Source of the DNA: Arthrobacter citreus
GTDB lineage: Bacteria > Bacillota > Bacilli > Bacillales > Bacillaceae_G
Length of the DNA stretch: 64,000 nucleotides
Direction: 5' to 3'
Assembly (NCBI GenBank): GCA_013200995.1
Contig: CP053688.1
Coordinates: 2,604,001 to 2,668,000, forward strand
The notes beneath the pieces were generated by a model that saw nothing but the letters and a program-made list of their open reading frames with translations, searched no databases and was not told the origin of the DNA. The position numbers were made by a program, and so were the translations under genes. Below are positions 1-64,000 of the stretch, one piece after another. Positions within the stretch are counted from its first letter, which is position 1; each line of letters begins with the position of its first letter.

Positions 1-21
1 CGAGTTTTTTATTTTTCCTTA

Positions 22-2151
22 TTATCTCTGTCTTAAGACTCTCATCGAATTTAATACAGCTAAAACAGTCACGCCAACGTCTGAAATTACCGCTTCCCAC
101 ATTGTTGCAATTCCAATCACTCCGAGTAATAAGAAAAATCCTTTTACAGCTAAAGCGAAAAAGATGTTTTGCCATACGATTTGTCTTGTTCGTTTCGCAA
201 TTTTTATTGCATCTACTATTTTAGAAGGTTCATCTGACATTAATACTACATCCGCTGCTTCAATAGCTGCATCAGATCCAATTCCACCCATTGCAATACC
301 AACATCTGCTCGCGCTAGAACTGGTGCATCATTAATACCATCACCTACGAACGCAATTTTTTCCTTCTCAGATTTCATTTTCTCGATTAGTTCAAGCTTT
401 TCTACTTTTTGGTGTGGAAGAAGCTCTGCATAAATTTCGTCTATCTTTAATTCGTCACCGATTTTTCTTGCAACAGAAGTAGAATCACCTGTTAACATCA
501 CAGACCTTTTAATGCCAACTTGCTTTAGCTCTGAAATAGCTTTTTTCGCATCATCTTTTAGTTGATCTGCGATAACAATTGAACCAATGTATTGCTTATT
601 TTTTGCTAAATAAACCGTAGTGCCCACTTCTCTAGTTGGTTCATATAAAATTGAATGACTCTCCATTAGTCTTGAATTACCTACTAAAAGTTCGTCTTCA
701 TTAAACATAACGCTGATCCCATGTCCGGCAATTTCAGTGTAGTTGGATAGCTTACCTTCTACAATTTCTTTACCGTATTTTTGGCGAATTGATAATGCAA
801 TAGGATGATTGGAATAAAACTCTGCATAAGCAGCTAATTCAAGTAGATCGTCTTTTGAATAACTTCGGGCAGGTACAATTGTACTTACTTGGAATTGTCC
901 TTTCGTCAAAGTTCCTGTTTTATCAAACACAATATATTTTACATCATTTAATGCCTCTAAATAATTACTTCCCTTTACTAAAACGCCTGACCTAGAGGCT
1001 GCACCAATTCCTCCAAAAAAACCTAATGGGATCGAAACGACTAAAGCACATGGACATGAAATAACTAGAAAAATTAATGCTCTATATACCCAATCATATA
1101 ATGTTTCACCAGGAATAATCACTGGAGGGATAATTGCAATAATAGCTGCTGTAATTACGACGATTGGTGTATAGATTTTTGCAAATTTTGTTATAAAATT
1201 TTCTGTTGGTGCCTTTTTATTTGTAGCATTTTGAACAAGCTCTAGAATTTTCGATACAGTTGATTCATTAAATTCCTTTGTTACTTCAATTTCTAATAAA
1301 CCTTGGACGTTTATAAATCCACTTAATACTTCATCACCTTCAATTATTTCTCGCGGTAATGATTCACCTGTTAATGCTGAAGTATCAACACTAGAAGAAC
1401 CGCTTTTTACGATTCCATCTAATGGAACTCTTTCTCCTGGTTTTACTACGATAATATCGCCTAATTGAATTTTCTCTGGAGATACTTTTTCAGTTTGATC
1501 GCCAGTTTTTAAATTAGCGTAATCAGGACGAATATCCATTAATTTCGAAATCGAGCTACGAGATCGATTGACTGCAATACTTTGGAATAATTCACCTAGC
1601 TGATAAAAAAGCATTACTGCGACAGCTTCAGGGTACTCCCCAATAATAAATGCACCAATTGTTGCTACACCCATTAAAAAATTTTCATCAAATACTTGGC
1701 CTCTAAATATATTTCGAACTGCTTTTAATACGACATCAGCACCTGCTATTAAATAGGCAGCTATAAAAATAATCATTTGATAAAGAATCGGTAAGTTTAG
1801 TAATTGAGCTAAAATTAATAAAAAAGTACCGACGCCTAATTTAACAATTAATTTTTTTGTTTCGGCATTCATTCCAGATTGTTTCATTTGCCCTATACTT
1901 GCATCCATTTTTGAAACAGGATTAATATGCGGTTCTAATAAGCGAATTTTATCTTTAGCACTTTCTAAAACCGTTTCTTGTTGCTCCTCACTCGTTGTAA
2001 TAGTCATCGTTAATGTTGCAAAATTTACTGAACATGCGTCGACACCCTCTAGTGTGGATACCCCTTTTTCTATTTTCATTGCGCAATTTGCACAATCAAG
2101 TCCTTCTAACTTTAATTCACTATTTATTTGTCTTTGCCCCCTACTCACCAC
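22..2151 (-). CDS. cadA: Zn/Cd/Pb-exporting P1B-type ATPase
   Basis: Membrane pump expected to export Zn2+, Cd2+ or Pb2+ using ATP. Visible: an N-terminal heavy-metal-associated domain with GLDCANC near residues 19-25; a transmembrane metal site CPC in ISCPCALVV near residue 369; the phosphorylated Asp in DKTGTLTKG near residue 412; the hinge GDGINDAP in the C-terminal third. CPC, the single HMA domain and about 710 residues fit CadA/ZntA. TTG at 2157 abuts the Shine-Dalgarno AGAGGAG, so GTG at 2151, 6 nt further on, is the better start. It follows the ArsR-type repressor by 30 nt with no terminator between, so the two are an operon under the promoter near 2635. Metal specificity within Zn/Cd/Pb/Co cannot be read from sequence. 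Confidence 0.95.
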   Translation of the reverse strand: MVSRGQRQINSELKLEGLDCANCAMKIEKGVSTLEGVDACSVNFATLTMTITTSEEQQETVLESAKDKIRLLEPHINPVSKMDASIGQMKQSGMNAETKKLIVKLGVGTFLLILAQLLNLPILYQMIIFIAAYLIAGADVVLKAVRNIFRGQVFDENFLMGVATIGAFIIGEYPEAVAVMLFYQLGELFQSIAVNRSRSSISKLMDIRPDYANLKTGDQTEKVSPEKIQLGDIIVVKPGERVPLDGIVKSGSSSVDTSALTGESLPREIIEGDEVLSGFINVQGLLEIEVTKEFNESTVSKILELVQNATNKKAPTENFITKFAKIYTPIVVITAAIIAIIPPVIIPGETLYDWVYRALIFLVISCPCALVVSIPLGFFGGIGAASRSGVLVKGSNYLEALNDVKYIVFDKTGTLTKGQFQVSTIVPARSYSKDDLLELAAYAEFYSNHPIALSIRQKYGKEIVEGKLSNYTEIAGHGISVMFNEDELLVGNSRLMESHSILYEPTREVGTTVYLAKNKQYIGSIVIADQLKDDAKKAISELKQVGIKRSVMLTGDSTSVARKIGDELKIDEIYAELLPHQKVEKLELIEKMKSEKEKIAFVGDGINDAPVLARADVGIAMGGIGSDAAIEAADVVLMSDEPSKIVDAIKIAKRTRQIVWQNIFFALAVKGFFLLLGVIGIATMWEAVISDVGVTVLAVLNSMRVLRQR

Positions 2152-2181
2152 TCTCAACTCCTCTTTAGGAAAACACTTTTT

Positions 2182-2565
2182 TTAATCCTCTAAAATATGT
2201 TCTAGTGCTTGATTGAAAATTTGTGTAACATGGTCATCCGCTAATGAATAATAAACTACTTTACCTTCTTTACGATTTTTTACTAAATGCGCTTGTTTTA
2301 GTACACGTAACTGATGCGAGATAGATGACTGAGTCATTTCTAATAAGTGTGCTAAGTCACATACACACATCTCAGATTGACTAAGTGCATGTAATATTCT
2401 TGTTCTTGTTTTATCTCCAAGAACTTTAAAAAGCTCTGCAACTACTGTGAGTGTATCAATATTTAGCATTCTTTCTTTTACTGAAAGAATAATATCCTCA
2501 TGCATTACCGTTGTTTGACAAACTTCTTCACATTGATCGTCTACTTTCTTCTTTTCTTCAATCAT
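2182..2565 (-). CDS. cadC: ArsR/SmtB-family metal-sensing repressor (CadC-like)
   Basis: Winged-helix repressor, 127 aa, expected to leave its operator when Cd, Zn or Pb binds. The box MCVCDLAHLL matches the ELCVCDL metal-binding helix of ArsR/CadC proteins, and the N-terminus carries two further Cys in DQCEEVC, as in CadC. Recognition-helix region: TQSSISHQLRVLKQA. The open frame extends upstream to 2598, but AGGAGG sits 8 nt before ATG at 2565, so translation starts at MIEEKKK. First gene of an operon with the exporter ATPase. Two similar 20-bp repeats, one between -35 and -10 and one in the leader, are the likely operators. Confidence 0.92.
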   Translation of the reverse strand: MIEEKKKVDDQCEEVCQTTVMHEDIILSVKERMLNIDTLTVVAELFKVLGDKTRTRILHALSQSEMCVCDLAHLLEMTQSSISHQLRVLKQAHLVKNRKEGKVVYYSLADDHVTQIFNQALEHILED

Positions 2566-2586
2566 TAACTGTCCTCCTATGAATAC

Positions 2587-2606
2587 ATGAGCAAACATTC
2601 ATATGT
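2587..2606. promoter_or_regulatory. Candidate CadC operator 1 (leader copy)
   Basis: The 20-mer atgagcaaacattcatatgt lies between the -10 box and the repressor start codon. It shares atgag and ttcatatgt with a second copy at 2625-2644. Its imperfect dyad, atga..ttcat, resembles known ArsR/CzrA-type operators. Confidence 0.65.
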
Positions 2607-2619
2607 TTTCTATATGTAT

Positions 2620-2649
2620 ATTATATGAGTGATTGTTCATATGTGTCAA
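2620..2649 (-). promoter_or_regulatory. sigma-A promoter of the cadC-cadA operon
   Basis: On the minus strand TTGACA (2649-2644) and TATAAT (2625-2620) are separated by 18 bp. Both hexamers are perfect consensus. The spacer is filled by the second operator repeat, so a bound repressor would block RNA polymerase directly. Confidence 0.85.
2625..2644. promoter_or_regulatory. Candidate CadC operator 2 (between -35 and -10)
   Basis: The 20-mer atgagtgattgttcatatgt sits exactly in the spacer of the cadC promoter. It matches the leader copy at both ends, and the two copies start 38 bp apart. Confidence 0.7.
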
Positions 2650-2749
2650 AGTATTGTTTGTAAAATTTTGAGGAATATTCAAATTCATTAAAGGAATACT
2701 TAGTTTAGTAAATTTTTAGCTAGCAAATTCAACTAAATGGGCAATATAA

Positions 2750-2776
2750 GAAAAAAAACTGCCTAATTAGACAGTT
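2750..2776 (-). terminator. Rho-independent terminator after the HAD gene
   Basis: Short stem AACTG/CAGTT with a 9-10 nt loop. On the minus strand it is followed by eight Ts. It lies just downstream of the HAD gene ending at 2803. Confidence 0.7.
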
Positions 2777-2802
2777 TGAGTGCTAGTATTAAGTTTTAAA
2801 AT

Positions 2803-3507
2803 TTATTGATTTACCAAATTTCCAAATAAAAGTAATTTTAATTCATCTAATGACTGAATACTATCTATTCTATGATTATGCTCAATTTCGTCATAAGTCC
2901 ATGAATCTCTAATAATATGAATTGCTTTCATTCCTGCATCTATTGCAGGTACAATGTCACTTCTAAGTGAGTTTCCGATCATTACTGGATTACTTAATTT
3001 TTTATTTAACTCAAGATATATATTTATATCTTTCTTTTGTGTGATTATGACTTCATCAAAATATCGTACTAAGCCAGTATCCATCACACGCTTTGTTTGT
3101 ACGTCTTTTTCACCTAAAGTTAAGATAGTCATACTTGCTACATCTTTGTGATTTGCCATTTCTTCTATTATAAATGTGTCACTTTGTAGCGGAACATTTT
3201 CTTCAAATATCATTTTTGCTAATGATTGTAATTGTTCAATGGCTGTACTAGAAATCTCGATATTATACTTTTTTATAAAGAATTCTAAAGTTGATCCCCA
3301 CGCAAAAGGATAACGCTTTTTACTGAAGCCCAACTCTTTTATTAGCTCCAGATCTATTTTATTAAAAACTTCTTTAATATCATTAATTATTACTTTTCCA
3401 CCGAGTACTTCATAGACTAAATCCGCACATAAGTCTATGTTTTGTCGGAACGCTGCTTGAGTTTGAATTAACGTATCATCTAAATCAAAAATTAAATCAT
3501 ATTTCAT
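2803..3507 (-). CDS. HAD-superfamily hydrolase
   Basis: Cytoplasmic phosphatase-type hydrolase of 234 aa. Motif I is DLDDTLIQT at residues 8-16, with the nucleophile Asp and the acid/base Asp. Motif II is TILTLGEKD near residue 125. Motifs III/IV fall in PVMIGNSLRSDIVPAIDAG, where NSLRSDI corresponds to the usual GDSxxxDI. The helical insert between motifs I and II marks a subfamily I (C1-cap) enzyme, related to phosphoglycolate phosphatase and YjjG-type nucleotidases. The start has only a weak Shine-Dalgarno. It is a single gene with its own terminator at 2750. The substrate cannot be predicted. Confidence 0.85.
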   Translation of the reverse strand: MKYDLIFDLDDTLIQTQAAFRQNIDLCADLVYEVLGGKVIINDIKEVFNKIDLELIKELGFSKKRYPFAWGSTLEFFIKKYNIEISSTAIEQLQSLAKMIFEENVPLQSDTFIIEEMANHKDVASMTILTLGEKDVQTKRVMDTGLVRYFDEVIITQKKDINIYLELNKKLSNPVMIGNSLRSDIVPAIDAGMKAIHIIRDSWTYDEIEHNHRIDSIQSLDELKLLLFGNLVNQ

Positions 3508-3674
3508 AATTATGTTATCTCACTTTCCAACTGTACTTCATAGTTGTTAATTTTCTCATCATGTATAAGGTATTGTGATATACCTTCTCTAATTATATAT
3601 GTAATTTTACGATGTGTCCCTTAATTATTTTTAAAAGTCTCCATTGGATATCCGACACCTCTTAAATTAATGCA

Positions 3675-3701
3675 TAAAAAAAAAAAGCAGTTAATAACTG
3701 C
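3675..3701 (-). terminator. Rho-independent terminator after the 70-aa gene
   Basis: GCAGTTAATAACTGC is a perfect short hairpin. On the minus strand it is followed by a run of more than ten Ts. It ends the transcript coming from 4043. Confidence 0.75.
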
Positions 3702-3705
3702 CTAT

Positions 3706-3815
3706 CAAGCTGTTGAAAAATGAGTTTGTCAATTAAGGATTAATATTTTTCAATGTAAAGGAAGCTGTTTGATGTTGATTTCCACTACAGGATTCTCGCT
3801 TTCCACGGGACGAGA
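3706..3815. repeat. Degenerate Bacillaceae-type interspersed repeat
   Basis: Contains gctgttgaaaaatgagtttg and, further on, gatttccactacagg followed by ctcgctttccacggg. The part tgtaaagg..gatttcyactacagg recurs near 50454-50481, and the ctgttgaaaaa part recurs in inverted form near 22010. From memory, related GATTTCCGCTACAGGCGG..CTTTCCGCGGG elements are frequent between genes in Bacillaceae. Confidence 0.55.
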
Positions 3816-3830
3816 TTCTTGTCAATCACT

Positions 3831-4043
3831 CTAGTTGTTTGAGTTGCCTTCCCCTAATTCGTGTTCATATTCCATCACTTGCTTCTTATGTTTTGTTTTA
3901 AGAAAAAAATAGGTAGACATTATTATAATTGCAAAAAGTGTAATGATAAAACCTGCACTAATTAATTTAAGAATTGTAAATTGCAAGTCTAGCATACCAA
4001 ATTTATGTGCCTGATTAATCGTTTCATTTGTTAGGTTATCCAT
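3831..4043 (-). CDS. Small single-pass membrane protein
   Basis: 70 aa. A short polar N-terminus is followed by one long hydrophobic segment (about residues 24-48, ILKLISAGFIITLFAIIIMS), then a basic stretch KTKHKK and an acidic, Asn-rich tail. The start is well supported: AAGGAG lies 9 nt before the ATG. It is a single gene with a terminator downstream. I do not recognise a family. The layout (one membrane segment, basic cytoplasmic side) fits a small membrane-anchored protein of unknown role. Confidence 0.7.
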   Translation of the reverse strand: MDNLTNETINQAHKFGMLDLQFTILKLISAGFIITLFAIIIMSTYFFLKTKHKKQVMEYEHELGEGNSNN

Positions 4044-4218
4044 TCACTTGACTCCTTTTTATTATTGATCCGACTTAAGATATACAACTTACATTCGCTT
4101 AAGTAATGGAAGTATTTTGATTAATTATATCAATACCGATCGTTTTTGTGTTAGAAATTTTTTCCTTTTTTATGTAAATTCAGAAAATTTTCATTAGGCT
4201 AGTGTACAATTTACTCCA

Positions 4219-4244
4219 TAAAAAAATCGACTATATAGCCGATT
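4219..4244 (-). terminator. Rho-independent terminator
   Basis: On the minus strand AATCGGCTATATAGTCGATT forms a stem including one G-U pair, followed by six Ts. It closes the transcript of the gene ending at 4299. Confidence 0.65.
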
Positions 4245-4298
4245 AAGTTGTGTAACAAACGCTTCGGCTAGTTGCCTAGTACCTCTACTACATTCTTC

Positions 4299-4715
4299 TT
4301 ATTTATTGTGTAGTGGAACGATTTCACGAATCGTTTTATTTTTAATTTTATATTCTACCATGACTTCAATTTTTTCATTTTTTTCAGGTTTACTTGTCAT
4401 GTCAACAAAACCACTATCGTTTACCTTCGTTTTTTCTTCCCAAGCTCCTCCTCCTGCTTCTGTTTTATTGTTCACTAGATATGCAGAATGCAGGATTATT
4501 GCTTTACGATAATCCCGTGTTGTACCCGTCCAACGGAATTCACCATCGTAATGCCCTTTTAGCCCTTCAGATAAGACGGCTTGTATATTTCCATCCTTTG
4601 TTGTTCCTACCCATATATTTGTTTCGGCAGCTAATTTTGGTGACTTCGATAAATTAATGTAAAAGACGTAAAAGATAACGAATAGTATAGCACCTAAAGA
4701 CAATATTTTTTTCAT
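4299..4715 (-). CDS. Exported or membrane-anchored hypothetical protein
   Basis: 138 aa from the preferred ATG at 4715, which has AGGTGGG 4-5 nt upstream; the frame is open to 4748 but lacks a ribosome site there. A hydrophobic signal/anchor follows MKK (residues about 4-21). The rest is a small, polar, beta-rich-looking domain beginning ETNIWVGTTKDG, without cysteines. No family recognised. It probably faces the outside. It is a single gene with a terminator 55 nt downstream. Confidence 0.7.
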   Translation of the reverse strand: MKKILSLGAILFVIFYVFYINLSKSPKLAAETNIWVGTTKDGNIQAVLSEGLKGHYDGEFRWTGTTRDYRKAIILHSAYLVNNKTEAGGGAWEEKTKVNDSGFVDMTSKPEKNEKIEVMVEYKIKNKTIREIVPLHNK

Positions 4716-4899
4716 TTTCCCACCTAGAATTGTACTCACATCTTCCATAATATATTTTTAGAAAATTATACCAATAAGTCGAAAAAATTGTAATTGGGGG
4801 AATTTTGCCTTTTTTAATATAAAAATAAAACAATTAAGAATCTTAAAAATAATGATAAAATAAAATATATCCTAATATTTTAATAGCACGAGGTGTTTA

Positions 4900-5220
4900 A
4901 TGGACTATTTCATCAATACTTTAAAAAGGATTAGACCCTATTTAATGGCAATTATGCTAGGTAGTTTATTTCTAATTGATCCACAAAATATTAAATTAAA
5001 AATTATTGTAGTGTTCTTAATAGGTAGTTTTTCGATAATTGAAGCAATTGTTTTGAGCTATAAAAATAAAAAAATAACGAATAGTATGGATTTTATTATT
5101 GGGTTATTTCTAATCATCTTTTCTCTCTTCAATTTAATGAACTATATACTGTATCTCATCATTCTTTTAGTTATTTTCTTGATAGTAGACATATTTAGGA
5201 AATTAGAAGTAAAGGTATGA
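4900..5220 (+). CDS. Hypothetical multi-pass membrane protein
   Basis: 106 aa, with about four hydrophobic segments separated by short basic loops such as SYKNKKITN. The start has GAGGTG 6 nt upstream. A strong terminator follows at 5229-5263, so the gene is monocistronic. No conserved catalytic motif and no family recognised. The gene is very AT-rich, like its surroundings. Confidence 0.7.
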   Translation: MDYFINTLKRIRPYLMAIMLGSLFLIDPQNIKLKIIVVFLIGSFSIIEAIVLSYKNKKITNSMDFIIGLFLIIFSLFNLMNYILYLIILLVIFLIVDIFRKLEVKV

Positions 5221-5228
5221 TCTTCATT

Positions 5229-5263
5229 GATCTTCATTGATTTTCTATGAAGATCCTTTTTTT
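5229..5263 (+). terminator. Rho-independent terminator
   Basis: Perfect 9-bp stem GATCTTCAT/ATGAAGATC with a 9-nt loop, followed by seven Ts. Confidence 0.85.
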
Positions 5264-5269
5264 GAAATT

Positions 5270-5308
5270 TAAATAAAAAAAGTCAGACGGTTACAGTAAC
5301 TGTCTGAC
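5270..5308 (-). terminator. Rho-independent terminator after the 121-aa gene
   Basis: GTCAGAC/GTCTGAC stem with an inner TTAC/GTAA helix; a T run follows on the minus strand. It is 100 nt beyond the gene ending at 5409. Confidence 0.75.
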
Positions 5309-5408
5309 CACTACTCGATGGGCATCGTTGTATTTATTAACTATGAATATCCCAAAACGGTATTTCAAAAAGTCATTGGTGTTTAAACTCAATCTAAAGA
5401 AATATTAA

Positions 5409-5774
5409 TCAATTTTCAATTAGTAGTTGCAATAGACTTGTTATTAAAAAGAAGTATCTTATTAAAAAAACAGCCCATGCAAAGCGTCTATATTTTGCCC
5501 ATCTTTCTTCATTACCATTATGTTTACAAATCCAAAGTAGAATCCATAATCCAAGTGGTAAAATTGGTATGACAATGTGGTAATTATCAAAATTAAAGTT
5601 AATACTAAATACAAACAATCCTATAAGTACAGCGATCAGTGCCTTCCACAATTTAGGTTTTAAAACATTTGTCCTATAGACCCAAAAAATTACATATCCA
5701 AAAACTAGATAATTTACTAACGTAATAATCGTAGAAGACAGGTGATATTCATTAAAATAGAATTGTCCGTGCAT
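5409..5774 (-). CDS. Hypothetical membrane protein, four TM segments
   Basis: 121 aa with about four hydrophobic segments: residues 15-35, 42-60, 66-82 and 98-118. Short basic loops (RTNVLKPK and KHNGNEERWAKYRR) suggest inside positions. AAGGAG precedes the ATG. No family recognised and no catalytic motif. It lies 30 nt downstream of the acetyltransferase gene at 5804 on the same strand, so the two may be co-transcribed. Confidence 0.7.
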   Translation of the reverse strand: MHGQFYFNEYHLSSTIITLVNYLVFGYVIFWVYRTNVLKPKLWKALIAVLIGLFVFSINFNFDNYHIVIPILPLGLWILLWICKHNGNEERWAKYRRFAWAVFLIRYFFLITSLLQLLIEN

Positions 5775-5803
5775 AGCATTCTCCTTTTTGTTATTTATCC
5801 TTA

Positions 5804-6316
5804 CTAATAACTATGACGAACTTTACGAAAATATTTTACTAATTCTCCATTTTCAGCATCGATTGATTCTAAAATTAAGGTGAAATTATTTTTCTCAAGT
5901 ATCTTAACTGAATTACTATTTTTAGCTTCGACAGTAGCTACTATCGATTTTAACGTTCTCATCTCGAAGCAATATTTTTCTATTAAACTAGCAACCTCAG
6001 AACCAAATCCATTTCCCCACTCTTTTTCTACTAATCGATAACCAATTTCAAACTCATTATTTTCATTTTTTATAACAGCAGCAGTTCCAATAAACTGATT
6101 ATCTTCATTTTTACAAACTGCCATTACTACAAAATTCTGGTTATGAGCTTGATCCATTTGGAGAATCCTATTTAATTCCATTTCATTTTCATCCAGAGTT
6201 TTAGGCCGATTCATTATGTATTTCATTACATTTGCATTCGATTGAAGCTTATGTAAATTAGTTAAATCGTCATTTTTAAGCTTTCTTAAATAAAGTCTAT
6301 TGGATTGAATGATCAT
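5804..6316 (-). CDS. GNAT acetyltransferase, RimJ/RimL type
   Basis: 170 aa. The N-terminus SNRLYLRKLKNDDLTNLHKL is typical of the RimJ/RimL-like branch, which acetylates protein N-termini or small amines. The acetyl-CoA loop is GYRLVEKEWGNGFGSEVASL, a variant of the usual (Q/R)xxGxG/A motif; the terminal domain has VEAKNSNSVKILEKNNFT. Strong AAGGAG start. Possibly co-transcribed with the membrane protein downstream. The substrate is unknown. Confidence 0.85.
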   Translation of the reverse strand: MIIQSNRLYLRKLKNDDLTNLHKLQSNANVMKYIMNRPKTLDENEMELNRILQMDQAHNQNFVVMAVCKNEDNQFIGTAAVIKNENNEFEIGYRLVEKEWGNGFGSEVASLIEKYCFEMRTLKSIVATVEAKNSNSVKILEKNNFTLILESIDAENGELVKYFRKVRHSY

Positions 6317-6334
6317 TTTTATCTCCTTGTTCTA

Positions 6335-6364
6335 ATAAAAAGCCACCTAATAAGATAGGCGACC
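6335..6364 (-). terminator. Rho-independent terminator after alkD-like gene
   Basis: On the minus strand CGCCT..AGGTG forms a short stem (one G-U pair) followed by TTTTTATT, 10 nt after the gene end at 6374. Confidence 0.55.
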
Positions 6365-6373
6365 GATTTCATG

Positions 6374-7081
6374 TTAACAAATACATGTTTTTTTCTTAAC
6401 TCCAAGCCTTCCTTTCGCTTCTACCTTCTCAATGTAGTCTGTTGCAAGAGGTACTTTACAAGCTGTATCCCCTACGTCTACTCGGACTTTTCCAATTTTT
6501 TGTCCAACCATCATTGCTTCAACTGTTAGGCTAGGTACAAAACTTCCTACAGCAATTACAAAGCCATTCATCGTATAACGAACCCTATTTTTGGAAGTAT
6601 GTATATTATTTTCAACATAATTAAGTAACTTACTAATTTCTTCCTTATCAATTGCTTCGTCTTTTGCAATTGATAAATAATGACTATAAGTACTCCATCC
6701 ACAATCCTCAATTAATTCATCATCTGACTTTAGCCACTCTATCGCTAATTCAATTGCATACGGACTCTCGGCAGCAACAGCACCAACAATACTTTCAGCA
6801 ATCATATACCAATGTGCTTCCTTCACCCACTTTTGAAGCTCTTCTTTTGTCATTAACTTTGGATTTACGGATAAACCTGCTAAATACATAGCATCCGAAT
6901 TTCCTGTATGAAAAAGTGATAATGCCAAATCGTGATCCTTTTTTATATATTTTACAAGCTTTTTCATATCACCAATTTTCACTCCAAAAAAGGGTTCTTT
7001 TGCACCATGACGCAAAAAAGTCTTTTTCGTTTGTTCAGTCCCCATTTCCTCTAATGCTTTCATAACCTCTTCTAGTTTCAT
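6374..7081 (-). CDS. DNA alkylation repair protein, AlkD-like HEAT-repeat family
   Basis: 235 aa of alpha-helical HEAT-like repeats throughout, as in the AlkC/AlkD family, which removes bulky or positively charged alkylated bases without base flipping. Diagnostic stretches are KKTFLRHGAKEPFFGVKIGD near the N-terminus and DCGWSTYSHYLSIAKD in the middle. The C-terminus ends KKKTCIC. The frame opens at 7117, but AGGGGTGA lies 4-5 nt before ATG at 7081 (MKLEEVMK), which is the natural start. It is divergent from the carbonic anhydrase gene. In B. cereus relatives AlkD acts on 3-methyladenine and 7-methylguanine; activity here is inferred. Confidence 0.85.
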   Translation of the reverse strand: MKLEEVMKALEEMGTEQTKKTFLRHGAKEPFFGVKIGDMKKLVKYIKKDHDLALSLFHTGNSDAMYLAGLSVNPKLMTKEELQKWVKEAHWYMIAESIVGAVAAESPYAIELAIEWLKSDDELIEDCGWSTYSHYLSIAKDEAIDKEEISKLLNYVENNIHTSKNRVRYTMNGFVIAVGSFVPSLTVEAMMVGQKIGKVRVDVGDTACKVPLATDYIEKVEAKGRLGVKKKTCIC

Positions 7082-7167
7082 CTCTTCACCCCTTAATAAA
7101 TGTTTGTTCCGTACCATCGTTGTCTAAAATGAATCCTATCATACATAACTTGAAAGGAAAGTATAAA

Positions 7168-7953
7168 ATGAACTATTTTTTTCTAATTAGCATCATACTC
7201 AGCATCATTCTCTCATCTTGTTCAAATAGGAATACAGACCATATAGTTCATCTAAATAATTCCATAGCTTCAGGAACAAATCATGAAGCTTGGTCATATA
7301 CAGGTAAAACTGGACCTAATTATTGGAGCTCAATGAATAAAGAATTTAATCTTTGTTCTAATGGTAAAAACCAATCACCAATTAATATTAGCCAAACTGT
7401 AACAAAATCCCTACCTTTAGGTATTAACTATCATAGCGGACTTTTTAAGATAGAAAAAGATCACTACACCGTAAAATTAGTGGCCTTGAATGATTTAAAT
7501 AACATTAATTTAAATGGAACAAACTATACTTTAAAACAGTTTCACTTTCACACACCAAGTGAACATACATTAAACGGTTTACATAGTAATTTAGAGATAC
7601 ATTTTATTAATGAAAATACGAAAAAGTCAGTTGTTACAATAGGCGTTTTAGTTAACGACGGAAGATTGAATAAAGAGTTTCAAAAAATAATTAACGCCAA
7701 TCCAATGGACGAACAAAATAAAGAGAAGTATGTAAAAATCAATTTACATTCACTTATTCCTTATTCTAGTAAAAAAGTGGCCTATAACGGTTCTTTTACA
7801 ACACCACCATGTACTGAAGGAATAAAATGGATTGTGTTTACAAAACCACTACAATTTTCAAAAAAACAAATTCAATTCTATCAAAACAATTTCGAACCAA
7901 ATAGCCGTCCTGTTCAACCTTTAAATGGTAGAGATTTATTTGAGTCTTGGTAA
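7168..7953 (+). CDS. Alpha-class carbonic anhydrase, exported lipoprotein
   Basis: 261 aa; interconverts CO2 and bicarbonate outside the membrane. The signal peptide ends in a lipobox ILSSCSN, so the enzyme is probably lipid-anchored. Zinc ligands are visible in QFHFHTPSEH (the HxH pair) and LEIHFINE (third His). The family signatures NGKNQSPINI and FTTPPCTEG are present. ATG at 7168 follows GAAAGGAAAG; the frame extends upstream to a TTG at 7120 without a ribosome site. It converges on a beta-class carbonic anhydrase gene and shares a bidirectional terminator with it. Confidence 0.95.
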   Translation: MNYFFLISIILSIILSSCSNRNTDHIVHLNNSIASGTNHEAWSYTGKTGPNYWSSMNKEFNLCSNGKNQSPINISQTVTKSLPLGINYHSGLFKIEKDHYTVKLVALNDLNNINLNGTNYTLKQFHFHTPSEHTLNGLHSNLEIHFINENTKKSVVTIGVLVNDGRLNKEFQKIINANPMDEQNKEKYVKINLHSLIPYSSKKVAYNGSFTTPPCTEGIKWIVFTKPLQFSKKQIQFYQNNFEPNSRPVQPLNGRDLFESW

Positions 7954-7963
7954 AGACGAAATT

Positions 7964-7998
7964 AAAAAAAGTTATCCTACTCAAAGGATAACTTTTTT
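7964..7998. terminator. Bidirectional terminator between the carbonic anhydrase genes
   Basis: GTTATCCT/AGGATAAC stem flanked by seven As and six Ts, so it works on both strands. It serves the two convergent carbonic anhydrase genes. Confidence 0.85.
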
Positions 7999-8008
7999 GT
8001 TTAAATCA

Positions 8009-8572
8009 TTATTCAGCAGATTTTTCATCTCTATTAATAACTTCTAATTTCCCTGTATGTGGGTCAATTACTAAGCCATGAACTTCTACACCTTCTGGAA
8101 TAAGTGGATGATTTTTAATAATTGAAACACTATGATTAACACTATCATATACATTTGTAAATCCAGTTAACCATTTGTCTAAATCTAAACCTGAAAAATC
8201 TAAAATTTTCAAGTTCTCTTCTTTAATACCTCTATCAATCATTTTTTCCTTCATTTTAGCTGGGTTTGTATTCCCCATACCGCACTCATGGTGTCCAATT
8301 ACTAATACTTCTTTCGCACCAAGCTCATAAATCGAAACTAGTAAGCTTTTCATAACAGAGCCAAACGGATGCGCTATAATTGCACCAGCCGTTTTAATCA
8401 TTTTTACGTCACCATTATGAATATCAAGAGCCTTCGGTAAAAGCTCAACTAGACGTGTATCCATACAAGTAACAACTACAACTTCTTTGTTCGGAAACTT
8501 TGAAGCTACATATTGCTCATAATCCTTATTCTCAACAAACTTCTTATTAAATTCTAAAATCTGATCTAACAC
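8009..8572 (-). CDS. Beta-class carbonic anhydrase (YtiB-like)
   Basis: 187 aa, cytoplasmic zinc enzyme for CO2/bicarbonate exchange. The zinc ligands and dyad of the beta class are visible: CMDTR (Cys and Asp), then VIGHHECGMG (His and Cys). The open frame runs to 8650, but GGAGGGG lies 6 nt before a GTG at 8572, which gives VLDQILEFN and the 187-aa length I recall for B. subtilis YtiB. It is unrelated in fold to the alpha-class enzyme next door; together they place carbonic anhydrase activity on both sides of the membrane. Confidence 0.92.
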   Translation of the reverse strand: MLDQILEFNKKFVENKDYEQYVASKFPNKEVVVVTCMDTRLVELLPKALDIHNGDVKMIKTAGAIIAHPFGSVMKSLLVSIYELGAKEVLVIGHHECGMGNTNPAKMKEKMIDRGIKEENLKILDFSGLDLDKWLTGFTNVYDSVNHSVSIIKNHPLIPEGVEVHGLVIDPHTGKLEVINRDEKSAE

Positions 8573-8843
8573 AAAATTCCCCTCCAAACAAAAATAAAGA
8601 GCTTTTTTTCTATACCTATTTTGAAGGAAAAGCTCAAAATATACAACCAATTTGCACTCATTGATAGTCTTATTCTAAACCAATTCATTAATTTATTACG
8701 CATTAATTTTATTTTTTTACTAAATAATCATAATCCTTTTTCGTACGTATTTTTAAATTCCCATTAATTTCTATCAAAATTTTTTTATTTTGAAAGTTTA
8801 TATTGTACACTAGATTTAGTCTTTAATAAGGAGGGAATTGAAA

Positions 8844-9668
8844 ATGAAGTTTGAACATTCTATTGCATTACAAAATGGAGTTAAAATGCCACAATTAGGT
8901 TTAGGTGTGTGGCGAGTGTCACCAGAAGATGGTGTTGATGCAGTCCGAACAGCTATTGAAGTAGGGTATCGTCACATCGATACTGCAGCAGTCTATCAAA
9001 ACGAAGAACAAGTAGGTGAAGCAATTCGTCAATCTGGTGTTTCTCGTGATGAACTTTTTATTACAACAAAAGTGTGGAACGCTGATCAAGGCTATGATAC
9101 AACTTTAAAAGCTTATGATGAAAGCCTTAAAAAATTAGGCTTGGACTATGTTGATCTTTATTTAGTTCACTGGCCAGTTAAAGAAAAATATTTAGATACA
9201 TATAAAGCATTAGAAAGACTTTACGATGATAAGCTTGTTCCTGCGATTGGTGTTTCGAATTTTCATATCCACCATTTAGAAGATATTGCAGCTCATCGCA
9301 ATATTCAACCAATGGTTGATCAAGTTGAATTACACCCATTTTTCCAACAAAACGAATTACATGAATATTGTCAAAAAAATGGTATTGCTTTAGAAGCATG
9401 GAGCCCGTTAATGCAAGGTGGCGACGCTTTAACAAACCCTGTAATTAAAGAGATTGCAGAGCAATACGGTAAAACAGCTGCCCAAGTCATTATCCGCTGG
9501 CACTTACAACGTAATGTAATCGTTATTCCTAAATCAATAACACCATCACGAATTCAAGAAAACTTTGATGTATTCAATTTCGAGCTTTCACCAAATGATA
9601 TGCAACAAATCGCTACACTTGATGCGAATAAACGTGTAGGCCCAGACCCTGATAATTTTGATTTTTAA
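8844..9668 (+). CDS. Aldo/keto reductase (YvgN/YtbE-like)
   Basis: 274-aa NADPH-dependent carbonyl reductase. Signatures: GYRHIDTAAVYQNEEQVGEA with the catalytic Asp and Tyr, TTKVWNADQG with the catalytic Lys, VDLYLVHWP with the catalytic His, and the cofactor loop IPKSITPSRIQENFDVF near the C-terminus. This is the 2,5-diketo-gluconate/glyoxal reductase branch that handles methylglyoxal and related aldehydes in Bacillus. ATG at 8844 lies 9 nt after AAGGAGG; an in-frame TTG at 8838 is too close to the ribosome site. Monocistronic. Confidence 0.92.
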   Translation: MKFEHSIALQNGVKMPQLGLGVWRVSPEDGVDAVRTAIEVGYRHIDTAAVYQNEEQVGEAIRQSGVSRDELFITTKVWNADQGYDTTLKAYDESLKKLGLDYVDLYLVHWPVKEKYLDTYKALERLYDDKLVPAIGVSNFHIHHLEDIAAHRNIQPMVDQVELHPFFQQNELHEYCQKNGIALEAWSPLMQGGDALTNPVIKEIAEQYGKTAAQVIIRWHLQRNVIVIPKSITPSRIQENFDVFNFELSPNDMQQIATLDANKRVGPDPDNFDF

Positions 9669-9701
9669 AAAGTAAGATATAATTAAAGAGATTTAAATAA
9701 A

Positions 9702-9737
9702 AATGGCTACCATTCGACTGAAAGGTAGTCATTTATT
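9702..9737 (+). terminator. Rho-independent terminator
   Basis: AATGGCTACC/GGTAGTCATT stem with a 12-nt loop, followed by a T-rich tail, 34 nt after the reductase stop codon. Confidence 0.7.
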
Positions 9738-9840
9738 ATTTTATTCCTTTAAAATCCTATAGAATCCTTAAGCAATTCAGTGAATAACGGACCTATGACT
9801 AAATCAATACAGTCACGACTCAAAAGTTCACTTCATCTAA

Positions 9841-10482
9841 TCATACTAAGTATATTTCGATTCGCTCTTTCCCTCCGCCTATATTATTTCGCTTTAGCTT
9901 TATTTCTTTAATTTCTCCTGTTCGCCTAATATGCGTTCCACCGCACGAAACTTTTCCAAAACCTTTGATTTCCCAATATCTTCTCTGATTTTCTTGATCA
10001 TCATACTCACTATTTATTTCCAAATCTGCATCAATAAGCTCCATTGCTTTCTTCTCTAATAGAGGAAATGTTTCTGAAATTTTTCCATCCCAATAAAAAT
10101 CAATTCTTGCTTTATCACTTGTAATATTTGCACCAATTTTTTCAGGTTCATTATAGTTTTGATACATTAGTTCTAAAATGATTTCCGCAGCAAAATGCAA
10201 CTTCATAATTCGATATCTTTTCTCCCAATCGATCTCAACAACTACTTCCTGCCCTTTCTGTAGTTCATGGTTTTCGGGTAAAGTATAAATAATATCCAAT
10301 CCGTCCTTTTTTGCGTCAATCACTTCATAATTTCCAATTTTGCCAGAGTCTGATTGTTGCCCACCTGAAAAAGCATAAATAATTGTTTGATTTAGTTTGA
10401 CCATTAGACCATCTACTTTTGTAACAATTGCAGTCGTTTTTGAGAGATAAGGATCATTCCAAAATAGCTTTTTTACACCCAT
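9841..10482 (-). CDS. AlaX-like trans-acting alanyl-tRNA editing protein
   Basis: 213 aa, homologous to the editing half of alanyl-tRNA synthetase, which deacylates Ser- or Gly-tRNA(Ala). The beta-barrel motif FSGGQQSDSGKIG is near the N-terminus and the zinc-site motif CGGTHIRRTGEI near the C-terminus. The usual HxxxH zinc motif reads HFAAE here, so the second His is Glu. I cannot tell whether that is a subfamily feature or loss of activity. Two consecutive ATGs at 10485 and 10482 follow AGGAGA; the second has the better spacing. Divergent from the DUF4269 gene. Confidence 0.85.
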   Translation of the reverse strand: MGVKKLFWNDPYLSKTTAIVTKVDGLMVKLNQTIIYAFSGGQQSDSGKIGNYEVIDAKKDGLDIIYTLPENHELQKGQEVVVEIDWEKRYRIMKLHFAAEIILELMYQNYNEPEKIGANITSDKARIDFYWDGKISETFPLLEKKAMELIDADLEINSEYDDQENQRRYWEIKGFGKVSCGGTHIRRTGEIKEIKLKRNNIGGGKERIEIYLV

Positions 10483-10602
10483 CATTTTTCTCCTTTTAAG
10501 TTTTGCATTTTTACTATTGATTCCACTCATTGAATGATTTCCCTTTATATTTTTTTAAAATGCATATTATACTAAAAAAAAACTTAAATGAAAGGGGTCT
10601 AT

Positions 10603-11154
10603 ATGTTTCGTTCCATTGATTATTTAAAACATGGCAATCCTAAACAACAGCTTGCATATTCAGCATTAACACGATTAAATATACTGAATGAATTAAAAGA
10701 GTTTAGCCCTGTTCTATGCGGAACAATTCCAATTGGGATTGATATAGAGGGATCAGATTTAGATATTATTACAGAGGTAAATGATTTAACATCATTCAAA
10801 ATACTATTAGAGAATATTTATCAGGAACAAGAACATTTTCGGATTTCCCACTCAATTGTAAGAGGAATCGGAACAATTACAGCAAATTTTACTTACGAAG
10901 GATTTGAGATTGAAATTTTCGGACAACCGGTTCCATCTATTAAACAAAATGCTTATCTTCATTTAATCATTGAACATTTTATTTTGAAACAAAATCCAAA
11001 TTTGAAAACTAAGATCATAAAACTAAAAACGGAAGGATATAAAACAGAACCAGCATTTTGTAAAATTTTAGGGTTAATAGGAGATCCATATGAAGAATTA
11101 ATTAAATATGGAATTAGAGCTGGAGCAATTGATATTGAATTGAAAAATGAGTAG
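10603..11154 (+). CDS. DUF4269 protein (nucleotidyltransferase-like)
   Basis: 183 aa. The core LCGTIPIGIDIEGSDLDII has the spaced acidic residues of a nucleotidyltransferase fold (GSDLDI), and the family DUF4269 is recognised by that stretch plus the C-terminal AFCKILGLIGDPYEEL. ATG at 10603 follows AAAGGGG; an upstream in-frame ATG at 10588 lacks a ribosome site. The biochemical role is not known to me. A zinc-like His pair (HLIIEHFIL) lies in the middle. Confidence 0.8.
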   Translation: MFRSIDYLKHGNPKQQLAYSALTRLNILNELKEFSPVLCGTIPIGIDIEGSDLDIITEVNDLTSFKILLENIYQEQEHFRISHSIVRGIGTITANFTYEGFEIEIFGQPVPSIKQNAYLHLIIEHFILKQNPNLKTKIIKLKTEGYKTEPAFCKILGLIGDPYEELIKYGIRAGAIDIELKNE

Positions 11155-11180
11155 AAAAAGAGGAACAAGTTTGTCCCCCT
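11154..11180 (-). terminator. Rho-independent terminator after the 153-aa gene
   Basis: On the minus strand AGGGGGACAA pairs with TTGTTCCTCT over 10 bp (two G-U) around a 2-nt loop and is followed by a short T run. The loop is very small, so it is less certain than others here. Confidence 0.5.
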
Positions 11181-11189
11181 AATCTAATT

Positions 11190-11651
11190 TTATTTAGTTA
11201 CAACTTCACTACTTTTAACAAGCTCAATACGGATTTTCGTAATCCCGTCTATTTCATCAACATATGTACTTAGCTTCCAATTTGCTGCAAGTGTATTTTT
11301 AATATTACTAACTGCTTCATTGGATAATTGGATTCCTTGAATTGCAGTTCCAACATCTTCATAATCTTTTTCAACTTCAATTCCAAATTTATATTTTAAT
11401 AAAGTCATTAATGAACCTTTTGTTAAAAATTTAATTTGGTATCCTTCATTCACTAGTTTAATAAAATTTTCTTTATCTTTCTTGTATAAATTTACTAAAG
11501 TTTCCCAATCAGGAAAACCATTACCATACTCATTTAAAAATTCGTAATTCTCTTCTTTCAGAGCATTAATTAACTGTTCATTTTCAACACCAGCATTGCG
11601 CAGTCTTTCAATCATTATGGCATTATTTATTGCGATCCCTACATAACTCAT
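11190..11651 (-). CDS. Hypothetical cytoplasmic protein
   Basis: 153 aa, soluble and acidic, with no signal peptide, membrane segment or cysteine. The N-terminal half is helical-looking (IERLRNAGVENEQLINALKE); the C-terminal part looks like a beta sheet (STYVDEIDGITKIRIELVKS). GGAGGGA precedes the ATG at good distance, so it is a real gene. No family recognised. Single gene between the DUF4269 gene and the 21-bp repeat array. Confidence 0.7.
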   Translation of the reverse strand: MSYVGIAINNAIMIERLRNAGVENEQLINALKEENYEFLNEYGNGFPDWETLVNLYKKDKENFIKLVNEGYQIKFLTKGSLMTLLKYKFGIEVEKDYEDVGTAIQGIQLSNEAVSNIKNTLAANWKLSTYVDEIDGITKIRIELVKSSEVVTK

Positions 11652-11770
11652 TGTTGTTCTCCCTCCGAATTACAAGAATTTTCTTTTTATTCAACTTTAT
11701 CATAAATTACAGGAGCAAACTATTAATATGATGTAGAATTACTGATTACTAAATTGGATAGCCGAACGCT

Positions 11771-12068
11771 TTGTGAACTTTATTAATTAAGTTGTGAACT
11801 TTGTTGATATATTAATGGTTTTTGTTGATATATTGGTAGTTTTTGTTGATATACCACCAGTTTTTGTTGATATACCACCAGTTTTCGTTGATATAGCACC
11901 AGTTTTCGTTGATATACCACCAGTTTTCGTTGATATACCACCAGTTTTCGTTGATATACCACCAGTTTTTGTTGATATACCACCAGTTTTCGTTGATATA
12001 CCACCAGTTTTCGTTGATATAGCACAGGTTTTCGTTGATATAGCGCCGGTTTTCGTTGAAACGAACCT
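11771..12068. repeat. Array of about 14 tandem 21-bp repeats
   Basis: The unit is close to GTTTTCGTTGATATACCACCA. GTTGATATA recurs exactly every 21 bp from 11803 to 12034 (12 times), with a decayed copy GTTGAAACG at 12055 and earlier decayed units beginning ttgtgaactt at 11771 and 11792. The central units differ by single bases (CCA to GCA, TTT to TTC). Because 21 is a multiple of 3, several frames stay open (repeats FVDIPPV on plus, LVVYQRK on minus), but no ribosome site precedes them. Direct repeats without spacers exclude a CRISPR. A shorter array with the same period lies at 30037-30120. Confidence 0.9.
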
Positions 12069-12118
12069 ATTCTCGTTAATTTCTTGTTAAATCTAGATGT
12101 TGACCATCTAAATCTCCA

Positions 12119-12154
12119 TCAAAAAACCACAAGGATAATTAAATACCTTGTGGT
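12119..12154 (-). terminator. Terminator of the two-component operon
   Basis: Perfect 9-bp stem ACCACAAGG/CCTTGTGGT with an 11-nt loop; six Ts follow on the minus strand. It lies 25 nt after the kinase stop codon. Confidence 0.85.
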
Positions 12155-12179
12155 CTCACTAGAAGACAACTCCACAAAT

Positions 12180-13568
12180 CTATATTGTGTTCAATGTGAT
12201 GATGGCAGTTGTTCCCTTCCCATTTTTACTCGTAATTTTCAAATCTCCGCCATAGTTTTCAATTAAGTTTTTCGCAATCGATAAGCCTAGACCATTACCT
12301 CCGTTAGCTCGACTTCTTGCTTTGTCTGCTCGATAAAATCGATCAAAAATATGATTAATATCTTCTTCCTTAATTCCGATACCGTTGTCTGAAACTTTTA
12401 TTTCGATTCTGTTAGCAACCTGCGAAGTAGAAATATCTATTATAGTGTGTTCTTTACTGTATTTAACGGCATTATCGAACAAAATAATTAAAATTTGCAT
12501 TAAATGCTCTCTTGCGATATTTGCTTTATTAACAACTTGATTAGTCTCACCTAGGTGAATTTCTAAATCTTCATGTAGCAGTTGATAATTGTTTATGATT
12601 TCATTTAAAACTTCTATAATATTTGTCGGTGCATATTGCTCTATTTTCTCAGTATTTTTCTCTAGCTTCGTCAACTGTAAAAGTTCATTCGTTAAAATAA
12701 TCATTCTGTTCGCTTCATTAATACAAGTGTTTAATGAGTTTTCCAAAACAGTTTCGTCTTTTTTTCCCCAGCGATTAACTAGAGATAAATGGCCGTGAAT
12801 GATTGCTAAAGGTGTTCTCAATTCATGAGAAGCATCTTCAACAAACCGCTTTTGTCTTGTAATTGAAGCTTCTAACTCATCCATCATTTTATTAAAAAGC
12901 AATCCGAGTTCCGATAGCTCATCTTTCGTTTCTCCTACAATAACTCGCTCTTTTAATTGATTATTTTTTATTTTAATCATTGTCTGGTTTAAATTTTTAA
13001 TAGGATTTATTATTCTTTTTGATAAAAAGTAACCACTGAACATACTTAAAATTAGCGAGATAATTGTACCTAAAATAAGGATCATGAACGATTCTTTGAT
13101 AAATTTCGAAAAGATTTCTACATTCATTGCAACTTCTAATACACCGTCGAAATTCTTATAGTGTAATGGTTTATTTATAATTAGAATCTCTTGATTGTGT
13201 AATCGATATTTTTGAATTTTGCCAACGTCATTTTTATTTATATAAATTTTAGGCATTGTTCTTGAAACAATAAATTTTACTCTTCCATCTTTATCTAATA
13301 GTCGAATCATTTCATTATTTTGGATAATTTTTTCAAAGAATTTTTTGTTTTCTGCAAAAGAAGCAGCATTCGGTTTTTTCGTTTTATAATCTTCATCCAA
13401 ATAAGCTGACGTTTCATTCAACCTTTTTTCAATTCGATGCTGTTGTTGATTCATTACAGACATTTGAATTAAGCCAAGCTGAATAAGATTACATAATGTA
13501 AATATGAAAAACATAAGTACAGCGATTGTAATTGTTATTCTCCATCTAATCGAAAGCTTATTAAACAA
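12180..13568 (-). CDS. Sensor histidine kinase (ArlS/YkoH-like)
   Basis: About 462 aa. Two membrane segments (about residues 14-36 and 160-182) enclose an extracytoplasmic sensor domain of roughly 120 residues; then a HAMP region (SKRIINPIKNLNQTMIKI), the phospho-acceptor helix with SHELRTPLAIIHGHL, and the ATP-binding domain with NAVKYS (N box), DNGIGI (G1) and GLGLSIAKNL (G2). The frame opens with GTG at 13580, but AGAGGTGA sits 8 nt before TTG at 13568, a more likely start that overlaps nothing. It lies just after its response regulator and autophosphorylates to control it. The signal is unknown. Confidence 0.92.
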   Translation of the reverse strand: MFNKLSIRWRITITIAVLMFFIFTLCNLIQLGLIQMSVMNQQQHRIEKRLNETSAYLDEDYKTKKPNAASFAENKKFFEKIIQNNEMIRLLDKDGRVKFIVSRTMPKIYINKNDVGKIQKYRLHNQEILIINKPLHYKNFDGVLEVAMNVEIFSKFIKESFMILILGTIISLILSMFSGYFLSKRIINPIKNLNQTMIKIKNNQLKERVIVGETKDELSELGLLFNKMMDELEASITRQKRFVEDASHELRTPLAIIHGHLSLVNRWGKKDETVLENSLNTCINEANRMIILTNELLQLTKLEKNTEKIEQYAPTNIIEVLNEIINNYQLLHEDLEIHLGETNQVVNKANIAREHLMQILIILFDNAVKYSKEHTIIDISTSQVANRIEIKVSDNGIGIKEEDINHIFDRFYRADKARSRANGGNGLGLSIAKNLIENYGGDLKITSKNGKGTTAIITLNTI

Positions 13569-13582
13569 GGTAAGATTCACCT

Positions 13583-14251
13583 CTACATCCTCATTACATA
13601 CCCAGTACCCCTTACAGTGTGAATATAGGTATTATTCTTATCATCTAGTTTTGTTCTTAAATAGCTAATATAAACATCCACTACGTTTGTTTCAATTGTA
13701 GAGCCATAGCCCCATACAGTTTCTAATAAAATTTCTCTTGTTAATACACGATTTACATTACTCATTAATAAGTACAATAAATCGAATTCTTTTTTAGTTA
13801 AATCAATAACCGCTTCATCTTTTTTAACAACTCTTGCTGCAGAATCTAATGATAAGTCTTTAAATTTTAAGCAATGTAAATTTGTTGAACGATCAATTCG
13901 TCTAAAAATTGCTCGCATATGCGCTAAAAGTTCTTCAATAACAAATGGTTTTGAAATATAATCGTCAGCTCCACTATCTAGACCAGAAATACGGTCGAAA
14001 ACACTGTCTCTTGCTGTAATCATAATGATTGGAGTGTCTTTATGAGCTCTAATTCTTCTACAAACTTCAATTCCACTTAAATTAGGAAGCATTAAATCAA
14101 GTAAGATTAAGTCATACTCTTGGTCAATTGCTTGGTTTAATCCATCTCTACCATCATTTGAAATATGAACTTCATTTCCTTCATACTCTAATTCTAATCG
14201 TATAAAATTTGCTAATTCTTTTTCATCTTCTATAATTAATATTTTTTTCAT
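13583..14251 (-). CDS. OmpR-family response regulator (ArlR/YkoG-like)
   Basis: 222 aa DNA-binding regulator. Receiver domain: acidic pair in IIEDEKE, phospho-acceptor in LILLDLMLPN (near Asp52), Thr in MITARD and Lys in ISKPF. Winged-helix domain: DLTKKEFDLLYLLMSNVNRV and the recognition region ETNVVDVYISYLRTKL, ending HTVRGTGYVMRM. The start ATG has GAGGGA upstream. First gene of the operon with its cognate kinase 15 nt downstream. The upstream gap to 14723 presumably contains its promoter. Confidence 0.95.
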   Translation of the reverse strand: MKKILIIEDEKELANFIRLELEYEGNEVHISNDGRDGLNQAIDQEYDLILLDLMLPNLSGIEVCRRIRAHKDTPIIMITARDSVFDRISGLDSGADDYISKPFVIEELLAHMRAIFRRIDRSTNLHCLKFKDLSLDSAARVVKKDEAVIDLTKKEFDLLYLLMSNVNRVLTREILLETVWGYGSTIETNVVDVYISYLRTKLDDKNNTYIHTVRGTGYVMRM

Positions 14252-14584
14252 TTATTTTATCCCTCATTTTTCATATAATAACATCTATAAAATAATTATT
14301 TATACTGATAAGGATATCTGTTAAAGATGAAAATGGCTTTACGGATTTTTTAAAATTCAATAAGAGTTTTATTAGAAATTTTTAATTTTTTAACTTAATA
14401 ATCTTGATAATACTACCTATTGTTTACATTTTCTAATAATTTCACTTAAAAATGATTAAAATTTATTTAAATTTTAATTTTCCACTTACAAAATGGTATG
14501 TAAAAAGTTACTCCTAACATCGTTCATAAAGCAAATAACAAGAGGTAAATCCATTTAAACTGTCTTTTACATTTTCTAATTTCA

Positions 14585-14616
14585 GGCCGTCGTAATAGTC
14601 GACAGCTTTTTATTTT
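14585..14616 (+). terminator. Orphan terminator-like hairpin
   Basis: GCCGTCG/CGACAGC (one mismatch) with a 7-nt loop, followed by TTTTTATTTT on the plus strand. No plus-strand gene lies upstream in the gap, so it may end a small RNA or be a relic. Confidence 0.45.
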
Positions 14617-14654
14617 GCTATTAATACTCCTAAAAAAAATTTGGCTATAAAAAC

Positions 14655-14692
14655 AAAAAAAGTGTAGAGAAATTTTAATGGTTTCTCACACT
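14655..14692 (-). terminator. Terminator after the Gmad2-like lipoprotein gene
   Basis: AGTGTaGAGAAA/TTTCTCaCACT stem with one internal mismatch; on the minus strand it is followed by seven Ts. Confidence 0.8.
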
Positions 14693-14723
14693 CAGAATTT
14701 TGTCTATTTTTTTTAGTTAAGTT

Positions 14724-15278
14724 TTATTTAAACTGAATTGGAATAGTTAATATATGTTCAGGTTGGCCGTCCTTTGCACTTGCTACATATAATGTCAGTA
14801 CTCCATTCGGACTAGTTGGTTCATTATAGTTTATTACTATTTTAAAGTTCCCCCACTCAGGTGCACCCATATCAGCCATGGTGTTCCCTTCTGCTAAAAC
14901 ATTGTGCCCGTCTTCTAATTTATATAGAAAAGTCGCTTCAAAAACACTAGCCTTCCCTTCAACAATTAACACATTTTTTCCTGTTGAATCATTTACGACC
15001 GAAGTTACTTTAAATGCGTCATTTTCAACTGGCGTAAAAACTTTTACTGGCGGTTTATTATCATCCTTTTTTGGAGGATTGTTATTTCCTTTATCCGTTG
15101 TATTATTTTGATCTGATGAATTGTTTTTATCGGTGGTTTGATCTTTGTCCGAAGATTTATTTTTATCAACCTGCGTTGTTTTGTCATCCTTTTTGCCATA
15201 CCCGAAGTCGCTTGACTGACAGCTAGTTAGGCAAATTATGCTTAAAATGGCCATTCCTATAAATAAAAGTCTTTTCAT
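14724..15278 (-). CDS. Lipoprotein with Gmad2-type immunoglobulin-like domain
   Basis: 184 aa. The signal peptide MKRLLFIGMAILSIICLTSC ends in a lipobox, so the mature protein is lipid-anchored on Cys20. A low-complexity linker rich in Asp, Lys, Asn and Thr (residues about 30-75) holds the domain away from the membrane. The C-terminal 105 residues (VFTPVENDAFKVTSVV onward, with VEGKASVFEATFLYKLEDG) fit the Gmad2 family (bacterial spore-germination-associated immunoglobulin-like domain). Good ribosome site. Monocistronic. The exact role is unknown. Confidence 0.8.
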   Translation of the reverse strand: MKRLLFIGMAILSIICLTSCQSSDFGYGKKDDKTTQVDKNKSSDKDQTTDKNNSSDQNNTTDKGNNNPPKKDDNKPPVKVFTPVENDAFKVTSVVNDSTGKNVLIVEGKASVFEATFLYKLEDGHNVLAEGNTMADMGAPEWGNFKIVINYNEPTSPNGVLTLYVASAKDGQPEHILTIPIQFK

Positions 15279-15599
15279 ACTATTCCCCCCTAAATTAATT
15301 TATTGCTGTAAATTTAATAATGTTCTAAATTAAATTAATTTTTTTTAATACATACAGCAACTAAATACAAAATGTTTTTCGAGGTGAATTGTGAATGAAT
15401 CCATTTAATTAATAAACTAGAAGTTAAATTAGGATTGGCAAAGCTAGATTGCTTTAAATAATCGAGGAAATAACTGTCTGTATAGTAATCTTTGAAGGAA
15501 TATCGCGAACTGTTTCTAACACTTGTGAGTTTAAAAAACTCCCCTAACAAAAATGTTATAAGGATTTAGTTTCATATGAAGCCATGCGCTTAAATTCTT
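15279..15599. other. Gene-free stretch, 321 bp
   Basis: I see no convincing gene here. A 71-codon minus-strand frame (15335-15550) would start with TTG and has no Shine-Dalgarno. The DNA is AT-rich and holds the promoter region of the lipoprotein gene. Confidence 0.5.
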
Positions 15600-15944
15600 C
15601 TACATGTCTCGGTTGAAAATTTTTTCCTTTTGTTCTAGAAATTCACTTTCCGTAATAACTCCATCGTTTTTTAATTTGCTTAATTTGCGAAGCTTCACAT
15701 CAAAGTCCACTTTCTCTCTAGTACTATATTCTTCAACATTTACTTCATAATTTGAAATTCCACGTTTACTAAATAAATTATAAGCGTTGATGATTGTAAT
15801 CATTAGTGCAAATCCAGTCCAAAGCAATCCAAATAAACCAGCCTCTGGAATGACAATCTTAAAACCAATCACGATAAAAATAAGTCCAATAATTAAAGCA
15901 AAAAACGACTGTCCTTTACTTGGTTTCACCCTAAGTTTCCTCAT
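15600..15944 (-). CDS. Small membrane protein with C-terminal SHOCT domain
   Basis: 114 aa. Two hydrophobic segments (about residues 13-32 and 36-55) are followed by a charged linker and a C-terminal SHOCT-type motif, KLRKLSKLKNDGVITESEFL, ending EQKEKIF. SHOCT is a short oligomerisation domain often at the end of membrane proteins. Strong start: AAGGAGG 7 nt before ATG. Monocistronic. Function unknown. Confidence 0.8.
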   Translation of the reverse strand: MRKLRVKPSKGQSFFALIIGLIFIVIGFKIVIPEAGLFGLLWTGFALMITIINAYNLFSKRGISNYEVNVEEYSTREKVDFDVKLRKLSKLKNDGVITESEFLEQKEKIFNRDM

Positions 15945-16194
15945 ATTAGCACCTCCTTATCGTATTTATGATTTTAGAAATAAAACATTGAAGAATGATA
16001 ATTTTCTTTTGCAATACTATATTCGACAAAACACGTTTAAATACCTATTCAATTTGAACTACCTTATTTTATTAAATGATTATCGTAAATAGGAAAAATC
16101 TTTTTTATCATTACGAAAAAACATAATAACTAGCCTTCAAAATGATATGATTTTATTAATCATCATCTATTTTCAGATTTAAGGAGGGGTGTAC

Positions 16195-16737
16195 TTGATT
16201 TTCCAAAATAATAAACTGAGCCTTCGTTTATTAGATGAAACCGATATTCCACTTTTATCAAGATGGCTTTCTGACCTTAAAGTTCTTCAATATTATGAAG
16301 GTCGAGATAATCCGTTTGATGAAGAAAAAGTTAAACAAGTCTTTTTTTCGAAAGATCCTTCAATTCAAATGTGCATTGTCGTTTATGAAAATATTGAAAT
16401 TGGTTATTTACAATATTATAAATTAGATGCTGAGTCAAAAAGTGAATATGGTTATGAACTAAATAATGAAGTTATTTACGGAATGGATCAATTTATCGGT
16501 AATATAAATTATTGGAATCGGGGGATTGGAAGCTTACTTGTCTCATCAATGGTAAGTCATTTAGTTTCCATTCACAGTGCTAAAAAAATAGTAGTAGATC
16601 CACAAACTTGGAATATACGCGCAATTAAATGTTATGAAAAATGTGGATTTAAAAAAATTCGATTACTTCCAAAACATGAGCTACATGAAGGCGAATATAG
16701 AGATTGTTTTGTGATGGAATATAAGCTTCTGTCATAG
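16195..16737 (+). CDS. GNAT acetyltransferase of the AAC(6')-like branch
   Basis: 180 aa. The beginning NKLSLRLLDETDIPLLSRWL, the acetyl-CoA loop around NYWNRGIGSLLVSSM, and the end IRAIKCYEKCGFKKIR match the Acetyltransf_8/AAC(6') branch of GNATs, which includes aminoglycoside 6'-N-acetyltransferases and Bacillus relatives of unproven substrate. The TTG at 16195 is 8-9 nt after AAGGAGG, better than the GTG at 16189. Resistance to aminoglycosides cannot be inferred from sequence alone. Confidence 0.8.
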   Translation: MIFQNNKLSLRLLDETDIPLLSRWLSDLKVLQYYEGRDNPFDEEKVKQVFFSKDPSIQMCIVVYENIEIGYLQYYKLDAESKSEYGYELNNEVIYGMDQFIGNINYWNRGIGSLLVSSMVSHLVSIHSAKKIVVDPQTWNIRAIKCYEKCGFKKIRLLPKHELHEGEYRDCFVMEYKLLS

Positions 16738-16780
16738 CCAGCTCCATTGTAAGCCTGAAAATACTAAATTGGATATAACA

Positions 16781-16822
16781 AAAAGAAAGGATGCCTCGTA
16801 TATAGGCATCCCATTTCTTTAT
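16781..16822. terminator. Bidirectional terminator
   Basis: Perfect 8-bp stem GGATGCCT/AGGCATCC with a 7-nt loop and T-rich flanks on both strands, between two convergent genes. Confidence 0.8.
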
Positions 16823-16827
16823 TTTAC

Positions 16828-18366
16828 TTACTGCACAAAAACTTGTTTTAACGGTTGATCAGCTGGTCCTTCCAAAACTTCGCCATAGATTGAAAATCTT
16901 GAACCATGACAAGGACAATCCCATGATTTTTCTCCATTATTCCACTCGACCTCACAACCTAGATGAGTACAAGTAGTGTCGACACAATGAACTTTACCGT
17001 TTACATCTTTATAAGCTCCAACTCTTTTTCCATCTAATGTAACTACTGAGCCTTCGTCATTATATAACTCTTCAATTTTTCTAGAAGCTGGTTCTAATTT
17101 ACCTTCAATTAAATGTTTAGCTACATCAATGTTTTGCATTAAGAAATGTTTGATGCTAGGATCAGCTTGGAATCTTGAAGGTGAGAATACTTCAGCATCA
17201 ACTGCTTCTTTTTCTAAAATTAAATTACTAATCAGCTGAGCAGAAACTGTTCCTGTTGTCATACCCCATTTACGGAATCCTGTAGCTACATATATATTTT
17301 GGTTTTTCGATGACAATCTGCCAATATACGGCATTTTATCTAAAGTTATTAGATCTTGGGCTGACCATCTAAACTTAATATCTTCAATTCCGAATGTCTC
17401 TTCACCAAAAAGCTTTAAATTTTCATAAAAAGTCATTGTGCGTGTTTCCACGCCAGTTTTGTGACTTTCTCCGCCAATTATAACTAATTCTTCATTGTTA
17501 TATTTAATCGATCTTAAAGACCTTTTTGGATTGTCAGCGCTTATGTACATTCCTCCTGGATAAGCTGTTTTTACTTTCGCAGCTAATGCATATGAGCGAT
17601 CTGCATGTAATTTAGTAAAAAACATTTGATTGCCATCATAAAAAGGAAAATGAGATGCACTTACAACATGCTTACATTTAATTTTTCTTCCACTTTGAGT
17701 TACGACAACCGGGCAATCACCTGTTTCAACGTTAATGACAACAGTTTCTTCGTATACTTTTAAACCATTTTCTATTGATTCCTTTAATAAATGAATTAAG
17801 TATTTCATAGGGTGAAACTGAGCCTGATCTCTCATTGTAATCGAATATTTAGTATCAAATGGTAATAAAGTTTTTACAGATCCAAATGAGTCAATTCCTA
17901 ATGATTCATAGGCTTTCAACTCTTTTTCCAAATTTCTTACATAATCATCTGAAGTTGTATAAAGTGTTGCATCTTGAATCTCAAAATTACAGTCTATTTG
18001 ATTATCATTGCTATATTTCTTTATAAAATCCATCGCGTTTTTAGTAGTCTGATAAAAGATTTTTGTTTTTTCCAATCCAAAATGCTGAATTAGTTCGTCA
18101 TATATTAAATCATGCTGTGCAGTTACTTTTGCAGTTGTATGACCCGTTGTTCCATTAATAATTTTATTTGCTTCAAGCAAAGCAACCTTCATTCCCGCTT
18201 GTGTTAAAAAATACGCAGTAGTAATCCCAGTTATACCAGCACCAACGATTACCACATCAAACTCACCATCATCATTATACGGTTCAAATGTTGGGATATT
18301 TAGTCCACTTCTCCATAATGGCTTTGAGTGGGTCGGTAAGCCATTAAAGTCAATTTTTTCATTCAT
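16828..18366 (-). CDS. FAD-dependent oxidoreductase with C-terminal Rieske domain (YhfW-like)
   Basis: 512 aa. An N-terminal Rossmann dinucleotide fold, VVIVGAGITGITTAYFLTQA, begins a DAO/glycine-oxidase-type domain. The last 90 residues are a Rieske [2Fe-2S] domain whose ligands are CTHLGC and CPCHGSRF (pattern CxHxxC..CxxH). This fusion of amine-oxidase-like domain and Rieske cluster has the architecture and length of B. subtilis YhfW. The cluster probably passes electrons from FAD to an unknown acceptor. GGAGGTAC precedes ATG. Single gene, convergent with the acetyltransferase. Confidence 0.92.
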   Translation of the reverse strand: MNEKIDFNGLPTHSKPLWRSGLNIPTFEPYNDDGEFDVVIVGAGITGITTAYFLTQAGMKVALLEANKIINGTTGHTTAKVTAQHDLIYDELIQHFGLEKTKIFYQTTKNAMDFIKKYSNDNQIDCNFEIQDATLYTTSDDYVRNLEKELKAYESLGIDSFGSVKTLLPFDTKYSITMRDQAQFHPMKYLIHLLKESIENGLKVYEETVVINVETGDCPVVVTQSGRKIKCKHVVSASHFPFYDGNQMFFTKLHADRSYALAAKVKTAYPGGMYISADNPKRSLRSIKYNNEELVIIGGESHKTGVETRTMTFYENLKLFGEETFGIEDIKFRWSAQDLITLDKMPYIGRLSSKNQNIYVATGFRKWGMTTGTVSAQLISNLILEKEAVDAEVFSPSRFQADPSIKHFLMQNIDVAKHLIEGKLEPASRKIEELYNDEGSVVTLDGKRVGAYKDVNGKVHCVDTTCTHLGCEVEWNNGEKSWDCPCHGSRFSIYGEVLEGPADQPLKQVFVQ

Positions 18367-18533
18367 TTGAGTACCTCCAAATCTGTTATGTGGTTATTAT
18401 TACCAAATTTGAGTCACTTCATTAAATTAACTTTTCATTCTACTATTTAGTAAATATTGTTAAAATGGATATAATGATGAATGCTCATCAAACAACTTAA
18501 ATGTAGTTAATAATAAGTAAAGAAGGTATTAAT

Positions 18534-19061
18534 ATGGCATATCGAATTAAAGACACGTTAATTTCTGAAGCAGATTTAAAAAATAGAGTAAAAGCAATCG
18601 CTGAACAAATTGAAAAAGACTTTAATAACGAACCTCTTATCCTTGTCGTCGTATTAAAAGGCTCTTTTGTATTTGCTGCTGATTTAGTTCGTGAAATGAA
18701 GGGTAATATTAATGTAGATTTTATTTCTGTATCGAGCTATAGCAACCAAACTGAATCAACTGGAAAAGTTAGACTATTAAAAGATTTAGATGAGAATATT
18801 ACCGATCAAAACGTTGTTGTAATTGAAGATATCATTGATAGTGGTCTAACATTGCATTTTTTACGTGACCATCTTCAAATGCATAAGCCAAAATCCATTA
18901 AGATTTGTACTTTATTAGATAAGCCTGAAAGAAGAAAAATCAACCTACCTGTTGATTATGTTGGCTTTGTCATTCCAGATGAATTTATTGTTGGATATGG
19001 AATTGATTATGCTCAAGCATATCGAAACCTTCCTTATATTGCTACTGTAGAAGAGTATTAA
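18534..19061 (+). CDS. hpt: Hypoxanthine(-guanine) phosphoribosyltransferase
   Basis: 175-aa purine-salvage enzyme that makes IMP or GMP from the base and PRPP. The PRPP loop is VVVIEDIIDSGLTL with its acidic pair; the flexible-loop region is SVSSYSNQTESTGKVR; VVLKGSFVFAADL is the conserved N-terminal LKG motif. The C-terminal pattern VGYGIDYAQAYRNLPYI is typical of Firmicute Hpt. Length is normal. AGAAGG lies 6-7 nt before ATG. In B. subtilis hpt sits between tilS and ftsH; here it is alone, so this may be an additional copy. Confidence 0.95.
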   Translation: MAYRIKDTLISEADLKNRVKAIAEQIEKDFNNEPLILVVVLKGSFVFAADLVREMKGNINVDFISVSSYSNQTESTGKVRLLKDLDENITDQNVVVIEDIIDSGLTLHFLRDHLQMHKPKSIKICTLLDKPERRKINLPVDYVGFVIPDEFIVGYGIDYAQAYRNLPYIATVEEY

Positions 19062-19069
19062 GTTATTTA

Positions 19070-19104
19070 AAAAAGCCGTTCGATTTTTTATCGGGCGGCT
19101 TTTA
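19070..19104 (+). terminator. Rho-independent terminator after hpt
   Basis: AAAAGCCG/CGGCTTTT stem with an inner TCGAT..ATCGGG part, about 10 nt after the stop codon. Confidence 0.8.
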
Positions 19105-19259
19105 CTTATGCTTTGTTAAATTAAATTTACTGATCATAATTTTGAATTTTGACGGATCTATTTGTAACCAGCCTTTCCATATAGCGAACTTCCTTCACTT
19201 TTGATATTTCTAAACTTACTTGGGAAAAATAAATCAAAATTGAAATACGGGGTGAGTTT

Positions 19260-20519
19260 GTGAAGCGAAAAATTCTATTCATTTTTATTACAATTATCTG
19301 TTTAATTTTACCGACATTTAGTCATGCAGAAACAACCGATCCGGCATTAAAAATTGCCTTTATACGTGATGGATTTGTTTGGATAAAAATAAATAATAAA
19401 GAGGAAAAAATAACAAAAGTAAAAGGAGTTTATTCAGAACAGCCCCAGTGGTCATTTGATGGCTCTTATTTAATGTATCAAAAAGAAATACCAACTGGCC
19501 CAACAACTTCATACCCTACCCGCTCAGAAATATGGGTTTACAATATGAAAACAAAAAAAGAACAAAAAATCATCTACGATGGTGAAAATCCGAAATGGTC
19601 ACCATCTAAAAATATAATCGCTTTCTTAGATAGCGGAGTCTTAAATGTTTCTGATTTTAATAACTTTTACAATATTGCACTAGGTGTTGATGACTATAGC
19701 TGGATACCAAATGGCAAAGGTTTTATTGCCTCTTCAGCTGCATCACTTAATCCAGATGGTTGGACAAACCCAGTTCTTTATAAAATCACTTTACCTAATG
19801 ATTTAAAACAGATTACTAGCACAACAAACAATGTAAAACAATTTTTTGTCGTTCCTAAAACATTAACAAAAGGCAATACTTCCATACCGTCTATAAATGC
19901 ATCGAACTTTCAATTTTCACCTAATCAAAAATGGATTTCCTTTATCGTTAACCCCACAGCTTCATGGTCTATGGATAGTGATATGCTATGTATCATTTCT
20001 TCAGATGGAAAAGTTTTTGAAGTTCAGGATGAAATTATTTTACATTTAGATAATCCAAAGTGGGCACAAACTAAAAATATTTTAGGGTACATTGCAGGTG
20101 GTGGAAGATTAGTATTTGGATACAAAAATAAAAAGATGAAAGTCACTGAAATGCCAGCCTTTACATCAACAAATTTAACTCCGCCACATTTTGCTGAATT
20201 AGCATTTACTTGGGTTGATGATTCAGCAATAGTTGTTTCTAGAGTAAAAGAAAGTGAATGGTCTAATGATGAAAAAAAACGTCCGAAACCATCATTAAAC
20301 GTAATTAATCTTTCTACACATAAACAAACAAAAATAACAAATCCGCCTACAGGTAAAGGTGATTATTATCCAATCTACTCCAAGTCTTCACACAAAATAA
20401 CTTGGTTTAGAAAAGGAGAATTGGATGTCATCGGAAATGTATGGATTGCTAATGTAGACGGCAGTAATACTAAGTTACTTTTAAAGAACGTTAGCTCGTA
20501 CTCTATTTATGAGCGATAA
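19260..20519 (+). CDS. Exported TolB-like beta-propeller protein
   Basis: 419 aa. A signal peptide (MKRKILFIFITIICLILPTF, cleavage after HAE near residue 24) without a lipobox predicts secretion. The rest is repeated WD40/TolB-like blades such as PQWSFDGSYLMYQKE, PKWSPSKNIIAFLDSG and FQFSPNQKWISF. Such propellers usually bind partners rather than catalyse. It starts with GTG behind GGGGTGA. Monocistronic with a strong terminator. A second, lipid-anchored beta-propeller is encoded at 54093. Confidence 0.8.
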   Translation: MKRKILFIFITIICLILPTFSHAETTDPALKIAFIRDGFVWIKINNKEEKITKVKGVYSEQPQWSFDGSYLMYQKEIPTGPTTSYPTRSEIWVYNMKTKKEQKIIYDGENPKWSPSKNIIAFLDSGVLNVSDFNNFYNIALGVDDYSWIPNGKGFIASSAASLNPDGWTNPVLYKITLPNDLKQITSTTNNVKQFFVVPKTLTKGNTSIPSINASNFQFSPNQKWISFIVNPTASWSMDSDMLCIISSDGKVFEVQDEIILHLDNPKWAQTKNILGYIAGGGRLVFGYKNKKMKVTEMPAFTSTNLTPPHFAELAFTWVDDSAIVVSRVKESEWSNDEKKRPKPSLNVINLSTHKQTKITNPPTGKGDYYPIYSKSSHKITWFRKGELDVIGNVWIANVDGSNTKLLLKNVSSYSIYER

Positions 20520-20522
20520 AAA

Positions 20523-20553
20523 GAAAAGGATGAATACAGTTTCATCCTTTTTC
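20523..20553 (+). terminator. Rho-independent terminator
   Basis: AAAAGGATGA pairs with TTTCATCCTTTTT around a short loop and ends in Ts, directly after the beta-propeller gene. Confidence 0.85.
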
Positions 20554-20686
20554 CATTTTTAGAGCATCTTGAAAACAACCATCCCTCGTTCTGCTGCTTC
20601 TCTTGCGCCCCTTTACCCTACCCCCACTCTACTCGGTCATTCATAATTAGATTGATCGAACATTTTTCAACCTCCTAAAATTCACA

Positions 20687-20719
20687 ACAAAAAATGCAAT
20701 ACTAAAAAATGTATTGCAT
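20687..20719 (-). terminator. Rho-independent terminator
   Basis: Perfect 9-bp stem ATGCAATAC/GTATTGCAT with an 8-nt loop, followed by six Ts on the minus strand, 14 nt after the gene ending at 20733. Confidence 0.85.
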
Positions 20720-20732
20720 CAGCATAATTCAT

Positions 20733-21254
20733 TTAACGATAAGTAACTTCTGTATACCCTAAACTATTTTTAGTTGTCACCATTGGTTTATTAGGATAAT
20801 AGAACACTAAATTTTTATAATTCATTTTGTACTTACTTTTTGCAAAATACTTATTCAAATCAACCTTACTCATTTTTTTCCCATCTATATAAATTGCTTT
20901 CCCTTTAGGTTCGCCTTTATCAAATCCATAGATTAGTTTATCATTTAAAAAATGCATTCCCGTGCCTTCTCCGGCGTACAAATGCTCTGCACCAGAAATA
21001 GAGGCAAAATTCATATTTAAAAATGCTGATGTTTTAAATATATAAATACTATGTGGGATATTCGTAATACAAAGAATGTATGGACTATGAGGAATTTTAA
21101 CTAATTGATAATCCTCTTTCTTTAATTCCGGTAAATCTTTATGAATAGCAAAATTAACTGCTTTTTGTTCTGTATTAAAATTAAAAGATATGTATGTAAA
21201 TATACTCAAAAAAGCTACACAGATTAACAATAATGTAATGACTTTTTTACTCAT
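20733..21254 (-). CDS. Membrane-anchored hypothetical protein
   Basis: 173 aa from ATG at 21254 (MSKKVITLLL), which has a modest AAGGACGG upstream; an alternative ATG lies at 21302. One N-terminal hydrophobic anchor (about residues 5-24) is followed by a polar outer domain with no cysteine pair or known catalytic motif. A Gly-rich stretch GEGTGMHFLNDKLIYGF lies in the middle. No family recognised. Single gene. Confidence 0.65.
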   Translation of the reverse strand: MSKKVITLLLICVAFLSIFTYISFNFNTEQKAVNFAIHKDLPELKKEDYQLVKIPHSPYILCITNIPHSIYIFKTSAFLNMNFASISGAEHLYAGEGTGMHFLNDKLIYGFDKGEPKGKAIYIDGKKMSKVDLNKYFAKSKYKMNYKNLVFYYPNKPMVTTKNSLGYTEVTYR

Positions 21255-21417
21255 ATTAGTTGCCGTCCTTATTAAGAAATTTAATTTATTAAGCAAAAGC
21301 ACACTTCTAAATCTATTTATTCAACACATGTATTTCTATTTCCTTTGATTTATATGAAGGTTTTTTATTCAATCTAGTTAAATATTAATAAATATAGAAT
21401 TAGAAGTTGGAGGTAAT

Positions 21418-21900
21418 ATGTTGATTAACATCGTTAAAGTTAAAAGAGAAGAGGAATCTATTTTACATAATTTGATGCAATTTTATATTTATGAATTTAC
21501 TAAATATCTTTCCGACCTTAAACTCGGGCAAAACGGAACTTATCATAAGTTTAAATTGGAAAAGTACTGGGCAAATCAAAATTATCATGCTTTTTTTATT
21601 AAACATAAAGATGAATTGATCGGATTTGCCTTAATTGAAAACTCAACAGAGACTGCCTCAAATCGAGTAGAAGAGTTTTTTATTATTGAAAAATATAAAG
21701 GGAACGGCTTTGGCAAGAAAGTAGCGATTGAACTATTCAATATGTTTCCCGGAAAATGGAGCATCTCCCAAATTGAAAAAAATGAACCGGCTAAAGCATT
21801 TTGGAGAAATGTGATTCGTTCTTATACTAATGATAATTTTACTGAAGGAATTGATGAGAATAAAAAGACCATCCAAGTGTTTACCGTTTGCAATGATTGA
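21418..21900 (+). CDS. GNAT acetyltransferase
   Basis: 160 aa. The fold is shown by YIYEFTKYLSDLKLG near the N-terminus (as in YkwB-like GNATs), FALIENSTETASNRVEEFFI (beta4) and the acetyl-CoA loop EKYKGNGFGKKVAIELF, then NEPAKAFWRNVI. GGAGG precedes ATG. The substrate is unknown. A palindromic repeat region follows. Confidence 0.82.
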   Translation: MLINIVKVKREEESILHNLMQFYIYEFTKYLSDLKLGQNGTYHKFKLEKYWANQNYHAFFIKHKDELIGFALIENSTETASNRVEEFFIIEKYKGNGFGKKVAIELFNMFPGKWSISQIEKNEPAKAFWRNVIRSYTNDNFTEGIDENKKTIQVFTVCND

Positions 21901-21902
21901 AA

Positions 21903-22024
21903 AAAAGCCACCTTATGGTAAGGCTCATGAGTAAGTTAATAGGCTGAAATCTGAAAATTACTTACTCATAGAGGGTTCATGAGTAACTTAAAATATGTTA
22001 CTCAAACTCTTTTTTCAACAGTCT
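21903..22024. repeat. Palindromic interspersed repeat cluster (TACTCATGA type)
   Basis: Contains ggctcatgagtaag and, 40 nt later, cttactcatagagggttcatgagtaac as an inverted pair. Reverse-complemented versions (ttactcatgagcctt and ttactcatgaacccc with tatgagt) recur at 50527-50605. The element can form TACTCAT/ATGAGTA hairpins. The end also has ctcttttttcaacagtct, related to the repeat at 3706. Confidence 0.65.
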
Positions 22025-22052
22025 AAAAGCCACCCAATGTAGGTGGCTTTGG
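22025..22052. terminator. Hairpin terminator between GNAT and rtcB
   Basis: AAAGCCACC/GGTGGCTTT, a perfect 9-bp stem with a 7-nt loop. It has A/T-rich flanks and can end the rtcB transcript, 15 nt after its stop. Confidence 0.7.
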
Positions 22053-22066
22053 TTTTGTCTATTAAG

Positions 22067-23041
22067 TTAATTTGCCTTGAAATTATAAAGTGGTTTAATA
22101 ACTTTGATTACTTCTATTGCGTCCTTTGTATTTTCAATAATTTCGTTCATTTCCTTATAAGCCATTGGACTTTCATCAAGCGTACTTTCTAAAACTGATG
22201 TACTCCAAACATCCTTCATTGTTTTTTTAAACTCATCAAGGGAAAGTGTAGCTTTTGCTTTTGTACGACTCAGAATTCGACCAGCACCATGAGGAGCAGA
22301 ATAATTCCAATCTGGATTACCTTTTCCAATTGCTATTAAACTCCCATCTCGCATATTAATCGGAATTAATACTTTTTCACCTTTTTGAGCAGAAATTGCC
22401 CCTTTACGAAGAATCATATTTTCAAGATCAATATAATTATGCACGGTCGTAAATTGTTCTACAACGGTTAAATCCATATTCTGCACAATCTCATCCATCA
22501 TTGCCTTACGGTTCCATAAAGCATATTCTTGGGCAATTGCCATATCGTTCATATAGCGATCAAACCATTCTCCTTCTAAATAGGCTAAATCCTTTGGAAT
22601 ATATTGAGGCGGATTATTTTTTAATGCAGTCTCAATTTCTTTTTCACGGCCTTCATTCTTTAATTGCTGAACGATCTTTGAACGATTTTCTGACTGACTT
22701 TTTAATAACCCATAGGCTTTTTTCTGATAAAATTCCGCTACAACCTTGCCTAAATTTCGGCTTCCAGAATGAATAACGAAATAAATATTTCCATCCTCAT
22801 CCGCATTACATTCAATAAAATGATTTCCACCACCAAGTGACCCCAAACTTAGCTTTGTTCTAGTTTCATTTAACTCTTTAAAACAATAAAGCTTAGAAAA
22901 ATCAATATTTTTCACAAAAGCATGCTTATTATTACGAATTGAAAACCCGGATGGAACATGTTTACGGATGACCTGGTCTAGCTTTTGAAAATCAATTTCT
23001 TTTTGAGAGATTCTTATTGTTTCCATTCCGCAACCTATATC
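22067..23041 (-). CDS. rtcB: RtcB RNA ligase, 3' exon
   Basis: C-terminal 324 residues of RtcB, which joins a 2',3'-cyclic phosphate (or 3'-phosphate) to a 5'-OH RNA end using GTP and Mn2+. The exon begins with GATATAGGTTGC (DIGC), the Asp and Cys metal ligands, then METIRIS. Further active-site His are visible in GGGNHFIEC, VIHSGSRN and TVHNYID, and the guanylylated His in SAPHGAGRILSR. The first 15 nt of this exon precede the only in-frame ATG (23026). Without splicing this part would have to start there and would lack both ligands. It is separated from the 5' exon by an ORF-less insert read as a group I intron. No archease gene is nearby. Confidence 0.9.
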   Translation of the reverse strand, partial: DIGCGMETIRISQKEIDFQKLDQVIRKHVPSGFSIRNNKHAFVKNIDFSKLYCFKELNETRTKLSLGSLGGGNHFIECNADEDGNIYFVIHSGSRNLGKVVAEFYQKKAYGLLKSQSENRSKIVQQLKNEGREKEIETALKNNPPQYIPKDLAYLEGEWFDRYMNDMAIAQEYALWNRKAMMDEIVQNMDLTVVEQFTTVHNYIDLENMILRKGAISAQKGEKVLIPINMRDGSLIAIGKGNPDWNYSAPHGAGRILSRTKAKATLSLDEFKKTMKDVWSTSVLESTLDESPMAYKEMNEIIENTKDAIEVIKVIKPLYNFKAN

Positions 23042-23307
23042 GTACTTTAACCTCTAATTTCTTAGAGAGTGGACTATACCTTCACTACAATCATCGGAGT
23101 ATGCAGCTCCTAATGTAGGCCCGCCGTGTTAATTATTCCTTTATTTTTATATGGAATAATTCCGCACAATTGTCTGCTAATAATGTGCAAGTCTCTGAAC
23201 CATTTGACTACGTCACCATAGCCTCTGGCTGCTGATTGCCCTCGACTTATTTACGTTAGGGTTTCCAGCAATTGAGCGAGTTTTTTAACGTTGGAGCCGT
23301 TCTAGTT
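23042..23307 (-). ncRNA. Group I self-splicing intron inside rtcB (predicted)
   Basis: A 263-266 nt insert without ORF separates RtcB residues ..NLVGV and DIGCGMET... It folds as a group I core on the minus strand. P1: exon 23317-23308 (CGTTGGGGTT) pairs over all 10 positions with the guide GGCTCCAACG at 23298-23289, with U-G at the 5' splice site after GTT. P3: CTCGCT (23280-23275) with GGCGGG (23125-23120). P4: TGCTG (23270-23266) with CAGCA (23234-23230). P7: GACT (23193-23190) with AGTC (23075-23072), inside ttcagagactt and ggtatagtcc. P9: CTCTAA/TTAGAG at 23067-23052. The 3' splice site is uncertain. A cut before GAT (23041) restores GVDIGC but leaves a terminal C; a cut after the G at 23045 gives the usual terminal G and adds one Tyr in frame. 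Confidence 0.88.
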
Positions 23308-23520
23308 AACCCCAACGAGATTTGGAACAATTTTATCTTGAATCGTCATCGTAGTCCCAATCGTACATCCCTTCCCTGCATGAGTATCAGGCATAATTCT
23401 AATTTTCGAATTTTTCACGAACTCTTGATTACATAGTTCAATAATTTGCCCAATGGCACCTTGATCAACATTATCTGTAAATATTTTAGCTTCATTAAAT
23501 GAGCCGTTAACTGTAAGCAT
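23308..23520 (-). CDS. rtcB: RtcB RNA ligase, 5' exon
   Basis: First 71 residues of RtcB, from ATG at 23520 (GGAGAAC upstream) to GTT at 23308. It includes the signature MPDTHAGKGCTIGTTM and ends PNLVGV. Without splicing the frame would stop four bases into the insert (TAG at 23304-23302), giving an inactive 72-residue peptide. Spliced to the 3' exon it gives about 395 residues with all metal and guanylate ligands. No mutation other than the insert is visible in either half, which argues against a decaying pseudogene. Confidence 0.9.
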
Positions 23521-23924
23521 TATGTTCTCCTTTCCATTTGCTATTGTTTTATTCCTTTTATATTAGGCTAATCCACTACATTAAGTAAAACTGTTATAAA
23601 ACATATATATAATTTAAGCAATAACTACCAAAACAGTATTAAACGTAGCACCTCCCTAATTAATAAAGTTTGTCAGTATTAGCTTACAATGATTGTTCTT
23701 CAAACGTTTAATTGTTAATTGCAGAACTATAAAATGTAAATTTCCCCAATATGCATCTTCATTTACCTAGTTTTACTGCCGTAATTTCAAGACGATTTTC
23801 AGTTAAAAGAATCGAAAACGTTAAAAATAAACAAAAAAATTTCCCGATACAAATACTTTTTAAATTGGCTTACAATTGACATATGGAAATGCACATATCT
23901 ATTATTCATATTTCCGGGATTATA
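23521..23924. other. Gene-free stretch, 404 bp, upstream of rtcB
   Basis: No supported ORF on either strand. It contains the rtcB leader, an AT-rich middle, and near 23875-23904 a plus-strand TTGACA-18-TATTAT pair pointing into the convergent-strand GNAT gene. A long-loop inverted repeat GGAAAT..ATTTCC near 23884-23914 may be the GNAT transcript end. Nothing else is evident. Confidence 0.5.
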
Positions 23925-24377
23925 CTAATATGAGTTCTCTAAATTCAACGAATAAGAAAAAAATTCCTTATCAACTTGATAACCATTTTTTTCATACAAA
24001 GCTTGTGCCGATCTATTATCAATCGCTGTTTGTAAATCCAATGCCTTCGCTTTTGTATTGATTGCAAATCCTTTAGCGGCATCTAACAGCATTTGTGCTA
24101 CTCCCTTTTTCCTTGCTGCTTCAGTCACAAATAAGTCATTTAATATCCACAATTTTTTCATTGATACTGAAGAGAAAGTAGGATATAACTGAGTAAACCC
24201 TAAAGATTCCTCTCCTTCTTTAACAATAAAAATAACGGAATCTTTATTATTAATTCTTTCTGTAATAAAATTTATCGCTTCATCTACATTACTTTCTTGT
24301 TTATAAAACTGTCTATACTGATCAAATAGCTTTGCAACTTCTACAATATGTTCTGAATTTGCTTGAACTACTTCCAA
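23925..24377 (-). CDS. GNAT acetyltransferase
   Basis: About 150 aa, small-amine/protein acetyltransferase fold. Signatures: VQANSEHIVEVAKLFDQYRQ at the N-terminus, WILNDLFVTEAARKKGVAQM with the acetyl-CoA loop RKKGVA, and LDLQTAIDNRSAQALYEKNG. GAGGTG lies 6 nt before the TTG at 24377, giving MEVVQAN, the usual beginning of this branch. The ATG at 24398 has no ribosome site. The substrate is unknown. Confidence 0.82.
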   Translation of the reverse strand: MEVVQANSEHIVEVAKLFDQYRQFYKQESNVDEAINFITERINNKDSVIFIVKEGEESLGFTQLYPTFSSVSMKKLWILNDLFVTEAARKKGVAQMLLDAAKGFAINTKAKALDLQTAIDNRSAQALYEKNGYQVDKEFFSYSLNLENSY

Positions 24378-24642
24378 TTTTGTCACCTCTACTATCATTA
24401 AACTTATTTAGTATTTAGTTCTTTCCATTTCAAAAAAATCCTTTAATGATCACAAAAGCACATTACATCTTTTATTACTTTTTCTAGAAAAGGTAATAAT
24501 AAATTCCAAATGAAATATTAATTTTCCAAAATTTAGGTTTTCATATGAATTAACTTATAATAATATTGAAGATGAAAAACTAATTTGATTTAATTCACTA
24601 TGTGAAGAATTTAACATTCTAATTACTTGGGGTGATTTGAAA

Positions 24643-25194
24643 ATGAATAAAAAAGCGCTCATTATTATTGATTATACGAATGACTTTGTAGCAGATGCTG
24701 GTTCATTAACTTGTGGTAAGCCAGCTCAGGAAATTGAACAAAGTATTCTTCAATTAACAAAAACTTTCATTGAAGATCAAGATTATGTTGTATTTGCTGT
24801 AGATGTCCATGATGAAAATGATCCGTTTCATCCTGAAACAAAATTATTTCCACCTCATAATATTAGACATACTAAAGGAAGAGATTTATATGGTGGCTTA
24901 ATGGATTTATACAATTCATCAAAAGGTAAATCAACTATTCAATGGATTGATAAGACTCGTTATTCCGCATTTGCAGGAACTGACCTTGAGATAAAACTAA
25001 ATGAAAGAGGAATTAATGAACTTCATTTAATTGGGGTTTGTACTGATATTTGTGTATTACATACAGCAGTCGATGCTTATAATAAGGGGTATAAAATAGT
25101 CGTTCACGAGCAGGCAGTTGCAAGCTTTAATGCAGCTGGTCATGAATGGGCATTAAGTCATTTTAAAAATACTTTAGGGGCGGAAATAAGATGA
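24643..25194 (+). CDS. pncA: Nicotinamidase
   Basis: 183 aa; hydrolyses nicotinamide to nicotinate and ammonia. Cysteine-hydrolase (isochorismatase-like) fold with catalytic Asp in IIDYTNDFV (near residue 9), metal-site region VDVHDENDPFHPE, Lys in WIDKTRYSAFAGT and the nucleophile Cys in LIGVCTDICVLHTA. ATG at 24643 lies behind GGGGTGA. First of four overlapping genes that complete nicotinamide-to-NAD+ synthesis. Its stop overlaps the next start by 4 nt. Confidence 0.93.
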   Translation: MNKKALIIIDYTNDFVADAGSLTCGKPAQEIEQSILQLTKTFIEDQDYVVFAVDVHDENDPFHPETKLFPPHNIRHTKGRDLYGGLMDLYNSSKGKSTIQWIDKTRYSAFAGTDLEIKLNERGINELHLIGVCTDICVLHTAVDAYNKGYKIVVHEQAVASFNAAGHEWALSHFKNTLGAEIR

Positions 25195-26660
25195 ATTACA
25201 ACTTTCACGATGATAGCCTTGCACTTCACACAGACCTTTATCAAATTAATATGGCAGAAACATATTGGGGAGACAATATTCACAATAAAAATGCTATTTT
25301 TGAACTATATTTTCGAAAACTCCCATTCGGGAATGGATATGCGATATTTGCAGGTTTAGAAAAAATAATTAGTTATCTGCAAAACTTCAAATTTAGTAGT
25401 ACAGATCTTGTATATTTAAAAGAAGAACTTGGATATGAAGATGAATTTATTCAATATTTGTCTGGTGTAAAATTCACAGGTTCCATTAGATCAATTCAAG
25501 AAGGTGAATTAGTTTTTGGTAATGAACCTATTTTAAGAATTGAGGCCCCGTTATTAGAGGCTCAATTAATTGAAACTGCCTTATTAAACATCGTTAATTA
25601 CCAAACTTTAATTGCTACAAAAGCGTCACGTATTAAGCATATTGTCGGTAATGACACTCTTATGGAATTTGGTACTAGACGTGCTCAAGAATTTGATGCA
25701 GCAATTTGGGGAGCAAGAGCTGCTTTTATTGGTGGATTTCATGCGACTAGTAATGTTCGTGCTGGTAAATTATTTAATATTCCTGTTTCAGGTACACATG
25801 CACATGCGCTCGTGCAAGCTTATCGAGATGAATACATAGCTTTCAAAAAATATGCAGATCGTCATTACAACTGTACATTTTTAGTAGATACTTACGATAC
25901 CCTTAAAAGTGGAGTCCCTAATGCGATTAAGGTTGCTAAAGAGCTAGGTGATAAAATTAACTTTGCAGCGATCCGGTTAGATAGTGGTGATTTAGCTTAT
26001 TTATCAAAAGAAGCTAGAAAAATGCTCGATGAAGCTGGCTTCGTAAATACGAAAATTGTTGCTTCGAATGATTTAGATGAATATACAATCTTAAATTTAA
26101 AATCACAAGGAGCTAAAATTGATTCTTGGGGTATCGGAACAAAGCTTATTACAGCATATGATCAACCGGCTCTTGGAGCAGTTTATAAATTAGTAAGTAT
26201 TGAAGATGAAAACGATAAGATGATTGATACAATAAAAATTTCTCAAAATCCTGAAAAAGTAACAACACCAGGACTCAAGAAATTGTATCGAATTATTAAT
26301 ACGGTTAACCATCACGCTGAGGCTGATTATATTGCCCTTGAAGATGAAGATCCACAGTCAGAGGAAAAAATTAAGTTATTCCATCCAGTTCATCCTTACA
26401 TTAGTAAGTTTGTTACTAATTTTGAAGCTAGAGAGCTTCATCACCAAATTTTTACAAAAGGCGAATTAGTTTATAAAATGCCTGCGATTAAAGACATTCA
26501 AGATTTTGCTGAAAACAATTTAAGTGTACTTTGGGAAGAATACAAGCGTGCATTAAACCCAGAAGAATATCCAGTAGACTTAAGTCAAAAATGCTGGGAT
26601 AACAAAATGGAAAAAATAGCAGAAGCTAGAAAGAAAACAGAGGAAATGAAAAATGGCTAA
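25191..26660 (+). CDS. pncB: Nicotinate phosphoribosyltransferase
   Basis: 489 aa; makes nicotinate mononucleotide from nicotinate, PRPP and ATP. Family signatures: SLALHTDLYQINMAETYW at the N-terminus, ELYFRKLPFGNGYAIFAG, EFGTRRAQEFDAAIWGARAA, and RLDSGDLAYLSKEARKMLD with the PRPP-binding acidic residues. Length is typical of the long PncB. The start overlaps pncA (ATGA), and nadD overlaps its end by 8 nt, so translation is probably coupled. Confidence 0.95.
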   Translation: MNYNFHDDSLALHTDLYQINMAETYWGDNIHNKNAIFELYFRKLPFGNGYAIFAGLEKIISYLQNFKFSSTDLVYLKEELGYEDEFIQYLSGVKFTGSIRSIQEGELVFGNEPILRIEAPLLEAQLIETALLNIVNYQTLIATKASRIKHIVGNDTLMEFGTRRAQEFDAAIWGARAAFIGGFHATSNVRAGKLFNIPVSGTHAHALVQAYRDEYIAFKKYADRHYNCTFLVDTYDTLKSGVPNAIKVAKELGDKINFAAIRLDSGDLAYLSKEARKMLDEAGFVNTKIVASNDLDEYTILNLKSQGAKIDSWGIGTKLITAYDQPALGAVYKLVSIEDENDKMIDTIKISQNPEKVTTPGLKKLYRIINTVNHHAEADYIALEDEDPQSEEKIKLFHPVHPYISKFVTNFEARELHHQIFTKGELVYKMPAIKDIQDFAENNLSVLWEEYKRALNPEEYPVDLSQKCWDNKMEKIAEARKKTEEMKNG

Positions 26661-27282
26661 AATTGGGATTTACGGCAGTTCGTTTGATCCAATCACAAAC
26701 GTTCATTTATGGACTGCTAGTACAATTGCTCATCGTTGTCAATTAGACAAAGTAATATTTTTACCTTGCTCTTCAAAAAGAAGGGATAAACAATTACATA
26801 ATACTGATGAACATCGTTGGAATATGTTAAATTTGGCAATTCAAAATAACACAAAATTTATTGCAGACGATTATGAAATGAGTAAAGAGGCTTGGGAAGT
26901 CTTTACTTACTATACAATGAATCATTTTAAAGCTAAGTATAGTGAAGATGAAGTTTACTTCATAATGGGAGCTGACCTTCTAGAAGATATTGCAGAAGGA
27001 AAATGGAAATACGGTGATCAATTAGTTTCTGAAAATAAATTCATTGTTATGGCGCGTGATGGAATTGATATGTTAAAGACCATCTCTCGTTCTCCCCTAT
27101 TAAGAAATAATGATAATGGCTCTAGATTTCATTTAATTGATAAAGGATTAGCAATGGAAATTAGTTCAACTTATATCCGAGAAGAGTTTGCTAAAGGCGG
27201 CGAGCCAAGATATTTATTGCCTGAGGAATGCTACGCTTATATTAAAAAATACAATCTGTATCAAAAGGAGAATGAAGATTGA
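26653..27282 (+). CDS. nadD: Nicotinate-nucleotide adenylyltransferase, NadD-like
   Basis: 209 aa; would join NaMN with ATP to form deamido-NAD. Nucleotidyltransferase motifs: [16 protein letters not shown] and, at the C-terminus, [15 protein letters not shown]. The usual HxGH reads TNVH: the first His is Thr, as in T/HxGH enzymes, but Gly is Val. [11 protein letters not shown] is the second substrate loop. The divergence from housekeeping NadD suggests a specialised copy of this salvage operon; a standard nadD is probably elsewhere. It overlaps both neighbours. Confidence 0.85.
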
Positions 27283-28100
27283 ACAATTTACAAAAAGAAA
27301 TCGTTGAAGAAATGAAAGTGAAGCCTGTTATTTCCCCTAAAGAGGAAATAAGAATTAGTGTTAATTTCTTAAAAAGTTATTTAAAGAAACATCCATTTTT
27401 AAATGGTTTTGTTTTAGGCATTTCAGGCGGCCAAGATTCTACTTTAACTGGTAAACTTGCACAAATAGCAGTTGATGAATTAAATAGTGAGCAAACCGAA
27501 AAAGTGTATTTATTTATCGCAATTCGCTTACCTTATGGTGTACAAATGGACGAAGAAGATTGCCAAGAGGCGTTAAAATTTATCCAACCAACTAAGACTT
27601 TCACAGTAAATATTAAAGCTGCTGTAGATGCAAGTGTTAATACATTAAAGGATATTGGCATAGAGCTTACTGATTTCGCAAAAGGGAATGAAAAAGCTAG
27701 AGAACGAATGAAAGCTCAATATAGTGTCGCAGCAATGAATGGTTGTGTTGTATTAGGAACAGATCATTCTGCTGAGGCTATTACTGGATTTTACACTAAA
27801 TTTGGAGATGGTGGCGCTGACCTTACTCCACTTTTCCGTCTAAATAAACGTCAAGGCAAAATGTTATTAAAAGAATTAAACTGCCCAGCTAAACTATATG
27901 AAAAGGTTCCAACTGCTGATCTTGAGGAAGATCGCCCACAATTAGCAGATGAAGTAGCTCTTGGTGTTACATATGATGATATCGATGATTATTTAGAAGG
28001 TAAAGAAATTAATAGTGACTCACAAGCAAAGATCGAATCATGGTTTAATAAATCCAGACATAAGAGACAAATGCCTTACACTGTATTTGATAAATTCTAA
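27279..28100 (+). CDS. nadE: NH3-dependent NAD synthetase
   Basis: 273 aa; amidates deamido-NAD to NAD+. The ATP-pyrophosphatase P loop is [18 protein letters not shown]; the substrate motifs are [19 protein letters not shown] and [21 protein letters not shown] text around residue 180, then [19 protein letters not shown]. No glutaminase domain, so free ammonia is used. It starts with TTG overlapping the nadD stop, behind AAAGGAG. Last gene of the operon; the ammonia released by PncA could be reused here. Confidence 0.95.
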
Positions 28101-28206
28101 TTCTTAAAACTTTAGTAATTTTTTCGTTTAAAACTTTAATTGGATATGAAAGTAAAAATTGGACATCGTAATAATACAGTCATTAAGAAAGGATGTTTAA
28201 TTCATT

Positions 28207-28347
28207 ATGTGGATTTTATTCTTTATTCTTTTAATCTTATGGGTATTAGGCTATTTTACTTTCCATATCGCAGGTGGATTAATTCATATTGTATTAATTA
28301 TTGCAATCATAGTATTTATCGTTAACCTATTTAGACGTAAAAAGTAG
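28207..28347 (+). CDS. lmo0937-family 46-aa membrane protein
   Basis: Very small protein, almost entirely two hydrophobic segments joined by FHIAGGLIH and ending RRKK: MWILFFILLILWVLGYFTF then IHIVLIIAIIVFIVNLF. This pattern is the lmo0937/DUF5670 family of Firmicutes, often stress-induced. An AAGGAT lies rather far (about 12 nt) upstream of ATG. A strong terminator follows. Confidence 0.8.
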   Translation: MWILFFILLILWVLGYFTFHIAGGLIHIVLIIAIIVFIVNLFRRKK

Positions 28348-28365
28348 CAGGATCAATACACATCG

Positions 28366-28391
28366 AGAGCTTGAATTTTCAAGCTCTTTTT
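28366..28391 (+). terminator. Rho-independent terminator
   Basis: AGAGCTTGAA/TTCAAGCTC stem with a small loop, followed by five Ts. Confidence 0.85.
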
Positions 28392-28478
28392 GTTTTCTTT
28401 ATTTCTCTGTTTAGCTCTTCTATCTTCCTCTATTATTGAATAAGATTCAATGAATGTCATAAATAGAGGAGCGAAAAT

Positions 28479-29987
28479 ATGACAGTAAGTATGGAGCCTC
28501 CTATTTCTATGGAACAAATGCTTCAAACAATTCGTACAGGACTACCAAAAACATTGGAACCTAAACATATAATCATTGTTGGTGCAGGTATTTCTGGCTT
28601 AGTGGCTGCTTCTCTTTTAAAAGCAGCAGGGCATGAAGTAACGATTCTAGAAGGAAATAATCGCATTGGTGGACGAATTTATACAAATCGTTCTTTTTAT
28701 GCAAACCAGTATATGGAAAATGGTGCAATGCGAATACCATCAATACATTTACTTGTTCTAGAATATATTAAGAAATTTAATCTTACTCTTGAAGAATTCA
28801 TTAATAGCACTCCAAAAGATATTATTTATGTTAATAACGTAAGAACTATTCAAAAGCTTTATGAGGAAAATCCAGACATTCTAAACTTCCCCACATCACC
28901 ATCTGAAAAAGGTAAAACAGCAGAATATTTGGCCGGGTATGCCATGCAGCCTGTAACTGATTTCATAAAAAAGAATCCAAAAAAGAATTGGGAAATCGTG
29001 ATTAAATTGCTTGATCGTTACTCTATGGAATATTATTTAAAATACAATCCATATGGCAGAACATTATCAGTTGGAGCAATTGATATGATCAAGGTTATGC
29101 TAGGTATGGAAGGCTTTCCAGAGCTCTCATTCACTGCATTACTTCGAGAAGTAATGATTTTATTTACTCCCGGTCTTAAGTTTTATGAAATTAAAGGTGG
29201 AAATGACCATTTGCCATATTCCTTCCTTCCTGAAATACAAGACAATCTTTATTACAATCAAAAAATGAAAAAAATTGAACAACATGACTCATATGTAACA
29301 ATCCATACAGAAGATACCCAAACCTCACAACAATATAATGTCACTGGTGACTTAGCTATCATTACAATCCCATTTTCATTACTAAATTTCGTGGAGGTAA
29401 TTCCACGCGATTTATTTTCTTACAACAAATATAAAGCAATCCGACAATTACACTATGTGCCCTCGACTAAAATCGGATTGCAATTTAGAACTAGATTTTG
29501 GGAGAAAGAAGGTAATATTGGCGGAAAAATGATTTCTGATTTACCTGTACGTTATTCCTATTTCCCAAGTCAATCCGTTGGCTCAGAAGGCCCAGGTGTC
29601 ATATTAGCAAGCTATACATGGGAAGACAACGCATCAATTTGGGATAGCTTAACAGAAAAAGAACAAATAGAAAATGCGTTAGAAGATTTATCAAGAATAT
29701 ATGGGAAAGAAATATACAGTGAGTATATTACTGGTAACACATTTAGTTGGGCAGAAAATCCATTTTCAGGTGGTGCTTTTGCCATTTTCAAACCTGACCA
29801 GCAAACTGAAATTGCCCCCTATATATCAACACCAGAAGGAATGATTCACTTCGCTGGAGATCACACGTCTACCGCTCCAGGTTGGATTCAAGGTGCAATC
29901 GAATCCGGAATAAGAGTAGCCTATGAGGTTAACGATTTACCTAAATCGGAAGCAAATGAGAACTTTGAAACGCATGAACAAGGATAA
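28479..29987 (+). CDS. Flavin amine oxidase / L-amino-acid-oxidase-like, copy 1
   Basis: 502 aa. FAD-binding Rossmann motif IIIVGAGISGLVAASLLKAA followed by EGNNRIGGRIYT; substrate-domain text GAMRIPSIHLLVLEYIKKF; C-terminal FAD motif IHFAGDHTSTAPGWIQGAIE. This is the monoamine/L-amino-acid oxidase superfamily, which oxidises amines with O2 to give aldehyde or keto acid, NH3 and H2O2. No signal peptide. GAGGAGCG precedes ATG. A clear paralogue (about half of positions identical by eye) lies at 59905. The substrate is unknown. Confidence 0.9.
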   Translation: MTVSMEPPISMEQMLQTIRTGLPKTLEPKHIIIVGAGISGLVAASLLKAAGHEVTILEGNNRIGGRIYTNRSFYANQYMENGAMRIPSIHLLVLEYIKKFNLTLEEFINSTPKDIIYVNNVRTIQKLYEENPDILNFPTSPSEKGKTAEYLAGYAMQPVTDFIKKNPKKNWEIVIKLLDRYSMEYYLKYNPYGRTLSVGAIDMIKVMLGMEGFPELSFTALLREVMILFTPGLKFYEIKGGNDHLPYSFLPEIQDNLYYNQKMKKIEQHDSYVTIHTEDTQTSQQYNVTGDLAIITIPFSLLNFVEVIPRDLFSYNKYKAIRQLHYVPSTKIGLQFRTRFWEKEGNIGGKMISDLPVRYSYFPSQSVGSEGPGVILASYTWEDNASIWDSLTEKEQIENALEDLSRIYGKEIYSEYITGNTFSWAENPFSGGAFAIFKPDQQTEIAPYISTPEGMIHFAGDHTSTAPGWIQGAIESGIRVAYEVNDLPKSEANENFETHEQG

Positions 29988-30036
29988 GGCAATTGTGTAA
30001 GGAACGCGGCGAACACTAGGTGAACAACATGAATTT

Positions 30037-30120
30037 TAAAATTTGTTCATAAAGTGGTGGTTTTTGTGCATAAACACAAGTTTTTCGCGCGTAAACCAGA
30101 GTTTTCTGTGCGTAATAAAT
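30037..30120. repeat. Second 21-bp tandem array (about 4 units)
   Basis: Degenerate 21-bp units of the type agtttttcgcgcgtaaaccag begin at 30037, 30058, 30079 and 30100. The unit resembles that of the 11771-12068 array (AGTTTT..ATA..CCA), so both may come from the same slippage-prone element. It lies 3' of the amine oxidase gene, before its terminator. Confidence 0.65.
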
Positions 30121-30160
30121 TGAACTCAATTAATTAAACCCTCATATGTAGATTACAAAT

Positions 30161-30192
30161 AAAAAACCCACAAGAATCTTGTGGGTTTTCTT
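30161..30192. terminator. Bidirectional terminator
   Basis: AAAACCCACAAGA/TCTTGTGGGTTTT, a long stem with a tiny loop and As and Ts on both sides, between convergent genes. Confidence 0.85.
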
Positions 30193-30199
30193 CAAAGTT

Positions 30200-30613
30200 T
30201 TATCCAATTTTTAAATAACCAACTGAAGGAACAAATGAATAACCTTGATTTATTACCATATCAGTGATTTCCGTTGTTTCTATATCTTTGACTTGATGAA
30301 ATAATTTATACTTTATGTATTTTACTTTCTTTCCTCTTAACACATTATTTAAATAAACTAATTCAATTGCTAAAAAAGGTATTCTGTACTTTAAATTATT
30401 CGTTATTCTGTTTGTAATTAGCTCATTGAACTCAATATCAGCATGATTAATAGAATTATTTCTCATATCATCTACTAATTTATTTTGTTTATCAGTGAAC
30501 TCATTAATAATATATTCGATTTCCACTTTTGATAGGGAACGAGTTTCTTTTAATGGCAGTGTAACCTGATTTGTTTTTTCTTTACTAAATAATCGTTTAA
30601 AAAATTTAATCAT
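30200..30613 (-). CDS. Hypothetical cytoplasmic protein
   Basis: 137 aa, basic N-terminus (MIKFFKRLFSKEKTNQ) that could sit on the membrane surface, followed by a mostly helical body rich in Asn, Ile and Lys. No signal peptide, cysteine or known motif. GAGGACGGG precedes ATG. Convergent with the amine oxidase gene. No family recognised. Confidence 0.65.
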   Translation of the reverse strand: MIKFFKRLFSKEKTNQVTLPLKETRSLSKVEIEYIINEFTDKQNKLVDDMRNNSINHADIEFNELITNRITNNLKYRIPFLAIELVYLNNVLRGKKVKYIKYKLFHQVKDIETTEITDMVINQGYSFVPSVGYLKIG

Positions 30614-30815
30614 AGTCCCGTCCTCTTCAATTTTTTCTTATTTATATTTTGGCACTGTTAAATAAAATTGTAAAAATAAATTTTTAGGCACTAATATTAT
30701 TCTACTATTAAATCAAAAATCCTTTGTATAAATGCTACTCTTTAAAAATTTTTTGTTCTTAAATTAAGAAATTCAATACAAATAGCAAGATTAAAGGAAA
30801 GATTCTAATCAGTAA

Positions 30816-30846
30816 TAAAAAACACCTAAAAGTAGGTGCTTTTTTA
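30816..30846 (-). terminator. Rho-independent terminator
   Basis: CACCTA/TAGGTG stem with a 4-nt loop and T runs on both strands; it overlaps the nuclease stop codon region. Confidence 0.7.
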
Positions 30847-31479
30847 GTCACTTTCACATGCATAATGATCATGATCTCGATCCATTTTTTCTTGATAAGC
30901 TTTGTTCCCTTTTGGCACACCATTTGGATAAACTTTTCTTAAGTCTGTACAATTCTTAAATGTTTTGCCCTTAGATACATTGTTAGTATTTGTTTGATTT
31001 ACTTTATTTTTACTCCATAAACCAACTCCCCGTTTTTGGGCAGTTGCTTGTAAACTTCTTAGCTCAGATTCATATGAATAGTCACCATAGTCATAAAATT
31101 TTTCAACATAACCTTTTTTTATAATTTCTTTTTGAATTAATCTTCCATCGATCCAAACCCATGCAAGTGTTCGATTATATTTATCCTTTTTCGGACCATC
31201 ATACTCAAGCTCGATTGTTTTCGCATTTTCTAATAGATTACAAGTATACGCTGAAGCTTCTTTACCAAAAGGTTCGATCGTCCTTGTACTTTCTGGTGTA
31301 TCAATATATAAGAACCTTGTTGTACCTACAGTTGTAAATCTGGCTGTATCACCGTCAATACATTTAACTAGTTCAACTGTAAACTTTGTATCGGATTTAG
31401 CGTTAACAGATGTTGCTTGCTGAGAACAGCCACTAATTCCAAGGATAGCCATTAAAGTTAGTAATATAAATCTTTTCAT
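30844..31479 (-). CDS. Thermonuclease-family lipoprotein with excalibur domain
   Basis: 211 aa, extracellular nuclease. Lipobox GISGCSQ near residue 18. Staphylococcal-nuclease-like domain: VKCIDGDTARFTT, FLYIDTPES (Asp and catalytic Arg region), KYNRTLAWVWIDG and GLW. The C-terminus is an excalibur calcium-binding motif, NCTDLRKVYPNGVPKG then DRDHDHYACE. This order matches YncB/YokF-like nucleases of Bacillus. ATG at 31479 follows GGGGGAAC; the frame opens further at 31533 without a ribosome site. Probably used to degrade outside DNA. Confidence 0.92.
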   Translation of the reverse strand: MKRFILLTLMAILGISGCSQQATSVNAKSDTKFTVELVKCIDGDTARFTTVGTTRFLYIDTPESTRTIEPFGKEASAYTCNLLENAKTIELEYDGPKKDKYNRTLAWVWIDGRLIQKEIIKKGYVEKFYDYGDYSYESELRSLQATAQKRGVGLWSKNKVNQTNTNNVSKGKTFKNCTDLRKVYPNGVPKGNKAYQEKMDRDHDHYACESD

Positions 31480-31589
31480 GATGTTCCCCCAACTACTCTT
31501 GTTACTAACTATTATTTTAACAATAAAATCCAATTATGTATCGAATAATAGAGGGATTTTTCAATTTTACCGGATAAACACATCACATA

Positions 31590-32522
31590 TTAAGAATATA
31601 AAGATCTCCATAAATAAAAAGTTACGTATGCTTCCCAACCTTCCCAGCTTGTCGATAATTTTTTAATTTCTTCTACTGAAGGCTTTTTCTCTAAAGATAG
31701 TAGATTTTTTAAAGCATTATGTATTCCTACATCAGCAATTGGAAAAGCAGATTTTTCTTTTAAACATTTCATTAAAACATAATCCGCTGTCCAATTACCA
31801 ACGCCTCGAATTTCTACTAGTTTACTTAGCTTTTTCTCATAAGAGCCTAAATCTTGCAAATTTTCTTTTGAAATGAGACCCTCTGCCATAAGTTTTGCAA
31901 TCCCAATAACATACTCTGCTTTTCGCGTCGTGAATTTTAGGCTAGTTAAATCTGAAACTTCTAGTTCGGCTATTACATTCGGAGTTGGAAATAGCCAAAA
32001 AGTTTCATCCTTCCATTTAAAACTCTCTCCATATGTTTCAACAAAGCTTCGTTTTAAAGAAAATGCGAATGTAAGATTGATTTGCTGCCCCATAATTGCC
32101 CATGTAAATGCTTCAAATAAATCGGGAATTCCTATTACACGAAGTCCGAAATGCTGATTAATTAGTTGCTGTAGCAATTGATCATTTTTACTTAATTGAT
32201 AGAAATCCGTAAGATCTCGATCTAAATCAAATAAATCCCAAACAAATGCTGCTGCAGCTACCCTTGTTTCGTCATTTAATATTTGATCTGGAAACTCAAT
32301 CAAAACTCGATTTTGCTCACTGCTGACTTTAAGAAAAATTAATTCATTTTCTACTTTTATAAGCTTAAAAAAATACTCCCCTTTAACTTGATGGAGTACT
32401 TCATTATTCGACCTTGCTAAAAACACTAAGCATTCTTTAAAGGAGAAATCTTTTGGTGTTAAAATGGATATCGAATTCTTACTTTCATCTAGTACAAGTG
32501 ATTCTCTGAATTCTTTATTCAT
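31590..32522 (-). CDS. alkA: DNA-3-methyladenine glycosylase II
   Basis: 310 aa; removes alkylated purines from DNA. The helix-hairpin-helix motif is LVEIRGVGNWTADYVLM, followed by the catalytic Asp in FPIADVGIHNAL, and the recognition helix region is WAIMGQQINLTFA. The N-terminal beta domain (about 100 residues) is present, as in E. coli AlkA. AGAGGTAA precedes ATG. It may act with the AlkD-like protein at 6374; the two are far apart and not co-regulated in any visible way. Confidence 0.93.
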   Translation of the reverse strand: MNKEFRESLVLDESKNSISILTPKDFSFKECLVFLARSNNEVLHQVKGEYFFKLIKVENELIFLKVSSEQNRVLIEFPDQILNDETRVAAAAFVWDLFDLDRDLTDFYQLSKNDQLLQQLINQHFGLRVIGIPDLFEAFTWAIMGQQINLTFAFSLKRSFVETYGESFKWKDETFWLFPTPNVIAELEVSDLTSLKFTTRKAEYVIGIAKLMAEGLISKENLQDLGSYEKKLSKLVEIRGVGNWTADYVLMKCLKEKSAFPIADVGIHNALKNLLSLEKKPSVEEIKKLSTSWEGWEAYVTFYLWRSLYS

Positions 32523-32567
32523 GTTAATTACCTCTTTTCAAATTCTGGGATAAAAATATTTTCTAGC

Positions 32568-33542
32568 TCATAAATTAACAGTCTCTTTATCTTGCTTTAA
32601 GACTTTTTCCTTCTGTGATAGATAGCTATGTAAGATCATACCTACCATTATAATAAACATACCAATCCAAGAAATTATCGTTGGAAGTGCTGAGGATAAG
32701 AAGAAAATCTCACCAATTACTGTAAACAATACTTCCATTGATTGGGTCGCTTCTACCGCGCCTAATTTTTGCATATTTCCTCTCACCAAATCAGTTGCTT
32801 GAAAAAATAATACAGTTGCAATCACTCCAGATGAAATAGCTACAATTAATGATTGTGAAATTTGGCTTTGACTCGGCGGCCCTAGCGTATAAAAACCATA
32901 GATTGAAAGAATAAGCCAAAATGGTAAACTTGCTAAAGTCATACCTAAAACACGTTGATATACATCCAGCTTTCCATCACATATTTCCATCATTTTTCGA
33001 TTACCAAGTGGATAAGCAATGGAAGCAATAATGACAGGTAAAATGCCCATTATTACTGTTGAAATAGCTATTTTTGTAGCTAACTCAATTTGCATTAATA
33101 AAATACCAAATATAATTAATAATGACATCCCTAGTCCTTTAAATGGGATTTGGCCACGTATCTTTTGTAGACCATTTGGTGTTTGCACTGAAATAAAAAA
33201 TAAAGGCGCTAACAATGAACCAGATAAAATCGTGATTTGCCATGAACTAGCTATTAGCCAACCTGGAGAATAAACCGCTGCAAAACAGATTGGTGCATAA
33301 AACAAACCAAATCCAATTGTTGACCATAAAATCCAACCTTTTAAATTCCTTTTCATTTCTTTCAATAAAACAGTAAGATTTCTTCTAGAAATTACGATCA
33401 TCATTAAAAAAGGAACCATAAAAAAGTACCTTAATGACGCGCTCCAAATCCAACTTCCACCGGATAATTCCATTGAGTGGTTTAAAATAAACGTTATCGA
33501 AAAGAAAAATGCTGCTAATATTCCTAATATAATTGGGCGCAT
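32568..33542 (-). CDS. EamA/DMT-type multidrug resistance efflux transporter
   Basis: 324 aa, about ten hydrophobic segments in two repeats, as in drug/metabolite transporters. The start MRPIILGILAAFFFSITFIL and the internal region ATVLFFQATDLVRGNMQKLG match the EmrE-like (PF13536) branch. AGAGGTGG precedes ATG. It is divergent in function from its neighbours; the nudix gene upstream on the same strand ends 28 nt away, so co-transcription is possible. The substrate is unknown. Confidence 0.85.
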   Translation of the reverse strand: MRPIILGILAAFFFSITFILNHSMELSGGSWIWSASLRYFFMVPFLMMIVISRRNLTVLLKEMKRNLKGWILWSTIGFGLFYAPICFAAVYSPGWLIASSWQITILSGSLLAPLFFISVQTPNGLQKIRGQIPFKGLGMSLLIIFGILLMQIELATKIAISTVIMGILPVIIASIAYPLGNRKMMEICDGKLDVYQRVLGMTLASLPFWLILSIYGFYTLGPPSQSQISQSLIVAISSGVIATVLFFQATDLVRGNMQKLGAVEATQSMEVLFTVIGEIFFLSSALPTIISWIGMFIIMVGMILHSYLSQKEKVLKQDKETVNL

Positions 33543-33570
33543 TTAAACCACCACCTCTTAACTCATTCAA

Positions 33571-34032
33571 CTATTTAACAATAAAATGATTTTCTGTTGA
33601 AAAATCCTTTAATTTTGTTCGCAAAAATTCCGGGTATAATTCGATTTCTTCAAGGTTCTCAATCGGTACCCATTTGAATATTAGTCTATCACCTTCAAAA
33701 CCATAAAACGATTTATTCATCATATGAATAATCTTTTGTTCACTTGTAACTTTATAGTAAAGACCAACTTCATGAATATCTTTGCCATTATAATGAAAGA
33801 AGTTTTCTACAGTCCACATCATTTTTTCGATGTCAACTTCTATGCCGAGTTCTTCAATAAACTCTCTTTGTAAGCTTATATGTGATTCTTCATTCAATTT
33901 TATTCTACCTCCAGGTAAGGACCAAATTGATTCACTTGCTAGTCTATGAATTAGTACATGCCTGTTTTCAATCCAAATACCTGCCACTCTTAAATTAAAT
34001 ACATTGTTTTCTAATTTAAATACAACATCCAT
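33571..34032 (-). CDS. Nudix hydrolase
   Basis: 153 aa. The nudix box reads GGRIKLNEESHISLQREFIE then ELGI, matching Gx5Ex7REUxEExGU. It hydrolyses nucleoside diphosphates linked to another group; the substrate is unknown. I prefer ATG at 34032 (MDVVFKLENN, with AGGT upstream), which is the usual family N-terminus. The ATG at 34071, next to the stop of the preceding gene, would add 13 residues and rely on coupling. Same strand as the DUF1835 gene. Confidence 0.88.
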   Translation of the reverse strand: MDVVFKLENNVFNLRVAGIWIENRHVLIHRLASESIWSLPGGRIKLNEESHISLQREFIEELGIEVDIEKMMWTVENFFHYNGKDIHEVGLYYKVTSEQKIIHMMNKSFYGFEGDRLIFKWVPIENLEEIELYPEFLRTKLKDFSTENHFIVK

Positions 34033-34071
34033 TATGAATACCTGCCATTTATTTTTTTCTTCTTTCAGCAT

Positions 34072-34998
34072 TTACATAGTGGGTTTTTCAAATAGATGAA
34101 CTCCTCCAACCCACCAGTCAATTCCGTTTAAATGAATTCGATTTGCTTTTCCCGATAATACGTCTAGCCCCCATCTAGTTAACTCAATCTTTGCTTTTGG
34201 GTTATGTTGCTTATAACTTGGTAATTCACTATTACAGCTTATTAAAGGATACTCACCCTTCATTAATTCATTTAAAATAGCTGCGAAATATAGATCACTT
34301 AATCCATCATTTGTTCTTTGTCTGATGAGCTTATTAAATAGTTCTGCAAATGATGTAATCCCTGCATTAATCATTGTTAATGCTAGTAATTCTACTTCAT
34401 TTAATCCACTCTGTGCAGATGGAAAATATGTTTTATGACTTAATAAGGCTTGTTTTAAAAATGGAAGTGTATGACATTCTTGAATAAACAAATCGAGTTC
34501 TTCCAATCTTTCTGATTGATAAGCTTTCCATCCTGCACAAGCCTCTTCAATTTGTTCTTTTGTAATTTCCTGTTTAGTCGGAAATAATTCAATTAATTGT
34601 TCAGTTGATAATTGACCTAGTCCGTGAAATGGTTTAATCCCTTCATATTCATTGATACTAACCATTGAAATTTTTTGAAATCCAAGTGATGATAATTCTG
34701 TTAATAAATAGAGAATCGTCACTTGATCATAGCGATCATGTTCGAACCATAAAACAACTTCCTCAGTACGTGATAGTTCATTTAATAATCTATATTGTTT
34801 TTGACAATTTTCAATAAAAAAATCGGCAGGAATTTGTAGCTTATGTTCAAAAAACTCTGCTCTTTTTCGATAAGTTTCTTCCAAAGACCACTCATTACTC
34901 AGTGGCCCAAAATCATACATTTCTCTCCAGACGATTATATTCCCATTTAAAGATTGTATTTTCCCACCAACCACGTCACCATTTACAATATGATTCAT
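34072..34998 (-). CDS. DUF1835 domain protein
   Basis: 308 aa. The N-terminal domain MNHIVNGDVVGGKIQSL with VVLWFEHDRYDQVTILYLLT is the DUF1835 family; the C-terminal part (FAAILNELMKGEYPLISC then RIHLNGIDWWVGGVHL) matches the usual DUF3658-like end. Cytoplasmic, function not known to me. It is the first gene of a probable operon with the nudix gene. Confidence 0.85.
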   Translation of the reverse strand: MNHIVNGDVVGGKIQSLNGNIIVWREMYDFGPLSNEWSLEETYRKRAEFFEHKLQIPADFFIENCQKQYRLLNELSRTEEVVLWFEHDRYDQVTILYLLTELSSLGFQKISMVSINEYEGIKPFHGLGQLSTEQLIELFPTKQEITKEQIEEACAGWKAYQSERLEELDLFIQECHTLPFLKQALLSHKTYFPSAQSGLNEVELLALTMINAGITSFAELFNKLIRQRTNDGLSDLYFAAILNELMKGEYPLISCNSELPSYKQHNPKAKIELTRWGLDVLSGKANRIHLNGIDWWVGGVHLFEKPTM

Positions 34999-35163
34999 TT
35001 ATTCATCTACTCTCCTAATACTTTTAATTTAAATGAAAATACATTACTCCTAAATATTGTTGTAATGTACTTTAGCAAAATCTAAAGATTATTTAATTAA
35101 ATTCTTAATTCTTCTTATAGATAGTAGAATCCTTTTACATTGATCACTATTTTTAAGTTAAAA

Positions 35164-35190
35164 TCAAAAACCACCTATTTATAGGTGGCT
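35164..35190 (-). terminator. Terminator after the YuzL-like gene
   Basis: CCACCTAT/ATAGGTGG stem with a 2-4 nt loop; on the minus strand it is followed by TTTTTGATTT. Confidence 0.8.
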
Positions 35191-35224
35191 AAACATTTTC
35201 ATCTGAAAGATTAACAGTCTAAAA

Positions 35225-35353
35225 TTAATCTCTTTTTTGTTTTTTTCTACTTGAAGACATTTCCACACCTGTTTCAGATGTAGTAGTCCCTTGACCTTGT
35301 ACATTTGGTGACCCTAAGCCAGCTCTAGATGGATCTTTTTTAGTTTTTCCCAT
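35225..35353 (-). CDS. YuzL-family small protein
   Basis: 42 aa, hydrophilic: MGKTKKDPSRAGLGSPNVQG then QGTTTSETGVEMSSSRKKQK and RD. The beginning (KKDPSRAG) and the Gly/Ser/Thr-rich body match the YuzL family of Bacillus. GGAGGTGATTG lies just before ATG. Own terminator at 35164. Function unknown. Confidence 0.85.
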   Translation of the reverse strand: MGKTKKDPSRAGLGSPNVQGQGTTTSETGVEMSSSRKKQKRD

Positions 35354-35456
35354 ATCAATCACCTCCATCTTTACTTTTTCTAAACGTTAACTTCTTTATT
35401 CAAAGAATAATTTTCCTATTAATTGCAAATCTTATATTTCTGAGGAGGTGTTTTTT

Positions 35457-35699
35457 ATGGCTAGAATCGGAGTAGAACAATCTTTAACAAATGTCCAAGA
35501 AGCATTACGTTCAGCAGGGCATGATGTAGTTGAATTAAAACAAGAATCAGATGCAAATGGTTGTGATTGCTGTGTAGTAACAGGACTTGATTCAAACGTT
35601 ATGGGAATGCAAGATACTGCTACACAAGGATCAGTAATTGAGGCAAGTGGCTTAACGGCTGAGCAAGTTTGCCAACAAGTTGAAAGCAGATTACTATAA
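35457..35699 (+). CDS. YkuS-like UPF0180 protein
   Basis: 80 aa, cytoplasmic. The text [20 protein letters not shown] then GHDVVELKQ is the UPF0180/YkuS signature; it has the conserved [14 protein letters not shown]. The GTG at 35448 is inside the ribosome site GAGGAGGTG, so ATG at 35457 is used. Function unknown. Confidence 0.92.
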
Positions 35700-35725
35700 C
35701 AAACTACAAACCAAGGTATAAATTG

Positions 35726-35860
35726 TAAAGAAAACTCGCCGATTGGCGAGCCATCAGGCGAAGACAGAGGCGTAGTTGCACTTATATTTATCTCTAAAAT
35801 TGGCCTCTACGTCGATTTTCTCCATCTTTACTAATTTATACTTTCTTAATGTGCAAAAAA
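35726..35860. repeat. Interspersed repeat with CTCGCC/GGCGAG hairpin
   Basis: Starts with gaaaactcgccgattggcga and continues gaggcgtagttgc, aaaattgg, ctacgtcgattttctcc and tatactttcttaatgtgca. Decayed copies of the second part lie at 46235-46320 and 53930-54040. From memory, similar elements occur in other Bacillus genomes. Confidence 0.65.
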
Positions 35861-35899
35861 GGGTAAGCAAAATTTAATGAAATTTGCTTACCCTTTTTT
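35855..35899 (-). terminator. Terminator of the ferredoxin-chromate transporter operon
   Basis: AAAAAAGGGTAAGCAAA pairs with TTTGCTTACCCTTTTTT, a 17-bp perfect stem with a 9-nt loop. It works on both strands. Confidence 0.9.
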
Positions 35900-35903
35900 C
35901 GAC

Positions 35904-36428
35904 TTATAAATTTAATCCACCGTATAACAATGCTCCCATTACAATAAAAGCTGGATGTAGCTTTACTTTCTCCATTAATATGTAGCTAATCACTCCTAAA
36001 AATAAAAATTGTCCGATACCGATTTGAGAAAATGAATCGTGAAATGAATTAAAAGCCATAACACCAAGCAATACCGCGATTGTCGGCTTGACATAGAGAG
36101 TCATTCGCTTAACTTGGATTGAATGACGATATTTATACAAAATTCCCATTAGAGTCAACATGAGGATTAGTGATGGGGCAACTGTAGCGAATACTGCCAA
36201 AAAAGAGCCAACTATTCCACCCTCATGAAATCCGATATACCCTGCCATTTTCGTAGCAATCGGTCCTGGAAGAGAATTCCCCATAGCAAGAGCCTCATTA
36301 AATTCTTGATGCGTTAGCCATCCTCTTGCGATCACTTCTTTTTGAATAAGAGGAATTGTCGCAGGGCCACCGCCATACCCTAAAATATTAGCAACAAAAA
36401 ACGACCAGAAAATGTTCCAATATACCAT
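35904..36428 (-). CDS. Chromate-transporter-type protein, half-size, second of pair
   Basis: 174 aa, about five to six membrane segments. The CHR signature is FVANILGYGGGPATIPLIQK with ALAMGNSLPGPIATKMAGYI. Half-size CHR proteins act as heterologous pairs; the partner is encoded directly upstream with a 1-nt overlap. Known members export chromate, but many are of unproven substrate. It is the last gene of an operon beginning with ferredoxin at 37602, under a GTATAC operator, so the substrate may be a metabolite of the pathway. Confidence 0.85.
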   Translation of the reverse strand: MVYWNIFWSFFVANILGYGGGPATIPLIQKEVIARGWLTHQEFNEALAMGNSLPGPIATKMAGYIGFHEGGIVGSFLAVFATVAPSLILMLTLMGILYKYRHSIQVKRMTLYVKPTIAVLLGVMAFNSFHDSFSQIGIGQFLFLGVISYILMEKVKLHPAFIVMGALLYGGLNL

Positions 36429-36997
36429 TATGCAGACAGTCCTTTTGATTTTTTACCTTCTACTGAATTGGTTGGCTTTACTAATGCAAATATCAAGAGA
36501 CCACCAATAATAAATCCTGGATGTATATGAAAATATTGCATTAAAACAACTCCTACCAAAATGTGACCGATTGTAAATGGCCATTTTAGCCCCTTAACCG
36601 AACCTTGTACAAATTGCCAAGTTAATACACCAAGCATTACTCCAACTACTGGAACGATGGCTTTAGTCATCCCTTGCACCCATTTTAAATCTTTAAATGT
36701 AACGAGTGTTGTTAATAAAATAACCATTAAGATAATCGTCGGTAGAATCGTAGCGATAATGGCATTGATCATCCCCACCGAGCCACCAACTTTGAATCCG
36801 ATGTATCCTGCCATTTTTGTATTGATTGGTCCCGGTAAAGTATTTCCAATTGCTAGAACATCACCGAATTCTTCATCGTTCATCCATTTAAAGCGATCAA
36901 CCACTTCTTTATGTACTAAAGGAATGGTTGAAGGTCCACCTCCATATCCAAGCATGCTGCTTCTGAAAAAGGCGATAAAGATGTTTAATTGTTTCAT
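36428..36997 (-). CDS. Chromate-transporter-type protein, half-size, first of pair
   Basis: 189 aa. CHR signature FFRSSMLGYGGGPSTIPLVH and DVLAIGNTLPGPINTKMAGY. It resembles the downstream partner in the first half, as expected of a duplicated pair (YwrA/YwrB-like). AAGGG lies before ATG 36997 at better spacing than before ATG 37006. It belongs to the 37602-35904 operon. Confidence 0.85.
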   Translation of the reverse strand: MKQLNIFIAFFRSSMLGYGGGPSTIPLVHKEVVDRFKWMNDEEFGDVLAIGNTLPGPINTKMAGYIGFKVGGSVGMINAIIATILPTIILMVILLTTLVTFKDLKWVQGMTKAIVPVVGVMLGVLTWQFVQGSVKGLKWPFTIGHILVGVVLMQYFHIHPGFIIGGLLIFALVKPTNSVEGKKSKGLSA

Positions 36998-37026
36998 AAA
37001 ATCCATCCCTTTAGATTATCTTTCGT

Positions 37027-37230
37027 TTAATTTGCAATAAGACAAGAGCATGTTTTACATTTGCCGCATGGTATCTTTTTATTTGGCTTGGATTGATTGA
37101 CCATGCTCACTAAAAGCGAAGTCTCCATATTGCAAAAAGAGCATGTTTTACCAGTTGGAGCTTTTTGGATTTGAGGCATTTCCACTAAATTTAAGGCTTC
37201 TTTCATATGTTTATCGCATACTAACAACAT
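37027..37230 (-). CDS. Small CxxH/CxxC protein
   Basis: 67 aa with likely metal-binding cysteines: CDKH near the N-terminus, CSFC in the middle and CGKCKTCSC at the end. CDKHMKEALNLVEMPQI resembles the CxxH/CxxC small-protein family of Bacillus (BA_5709 type). The extra C-terminal CxxCxxCxC is unusual. ATG at 37230 follows GGAG by 8 nt. It lies between a ferredoxin and the transporter pair, so it may be a metal- or cluster-handling accessory protein. Confidence 0.7.
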   Translation of the reverse strand: MLLVCDKHMKEALNLVEMPQIQKAPTGKTCSFCNMETSLLVSMVNQSKPNKKIPCGKCKTCSCLIAN

Positions 37231-37257
37231 ATAAATCACTCCCGCTCCTAAAATAGA

Positions 37258-37602
37258 TTATGGTGTAGTTGTTACTTTCTTTTTCGGATGATCTAATTTT
37301 CGTTTTTTCACTTTTTCTGTTACTTCTTTATCCCAGGAAATCGTTACATCTTCGTCATTGATGAAAGCTTGACAACCTAAACGATACCCTTTACTCAACC
37401 ATTCTTCTCCAAGCTTTCGACGCTCTTGTACTTTTATATGATCAACAGTACCCTCTTCAATTTTACAGACGCAGGATCCACAAACACCTCCACCGCATCG
37501 ATTTGGTAATTCCCCATCAAAACGAAGAGACATACGTAAAATATTGGAGTTTTCCGGTACTTCTAATACTTTTCCACTAGTAGCAAAATTCAGCTTCGGC
37601 AT
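37258..37602 (-). CDS. [2Fe-2S] ferredoxin, first
   Basis: 114 aa. Plant-type cluster ligands: CGGGVCGSC (Cx4CxxC) and the distant Cys in YRLGCQAF. Beta-grasp fold expected. It transfers electrons to an oxygenase or oxidoreductase. GGGAGG lies well before ATG 37602; the open frame extends to 37665 without ribosome site. First gene of the operon to 35904; the operator lies 25-48 nt upstream of the start. Confidence 0.9.
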   Translation of the reverse strand: MPKLNFATSGKVLEVPENSNILRMSLRFDGELPNRCGGGVCGSCVCKIEEGTVDHIKVQERRKLGEEWLSKGYRLGCQAFINDEDVTISWDKEVTEKVKKRKLDHPKKKVTTTP

Positions 37603-37626
37603 AATATAAATCCTCCCTTTTACCTC

Positions 37627-37650
37627 TTTGGTATACAATATACCATATTT
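37627..37650. promoter_or_regulatory. GTATAC operator a
   Basis: tttggtatacaatataccat contains the palindromic core GGTATAC plus an inverted TATACC. It is upstream of the ferredoxin operon (start 37602). Confidence 0.7.
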
Positions 37651-37744
37651 GCAATTTTCTGACAATATATAAATTACATATATTTAGCTATTTTTCTTAA
37701 TTTATATTAGTCTATTTGTTTTTGTATTCCGGTTTGATATAATA

Positions 37745-37759
37745 TTTTGTATACCAAAT
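37745..37759. promoter_or_regulatory. GTATAC operator b
   Basis: TTTTGTATACCAAAT, 25 nt upstream of the aspartate dehydrogenase-like start. Same palindromic core as the other sites of the cluster. Confidence 0.7.
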
Positions 37760-37783
37760 ACATCTGAATTTTCAAAAAGAGGG

Positions 37784-38593
37784 GTGATTGCTTCGCTTAA
37801 AATTGGACTAATAGGTTATGGAGCGATTGGACAGGATATCGTCAAATATATAAACGAAGGAAAAGCCGGTGACGTCATGTTAAATGCAGTACTCGTACGA
37901 AGAAAAGATAAATATGCATCTCAAATTAGCCATTTATTTTTTGAGAACGAAGAAGCTTTTTTCGAATTAGGATTGGATGTTATTATTGAAGCTGCGGGTC
38001 ATGAAGCTATCTACAAATATGGAAAAAGGGCTCTATCTTCTAATAGTGATTTTGTTATTGCTTCTGTGGGCGCACTAGCAGATGATACACTTCTAGCTGA
38101 ACTGGAAACCGCTGCAAAGCTTAATAACAGCAGGATCATGATCCCTTCTGCCGCAATTGCCGGTTTGGATCGTGTGGCTGCTTCAATGTTACAGAGTGTT
38201 GATGAAGTGAAACTTGTAACTAGAAAACCACCAAGTGCTTGGCGAGGGACTATTGCAGAAGACAAGGTAGACTTAGACACTGTAAAAGAACCACTTTGCA
38301 TATACAGTGGTGTTGCTAGAGAATCTTCTAAGCTTTTTCCAGAGAGCACAAATGTTTCAGCTGCACTAAGTCTTGCAGGTGTAGGATTTGAAAAAACAAA
38401 AGTGGAAGTATATGTTGATCCGACTATTACCCGAAATACACACCAAATCATCGTAAAAGGCTATTTTGGTGAGATGGAAGTGAAGGTACAAAATATTCCT
38501 TCTGCTACTAATCCAAAGACTGGCTATATTGTAGCAATGAGTATTTGTAATGCATTAAAAAGTAGAACTTCCTCTATAGTGATTGGAGTATAA
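37784..38593 (+). CDS. Aspartate dehydrogenase-like enzyme
   Basis: 269 aa. NAD(P)-binding GLIGYGAIGQDIVKYI near the N-terminus; VIIEAAGHEAIYKYG; catalytic region MIPSAAIAGLDRVAA; C-terminal half matches the DUF108/NadX domain (TNVSAALSLAGVGFEKTKVE). The family converts L-aspartate (or another amino acid) and iminosuccinate with NAD(P)H. GTG at 37784 lies in GAGGGGTGA; the spacing is short, so an ATT three bases on is possible. It lies in the GntR cluster with operator b upstream. Here it may act on a pathway intermediate rather than on NAD synthesis. Confidence 0.85.
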   Translation: MIASLKIGLIGYGAIGQDIVKYINEGKAGDVMLNAVLVRRKDKYASQISHLFFENEEAFFELGLDVIIEAAGHEAIYKYGKRALSSNSDFVIASVGALADDTLLAELETAAKLNNSRIMIPSAAIAGLDRVAASMLQSVDEVKLVTRKPPSAWRGTIAEDKVDLDTVKEPLCIYSGVARESSKLFPESTNVSAALSLAGVGFEKTKVEVYVDPTITRNTHQIIVKGYFGEMEVKVQNIPSATNPKTGYIVAMSICNALKSRTSSIVIGV

Positions 38594-38648
38594 TTTTTTT
38601 CCCTATTACTGTATGTGTAATTAGTAACTAACTTTCTACGTTAATAAC

Positions 38649-38705
38649 AAAAAGCCGCTATTAGTATAGACATATAAAAAGTCTAACTATTAGCGGCTTT
38701 TATTT
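38649..38705. terminator. Bidirectional terminator
   Basis: AAAGCCGCTATTAGT pairs with ACTATTAGCGGCTTTT over a long stem with an inner hairpin. It lies between the convergent dehydrogenase and GntR genes. Confidence 0.85.
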
Positions 38706-38762
38706 TAGAAAAAATCAATTTGGACATAAAACCGTTAGTATCATAATCTTAATCAACTACAT

Positions 38763-39431
38763 TTATGTCGTTTTCTCTTTTCTTTTTTCTATGTAGTTCA
38801 TGTAAGCACGTCTAGAATTTTCAATATGAATTTTTGTTAAATACTCCGACATTTCTACTTCTTTATTTCGTACTGCTTTCATGATTTCAATATGTTCCCT
38901 TAATGATTCCTTACGTCTTCCAGGTGCTTCGTACCCCATGTTGGCAGACATATGGATATAATCTGTTAAGCCAGATAAAATTTCAAATAGCTTCGGACTT
39001 TTTGCTGCTTTGTATAGTAAAAGATTCATTTCAATATGTTCGTTTTCAAAGTTTTCATCCGAGTGTTCTTCTATATATAGAAGCGCTTCGATTTTTTGAT
39101 CGAATTCTTGTTGAATTTCGTCCGTCATTTTTTGCGCAGCCAACTTTGCTGCTAGCACTTCTAATGAAGATAAAATCGTAAACACTTCCATGATGTCTTC
39201 ATCGGAAATATTCGAAACGATGACTCCTTTACGCGGAACCGTTTTCACAAACCCTTGTGATTCTAAACGGAATAAAGCTTCTCTAATAGGTGTACGGCTA
39301 ATGTTCAGCTTTACAGCTAGTTCCCGTTCAATTAAGCGATCACCTGGCTTATAATGCCCTTCTAAAATCAATTCTTTTAAATATCTATACGCATGTTCTC
39401 GGATTGAAAGAAAATTCGTTTCCATTTCCAT
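38763..39431 (-). CDS. GntR-family regulator, FCD (FadR) subfamily
   Basis: 222 aa. Winged-helix N-terminus with GHYKPGDRLIERELAVKL and ISRTPIREALFRLESQG; helical FCD ligand domain with the metal/ligand residues typical of the class (DEDIMEV, HIEMNLLLYKAA, HIEIMKAV). FadR-type regulators bind sites of the type t.GTa.tAC.a, which agrees with the GTATAC sites repeated across this cluster. It is the only obvious regulator in the island and probably represses it until an intermediate binds. GCAGGTGA precedes ATG. Confidence 0.92.
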   Translation of the reverse strand: MEMETNFLSIREHAYRYLKELILEGHYKPGDRLIERELAVKLNISRTPIREALFRLESQGFVKTVPRKGVIVSNISDEDIMEVFTILSSLEVLAAKLAAQKMTDEIQQEFDQKIEALLYIEEHSDENFENEHIEMNLLLYKAAKSPKLFEILSGLTDYIHMSANMGYEAPGRRKESLREHIEIMKAVRNKEVEMSEYLTKIHIENSRRAYMNYIEKRKEKTT

Positions 39432-39723
39432 TCAAATCACCTGCCTCTCATTTCTTGCCTATTTTAAAATAGTGTAACACCATTTCTTCAAAAGTAAATT
39501 GATATTTCTATTATAATATCTTTTATTGGAGTAATCGAGCAGAAGGGAGAAATACCTACCTTAAAACCTTTTGCACAATTTTAGCCTTGCTTAACATTCA
39601 TAGTTCATTTATCACATTCTAACATCTGTTCCCTCTAACCCACTAAGTAATTTGTCTTATAATTAACTACTTATGTATCTTCCAATTAAGAACTTTACTC
39701 CCATTTATTATATTATGAAAATG

Positions 39724-39736
39724 TTTGTATACCAAA
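39724..39736. promoter_or_regulatory. GTATAC operator c
   Basis: TTTGTATACCAAA next to the terminator, nearly 290 bp upstream of gntR. It may serve for autoregulation or be a relic of a promoter. Confidence 0.6.
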
Positions 39737-39767
39737 AAAGGCGATGTAGGGACAACACCTAACCGCC
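39734..39767 (-). terminator. Terminator of the diiron enzyme operon
   Basis: Stem GGCG..TAGG pairs with CCTA..CGCC with small internal loops; on the minus strand a T run follows. Ten nt after the GlcG-like gene. Confidence 0.65.
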
Positions 39768-39776
39768 TCTAAACTA

Positions 39777-40256
39777 TTATTTTTTTATGTCTGCATCCGT
39801 AATGACTTCATAACCATCATTTGAAAGTAGCTCTTGTAAAGCTTGCAGAGCTGCAGTACCTACAGCTGTATCCTGCGCTCCATTTCCGCCACTAATCCCC
39901 ACACCACCAATAACTTCTCCGTTAACTACGATTGGAAAACCTCCAACAAAAATAGCAAATTTTCCATTTAACATATGTTGTATGCCAAATGCCTCATTTC
40001 CTGGAAGAGCTGGTCCATTAGGCTCTGTATTAAATAAATGAGTCGAACGCTTGTGTCCTGCTGCGGTATATGCTTTAGCAATCGCAATTTCTGGACCAGT
40101 AATACGAGCACCATTCATGCGTTCAAGCGCAATAACATATCCTCCATCATCTACAATTGCAATCGTTTCTGGTACGTTAATTTCTTCTGATTTTTTCTTT
40201 GCAGCCTCAATCATTACTTTTGCTTCTTCTAGTTCTATTTTCAATATTGTCTTCAT
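39777..40256 (-). CDS. GlcG/HbpS-family protein
   Basis: 159 aa. The GlcG/HbpS (DUF336) family is shown by TIAIVDDGGYVIALERMNGA then AYTAAGHKRST, GGFPIVVNGEVIGGVGISGG and DTAVGTAALQAL. Members bind haem, cobalamin or small ligands; many sit in catabolic operons without known role. AAGGAGG precedes ATG. It is the third gene of the operon 42530-39777. Confidence 0.88.
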   Translation of the reverse strand: MKTILKIELEEAKVMIEAAKKKSEEINVPETIAIVDDGGYVIALERMNGARITGPEIAIAKAYTAAGHKRSTHLFNTEPNGPALPGNEAFGIQHMLNGKFAIFVGGFPIVVNGEVIGGVGISGGNGAQDTAVGTAALQALQELLSNDGYEVITDADIKK

Positions 40257-40269
40257 TAAAAATGCCTCC

Positions 40270-41742
40270 TTAATAACCGATATAAACTGTTTTTATTTGA
40301 GTAAAGAATTCAAGTCCGACTCTGCCTGACTCACGGAAAGTAGAAGTACTAGATCGTTTTACTCCACCAAATGGAGCATTCATTAAATTACCAGTTGTTG
40401 TACGATTTACTTTGACAGTCCCCGCCTGAACATCTTTCGTAAATTGATGAGCCAGTTTCAAATTATTTGTAACAATCGAAGCAGATAGTCCATATTCAAC
40501 ATCGTTAGCAATTGAAACGGCTTCTTCATAGCTTTCAACTTCAATCACGGCTACTACTGGTCCGAAAATCTCTTCTTTCGCAATTCGCATATCCGGCTTT
40601 ACATTCGTGAATATTGCTGGTTCGATATAGTAGCCATTTTCGTAATTTCCATACGAAAGTTGTTGACCGCCGTATTCAAGTAACGCTCCCTCACCTTTTC
40701 CAATTTCAATATATTTCAGAACATTTTTTAACTGCTTTTCATTCGCAAGCGGTCCAATAATGACACTTTCATCAAATCCGTCACCGATTCTTAAAGCGCT
40801 TGTTTTTTCTACTAATTTCTGAACAAATTGCTCTTTTACTTCTTTCATAACAATGACACGACTAGTACCCGTACATGCCTGACCAGTAAGATGAAAGCCT
40901 CCATTCACTGCCAGATTCACTGCTAAGTCTACATCTGCGTCATCCATTACAATTAGTGGGTTTTTTCCACCAAGCTCCATTTGTGTTCTTGTCGTAAAGG
41001 ATGTGTTTTTATGAATATGCTCCCCAGCACTAGTAGATCCCGTAAAAGTAACTCCACGAATAGCTGGATGTTTAACTAAAATATCCCCGATATCAGACGA
41101 ACTTCCAGTAACAAAATTGATAACTCCCTTTGGAATACCAGCTTCGTGTAGCGCTTCGACGAGTCGAAAAGCAATTAAAGGTGTATCAGAGGATGGCTTG
41201 AAAACGACCGTATTTCCGGTAATCAATGCAGGAGCAATTTTTCTAGATGGTATAGATAATGGGAAGTTCCAAGGCGTAATAACTGAAATAACTCCAAGAG
41301 GTTCACGTTCTGTTGTAACCCTCATACTCGGATCATCGTTCGGGAATGTTTCTCCCGTAAAGCTTTGTCCTTCAATTGCATAATAACGAAGCGTCTCTGC
41401 CGAACGGAGTACCTCCTGTTTAGCTGCACTTATAATTTTCCCTTCTTCGCGTGTTAACTCGCCTGCTAGTTGATCGACTCTTTGTTCGAGAATAGCTGCC
41501 GCCTTATTTAAAATAGCTGCACGTTTAGAAGGGGGAGTTTGTGCCCATTCAGGAAATGCTTTACTTGCTGCTTCAATGGCTTGGTTAACGTCTTGCTCTG
41601 CTGATGCTTGAAATATGCCAACAATCTCTTCCTTATTTGCCGGGTTAATGCTTTGGAATGTTTTATTATTTGAAGACTCGATCCACTCTCCACATATGTA
41701 ATTTTTAAAAGTTTCCAGTTTAGTAGTTAACAAATCTATCAT
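40270..41742 (-). CDS. Aldehyde dehydrogenase, semialdehyde type
   Basis: 490 aa. Catalytic Cys in GQACTGTSRVIV, catalytic Glu in MELGGKNPLIV, substrate/cofactor motif VISVITPWNFPLSIP and FTGSTSAGEHI. GQACTGTSR and VNRTTTGNLMNAPFGGVKRS resemble alpha-ketoglutaric-semialdehyde dehydrogenases. It would oxidise an aldehyde product of the pathway to an acid with NAD(P)+. ATG at 41742 directly abuts AAAGG; TTG at 41733 has better spacing and may be the true start. Second gene of the operon. Confidence 0.93.
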   Translation of the reverse strand: MIDLLTTKLETFKNYICGEWIESSNNKTFQSINPANKEEIVGIFQASAEQDVNQAIEAASKAFPEWAQTPPSKRAAILNKAAAILEQRVDQLAGELTREEGKIISAAKQEVLRSAETLRYYAIEGQSFTGETFPNDDPSMRVTTEREPLGVISVITPWNFPLSIPSRKIAPALITGNTVVFKPSSDTPLIAFRLVEALHEAGIPKGVINFVTGSSSDIGDILVKHPAIRGVTFTGSTSAGEHIHKNTSFTTRTQMELGGKNPLIVMDDADVDLAVNLAVNGGFHLTGQACTGTSRVIVMKEVKEQFVQKLVEKTSALRIGDGFDESVIIGPLANEKQLKNVLKYIEIGKGEGALLEYGGQQLSYGNYENGYYIEPAIFTNVKPDMRIAKEEIFGPVVAVIEVESYEEAVSIANDVEYGLSASIVTNNLKLAHQFTKDVQAGTVKVNRTTTGNLMNAPFGGVKRSSTSTFRESGRVGLEFFTQIKTVYIGY

Positions 41743-41756
41743 CCTTTCTGAACAAG

Positions 41757-41785
41757 ATGGCAGTTCCCTAGTCGGAAACTGCCAT
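41757..41785 (-). promoter_or_regulatory. Intercistronic hairpin
   Basis: ATGGCAGTT/AACTGCCAT, a perfect 9-bp stem between the diiron-enzyme and aldehyde dehydrogenase genes. No T run follows on the transcribed (minus) strand, so it may be an mRNA processing or stability element, not a terminator. Confidence 0.5.
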
Positions 41786-41801
41786 TTTAGTTTTCTACTT
41801 A

Positions 41802-42530
41802 TTATGCTTGTACTAGTGCGCCAAGATCTTTCTCAAGATATTCTCTCCATAAGCCATCCATATACATGCGGCGCATTTTTGCACCAGTACGAACTACTTC
41901 TAAGCAGCGTTGTTGTAACTCAGGAGTATCAGCATGATCAAGTACGATTTTATATCCGCGCTCTCCATGAATTTCATCTGATACGATGTGTAAGTCGAAG
42001 AATTCAATCTCTTCATCTGTAAAGTTGTACTTCTCACGTAGAGCTGGAGTTTGCTTGCGATAAATGTCAGGAACTTGAGACTCAAGTCCTACTACTAATG
42101 CTGCAGTTGCAACTACGAAGTTTTCACGTGCTGCTACTGCAAAGCACCAGCTTTGTAAGCCTAATGTTGTTGCAGCCATGTTATTAGGATCTAATACTCG
42201 CTCACGAGTTGTTCCACAAGCTTCAGCAAATCGGATTAATAAGTCTGTATGACGATCGCCAGCGATCTCTTCTTCATACATATTTTGTAAAGTGAAATCT
42301 TTAGCGTCTTCAAATTTTGGTAAGTTTGGAGTGTTATGGTAGATATAAGCTAAGTAATCTGCAAAAGGTCCAACATAATGGTAATGGTTTTCAGCCCAGC
42401 GAGCGAAGTGGCTACGCTCTAATTTTCCTTCAGCCCATGCTACAGTAAAAGGTGCCTTTTGGCTATGGTTCCCTTTAATTGCTTCCTCTAACTCCTTACG
42501 AAACTCATCTTTAGATAATAATCTAGTCAT
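41802..42530 (-). CDS. PqqC/TenA-fold (haem-oxygenase-like) probable diiron enzyme
   Basis: 242 aa, all-helical. Candidate metal ligands are in YEEEIAGDRHTDLL (about residues 85-98; Glu and His) and VSDEIHGERG near residue 185 (Asp, Glu and His), the pattern of haem-oxygenase-like diiron oxidases (iron-containing redox enzymes such as UndA, CADD, BesC). NHYHYVGPFADYLA is typical of the PqqC-like branch. ATG at 42530 lies behind GAAGGAGGAG; the longer frame to 42665 is not translated. First gene of the operon with aldehyde dehydrogenase and GlcG. Two ferredoxins in the cluster could supply electrons. Confidence 0.82.
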   Translation of the reverse strand: MTRLLSKDEFRKELEEAIKGNHSQKAPFTVAWAEGKLERSHFARWAENHYHYVGPFADYLAYIYHNTPNLPKFEDAKDFTLQNMYEEEIAGDRHTDLLIRFAEACGTTRERVLDPNNMAATTLGLQSWCFAVAARENFVVATAALVVGLESQVPDIYRKQTPALREKYNFTDEEIEFFDLHIVSDEIHGERGYKIVLDHADTPELQQRCLEVVRTGAKMRRMYMDGLWREYLEKDLGALVQA

Positions 42531-42585
42531 TCCAAACTCCTCCTTCAATATGTTTATGTAGTTTAATAGATTAGGTAAAAAATCG

Positions 42586-42598
42586 AAGTATACCAAAC
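42586..42598. promoter_or_regulatory. GTATAC operator d
   Basis: gaagtataccaaa, 56 nt upstream of the diiron-enzyme start codon; one half of the dyad is degenerate. Confidence 0.55.
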
Positions 42599-42652
42599 CA
42601 CTAAATATACCGATAAAAACTACTAAATTTGAGTATTTATTTGTATTTTGTA

Positions 42653-42666
42653 TTTGGTATACCAAC
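42653..42666. promoter_or_regulatory. GTATAC operator e (perfect palindrome)
   Basis: TTGGTATACCAA (42654-42665) is a perfect 12-bp palindrome upstream of the diiron-enzyme operon and 85 nt beyond the end of the permease gene. Confidence 0.75.
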
Positions 42667-42750
42667 TAACCTTATAGTAACCCATTCATTTTTGTTTGTA
42701 AATACATTTTTACTAAATTTTCTAATTTTTCTAAAATTTAAAGAAATGCT

Positions 42751-44205
42751 CTACCATATAACCAGAGCGACAATGGTAGAGACTATTAATCCTGCAGTAA
42801 CAGGAAGTAGGTTTTTCCTAGCTAACTCTAAAACGTTTACGCCACAAAAACTTGCAACCGCTACCAATGAAGACCATGCAATTAATGTACCGCCACCTGT
42901 CCAAACAGATCCCATTTGTCCGATCGCACCTAACGTACCTGCATCCATTCCTACACCTGGGGCCAATGCACCTGATAAAGCTCCAACTAATGGTAATCCA
43001 GAAAATCCTGATCCTTCTAACCCTGTAATTGCGCCAGTAATTAATAGACCAAATGATGTTAATACCGAATTATGTGGAATAATTGATTGGCCAGCTTGCA
43101 CTAAATCAACTAAGAAAGCCGGCTTTGCCACATTTTCTCCTAAAGAAAAAATTGTACCACTAAAGTCCGAACTTCCTAAAAAGAAGAACGCTGCAATCGG
43201 AATAACTGGTCCCATTGCACGAAACGCAAATACGAATCCTTCTGTAATATGCTCACTAATTTTATCAAGAGCTTGTAAACGACGGAACGCTACACATGTT
43301 ACAACCAACAGCATTGTTGCAACACCACCTATAAATGCTGCCCCGTCTCCTCCTTCAAAACCACCCATTTTACTATTACCAAGCTTCGTTGAAAACATGA
43401 ATATAATAACTGCTAGTAGTGAAAGTGGGACTATAACTGCAAAGATTTTCCCCCATTTTTCACGTTCTCTAGTATCTACCGTGCTTTCTGTTGCAGCAGC
43501 GATTTCATTTGCAGAAGAATTTTTGTCTATAAGTGACTGTAGATGTTGCAATGATGCTTCACTTTTCATTTTACCGATAGATTTTCGTTCAGTTAAATAC
43601 GTAATCGCGATCGCAACTCCTCCTGTAATTAGAGAAAGAACTAACACTTTCCCTGATACAGCAGATGTTGGAATACCAGCAGATTTAGCAGTAAGCATTG
43701 GTGCGATCTGCATAATATAGTCTGAAGATAGTGCCATACCTTGTCCTGCAATCGAGACAACCATAGCACAAGCAATTGGCGACAAACCAGCACGAATAGC
43801 CGCAGGTACTAATAATGTACAAATAAGCGGTACGGCAGGAGTAGGCCAGAAGAATAAGGAAATAACGTATGTTACAACTAGTAAAACAGCAAAAGCGATA
43901 TGCCCGTTTTTCATCACCTTTTGCATCGGAGCAATCATTCTTTCATCTGCACCTGTATCTTTTAAGGAATGTAATAAAGCCACCATAAAAGTGATGATCA
44001 AAAAGATGGTAAAAAGTTCTTTCGCTGCTACAAGGTTTGCATTGAACAACGCTTGAAATCCACCAACAACTGATCCCTTATAAGCGATGGAAACAAGAAA
44101 GGTCCCAATGATGGTAGGAAGTACAACCCCTTTTCGAAACAACATTGTCACAATTACAACAAGTGTCATGATACCATAAAGCCAGTGAGCAACAGTTAAA
44201 TCCAT
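42751..44205 (-). CDS. Large permease of the ion-transporter (DcuC/GntP-like) superfamily
   Basis: 484 aa, about eleven to twelve hydrophobic segments. Typical stretches are WLYGIMTLVVIVTMLF, PAVPLICTLLVPAAIRAGLS and GAITGLEGSGFSGLPLVGAL. A hydrophilic loop (about residues 210-245, TERKSIGKMKSEASLQHL) splits the two halves. It is of the general class of organic-anion permeases; I cannot name the family with certainty. ATG at 44205 follows AGAGGG. It follows the creatininase-family gene by 27 nt as an operon and probably imports the substrate. A 363-codon plus-strand frame over it is a shadow. Confidence 0.75.
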   Translation of the reverse strand: MDLTVAHWLYGIMTLVVIVTMLFRKGVVLPTIIGTFLVSIAYKGSVVGGFQALFNANLVAAKELFTIFLIITFMVALLHSLKDTGADERMIAPMQKVMKNGHIAFAVLLVVTYVISLFFWPTPAVPLICTLLVPAAIRAGLSPIACAMVVSIAGQGMALSSDYIMQIAPMLTAKSAGIPTSAVSGKVLVLSLITGGVAIAITYLTERKSIGKMKSEASLQHLQSLIDKNSSANEIAAATESTVDTREREKWGKIFAVIVPLSLLAVIIFMFSTKLGNSKMGGFEGGDGAAFIGGVATMLLVVTCVAFRRLQALDKISEHITEGFVFAFRAMGPVIPIAAFFFLGSSDFSGTIFSLGENVAKPAFLVDLVQAGQSIIPHNSVLTSFGLLITGAITGLEGSGFSGLPLVGALSGALAPGVGMDAGTLGAIGQMGSVWTGGGTLIAWSSLVAVASFCGVNVLELARKNLLPVTAGLIVSTIVALVIW

Positions 44206-44232
44206 AAACTCCACCCTCTCATTTATAGGTAC

Positions 44233-45003
44233 TTACAACTTACATTCTTCTTCTAGATGTAATAGCTTTTGAAGTTCGAGTGAAAGATTTTCAAGTGCTT
44301 CTTCTACGATTTTTTCCCCTATTTCGTAACTTGCTTTCGTTGCATCCCCAATGCAACCATTAGTCGTCATTTCTTCATATCGATAAAATCCTTGAATTGC
44401 TTTACCAGGTCGTAGCTGTTTCCACCTACCCTCGCTAGTGATACTTCCTTTTGTAATTTTATTTGGTCTAATTAAGTGAGGAGCCAAGTAAAGTGCCTCT
44501 GACACTTCTCGTTCACAGCTGTGCCCGAATAACGGCGAGTGAATAGATTCTGAGATTGAAAGTTTGGCAGATGCAGTCGTTTTAGCATAATAAATCTCTG
44601 CATCTAGCTCATCCGACAACATAGTGCAGGCAACATTTAATGTTGACTGATTGCCACCGTGTGAGTTTAATAATAAAAATTTCTCAATTCCATGATGTTT
44701 AAGAGATAAGATCATATCTTTTAAAATTGCTATAAGCGTAGTCGGTTGTAAAGATATAGTTCCTGGAAAATTCAAATGATGATGTGAAACTCCCATATTA
44801 ACAGTCGGTGTTACGATTACATGAGGATGCATTTTTTCTGCTAGTTTATTAGCCATTTTCTCAGCAAGTACAGCATCACAGCTTTCAACCATGTGCGGGC
44901 CATGCTGTTCGTGTGCACCAACTGGAATAATTGCAAGTTTTACAGTATGTAACGCATCCTTTACTTCTTCCCAAGTCATCTCAGTTAACAAGAATGCTTT
45001 CAT
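44233..45003 (-). CDS. Creatininase-family amidohydrolase
   Basis: 256 aa. Metal ligands of the family are visible: VGAHEQHGPHMVESCDAVLA (Glu, His and Asp) and LNSHGGNQ (His), FGHSCEREVSEALYLAP (Glu). The family hydrolyses amide bonds in small or cyclic amides (creatinine amidohydrolase, MftE and related). ATG at 45003 follows AAGGAGGTG; the frame starts further at 45021 without need. First gene of an operon with a permease, controlled by operator f. Confidence 0.9.
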   Translation of the reverse strand: MKAFLLTEMTWEEVKDALHTVKLAIIPVGAHEQHGPHMVESCDAVLAEKMANKLAEKMHPHVIVTPTVNMGVSHHHLNFPGTISLQPTTLIAILKDMILSLKHHGIEKFLLLNSHGGNQSTLNVACTMLSDELDAEIYYAKTTASAKLSISESIHSPLFGHSCEREVSEALYLAPHLIRPNKITKGSITSEGRWKQLRPGKAIQGFYRYEEMTTNGCIGDATKASYEIGEKIVEEALENLSLELQKLLHLEEECKL

Positions 45004-45086
45004 ATTTTCACCTCCTTTCACGGTAAGTGTATCCGCTTACAAATATTTCTACTTTAGTTCATGTGAATTTAATTTCAGATTAGCGA

Positions 45087-45104
45087 GGTATATTGTATAC
45101 CTAA
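45087..45104. promoter_or_regulatory. GTATAC operator f
   Basis: ggtatattgtatacctaa: GGTATA and TATACC flank TTG. It lies 84 nt upstream of the creatininase-family start and 16 nt after the ferredoxin stop. Confidence 0.7.
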
Positions 45105-45119
45105 ATGATGCAAAAAAAA

Positions 45120-45452
45120 TTATTGGGCATTAACTGGTTTTGCAACTTTCGGTATTGGGGCAACTATATGTTCCTGTGAAATGACAATATCGTCTTTGAT
45201 CGTTAGCTGACAGCATAAACGCATGCCTTCTTCAACTTTTTCTCCTAACATTTTCTGCTCTTTCCAGTTTGGCGGATCAAGCTTCTCTGCTCCTTCTAAC
45301 ACTCTACATACGCATTTTGTACATTTACCCATCCCGCACCCATATTTCAGTTTTGGGAATTGACGGATGCCTGCCAACACTACTAGATTCGCGTTATCAC
45401 GCACTTCTTGCTCAATGATTTCTCCTTCAACATGCAAGCGTACTTTTGGCAT
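45120..45452 (-). CDS. [2Fe-2S] ferredoxin, second
   Basis: 110 aa. Ligands CGMGKCTKC and the distant Cys in RLCCQLTI; pattern C-x4-C-x2-C. The second Cys in CCQ is extra. Sequence clearly differs from the ferredoxin at 37258, so it is not a recent copy. It is separated from its operon neighbour by operator f. Role inferred: electron donor to the diiron enzyme. Confidence 0.9.
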   Translation of the reverse strand: MPKVRLHVEGEIIEQEVRDNANLVVLAGIRQFPKLKYGCGMGKCTKCVCRVLEGAEKLDPPNWKEQKMLGEKVEEGMRLCCQLTIKDDIVISQEHIVAPIPKVAKPVNAQ

Positions 45453-45673
45453 TTGTATCCCTCCAATTTAATTTTCTTAAAATTTCAAAAATTTACTCTG
45501 ATTATAATTCGAATTTTTTATAATGTAAACACTATTATTCATTTGGAAATCATTAACATTAAAAGCATTGTATTTTCGATCTTCATTTTTTTCAAAGCAT
45601 TCGTCTTTTTTATTAAAAATTCAGAAAATTATATTGCTTAATATTTTTTTATGTATTACACTATGAATAGAAA

Positions 45674-45687
45674 TTTGGTATACAAAA
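45674..45687. promoter_or_regulatory. GTATAC operator g
   Basis: TTTGGTATACAAAA, 46 nt upstream of the 111-aa gene; also in the region shared with the ferredoxin promoter. Confidence 0.7.
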
Positions 45688-45732
45688 TACCTAATGCTCA
45701 ATACTACATAATTAGATGAGGAGTGTGCAAAG

Positions 45733-46068
45733 ATGGGTAAGTATATTGTATTAACGAATAAAGACACGTTTCAAACGATTGTAGATAACGAGGGATTAAA
45801 AGCAATCGAAACATACCATTTCTACTTTTTTGAAGAACTAAAAGCGAAATACACCATTGCTGAAGTATTAGACGACAATATTAAAATTAAACTTTACGAA
45901 AAGTATGAAGGAAAAGAATATGTGAATGATATTCGCGTAAAGTTCTTTGAGACGTTTGATACAATAGAAGCGGCACATGAAGAGTTATACGAAATTGTTA
46001 AAGCCCAAGGTAACAGTGAAGACTCTCAGCATTCAAAATTAGTTAAATCGGACGTATTATCTGTATAG
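45733..46068 (+). CDS. Unknown 111-aa protein of the GTATAC regulon
   Basis: 111 aa, acidic and soluble. Mixed alpha/beta looking text: MGKYIVLTNKDTFQTIVDNE then TYHFYFFEELKAKYTIAEVL; the C-terminal tail is polar (GNSEDSQHSKLVKSD). No cysteine and no signal peptide. GAGGAG precedes ATG. No family recognised. Only operator g and its location connect it to the pathway; it could be a small subunit or a chaperone of one of the enzymes. Confidence 0.75.
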   Translation: MGKYIVLTNKDTFQTIVDNEGLKAIETYHFYFFEELKAKYTIAEVLDDNIKIKLYEKYEGKEYVNDIRVKFFETFDTIEAAHEELYEIVKAQGNSEDSQHSKLVKSDVLSV

Positions 46069-46079
46069 ATTACTTAGAA

Positions 46080-46106
46080 ATAGCACTGCTACAGTGCTAT
46101 TTTTAA
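46080..46106 (+). terminator. Rho-independent terminator
   Basis: ATAGCACTG/CAGTGCTAT, a perfect 9-bp stem with a 3-nt loop, followed by Ts, 12 nt after the stop codon. Confidence 0.85.
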
Positions 46107-46234
46107 ATTTTAAAAATATATTAGATCTGCACTTACTGATTTCCTCAGGCAACTGAAAATAGTCTATTTTGCCCATCTATTTCTATATTCGGATACTATT
46201 CAACAGATAAATAAAGAAACCCCACCTTTTTATG

Positions 46235-46320
46235 AGGTGTAGTTACCTATACCTAAAATCGGAAACTACGTCTATTTTTCTTCAACATTCCCAATTTATC
46301 CTTTTATAATAGGTAAAATA
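46235..46320. repeat. Decayed copy of the CTACGTC interspersed repeat
   Basis: gaggtgtagttac, aaaatcgg, ctacgtctatttttcttca and aatttatccttt line up with the element at 35726-35860. The CTCGCC/GGCGAG hairpin part is missing. Confidence 0.55.
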
Positions 46321-46346
46321 AAAAGACAACTACTAACTGTTGTCCT
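46316..46346 (-). terminator. Terminator of the second permease gene
   Basis: On the minus strand AGGACAACA/TTGTCTTTTT forms a short stem followed by Ts, 18 nt after the gene ending at 46364. Confidence 0.65.
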
Positions 46347-46363
46347 TTGTCAGTTCTATTCTT

Positions 46364-47740
46364 CTAAAAAAGCCACTCTAAACCACATAAATAAAGCATA
46401 ATCATAATTAAATAACTAATTGTATAAGGAATATTCCAATTCGATACTTTAAACGAACTCTCTTTCACGATACTCGACATTAATCCGATCGTAGCGTTGT
46501 ATGGTCCTACTAAAAATGCTGAAATGGCCCCTGCTAGTAATGAAACAGTTAATATATACGGTGAAATACCTAAACTTTGTGGGTCTAGCGCTTCTGCCAT
46601 TAACGTCAAAGTTACAGCAGGGTGAAGACCTGTAAAAGCAAATGCTAATGGAATTAATGGTAAAAGAATTAAAAATACTTCTGGGCCTACAATATCCTTA
46701 AAATGAGTAACCGCTAAATTTACTGTTTCACTTATATTCGTACCTTTGACTACCGAAATAAAAAAGCCTGCTGACAAAAATATAAAAAATTGGTCTTTCA
46801 TTTTAAAGGAGTAGGAATGAAAATACTCTTTTAAATTATGTAAAAATGCACTTTGCTGCTTAATGAGAAGAGACCAACTAAATGCAAACGGAATAACTAG
46901 AATCGAAACGATAATAACAAATGAATAGGCAAAAAGATGTTCAGCAAATGAAATGATCAGATTAAAAATCAGGATTGCTATGAAAATATGAAATACTTTT
47001 CCTTGAGTAGCTACTCCTTCTAGTGAAGCTGCAGTTTCATCTGGTATTAAATTATTTCTAAGTCCCTTCGTAACACTTTTTCGTGAATTTCTTGAAGCTA
47101 ATATCCAATCTAACGCGACCCCCAACATACTTAAAGGCAACACGTACGGTAGAATTGATACCCAACTTACCCCGGTTACCCCTATTACAATCCCAACGAT
47201 TGGTGTAATTGGCGCCCAAAGTAGTGGCATTGCAAATCCATGAGTGATCGCTCTACTCATAAAACGTTCTTCTTTTTTAATAGAAAAAAGACTTAAAGAT
47301 GGTTGAATGGAATAATATGTCATCGGTAAGGTTGCTAGATTCATAAACATACTTAAAAAATAAGAAATTCCCGATGTCATAATATACAACTGTCCGGATG
47401 TTTTTACTTTCTTCTGTATAATCGCTTGAATTCCATTCGCATAACCTCCCAGTCTGACCGGAAAACCTAATATAGGAATTAGTGCAAATAAAGTTAGCAA
47501 ATCTAGCATTGGTCCAAATGACAGGATATAGTCTTTTAAACTAGCATGATTTCTCCAAAGTAGAATGAACCCAATTAGTAAAAAAATACTTCCAATTGTT
47601 CTAACGAGTGACTTAACCATAAACATTGTATATAGAACAATAAAAATACATAAACAAGAGATATAAATTTGCAAATCCCATTGAAATAAAGAGGATAATA
47701 AATAGAAAAAGATTACTAAAGCAAACATATAATTCAACAC
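46364..47740 (-). CDS. Second large permease
   Basis: 458 aa, about twelve hydrophobic segments with a hydrophilic loop near the middle (SRNSRKSVTKGLRNN). Segments such as FGPMLDLLTLFALIPILGF and GFAMPLLWAPITPIVGIVIG have the look of citrate/gluconate-type carriers, but I cannot assign a family. Start GTG at 47740 with GAGAGG upstream at long distance; TTG at 47737 is also possible. Operator h lies 23 nt upstream of the start. Probably a second importer or exporter of the pathway. Confidence 0.7.
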   Translation of the reverse strand: MLNYMFALVIFFYLLSSLFQWDLQIYISCLCIFIVLYTMFMVKSLVRTIGSIFLLIGFILLWRNHASLKDYILSFGPMLDLLTLFALIPILGFPVRLGGYANGIQAIIQKKVKTSGQLYIMTSGISYFLSMFMNLATLPMTYYSIQPSLSLFSIKKEERFMSRAITHGFAMPLLWAPITPIVGIVIGVTGVSWVSILPYVLPLSMLGVALDWILASRNSRKSVTKGLRNNLIPDETAASLEGVATQGKVFHIFIAILIFNLIISFAEHLFAYSFVIIVSILVIPFAFSWSLLIKQQSAFLHNLKEYFHSYSFKMKDQFFIFLSAGFFISVVKGTNISETVNLAVTHFKDIVGPEVFLILLPLIPLAFAFTGLHPAVTLTLMAEALDPQSLGISPYILTVSLLAGAISAFLVGPYNATIGLMSSIVKESSFKVSNWNIPYTISYLIMIMLYLCGLEWLF

Positions 47741-47762
47741 GTTCCAACATCCTCTCCTTACA

Positions 47763-47775
47763 TTTGGTATACCAT
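47763..47775. promoter_or_regulatory. GTATAC operator h
   Basis: TTTGGTATACCAT, 23 nt upstream of the permease GTG. The dyad is nearly perfect. Confidence 0.7.
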
Positions 47776-47824
47776 AATTAAATATTCAGTATATTTTATA
47801 AGAAATTATACCATAAATAGTTAG

Positions 47825-47838
47825 TTTTGGTATACAAT
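47825..47838. promoter_or_regulatory. GTATAC operator i
   Basis: TTTTGGTATACAAT, 50 nt beyond operator h and overlapping the arm of a long inverted repeat. A pair of sites could allow cooperative binding. Confidence 0.65.
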
Positions 47839-47878
47839 TTTATCTTTTATCATTTTTATGATGATAAAGATAAAATTG
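47835..47878. repeat. 17-18 bp inverted repeat next to operator i
   Basis: Arm 1, caattttatcttttatca (47835-47852), is complementary to arm 2, tgataaagataaaattg (47862-47878), apart from one extra base; the loop is 9 nt. No T run, so it is not a normal terminator. Confidence 0.7.
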
Positions 47879-47985
47879 CGGATTTAGTTAGAACTCAAAA
47901 AAGTATGGGCTTTTACAGAGTTAGTATATTCAATTTCAAATATGTTTAATCAAAATCAAGAAACCTAAAAGTAATAGATAAAGTA

Positions 47986-48016
47986 AAAACCTTATCTAAT
48001 TAATCGATAAGGTTTT
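47986..48016. terminator. Orphan terminator-like hairpin
   Basis: Perfect 11-bp stem AAAACCTTATC/GATAAGGTTTT with a 9-nt loop. No gene upstream on either strand in the gap. Confidence 0.55.
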
Positions 48017-48129
48017 ACCTTGCCTTATAAAGATTTACACCTTGTATTAATTTACATTAAAAAAAGCGATTCAAATATGTATCAATCCTCTTATTAATGT
48101 TAATGATAAAATTAAGGAGGTGTCTTACT

Positions 48130-48285
48130 ATGGCAAAAGATGTGCTTTGTGAAGTTGATAATTGTAAATATTGGGCTTCTGGAAACAAATGTAGTGCAGA
48201 TTCTATTTATGTTGTAAGTCATAAAGGGAAACAAGCTGCAAACAATGCTGAAACAGATTGCAAAACATTTGATCCAGGATTATAA
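48130..48285 (+). CDS. DUF1540 small cysteine protein
   Basis: 51 aa. VLCEVDNCKYWASGNKCSAD, then DCKTFDPGL: four cysteines in the DUF1540 pattern (CxVxxCxxWxxxxxCxAxxI..CxTFxP). It may bind metal; often single in Bacillus genomes. GGAGGTG precedes ATG at 48130. Confidence 0.9.
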   Translation: MAKDVLCEVDNCKYWASGNKCSADSIYVVSHKGKQAANNAETDCKTFDPGL

Positions 48286-48292
48286 ACAATTA

Positions 48293-48322
48293 AGGGTAAC
48301 CTATTTAGGAGGTTGCCCTTTC
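48293..48322 (+). terminator. Rho-independent terminator
   Basis: GGGTAACCT/AGGTTGCCC stem with a short loop and Ts after it. Confidence 0.75.
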
Positions 48323-48442
48323 TTATTTATAGTATTGATAATAACTATCATTTTCATTCAAATTTATTCCAATTATTTTATTTTTTTACATCTGAGCCTT
48401 CTCACCGTTATAAACTCCTGTATTATTGACGGCGATAATATT

Positions 48443-48769
48443 TTACATTTCAAAAAAATTATCTCTTTCAACTTTACACACTCTTAACGCGAATGATTCA
48501 TACCAGTCTTTTTTTCCACGTTCTTGTGCAACTTTATGAACCGCATGCTCTTTCCATGTTTTAATAGCGTCCAATGATTCCCAATACGAAACAGTTATAC
48601 CCATTTCATCATCTCGAGCACTCTCCACTCCTAAAAATCCTTGTTGGCTTGAAGCTAATTCAACCATTTTTTCGGACATCTTACTGTAACCATTATCTCC
48701 TTCAGTTCTATTAGAACAAAAGATTACCGCATAATAAGGCGGATTTGGCGTTTTTGCAAATGATCCCAT
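48443..48769 (-). CDS. ABM-family (antibiotic biosynthesis monooxygenase-like) protein
   Basis: 108 aa. The dimeric alpha/beta barrel family is shown by YYAVIFCSNRTEGDNGYSKM, QQGFLGVESARDDEMGITVS and YWESLDAIKTWKEHAVH. Known members include haem-degrading and quinone-forming monooxygenases; many have no proven function. AAAAGGAGAGG precedes ATG. Single gene. Confidence 0.88.
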   Translation of the reverse strand: MGSFAKTPNPPYYAVIFCSNRTEGDNGYSKMSEKMVELASSQQGFLGVESARDDEMGITVSYWESLDAIKTWKEHAVHKVAQERGKKDWYESFALRVCKVERDNFFEM

Positions 48770-48849
48770 TGATAACCTCTCCTTTTTTTATTAATCATAT
48801 TTGATTAAGGAGCTATTTAACATAGGTTTAATCAAAAAAATAAAATAAA

Positions 48850-48872
48850 AAAGCGATACAATGTATCGCTTA
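48850..48872 (-). terminator. Rho-independent terminator
   Basis: AAGCGATAC/GTATCGCTT, a perfect 9-bp stem with a 3-nt loop; Ts on the minus strand. It closes the 45-aa gene. Confidence 0.85.
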
Positions 48873-48879
48873 AAAAGTA

Positions 48880-49017
48880 TCACTCAAATAAATAAGGATT
48901 TCCACTTATACTTTTTCTCATATCCTCTGTAACTTGAAAATCTTCTTGTTCGAAATTTTGCTCAAATGTTTCTTCATTCATTCCGCTGCCATCATAATGC
49001 ATTGGTTTATTTTCCAT
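48880..49017 (-). CDS. Small hydrophilic protein, 45 aa
   Basis: Acidic small protein: MENKPMHYDGSGMNEETFEQ, then NFEQEDFQVTEDMRKSISGN and PYLFE. AAGGTGAAAG precedes ATG and a strong terminator follows directly, so a real gene is likely. No family recognised. Confidence 0.7.
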   Translation of the reverse strand: MENKPMHYDGSGMNEETFEQNFEQEDFQVTEDMRKSISGNPYLFE

Positions 49018-49085
49018 ACTTTCACCTTCTAATTCATATTAGTTTTATGTCACTATTATAGTGTCCAATTCTGAAAAATAAATGA

Positions 49086-49116
49086 CAAAAAAACGATGCA
49101 ATAAAAATCACATCGT
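49086..49116 (-). terminator. Terminator of the MFS transporter gene
   Basis: AAACGATG/CATCGTTT stem with a 12-nt loop; on the minus strand followed by T-rich DNA, 14 nt after the stop codon. Confidence 0.75.
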
Positions 49117-49129
49117 TTATATTTACATA

Positions 49130-50290
49130 TTAATTTGTACTTGCTTTCACTTTATTTGTTTGAACAAAAGAGTAAATTGCAGAAAATAAAGCAAAAATAA
49201 CGATAATACCACCGACTAATGCATTCATTGTTACATGATACTGAGTAATTAGAATACCACCTAAACTTGAACCTAAAGCAATTCCTGTATGTGAAAAAGA
49301 GTTGTTTAATCCAACTTGTATATCTGCTGACTCTTTAGCTACTTTCGCAAGGCTATTTTGAACTGCTGGACTAATAGACCATGATACTGTACCCCATATG
49401 ATAACAATAATATATAAACTAATGATTGAACTCGGTGCGAATGTTAGAGTTAAAATCGAAATAGCCAATAACCCTAAATTAAATACGATCGTTTTACTTC
49501 CACCAAATTTATCAGTAGACCAACCACCTAACCATCCACCTAAAATTCCTGCCATACCAAATACTAATAAAACAATACTAATCATGTTAGTAGATAATCC
49601 CATCGTTTTAATTAAATATGGAGTAAAGTAAGTGTAGATTGTAAAGTGTCCTGTTAACTGTAAAAATGAAATAAGTTGGATCGATAAAATACTTTTATTT
49701 TTAAGTGTCGCTACTTGCTTAATCAATGGGATCGTAGGCTGACCTTCAACTTTTGGTAAAAATTTATATATCCCTAACATAGACAGTAAACTTAATAAAC
49801 CTACCAAAACAAATGTCATTCTCCAACCAAAATTTTCTCCAATTACTGTACCTAATGGAACACCAAAAACTAAAGAAGAACTGATTCCCATAAAAATAAC
49901 TCCAATTGCCCTACCTCTAATTTCAGAAGAAACAATATTTGCTGCAGTCGTTATTGAAACAACGATTACGACTGAGCAGCTTGCTGCAAGAATTATACGT
50001 GCAATCAATAAAACAGCAAAATTTGGACTAACAATAGAAACAATATTTCCAAAGAAGAATACGGTTAATGCGATTAGCAGTAATTTTTTACGCTCCATTT
50101 TTGAAGTAATCGCGATAAAAACAGGAGCACCAAATGCAAAGACTACCGAGAAAATTGAAACCAATTGACCAACGGCTCCAACCGATACATGTAAATCCCC
50201 AGCAATCATTGACAGTAAACCGGTAATAATAAACTCAACAGTTCCCGCTACAAATGTTGCAATAGCTAATATATATATTCCTTTATGCAT
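49130..50290 (-). CDS. MFS drug/sugar exporter (AraJ/YdhP-like)
   Basis: 386 aa with about 12 membrane segments. Signature text: AIATFVAGTVEFIITGLLSM (segment 1), ERKKLLLIALTVFFFGNIVS and RGRAIGVIFMGISSSLVFGV. This is the DHA1 branch with AraJ, YdhP and Cmr-like efflux proteins. AAGGGG lies before ATG. Single gene; substrate unknown. Confidence 0.88.
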   Translation of the reverse strand: MHKGIYILAIATFVAGTVEFIITGLLSMIAGDLHVSVGAVGQLVSIFSVVFAFGAPVFIAITSKMERKKLLLIALTVFFFGNIVSIVSPNFAVLLIARIILAASCSVVIVVSITTAANIVSSEIRGRAIGVIFMGISSSLVFGVPLGTVIGENFGWRMTFVLVGLLSLLSMLGIYKFLPKVEGQPTIPLIKQVATLKNKSILSIQLISFLQLTGHFTIYTYFTPYLIKTMGLSTNMISIVLLVFGMAGILGGWLGGWSTDKFGGSKTIVFNLGLLAISILTLTFAPSSIISLYIIVIIWGTVSWSISPAVQNSLAKVAKESADIQVGLNNSFSHTGIALGSSLGGILITQYHVTMNALVGGIIVIFALFSAIYSFVQTNKVKASTN

Positions 50291-50373
50291 TATAAAACCC
50301 CTTAAATATGAACCACATAATATTTTTTGTCACATTATTTCATTATATAGATATAATTAAAAATGTCTATGTA

Positions 50374-50403
50374 AAAAAACGAACCTGGTTACGGTTCGTT
50401 TTA
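50374..50403. terminator. Hairpin terminator
   Basis: AACGAACC/GGTTCGTT stem with a 7-nt loop, A- and T-rich on both sides; no coding gene ends directly here. Confidence 0.6.
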
Positions 50404-50439
50404 AAGTTGTTATACATATTCTTACCGATTAATAATCAA

Positions 50440-50640
50440 ATTTTTGTAAAGGTTGGCTCCTAAGTTTGATTTCTACTACAGGGTGATCCCTTTATGAGTT
50501 AGATTTTTTCTTCTTTTTGCTGTCTTACTTACTCATGAGCCTTCCATGAATAACACTTTTGCTTCTTTTTGCTGTTTTATTTACTCATGAACCCCTTATG
50601 AGTTAAGAATCTTCATACTCCCTCTCTTTTTAACTCATAA
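50440..50640. repeat. Repeat cluster with TACTCATGA units
   Basis: cttctttttgctgt starts at 50510 and 50562, so two units of about 52 bp repeat directly. Each has ttactcatgarcc followed by an atga(gt) stem. The left side (near 50454-50481) has tgtaaagg..gatttctactacagg, as at 3706-3815. Similar TACTCATGA units lie at 21903-22024. Confidence 0.65.
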
Positions 50641-50657
50641 ACTCCGTATGCTCCTCA

Positions 50658-50695
50658 CAAAAAAAAAGAGTGTCCCAATAAAATTTCGGGACACC
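50658..50695 (-). terminator. Terminator of the SRPBCC-ArsR operon
   Basis: GTGTCCC/GGGACAC stem with an 11-nt loop; on the minus strand followed by ten Ts. Confidence 0.85.
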
Positions 50696-50703
50696 GTCAT
50701 GAT

Positions 50704-51075
50704 TTAATCTTCAATATGGTCTTTTTTCGCTTTAACTATTTGTATGCTTTGGTCTTCATTATTTTCAACAAGATGTTGTAAGATGGATAATTTATTTGCC
50801 CAAAATTGTTCGTAATAGGATAACCATTGTTTGATTTCTAAAAATGCTTCTGGCTGAAGTTTGTATCTTCTTTCTCTGCCAACTTTTCTTCCACTTATTA
50901 GTTCAGCTTCTGAAAGAATATGGAGATGTTTTGCAATTGCTGTTCGACTCATTGGAAAATTACTTGATATTTCAGAGATAGGTAGTTCATTATTTGCTAA
51001 TAATTTAAGTACTTCTCTTCTCGTAGGATCCGCTATCGCTTGAAAAACGTCATATTTTTGTGCAGAACTGGACAC
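50704..51075 (-). CDS. ArsR-family regulator
   Basis: 123 aa. The winged-helix domain (AIADPTRREVLKLLANNELP and MSRTAIAKHLHILSEAELIS) has no metal-binding cysteines, so it is not a metal sensor of the CadC type. Its C-terminus resembles the SdpR-type regulators that form pairs with SRPBCC proteins. Start GTG overlaps the stop of the SRPBCC gene, so it is translated by coupling. Confidence 0.88.
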   Translation of the reverse strand: MSSSAQKYDVFQAIADPTRREVLKLLANNELPISEISSNFPMSRTAIAKHLHILSEAELISGRKVGRERRYKLQPEAFLEIKQWLSYYEQFWANKLSILQHLVENNEDQSIQIVKAKKDHIED

Positions 51076-51500
51076 TAGTTTTCAACAACCTTTTTAAGTT
51101 TTTGAACTATACCTGTCCAACCACCATTCATATTGTCGCGGACAATAGCACTTTTTTGATTTGGTTTTGGAAGAATTTCATCTGCTGTTTTCCAGCCACT
51201 ATGAATTAAAGTAAATTCTGTTTGTTCACCTAAATCTTTTAAAATAAATGATACTACCCATCCGTCAACATCCCAAGAAAATGATACTAGATTTGGTTCA
51301 TCAATTTCTAATACTTTACAAGGAGATGCACCGAATGGTCCTTGCAAATGAAATTCATACCCAACTATTGGTTGAAAATCATTCGGCATAAACCAGGCTG
51401 CAATACCTTCAGAAGTTGATACTACCTGCCATACTTTTTGAATAGGTGCATTGTATATTAGTGTTTGTTTAATATCTTCTACTTGGTTTTGTACTCCCAT
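51075..51500 (-). CDS. SRPBCC (AHSA1-like) protein
   Basis: 141 aa, START/Bet v1-like fold. [20 protein letters not shown] and [11 protein letters not shown] at the N-terminus, [20 protein letters not shown], then [10 protein letters not shown] at the end. Such proteins bind hydrophobic ligands; paired with an ArsR regulator they form a common Bacillus unit. AAGGG precedes ATG. First gene of a two-gene operon. Confidence 0.88.
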
Positions 51501-51610
51501 ATAGACCCTTCTTTCACATTAAATATAAAACCTTTTAGTTATATTTCAAATTATATATAACCATTTGGTTTCATGTCAATCACATTTTATATCCATATTT
51601 TTCTCTTTAG

Positions 51611-52096
51611 CTAACTAATTTTATTCCCTCTTCTAACCATCGTTATGAATTTTGCACGCTCAGTATGAAACTCATTTTCTTTTGTGAAGCTAAAATTTTC
51701 ATATAGTCGAATTGCTCTTGAATTAAACTTTGCAACTGTTAATCTAAACGCGGAATGATTTGTTGAATCCTCGATATCTCCAAGAATAAATTTGAAAAAT
51801 TGACTTCCAAACCCTTTCCCTGTTAAATCTGGTCTAACACCTAATCCGATATCAATCAATTTTTCGTTATATACATCAAACTCGTTTCCTTTTGGAACAT
51901 GAGCTGCCTGTCCAGTGCAATAAAAACCTACTAGGTTCTCATTTTGGTCAATTATTACTTTATATTGATTGTTTAACAATTCATCTAATTCTTCTTTTCC
52001 CGACTTAATATTATAAAAATCGTATGGTGGTACATATCTCCAATTAACAATTTCAATTGCATAAGAAGCTGTCATTTCTCTAATAGATAACTGCAT
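51611..52096 (-). CDS. GNAT acetyltransferase
   Basis: 161 aa. ASYAIEIVNWRYVPPYDFYN (as in YitI/YhdJ-like GNATs), then GLGVRPDLTGKGFGSQFFKF with the acetyl-CoA loop, and RLTVAKFNSRAIRLYENFSF. GAGGGG precedes ATG. Single gene, substrate unknown. Confidence 0.85.
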   Translation of the reverse strand: MQLSIREMTASYAIEIVNWRYVPPYDFYNIKSGKEELDELLNNQYKVIIDQNENLVGFYCTGQAAHVPKGNEFDVYNEKLIDIGLGVRPDLTGKGFGSQFFKFILGDIEDSTNHSAFRLTVAKFNSRAIRLYENFSFTKENEFHTERAKFITMVRRGNKIS

Positions 52097-52130
52097 AATT
52101 TCCCCTCACTTTTTCAATTTAACCCATACA

Positions 52131-52166
52131 AATAAAAAGCATTACCCCATAAATTGGAGTAATGCT
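52131..52166 (-). terminator. Rho-independent terminator
   Basis: AGCATTAC/GTAATGCT stem with a 13-nt loop (with inner pairing); minus-strand T run. It closes the gene ending at 52190. Confidence 0.75.
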
Positions 52167-52189
52167 ATACACTAATAGAGCATTTTTAA

Positions 52190-52480
52190 TTATGAAACTG
52201 CTCTATGTCTTACAAAAAAGAATACACCGATATTCACTAAAAATATTCCTAAAAATGCTGCTAATAATAACTGAACGCCTGAAATTACACTCGCACTATC
52301 AGTAGCATGAAGTAACCACCAAATACTCGCAAATCCTAAGATGAAGAGATTAATATTAAATGCAATCGACATTGTAGCTAGTACATTTTTTGTTTTTCTT
52401 TGCATTTTAACCTCTAACCAGACTGATAAAATCAAGGAAACGAAAATAAAACCAAGGAACGCAATAAACTTTACATCCAT
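52190..52480 (-). CDS. Small membrane protein, three TM segments
   Basis: 96 aa. Segments at about residues 3-22, 35-58 and 65-90. A basic loop KMQRKTKN lies between segments one and two. AGGAGGAAT precedes ATG. Monocistronic. No family recognised. Confidence 0.7.
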   Translation of the reverse strand: MDVKFIAFLGFIFVSLILSVWLEVKMQRKTKNVLATMSIAFNINLFILGFASIWWLLHATDSASVISGVQLLLAAFLGIFLVNIGVFFFVRHRAVS

Positions 52481-52665
52481 TCTTATTCCTCCTAAATTTT
52501 ATTTGGCAATTAACTCTATTAGGTTATTCTTTTGATTCGATATAAAAAAGGATTTTCCTTTCAAAAATAACAGTATTACAGTAAATAAGGACTAATACCC
52601 ATAACTATTGCACTAGCCATTAGAATTGGATTAAAGAAATTAACTAAACCCAATTTCCAATCTAA

Positions 52666-53862
52666 TTATTTTTCATATTTAGTCCAATTTGATCCTTTGA
52701 TTTTATTTGAAAGATAAATAATTTTTTTCTTAACTCTTTGTGCTTCTGATCCTTTTAAATATAATGGTTGATAATTATTTCGACTAGTTACCGAGGAAAT
52801 AGAAAATGGCACAACTTTGATTTCCTTTTGATTAGAGAGTACTCCATTAGTTAAATGAAATGTTTGTTGGAAAACAAATGTATCTTTATCTTTTGGATTT
52901 TTATTTCCACCAAACATAAAGTTTCCTAAACTATAGACGATAAATTTTCCTTTGTATTCTTCTATCCCTTGGACGACGTGCGGGTGGTGTCCAACAATTA
53001 GATTTGCTCCGTGGTCAATCGAATAATGTGCTAAATCCTTTTGAATACTATTTGGTACATAATCGCGTTCGATTCCCCAATGGAAATGAATAATGATGAT
53101 TTTCACGCCATTTTTTCGTAAGTTTTGAATATCATTATTAATTTTAACTCTTAAATCAGGTGAATCATTCCACCCTTCATATCCGAGTGCAGCTACTTTC
53201 ACACCTTTAATTGTGGTTACATATTCATTGTCATAACCAAAATAACCAATTTTTTGCTTCTTTAAAGTGTTTATTGTATCTTCATAGCCTTTTTGTAAAT
53301 AATCATGAATATGGTTGTTAGCTAGATTAACCGCTTCAATACCACTTAGATTTAAAATTTTCGCATAAGCCGGTTTACCTTTAAAGCGAAACGTTTTTGA
53401 TGCTCTTTTAGTAGCATTTGTAAATGTCGTTTCTAAATTAACAGTCGATAAATCATCATATTTAAATATATTATTTAAGCCTTTTGTAAAATACGCTAAT
53501 CCATTTTTATTAGCTTCTGCTGGAAAAGAGTTTACATATTGAAAGTTCACATCTGATCCAAGCGTAAAGTCACCAGCTGCACTAATTTTAATCGTCGTTT
53601 CGACGTTTTGAGGTTTTGTTGTATTGTGATTTTCAGGCTTTTGAACAGGAGGTTTGATCTCCGGCTTTTTTATCGGTTTTGGAGCATTGCCTACGCTACT
53701 TTTATGATCGCTTTTTACTAAATTGTTTTCTTCTACATAAATTTTCTCATAAACATAATAGCTAAACACTGATATACATCCAAATAGTGCCAGCACCATA
53801 ATCCAAACAATTACTTTGTTACTTTTTCTTTTCTCGGTGTTCTTAACCTTTCTACTCCTCAT
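52666..53862 (-). CDS. CapA-family membrane-anchored protein (poly-gamma-glutamate synthesis type)
   Basis: 398 aa. One N-terminal membrane segment (VIVWIMVLALFGCISVFSYY, about residues 18-37), a Pro/Lys-rich linker and a calcineurin-like domain outside. CapA signatures: AAGDFTLGSD, NLETTFT, NLANNHIHDYLQKG, IIIHFHWGIERDY, GHHPHVVQGIE and VYSLGNFMFG. It relates to PgsA/CapA of poly-gamma-glutamate capsule formation, but no capB/capC neighbours are present, so a capsule role is doubtful. GGAGAAAT lies before ATG at long spacing. Confidence 0.9.
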   Translation of the reverse strand: MRSRKVKNTEKRKSNKVIVWIMVLALFGCISVFSYYVYEKIYVEENNLVKSDHKSSVGNAPKPIKKPEIKPPVQKPENHNTTKPQNVETTIKISAAGDFTLGSDVNFQYVNSFPAEANKNGLAYFTKGLNNIFKYDDLSTVNLETTFTNATKRASKTFRFKGKPAYAKILNLSGIEAVNLANNHIHDYLQKGYEDTINTLKKQKIGYFGYDNEYVTTIKGVKVAALGYEGWNDSPDLRVKINNDIQNLRKNGVKIIIIHFHWGIERDYVPNSIQKDLAHYSIDHGANLIVGHHPHVVQGIEEYKGKFIVYSLGNFMFGGNKNPKDKDTFVFQQTFHLTNGVLSNQKEIKVVPFSISSVTSRNNYQPLYLKGSEAQRVKKKIIYLSNKIKGSNWTKYEK

Positions 53863-53929
53863 ATGATTTTATTTCTCCTTTATATATATTTGCTAGAATT
53901 ATAGGGAAAAAGTTCAGCTACTTGTTCGA

Positions 53930-54040
53930 ACAAATATCTTGCCTATTTCTACGACCATTGAACGAATTTTTTAATAAAATGAAACTATGGAGATTTTTCT
54001 TCACAGTTGCCAATCTATACTTCCTTAATGTGTAAAAAAA
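53930..54040. repeat. Decayed copy of the CTACGTC interspersed repeat
   Basis: The right end, caatctatacttccttaatg then tgtaaaaaaa, lines up with taatttatactttcttaatg at 35829-35850; the left side is poorly conserved. It ends at the terminator of the beta-propeller lipoprotein gene, as the copy at 35726 ends at a terminator. Confidence 0.5.
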
Positions 54041-54069
54041 GAGAAAGTGAGTAAAATCTCTCACTTTCT
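54033..54069 (-). terminator. Terminator of the three-gene signalling operon
   Basis: AGAAAGTGAG/CTCACTTTCT, a perfect 10-bp stem with an 8-nt loop and minus-strand Ts, 24 nt after the lipoprotein stop. Confidence 0.85.
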
Positions 54070-54092
54070 ATAGAAGAAACTTTTGTCAATTC

Positions 54093-55133
54093 TTAGTTTT
54101 TCAAAGTTAATACATATGCTACAAACACATTTTTGTTATTTTTCATCATTACTTTAGAAACTAATAGTTCATTGCCTGTTGGACTCCAAGTAATTGGTCC
54201 TGCGATCTCATCTAAATCAGTCGATAATTGTGTTATCTTTCTAGATTTGACATCGATTACAAATAATCCTCTTTCTCCTTTATCTTCCGAAATAACGGAA
54301 AAAGCTAGCGTTTTAGAATTGGGGGACCAACCTGAACCAAAAATTTGCGTCCCCTTAGCTAATGAGGCAGTTTTTCGACCCTTTTCATCCGTAATAAATA
54401 ACTCTCTTTTTGTCGGTGTAATTTTTCTAACAATCGCGTATTGCTTTTGATCAGGTGCTGGAATCACCCACTCGACATTTTGTTCACCATATTTTTTTCT
54501 AATTTCATTAACCTGATCTAAGCTCGGATTGATTTCTTTCACATGTCCAGTTAGATCAGCTGAATACATCTGACGAGATAAAGTTGAATAAATGATTGTA
54601 TTATTATCGATCCATCGGCCTTCTGTTGCAAATGCAAAGATTGTATCTGGTTCTGACACTTTAACCTTTTCAGTTCCTTCAGAACTTATAATATAACCAG
54701 TTCCAGTATTTCCATCCTCTGTTTGTTTATAGAAAATATGCTTTTTATCAGGCGAAATGACAGCACCAACTTGATCGTGCTCCTCACTGACTAATGCTTT
54801 CGATTTATTCGTTTTTAAATCATAAGAATACAAGTTAATATGATAAGTATAATCACCATTATCTGTCATCACGTTTTTTGGTAAACTTGTATTTTTTTGC
54901 TCGGTTAAAATCGTATGATCATCTAACCAATCCGTCCCCCGAACACCTTCATATCGATCGATTTTTTCAAGAGCCAATTCATTTGTTACAACTTCTTCAT
55001 TTCCAGTTAATACGGTAATCTTTTTATGCTTTTTTTCGATTACGATATTGTCATTTTGACTTTGACAACCAGATATCAATAATATTGAACAAACAAGAAA
55101 TATCACTTTAACCATAATCTTATTGAACACCAC
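54093..55133 (-). CDS. TolB-like beta-propeller lipoprotein
   Basis: 346 aa. The signal peptide ends in the lipobox LLISGCQSQ (about Cys23). The mature part has TolB-like blades: GAVISPDKKHIFYKQTEDG, GSGWSPNSKTLAFSVISEDK and GPITWSPTGNELLVSKVMM. It starts with GTG behind AGGGGAGTGAT. Third gene of an operon after a response regulator and histidine kinase, so it may take part in sensing outside the membrane or be a target. It is a distant relative of the secreted propeller at 19260. Confidence 0.85.
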   Translation of the reverse strand: MVFNKIMVKVIFLVCSILLISGCQSQNDNIVIEKKHKKITVLTGNEEVVTNELALEKIDRYEGVRGTDWLDDHTILTEQKNTSLPKNVMTDNGDYTYHINLYSYDLKTNKSKALVSEEHDQVGAVISPDKKHIFYKQTEDGNTGTGYIISSEGTEKVKVSEPDTIFAFATEGRWIDNNTIIYSTLSRQMYSADLTGHVKEINPSLDQVNEIRKKYGEQNVEWVIPAPDQKQYAIVRKITPTKRELFITDEKGRKTASLAKGTQIFGSGWSPNSKTLAFSVISEDKGERGLFVIDVKSRKITQLSTDLDEIAGPITWSPTGNELLVSKVMMKNNKNVFVAYVLTLKN

Positions 55134-55219
55134 ATCACTCCCCTACGCCCAGTACTAACTATATGATAAGTTTAGGATGTTTCAATTTTTAACAAATCAT
55201 GTTTCCAACTTGTAAATTT

Positions 55220-56674
55220 TTATTTTACGATAGGAAATTTAATGATAAAATTTGATCCGCTACCTTCAATTGATTCGACTTGAATCGTACCGCTTTGCTT
55301 TTCAATTAAATCTTTCGTTAATGCAAGTCCTAGCCCAGAACCTCCAAATTGTCGCGAACGATCCTTATTTACAGTAAAAAATGGTTCAAATATTTTATCG
55401 ACTGCTGCTTTAGAAATTCCAATACCCGTATCAGTTACATTAATAATTAACTGGTTATTTTCTACGATATTTGAAACACTTATTTCACCATTCGGTTTAT
55501 TATACTTAATTGCGTTGTCTAGTAAGTTCATCATAATTAATGTAAAGCTTTCCTTATCTATTAAAATCGTTGCATGTTCAAAATTTGTATGAATCGCTAA
55601 TCCAAACTTTGTCATTTTCCCCTTCATTCTTGAACAGATATCTTCTAAAAGAGACTTTATATCGACTGCTTCTTTCTCAATTTCAAAGTCATATTTCTCA
55701 AGTTCAGCTAATTTTAAAATTTTTTCTACCATATCGTAAAGGCGAAGTGATTCCTTTCCTATATTACTGATCGCTTCTTCTAATAATTTCGGATCATCTG
55801 AATACATGTCTAATAAGTCAATATAAGCCCTTATAACTGTCAGAGGCGTTTTAAATTCATGTGTAATTGAGCCTATAAATTGTTTTTGTTGTTTTTCTAA
55901 GATTTTCAGTTTTTCCACTGCAAGTTGAAGATTATCTTTTTCTTGCTTGATTCCTTTTATATTATGCTGAATTTCATTACTCATATAGAAAATGGCTTGG
56001 CTTAAATAACCTAATTCATCTTTTCGACTTAAAATTGATCGTTCCGGATAGTTCCCTAATTTAATTTCCTCTGTTACTTTTCTAAGTTTTAAAATACTCA
56101 TAACGAGCGAATAAAAAAAGAAATATCCAATAATAAAACTAAGAATAGTAGTAACTAAACCAATTTTAATAAAGAGATTAATTGTATTATCATAAAACTT
56201 CTGATTATTTATTAATGAATAATCGAATTGAACAACTCCGATTTGTTTATTCGCATTATAAATAGGTGCAAAGTATGATAATGTATCACCTTTTTCCTGA
56301 TATGCAATTTTACCTTTTAATGCATAGCTCAATGTATCTCCTATATCAGTAGATTCTAATGGAAGAGAATCACCTACGACTTTTCCTGACATATTAAAAA
56401 TCGTGACATGAAGACTACTAATAATGCCAATCTGTCTAGCGATTTCCCGACCATATTGTTTAAAAAATTCTTGAGGGTTATCTAATGTTTGACTTAAATA
56501 AACCTGCTTTACATACACGTTTGCTAGCTTACTTTGCCTAGCCAGTGTTTCTTCCGTTTGTTTTTGCTGATTTTGTTTGATTCCTTGAAGTACTAAAATA
56601 CTTAATACAATGACAGTTCCTACTAATAATGCGGCTAAAAATAAGCTCGACTTAACTTTTATACTTAATTTCAT
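55220..56674 (-). CDS. Sensor histidine kinase
   Basis: 484 aa. Two membrane segments (about residues 9-30 and 168-190) with an outer sensor domain of about 135 residues; HAMP; HisKA with SITHEFKTPLTVIRAYIDLL; ATPase domain with NLLDNAIKYN (N box), DTGIGI and GGSGLGLALTKDL. Its start overlaps the stop of the response regulator by 4 nt. A beta-propeller lipoprotein gene follows 86 nt later. The signal is unknown; a cell-envelope stress role is plausible but unproven. Confidence 0.93.
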   Translation of the reverse strand: MKLSIKVKSSLFLAALLVGTVIVLSILVLQGIKQNQQKQTEETLARQSKLANVYVKQVYLSQTLDNPQEFFKQYGREIARQIGIISSLHVTIFNMSGKVVGDSLPLESTDIGDTLSYALKGKIAYQEKGDTLSYFAPIYNANKQIGVVQFDYSLINNQKFYDNTINLFIKIGLVTTILSFIIGYFFFYSLVMSILKLRKVTEEIKLGNYPERSILSRKDELGYLSQAIFYMSNEIQHNIKGIKQEKDNLQLAVEKLKILEKQQKQFIGSITHEFKTPLTVIRAYIDLLDMYSDDPKLLEEAISNIGKESLRLYDMVEKILKLAELEKYDFEIEKEAVDIKSLLEDICSRMKGKMTKFGLAIHTNFEHATILIDKESFTLIMMNLLDNAIKYNKPNGEISVSNIVENNQLIINVTDTGIGISKAAVDKIFEPFFTVNKDRSRQFGGSGLGLALTKDLIEKQSGTIQVESIEGSGSNFIIKFPIVK

Positions 56675-57360
56675 TTCGTTTCACTAGATATTTTATATCC
56701 AACCCCAAAAACAGTTTGAACGATATGTTGGTATGAATTCCCTAGCTTTTTTCGTAAGCGTTGGATATGAATATCGACAGTTCTTGTACCACCGATATAC
56801 TCAATCCCCCATACTAAATCTAATAATTCATCTCGACTATAAATTCGATCAATATTAGAAATTAATAATACTAGTAAGTCAAATTCCTTAGGGGTTAATT
56901 CAATATTTGTGCCATCAATGACAACTTTTCTTTGCGACGGAATGACTTGAAGCTTATTAATTGAAATCGTTTTATTTTCATCAGGAGATGATTGCTTTTT
57001 TAATCTTCGAAGTAGTGATCTAGTTCTAGCTATTAATTCTCTAATATCAAATGGTTTTGTTATATAATCGTCTGCTCCAAACTCTAATCCTAAAACACGA
57101 TCAATAATATCGTCTTTAGCTGTAAGTAAAATAATGCCAAGTCCATTTTTATTACCAATTTGTTTACATAAATCCAAACCATTCATTACAGGCATCATAA
57201 TATCCGAGATTAGAATATCCGGATTAAAAGTCGAGATTTTTTCTAGTGCTTCTTTTCCATTAAATGCGCTTTCTACATCATATCCTTCTCTACGAAATGC
57301 ATATGTTAATGGATCTACGATACTTTTTTCATCATCTACAATTAATACTTTCCCTTGCAA
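56671..57360 (-). CDS. OmpR-family response regulator
   Basis: 229 aa. Receiver: VLIVDDEKSI, phospho-acceptor in ILISDIMMPVMNGLDL, IILLTAKDD, and ITKPFDIREL. DNA-binding wing: ELTPKEFDLLVLLISNIDRI and GGTRTVDIHIQRLRKKLGN, ending QTVFGVGYKISSE. Start TTG behind GAGG. Together with kinase and lipoprotein it forms a three-gene operon with a terminator at 54033. Confidence 0.95.
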   Translation of the reverse strand: MQGKVLIVDDEKSIVDPLTYAFRREGYDVESAFNGKEALEKISTFNPDILISDIMMPVMNGLDLCKQIGNKNGLGIILLTAKDDIIDRVLGLEFGADDYITKPFDIRELIARTRSLLRRLKKQSSPDENKTISINKLQVIPSQRKVVIDGTNIELTPKEFDLLVLLISNIDRIYSRDELLDLVWGIEYIGGTRTVDIHIQRLRKKLGNSYQHIVQTVFGVGYKISSETK

Positions 57361-57627
57361 TTACCTCACCTAAATTCATAATTTATGTTTTTTCTCACTT
57401 TTATTGAAATTTTACTTTTGGCTTTTTCTATTTCCTTAGGAAAAATTATAGATGTCTCGTTACCGAATTACTAAACGTTTTTTATTTATATACAAAAAAT
57501 TTACAACTTGGAAACATCTCATTCTCATTTTTTCATATGTGTTCGGTTCAATTATTAGTTTGGACAATATTCTAGTCCTTTATCTTGTTTCATACATTAT
57601 GTAATGAATAAAATTGGGAGGGATTTC

Positions 57628-57954
57628 ATGGATCATATTCGAAATATGCAAGAGAAATGTAATAAATATAAATTCTGCCATGTAGTATTTCAAACTGCTG
57701 AAAGAGCTTTATTAGAAGGAGTTTTATTAGATCATGACTCAAATAGCGCGAACTTACTCGTCCTAGAGGACCTTGCTGCTCCTAAAATCGCGTTTTTTGA
57801 AGTAAGACAAAGCGGTGGTGATACTTTTAGTCCAAGATATCGAAAGTATAAAAAAGTTAATATACCGTTAGCATCAGTTTCAGCAATATACTTATTTCCA
57901 TATTACTACCCTAGTTATCCGTATGTTTATCAAAGAAATTATCATCCACAATAG
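57628..57954 (+). CDS. Hypothetical protein with Tyr-rich C-terminus
   Basis: 108 aa, soluble. N-terminal MDHIRNMQEKCNKYKFCHVV with two cysteines; LEGVLLDHDSNSANLLVLED in the middle; tail FPYYYPSYPYVYQRNYHPQ. The Tyr/Pro-rich end recalls spore-coat proteins, but that is only an impression. GGGAGGG lies before ATG at 57628. Monocistronic with strong terminator. Confidence 0.7.
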   Translation: MDHIRNMQEKCNKYKFCHVVFQTAERALLEGVLLDHDSNSANLLVLEDLAAPKIAFFEVRQSGGDTFSPRYRKYKKVNIPLASVSAIYLFPYYYPSYPYVYQRNYHPQ

Positions 57955-57955
57955 T

Positions 57956-57990
57956 AAAAAGCATCTAGAAAAATAGATGCTTTTTTTTAT
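57956..57990 (+). terminator. Rho-independent terminator
   Basis: AAAAGCATCTA/TAGATGCTTTT stem with a 5-6 nt loop and eight Ts. It may serve both converging genes. Confidence 0.85.
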
Positions 57991-58008
57991 ATTTGATATT
58001 AAAAATTT

Positions 58009-58854
58009 TTATTGCGCTGTAAAAGCAAATATCGATAATGGCTTGATTTCATTATTCTCAATAAAATCTTCTAGCATTTTAACTTCTGACCGAATCAGTC
58101 CCGTTAATTTACTTGGCATGGCTTCTACATTACTTAGTTCAACTTCAATATCTGATAATGTTTTATTAATTTCCCAATTACAATCATGTAATTGTGGTGA
58201 AAATATTGCTGTCTCATTATTTATGTTCCAGCCGGAGCTTTCACAAATAGTTTTTATATCATTCGGAGTTAAAAGAGTTCGAACATTAGATTCACTATCT
58301 TGTTTAAATGATTCGTACTGAGCTTGAATTAAAATCGATAATAAATGTGGGTACTGCTCAATTGAGCTAACTCTTGTGTCCCATTCAGCAAAGCATAGTG
58401 TTTTGCCCCATTTTTTAATTTTAGTTAATAATGTCCCAAACTCTTCTTGCGATTTGAAATACCATGAGCAGTGAGACATTACGATATAATCAAATTCATT
58501 TTCCGAAAAATCAATAGCTGGTGATAATAAGTCAACTTCAAACTCCATCTTTAATTGATGCCCTAATTTCGAATTCATTAAAAATTCTGCTGAGTCTCCT
58601 AATGAAATTGGACTTCCATACGTTTTTGAACCTATATCAACTCCATGAACTAATCCATTTTCCCCGACTACGTATGCTAAAACGGCAGTCGTATCTCCTT
58701 GACCACAGCCTATTTCAAGTACTTTACTTCCTTCTTTTATATTCCAAAATTCAACTAATTTAAAACGATGCTCCGTTTGTATTCTTTGTATGTCAGACAT
58801 CCCATTACCTGATGCCATACAATCAATAACCGATTCAACTGCATTTTTAATCAT
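58009..58854 (-). CDS. SAM-dependent class I methyltransferase
   Basis: 281 aa. SAM motif I is SKVLEIGCGQGDTTAVLAYV, with GVDIGSKTYG (motif II) and DYIVMSHCSWYF (motif post-III). The C-terminal third is a less conserved helical part. ATG at 58854 follows AAGGAGGAG; the frame opens at 58878. The substrate is unknown. Confidence 0.88.
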   Translation of the reverse strand: MIKNAVESVIDCMASGNGMSDIQRIQTEHRFKLVEFWNIKEGSKVLEIGCGQGDTTAVLAYVVGENGLVHGVDIGSKTYGSPISLGDSAEFLMNSKLGHQLKMEFEVDLLSPAIDFSENEFDYIVMSHCSWYFKSQEEFGTLLTKIKKWGKTLCFAEWDTRVSSIEQYPHLLSILIQAQYESFKQDSESNVRTLLTPNDIKTICESSGWNINNETAIFSPQLHDCNWEINKTLSDIEVELSNVEAMPSKLTGLIRSEVKMLEDFIENNEIKPLSIFAFTAQ

Positions 58855-58919
58855 AAAACTCCTCCTTGGACGATACATGTCATTATTAATTTACTTTTCT
58901 ACTATTCTTCCGTTTTGTT

Positions 58920-59639
58920 TCAATCTAATTTGAAGGTTACTTCTCCTACCCCAATATCCATATTAACTTCTAATTTAATTTTAGCATCGTCATATGCTTC
59001 ATTAACGTAAACTCCATTACCTTTCGAAATTAAATCAATAACGTTTGCTTTTCCAATTCCTTTACTTAATTTAACTTTTACACCAACATTTGAAGGCAAT
59101 ACAACGGTCGTTTTTCCGATTCCCGTTTTAATATTTGTTTCAAAACTGTTCTTCCAGTTTCCTCCTAAGTTGACATTAAGTTCTCCGACACCTGCATTTA
59201 TATTTAATTTATTTAACTTCAAACCACGCAAATCAAGATTTGTCTTTGACGCACCTGTGTTTACATCTAAATCGAGCGGAATTTTATCCGAAAGCTTCAG
59301 ATCCCACTCACTCTTTATTTTCCCGATTTTCATTTTTGATAGATGATGTTTAGACTGATCAATTTTTACTTCACCAGTAGAATTTTTAAGTTTGTATGAT
59401 ACATCCGGTTTAAAACTTTTATTATTATATTCTGCCTTTCCCTCTACCCATTTTTTAGTTCCTATAGAAACATTCATTGATCCGGCACCTAAGTCTAAAC
59501 TTACATCCAAATTCTTTGCTTGATCTTTATGAATTGAAATTGTCTCTTCCTTCACCTTACCATTGTTTACGATTGAGCAACCGGTAACAACAAAGGCCGC
59601 AGCAATTATTAATAGTACGGACATAATTAATTTTTTCAT
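58920..59639 (-). CDS. Lipoprotein with toast-rack (DUF2154/DUF4097-like) beta-helix domain
   Basis: 239 aa. Lipobox VVTGCSI near residue 20. The rest consists of repeated beta-strands with Gly/Asn turns, e.g. LDLGAGSMNVSIGTKKWVEG, VNTGASKTNLDLRGLKLNKL and NAGVGELNVNLGG, as in toast-rack adhesin-like domains. GGAGG lies before ATG. Single gene on the outer face of the membrane; role unknown. Confidence 0.85.
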   Translation of the reverse strand: MKKLIMSVLLIIAAAFVVTGCSIVNNGKVKEETISIHKDQAKNLDVSLDLGAGSMNVSIGTKKWVEGKAEYNNKSFKPDVSYKLKNSTGEVKIDQSKHHLSKMKIGKIKSEWDLKLSDKIPLDLDVNTGASKTNLDLRGLKLNKLNINAGVGELNVNLGGNWKNSFETNIKTGIGKTTVVLPSNVGVKVKLSKGIGKANVIDLISKGNGVYVNEAYDDAKIKLEVNMDIGVGEVTFKLD

Positions 59640-59904
59640 TTTTTAACCTCCAATTAAGAACTTCTAACACTCTCATTTTATGGAAATTAAAAAATCTAGA
59701 TAACATCCTCTAGTATCAATCAGGCTACGGCTTAAGACTGAAAGTAAATAAAGTACAAGTAAGTCACTACTATTTATTAGATTTTTTGACAGGATTCTCC
59801 TCTATTCTTCTAAAGATTTTTATATTTTGTCCTGCCCCAAACTTTCATACGTTATCCTGAATGTGAATAAAATGAAATGAATTAATTGTAAAGGAGGAGA
59901 ATCT

Positions 59905-61350
59905 ATGACAAATTTACCACTAACAACTGATCAAATGATTTCTATTATTCGAAGCGGTCTTAGAAAAACCCAATTCTCCAAAAAAGTAATTATAGTAGGC
60001 GCAGGTATGGCCGGATTGACAGCTGCTTCTTTACTAAAAGATGCGGGGCATCAAGTTACAATTATTGAGGCAAATGATCGAATTGGAGGTCGTGCCTATA
60101 CGTTGCGTTCTCCCTTTAGTAATGGACTATATTTAAACGCAGGACCTTTACGAATCCCCAATATCCATCATTTGACATTAGAATATATTCGAAAGTTTAA
60201 ATTGCCAGTAAATGAGTTTATTAATGAAACGCCAAACGATATTATTTATGCAAACGGAATAATGACGAATGAAGCTAATTATAAAATTAATCCTGACATT
60301 TTAAATTATCCAGTAGCACAAAACGAAAAAAGAAAAACTTCTGATGCTTTATTGAATCAAGCATTGCAGCCATTTATCGATTTTATTAATCAAAATCCAT
60401 TAACGAATTGGGAACTAGTCGAAAAAAGGTACGGCAATATTTCATTTGGTTCTTTTTTAAATTCCTATTTTTCAATAGGAGCAGTCGACATGATTGGTGT
60501 GCTCCTTGATTTCGAAGCATTTATGGGGATGTCCTTTTTAGAGGTATTAAGGGAACAGGTCGCTTTTAATTCAGCAACAAAATTTTATGAAATAACAGGT
60601 GGTATGGATCTATTACCAAAAGCATTCCTACCACAATTAAAAGATAATATTCATCTCAACCAAAAGCTGATGAAAATTATTCAAAACGATAAATTTGTAA
60701 CCATTCAAACGACTGATAATAAAACCTCCAATCAATTCACGCTAAACGCTGATCTTGCCATTATCGCTATTCCATTTTCACTCTTAAGATTTGTAGAAAT
60801 TGAACCATTCAATTCGGTTTCTTACTATAAACGTAAAGCAATTCGTGAAATTAACTACATGTCTGCAACGAAAATTGGAATAGAGTTTAAAAGTAGATTT
60901 TGGGAAAAACATGGTCAATTCGGCGGGAAATCTACAACCGATTTACCTAGTAGACTTGCACTCTATCCTAGTATTGATATTGGCAAATCAGGGCCTGCTG
61001 TAGTAAACGCAAGCTACACTTGGGCAGATGAGGCGCTAACGTTAAGTAGTTTAACAGAAGAAGAACGTATTTATTATACTTTACGAGACATGTCTAAAAT
61101 ATGGGGAAACCAAGTTTATTCTGAATTCGTAACGGGAACTTCCTTTAACTGGAGTCAAAATTCATTTTCTGTTGGTGCTTTTACTTTTTTCGAGCCTGGG
61201 CAAGAGGAAGAACTCAATTCTTATATAAGTAGTCCTGAAGGTAGACTGCATTTCGCAGGTGAACATGCTTCGCGTTCTCATGCTTGGATTCAAGGTGCCA
61301 TTGAATCTGGGATCCAAGCAGCAAACGAGGTTAATAATTTGATGACATGA
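59905..61350 (+). CDS. Flavin amine oxidase / L-amino-acid-oxidase-like, copy 2
   Basis: 481 aa. FAD motif VIIVGAGMAGLTAASLLKDA, EANDRIGGRAYT, and C-terminal LHFAGEHASRSHAWIQGAIE. It aligns with the 502-aa protein at 28479 along its whole length, with shared stretches such as QVTIIE/EVTILE and LAIIAIPFSLLRFVE/LAIITIPFSLLNFVE; by eye about half identical. Upstream a TTGACA-17-TCTAAA pair (59786-59814) is a possible promoter. AAGGAGGAG precedes ATG. Substrate unknown. Confidence 0.9.
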   Translation: MTNLPLTTDQMISIIRSGLRKTQFSKKVIIVGAGMAGLTAASLLKDAGHQVTIIEANDRIGGRAYTLRSPFSNGLYLNAGPLRIPNIHHLTLEYIRKFKLPVNEFINETPNDIIYANGIMTNEANYKINPDILNYPVAQNEKRKTSDALLNQALQPFIDFINQNPLTNWELVEKRYGNISFGSFLNSYFSIGAVDMIGVLLDFEAFMGMSFLEVLREQVAFNSATKFYEITGGMDLLPKAFLPQLKDNIHLNQKLMKIIQNDKFVTIQTTDNKTSNQFTLNADLAIIAIPFSLLRFVEIEPFNSVSYYKRKAIREINYMSATKIGIEFKSRFWEKHGQFGGKSTTDLPSRLALYPSIDIGKSGPAVVNASYTWADEALTLSSLTEEERIYYTLRDMSKIWGNQVYSEFVTGTSFNWSQNSFSVGAFTFFEPGQEEELNSYISSPEGRLHFAGEHASRSHAWIQGAIESGIQAANEVNNLMT

Positions 61351-61419
61351 ATAGTAGTACATCTGCGTTTATGAAAGAAACACTCTCGTACTATTTCAAT
61401 TAAATAGGCTTTTTTTCAA

Positions 61420-61452
61420 ATAAAAAGAACCGGGCATCAACTCGCCCGGTTT
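61420..61452 (-). terminator. Rho-independent terminator
   Basis: AACCGGGC/GCCCGGTT, a perfect 8-bp GC-rich stem with an 8-nt loop; minus-strand T run. Confidence 0.85.
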
Positions 61453-61457
61453 GCGTT

Positions 61458-61961
61458 CTATGATAATGCACCAGCCGGTCTCAATCGCGCCATCATAATT
61501 TCATCAACAAACCGGCCATTTGCTTTAATATTCCCCTTCTTAACTCCCTCAACGTTAAAACCAAACTTTTCATATAACGCCTGTGCCATAGGGTTTGTTT
61601 CTAACACTCCTAGTTCTACTCTTTCTAGCATTAGCCAATGATCAGCTAAATCTAAAACTTTTCTAAGTAAAGCCTTGCCAATTCCTTTATTATGATGATT
61701 TCCATCAGTCGCAATAAATAAATCTCCTACATGAGACCTGCGTCCAGTTCTTTGCACTAAACCAACTAGCCCTACTACATCTCCATTACATTCAGCTACA
61801 AATTCATATTCATTTGCTTGTAGGTTTCTAATTCTATTTTCCATCATGTCTATTCTCATACTAGGTAAAAAAATCATATAAGGAAAAACATTTTCTTGAG
61901 TACATATCCTATGAAGTGCTTTCGCATCACTTATTTCTACTGGTCTTATCAAGATTTCCAT
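61458..61961 (-). CDS. GNAT acetyltransferase (YhhY-like)
   Basis: 167 aa. LIRPVEISDAKALHRICTQE at the start, RRSHVGDLFIATDGNHHNKG then IGKALLRKVLDLADHW (acetyl-CoA site), and VLETNPMAQALYEKFGFNVE. This pattern is near the YhhY/amino-acid acetyltransferase branch. ATG at 61961 has AAGGAG 9 nt before. Same strand as the nucleotidyltransferase-like gene. Confidence 0.85.
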   Translation of the reverse strand: MEILIRPVEISDAKALHRICTQENVFPYMIFLPSMRIDMMENRIRNLQANEYEFVAECNGDVVGLVGLVQRTGRRSHVGDLFIATDGNHHNKGIGKALLRKVLDLADHWLMLERVELGVLETNPMAQALYEKFGFNVEGVKKGNIKANGRFVDEIMMARLRPAGALS

Positions 61962-61983
61962 CAAGGCTCACTCCTTCAAATTA

Positions 61984-62553
61984 TTAGTTTAACCCCTCTA
62001 ACCATTCATGATTAGGATGATTGCGCAAAATTGCTTCACGCAACCACTTTTTCTGGAACTCGTTCAATGAATTAATCACATTTTTAAAATCCTCGTGATC
62101 TTTTTCCCTCGTATTACTAGCCTTATATAATAGGACTATTTCAGGATTTAAGTATGGAATACCCTCATTTGAAAAGCTGTAAAATGAGTCTAGTTTACAA
62201 ATAATCGATTTATCTCTTCTAAATTTCCACTCATTGAATTCAATTTCATTTAGTAAGACTTCTAACTCACTATTCGTCTGACTATTCCTACCATGCAATT
62301 CATGGATTGGTAATTCTAGATATTCATTCTTCCAATTTGTTAATTCCCCTTTAAGGACTTTATTAAACGTCCAATCATTTAAATACTCTTTAAGACTTAA
62401 TTGATCCTTCCGGGCAATCGCGATTTCAATATCATGATGATTTCTCGTCTCCTTACCTAAGTAAAGGTCAATTGCCCATCCACCAGCAATATACCATCCT
62501 TTATTAAACCCTTTCATTACATGATTTATTTTAAAACATTCATTAAAAACCAT
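61984..62553 (-). CDS. Nucleotidyltransferase-like protein (LinA/amino-glycoside AAD-like)
   Basis: 189 aa. WYIAGGWAIDLYLGKETRNH then HDIEIAIARKD shows the GGWAxDxxxG..RxHxDxEI motif of lincosamide/aminoglycoside nucleotidyltransferase-like proteins; acidic residues Asp and Asp/Glu are kept. Drug resistance is not proven by this; many chromosomal members have no known function. GGAGG lies before ATG. 20 nt upstream of the GNAT gene, so probably one operon. Confidence 0.8.
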   Translation of the reverse strand: MVFNECFKINHVMKGFNKGWYIAGGWAIDLYLGKETRNHHDIEIAIARKDQLSLKEYLNDWTFNKVLKGELTNWKNEYLELPIHELHGRNSQTNSELEVLLNEIEFNEWKFRRDKSIICKLDSFYSFSNEGIPYLNPEIVLLYKASNTREKDHEDFKNVINSLNEFQKKWLREAILRNHPNHEWLEGLN

Positions 62554-62612
62554 AAAATGTACCTCCTAATTAAAAAAGCACCACACTGAATGTATGATAC
62601 TTAATAATCAAT

Positions 62613-62873
62613 TTATTTAATTTTAAAAAATAAAAACTTTTCTACTTTAGGATGAATCGGCTCATCAACATAAGAACGATTCCATCGATTGAATAGCTGG
62701 ATCTCACCGTCAAATGAGCCATTTGTTTGCCCATCGTCTGAGAAAGTTGAACTTTCAGAAACAGTTGAAACAATCGCAGTCTCAGTTCCGCCTGAAACAA
62801 AGTTTGGCTCATAATTCATAGATAATACAGTCATCATACACAATATTGTTATAATGCTGGATATTCTTCTCAT
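62613..62873 (-). CDS. Small secreted signalling-peptide precursor candidate (Phr/NprX-like)
   Basis: 86 aa. Basic start MRRISS, a hydrophobic signal segment (about residues 7-18, IITILCMMTVLS), then a polar Ser/Thr/Gly-rich region and a C-terminal end VEKFLFFKIK. It starts 4 nt after the stop codon of the TPR regulator, with AGGAAA overlapping that stop, so the two are translationally coupled. In RRNPP systems the gene after a TPR receptor encodes its peptide pheromone precursor. Which residues form the mature peptide cannot be read here. It is longer than typical Phr (about 40 aa). Confidence 0.7.
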   Translation of the reverse strand: MRRISSIITILCMMTVLSMNYEPNFVSGGTETAIVSTVSESSTFSDDGQTNGSFDGEIQLFNRWNRSYVDEPIHPKVEKFLFFKIK

Positions 62874-62877
62874 CTTG

Positions 62878-64000
62878 TTATTTCCTGCTTTCGATTATTT
62901 TTAATAGAGTGTTATTGTATTCTTTATATAACAAGTTTTGATTTTCTAATGATTCGTGTTTTTCATAGTAATCTGCAACAACCCCATAATATTTAATTAA
63001 TTTTTCGTGGTCATTATATTCAATCCATAATGGCAAAGCAACTTTACGTAAATAAGTCACTAAATTAGCCTCATCCTTTTTTGCTTCAAGTAATAAAACT
63101 TTCATTCTAATATAAGATGCACTATTTCTATCTTTTATTTTAGATAGATTTTCGCATAACAATTGAGTAGCAGTCTCGTAATTGTTCATGATCATCATAT
63201 TGTTAGCTATATTTGAAATGACTAAAAAATACTCCTCAGTTCCCTCTTGTATGTTCGATAAGTATTCTTCATAATATCTAATCGCCTTTTTATGTTGACT
63301 AGAATGATAGTATAAATAGCCTAAATTATGTAATGCACTCATTTGTATCGTTTTATCGCTTAGTATTACAGAAGCATCTAGAATTTCGATTAGAAATTGC
63401 TCAGCTCGATCTAATAGCTTACTTTTAATTAATTGAAGTGAAAGTAACATTTTTGCATCTAGAATTCGTTTAATATTATTATTTTGTAGAAAAATAGGGA
63501 TTGCCTTATTACAAAAATACATTGATAAAGAGGTCTGATTAATATAACTGTATACTAAAGCTCTATAAAAGCAGTATTCTTGAAAATCAATTTCAAGGTT
63601 CGGTGTAATTTCTTGGACTTCATCCATTACTTGAAGTGAATCATTGTATCTTTTTTCTTTTATGTAATATATTGATAGTGTAAACAAATATTTTATTGAT
63701 TCATATTGGGAAAATTTCTTCATTTTTACTTCAAGTTGTTTCCATTTTTTCTTTGCTTTTTTAAGATCTTCGATAAAAATATAATATCTCCAAATTGTAA
63801 TATAAAAATCATTTGATATATTAGTATAATTTATTTTTTCTTCCTTATTGATTAATTCTTCATATAGCATTTTGCTTGAGTCATAGTCAGCTCGCTCTAT
63901 AGAATTCCATAATCGTTTGAGCTGAATAGTCACTTCATCTATAATGTCATTCTCATCTACCTCGACTTGCATCTTCTTTAAAAGTAACCCAATCGTTTCT
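62878..64000 (-). CDS. RRNPP-type TPR regulator, 5' end outside the window
   Basis: The visible part is 373 residues of tandem TPR-like helices: SQYESIKYLFTLSIYYIKEK, YCFYRALVYSYINQTSLSMY, SALHNLGYLYYHSSQHKKAI, IRMKVLLLEAKKDEANLVTY. An ATG occurs at 63972, but the frame continues upstream in frame (ETIGLLLKKMQVEVDEND) to the window edge, without a ribosome site before that ATG. The upstream text resembles the end of an XRE helix-turn-helix domain (SxETIxxLLKKMxVEVDE), so the whole protein is probably an HTH-TPR regulator of the NprR/PlcR/Rgg class, or a Rap phosphatase. The peptide gene follows directly. Confidence 0.8.
   Translation of the reverse strand, partial: ETIGLLLKKMQVEVDENDIIDEVTIQLKRLWNSIERADYDSSKMLYEELINKEEKINYTNISNDFYITIWRYYIFIEDLKKAKKKWKQLEVKMKKFSQYESIKYLFTLSIYYIKEKRYNDSLQVMDEVQEITPNLEIDFQEYCFYRALVYSYINQTSLSMYFCNKAIPIFLQNNNIKRILDAKMLLSLQLIKSKLLDRAEQFLIEILDASVILSDKTIQMSALHNLGYLYYHSSQHKKAIRYYEEYLSNIQEGTEEYFLVISNIANNMMIMNNYETATQLLCENLSKIKDRNSASYIRMKVLLLEAKKDEANLVTYLRKVALPLWIEYNDHEKLIKYYGVVADYYEKHESLENQNLLYKEYNNTLLKIIESRK

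What the first reader, a model, noticed from the sequence alone, without database searches (positions are those of the whole stretch)
23042..23307. Group I intron inside the RNA-ligase gene rtcB
Two open frames are clean N- and C-terminal parts of RtcB, broken exactly between V and the DIGC motif that carries two metal ligands. The insert is 263-266 nt, has no ORF, and supports P1, P3, P4, P7 and P9 pairings on the minus strand, including a 10-bp P1 with the exon and a 6-bp P3 across about 150 nt. Group I introns in bacterial protein genes are rare (known in recA, nrdE, nrdF and phage genes); I do not recall one described in rtcB. It is striking that an RNA ligase depends on RNA self-splicing for its own expression, and that RtcB itself can seal or possibly interfere with intron ends.
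Basis: partly seen in the sequence, partly recalled or inferred. Interest (0 to 1): 0.95.

Follow-up and report, generated by a model that had tools for sequence, protein, structure and literature searches.

The report
A-ending group I intron in rtcB
In bacteria of the genus Gottfriedia, the gene for an RNA-repair enzyme (rtcB) is interrupted by a group I intron, a piece of RNA predicted to cut itself out, and its last letter is likely A where nearly every known relative has G, so it would be a rare natural test of how such introns finish splicing.

Summary
Fourteen distinct same-site introns fold alike: 95.2% of pair cells are standard, and 70 are changed on both sides against 22 in shuffles. 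It sits between GU and CGAU, inside GV|DIGC, in 8 of 13 genomes of the genus, in phages CM1, Goe20 and Goe27, in two prophage-like contigs and in two viral contigs. CM1, Goe20, Goe27 and contig L131 carry an HNH endonuclease gene within it; the window copy has none. Both exons are under purifying selection (dN/dS about 0.04). No splicing was measured. The idea that an RNA ligase depends on splicing is weakened by a second, uninterrupted RtcB gene in 7 of 8 carriers.

The parts
23309..23520 (-). rtcB exon 1 (70 codons plus GU of codon 71, ...PNLVGV)
   Evidence: PF01139 match E 7e-07; ratio of mean dN to mean dS 0.039 over 28 pairs of 8 Gottfriedia loci
23043..23308 (-). group I intron, 266 nt, no ORF of 50 aa or more within it, stop codon TAG just inside the 5' end
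   Evidence: RF00028 56.1 bits, E 1.3e-13; covariation
23289..23317 (-). P1: 23317-23309 (exon 1) with 23297-23289 (guide sequence), splice-site U.G at 23309/23297
   Evidence: U.G in 14 of 14; 9 pairs in the window
23120..23280 (-). P3: 23280-23275 with 23125-23120
   Evidence: 6 pairs, 100% of cells paired in 14 sequences, 2 pairs changed on both sides
23230..23270 (-). P4 (23270-23265 with 23235-23230), P5 inside
   Evidence: 100% of cells paired in 14 sequences (P4 96.2% in the alignment of 13)
23199..23229 (-). P6 and P6a
   Evidence: P6a: 3 pairs changed on both sides, 100% paired
23071..23195 (-). P7 pseudoknot with the G-binding site: 23195-23190 with 23075-23071
   Evidence: identical in all 14 sequences
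23131..23188 (-). P7.1 (23188-23184 with 23168-23164) and P7.2 (23161-23153 with 23139-23131); the phage copies carry the HNH gene in the P7.2 loop
   Evidence: P7.1: 3 pairs changed on both sides; HNH: phrog_2255 E 1.9e-22 in CM1; P7.2 and the gene's place are read from the alignment and are not in the pair counts
23085..23118 (-). P8 (23118-23114 with 23089-23085) and P8a
   Evidence: 4 and 3 pairs changed on both sides
23052..23067 (-). P9 hairpin
   Evidence: pairs in the window; 74.7% of cells paired in the alignment, where the phage hairpins are out of register
23043..23045 (-). intron 3' end GUA: GU pairs with AC at 23070-23069 (P9.0), last base A at 23043
   Evidence: GUA|CGAY in 11 of 14 distinct introns; AAG or AGG|CGAU in 3 of 14
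23039..23301 (-). P10: exon 2 start 23042-23039 (CGAU) with 23301-23298
   Evidence: C-G and G-C in 14 of 14; third pair in 7 of 14, not in the window; fourth in 13 of 14
22067..23042 (-). rtcB exon 2 (C + DIGCGM... to stop)
   Evidence: PF01139 match E 9.4e-53; ratio of mean dN to mean dS 0.046

Best explanation
The 266 nt at window 23043-23308 (minus strand) match the group I intron family and interrupt rtcB between GU and CGAU (GV|DIGC), and they are predicted to splice themselves out of the rtcB transcript to give an intact 395-residue RtcB, with A as the likely last intron base instead of the usual G. Likely course (inferred): P1 presents the U.G splice site; GTP bound in the unchanged P7 site cuts after GGGGU; P10 (CG with CG) and P9.0 (AC with GU) then dock exon 2 so that the A at 23043 takes the place of the terminal G; exon 1 attacks there and is joined to CGAU, giving VGV-DIGC. 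The origin is most likely homing: Bacillus phages carry the same intron at the same rtcB site with an HNH endonuclease gene, and the Gottfriedia copies would have lost that gene and now pass with the chromosomal gene. Shown: the family match, the fold, the distribution, selection on both exons, the bases at the 3' end. Inferred: splicing itself, the exact splice sites and the use of A, homing.
For: Rfam RF00028 56.1 bits against cut-off 50. 69 pairs in 14 distinct same-site introns: 95.2% standard pairs (34-37% when slid by 1-3 columns), 70 both-side changes (shuffles 22.2 +/- 3.9, 0 of 500). Reading frame: joining GU to CGAU restores VGVDIGCG; 79 loci have one match spanning the site, 4 of them read-throughs of the intron, and the other 75 (some hold the same gene twice) have G-x-D with no insertion between. 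Goe20, Goe27 and contig L131 end in AAG or AGG|CGAU, which puts an ordinary final G right before CGAU. P9.0 AC:GU is intact in the 11 A-ending introns and absent in the 3 G-ending ones. P10 C-G and G-C 14 of 14. dN/dS 0.039 and 0.046 for the exons; the intron outside P7.2 differs by 0.041 on average against exon dS of 0.30 and 0.50, so exons and ribozyme are both maintained. HNH genes inside the introns of CM1, Goe27, Goe20 and L131 (phrog_2255 E 1.9e-22, 2.5e-22, 8.7e-21, 4.2e-18). ND5-717 of mushroom corals lacks the terminal G yet gives perfectly ligated exons in vivo (PMC6545197 passages); A at that position is also reported in a sea anemone (PMC8146996 passages).
Against: No RNA was measured. 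P7, which binds the terminal G, is unchanged between A-ending and G-ending copies, so nothing visible adapts the site to A; from recalled biochemistry A there slows step two, and ND5-717 splices less efficiently than the other intron of the same mitochondrial genome. A G stands two bases upstream (AAG-UA), and canonical use of it would give a frameshift and, in the window, an early stop. The window P10 has only C-G, G-C and A-U with one mismatch. The shuffle control ignores relatedness, and 8 of the 14 rows are one genus. Further pair types do not exceed shuffles (244 of 500). P7 and most of P4-P6 never vary, so covariation is silent on them. The Gottfriedia copy L013 scores 48.9 bits, just under the Rfam cut-off.
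Confidence: 0.8

Rival explanations
1. It splices at an ordinary G two bases upstream (AAAG|UACGAU). For the protein to survive, the 5' site would have to shift too, giving LVG-Y-DIGCGM (cut after GGG) or VGV-Y-DIGCGM (cut after GGGGUU).
For: Keeps the final G. Some RtcB proteins have Y before D (P. horikoshii GYDINCG, alignment). The bases UAC are present in all 11 A-ending copies.
Against: Cutting after GGG breaks the U.G rule, and the same P1 stands in Goe20/27, where GGGGU|CGAU with a final G is in frame. No P9.0 pair (the bases before that G are AA, AC, UA, AA) and no P10 at UACG. Of the 75 uninterrupted matches none has Y at that place or an insertion.
Confidence: 0.08
2. A dead relic: the intron no longer splices and rtcB is a pseudogene.
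For: The last base departs from the rule; a second RtcB gene exists in 7 of 8 carriers; one prophage-like copy (L019) has a frameshift in exon 2.
Against: dN/dS about 0.04 on both exons over 8 genomes of different species and an intron core more conserved than synonymous sites; no internal stop in either exon of the 8 Gottfriedia copies; one carrier (G010) has no other RtcB match.
Confidence: 0.06
3. The two frames are translated as separate polypeptides that assemble, without RNA splicing.
For: Annotators list the phage pieces as separate proteins.
Against: In the window the first ATG of the C part is the M of DIGCGM, so D and C of the metal site (ligands by recall) would be lost. The insert is a conserved ribozyme fold.
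Confidence: 0.03
4. The insert is another regulatory RNA, for example a SAM riboswitch.
For: Sub-threshold SAM_alpha matches, 24.2 bits in the window and 15.7 in L013 against cut-off 36.
Against: They overlap P1 to P5 and are below the curated score; the group I matches are far stronger.
Confidence: 0.01

Closest known systems
Introns of the same site in Bacillus phage rtcB (CM1, Goe20, Goe27) and IMG/VR contigs L019, L020, L131, L132
   Same: Same insertion site and core; P1 and P10 alike; L131 and L132 hold the identical intron
   Different: CM1, Goe20, Goe27 and L131 carry an HNH gene; Goe20/27 and L131/132 end in G and lack the P9.0 pairs. The stretches seen of the CM1, Goe20 and Goe27 records list coding genes only, no intron feature
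Hexacoral mitochondrial intron ND5-717 (ends in A)
   Same: Group I intron that ends in A; ligated exons seen in vivo (PMC6545197, PMC8146996 passages)
   Different: Mitochondrial, carries genes in P8, no known relation to this intron
Bacterial group I introns in recA, nrdE, nrdF and flagellin of bacilli
   Same: Group I introns in chromosomal protein genes, some similar to phage introns; [quoted passage not shown])
   Different: Other host genes; no A ending mentioned in the passages I read
Second rtcB intron site in phages Goe17, 278BB001, BSP36, Goe20, Goe27
   Same: Group I intron in rtcB (RF00028 68.3 bits in Goe17, 67.4 in Goe27), also in an active-site motif (GGG|NHF)
   Different: Other site; LAGLIDADG_3 endonuclease in Goe17 (E 1.9e-11). 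In Goe20 and BSP36 the site is judged from pieces and annotated layout only

Membership tests
Group I intron (RF00028) | Covariance-model score above curated cut-off | tested here: met
   56.1 vs 50 bits in the restricted scan, 52 in the genome scan; the whole-window gathering scan gave no hit
Group I intron (RF00028) | P3-P9 core with P7 pseudoknot, supported by covariation | tested here: met
   21 of 69 pairs changed on both sides, 0 of 500 shuffles as high; P7 itself never varies, so covariation neither supports nor contradicts it
Group I intron (RF00028) | U.G pair at the 5' splice site in P1 | tested here: met
   14 of 14
Group I intron (RF00028) | Terminal G at the 3' end of the intron | tested here: not met
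   A in 11 of 14 distinct same-site introns, G in 3 of 14, given the exon border inferred from frame. Near-universal, not absolute: ND5-717 ends in A, so filing as a group I intron stands
Group I intron (RF00028) | Self-splicing with GTP | not testable with these tools
   needs RNA in vitro
Mobile (homing) intron | Encodes a homing endonuclease | tested here: not met
   No ORF of 50 aa or more within the window copy; HNH genes in same-site copies of CM1, Goe27, Goe20 and L131
RtcB RNA ligase gene | Both parts match PF01139 and join in frame at VGV-DIGCGM | tested here: met

The most novel reading that the evidence does not exclude
A lineage of bacterial and phage group I introns has moved its 3' splice site two bases past the old terminal G: the old G became part of a new P9.0 pair (AC:GU) and A became the last base. 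The old G remains as a second, frame-breaking 3' site, so the two sites compete and set how much RtcB is made.
Probability: 0.15. Interest if true: 0.8.

Novelty: new variant of a known kind. Interest (0 to 1): 0.62.

Why it matters
The terminal G is held to be universal because it must enter the G-binding site in P7 for exon ligation. Here is a set of sister introns at one site, with the same P7 and the same splice-site pair, of which 11 end in A with P9.0 intact and 3 end in G without it: a natural experiment on what can stand in for the G. It also adds rtcB to the few chromosomal protein genes of bacteria known to hold such introns, and links them to phages that still carry the homing gene.

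Tried and rejected
Splicing at the upstream G, a relic, split polypeptides and a riboswitch were considered (see rivals). Intron identity exceeds exon identity between the window and L020 (82.4% against 73.1% and 71.2%), CM1 (75.6 against 69.8 and 65.4) and Goe27 (72.7 against 70.3 and 59.4, exon 2 only up to its second break). This is modest and structural constraint could explain it, so homing rests more on the HNH genes and on L131, whose exon 1 is only 35% identical in protein.

A motif script with a faulty pattern returned nothing and was redone. Two of the six pattern hits (L133, L134) show no rtcB exon 1 and a different frame behind the motif and were dropped. L096 has an rtcB break near residues 122-161 with no Rfam match; left open. 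A plasmid search gave one 59-base match to a LAGLIDADG gene of Cytobacillus, not followed. A genome of another family (G172) has a 48-base match, not followed. A pattern for the 3' half of the intron over 398 genomes of the class matched the window's own genome only.

Rfam scans depend on how much sequence is given: in a joint scan of six loci L013 and L004 gave no match; alone they score 48.9 (below the cut-off of 50) and 86 bits. L002 and L001 stay below it (30.1 and 26.7 bits), as does L131 (23.3), probably because the endonuclease gene splits the match.

Literature: 'group I intron' with 'rtcB' gave 19 papers, 18 listed (titles and abstract starts seen; in one, PMC5871332, passages). Four terms on Bacillus phage, tRNA splicing ligase, homing endonuclease and intron gave 0. 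'phage', 'RtcB', 'self-splicing' gave 10, 9 listed (passages of PMC7824862). Searches gave 2, 5, 14, 5, 131 (20 listed) and 45 (10 listed) papers. Nothing that I saw describes an intron in rtcB or an A-ending bacterial group I intron. Most full texts were not opened, and most papers of subscription journals are not held. Subgroup IA, the metal ligands D and C, and RtcB and group I end chemistry are recalled where so marked.

Full report
What is there. On the minus strand two frames encode the N and C parts of RtcB, broken between V71 and D72 (PF01139 E 7e-07 and 9.4e-53). The insert of 266 nt (23043-23308) matches Rfam RF00028 at 56.1 bits, E 1.3e-13. A scan of the whole window at the gathering threshold missed it. 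The genome-wide search found it at 52 bits and a second group I intron at 86 bits.

Relatives. 8 of 60 genomes hold the intron DNA, the window's own included, all 8 among the 13 of its genus; 8 of 19 in the family; 9 of 397 drawn from the order, the ninth being a 48-base match only (with the L020 intron as query). An exact core pattern over the collection of 84,980 species gave 5 stretches, named Bacillus sp. (4) and Gottfriedia luciferensis (1). All five named loci share the window's DNA upstream of rtcB; the two that reach far enough downstream (L016, L017) share it there too. In phages the best hits are CM1, Goe27 and Goe20, within rtcB. Of 648 phage records with an RtcB match 60 were listed; 6 of the 60 show the gene in two or three pieces. 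Two viral contigs, L019 and L020 (98.0% identical over 1469 bases of this region), have the intron in rtcB beside genes that look to me like prophage tail and lysis genes. Two more, L131 and L132, hold one identical intron in a very different rtcB (exon 1 35% identical).

Structure. For 14 distinct same-site introns a fold of P1, P3, P4, P5, P6, P6a, P7, P7.1, P8, P8a, P9, P9.0 and P10 was counted: 95.2% of 960 cells paired, 21 of 69 pairs changed on both sides, 70 such cells against 22.2 in shuffles, 0 of 500 as high; sliding the partner by one to three columns drops pairing to 34-37% (much the same on 13 sequences). The number of further pair types does not exceed shuffles (244 of 500). P7 never varies. 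P9 of the phages is out of register in this alignment, and P1 of L131 is gapped. P7.1 and P7.2 suggest subgroup IA (recalled). HNH genes (phrog_2255, E 1.9e-22 in CM1, 2.5e-22 in Goe27, 8.7e-21 in Goe20, 4.2e-18 in L131) sit in the region of the P7.2 loop; the Gottfriedia and L019/L020 copies have a short loop there, L013 a somewhat longer one.

The last base. The 5' site GGGGU|U has the U.G pair in 14 of 14. Exon 2 = CGAU restores VGVDIGCG. In Goe20, Goe27 and L131 the base before CGAU is G, as the rule demands. In the other 11 it is A, in GUA|CGAU or GUA|CGAC. There GU pairs with AC behind P7 (P9.0), and the three G-ending copies lack this pair. A Proteus phage relative in DNA polymerase has AU pairing with AU directly before its G, read by me from the sequence printed, which supports the placing of P9.0. 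The thyA intron of the same genome ends in G (both flanks match PF00303). Use of the G two bases upstream in the window would read GTT GGG GTT ACG ATA TAG, a stop. ND5-717 of mushroom corals lacks the terminal G and still yields ligated exons, though less efficiently than its neighbour intron (PMC6545197 passages).

Selection. Over 28 pairs of 8 Gottfriedia loci the ratio of mean dN to mean dS is 0.039 (exon 1, 70 codons; the ratio is undefined in some single pairs) and 0.046 (exon 2, 324 codons, range 0.021-0.081); the intron outside P7.2 differs by 0.041 on average, against dS of 0.30 and 0.50. Both exons and the ribozyme are thus kept. I found no uninterrupted orthologue in the genus: G001 has an uninterrupted RtcB with GTTGGTGT|CGATGTCGG at the site, but it is only 53% identical to the window's protein; a short match in G002 (L032) was not examined. 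7 of 8 carriers have another, uninterrupted RtcB-like gene (39% identical in the window's genome); G010 has none.

Verdict. A real group I intron, phage-related, in a host gene new as far as my searches reach, with an unusual 3' end. Splicing and the use of A remain to be shown.

Noticed in passing
L004:1511-1791 (genome G000:C1 near 693561-693801, outside the window): A second group I intron, 281 nt by my reading of the flanks, interrupts thymidylate synthase (QLYQR|SADIF) and ends in G; RF00028 86 bits, both flanks match PF00303.
   Followed up: partly
L100, L101 at about 1430-2520; L002 at about 3567-4656: A second intron site in phage rtcB, inside the active-site motif GGG|NHF, with a LAGLIDADG_3 endonuclease gene in Goe17; Goe27 carries introns at both sites, Goe20 and BSP36 look alike by annotated layout.
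   Followed up: partly
L019, exon 2 of rtcB: The prophage-like copy L019 has a frameshift in exon 2, the 98% identical L020 does not.
   Followed up: no
L096:1855-3004: A viral-contig rtcB is interrupted by about 1.1 kb near residues 122-161, with no Rfam match.
   Followed up: partly
L009/L018 intron 5' end: One Gottfriedia intron lacks the stop codon in P1 (TAACGAAATCGG); by my reading exon 1 runs on to a stop in the P5 loop, and its P10 has four pairs.
   Followed up: no
L122 (Vibrio phage VnaP): The terminase large-subunit gene appears to hold two introns; the second one would end GUG with the same AC:GU P9.0, read from the sequence and not tested with Rfam.
   Followed up: no
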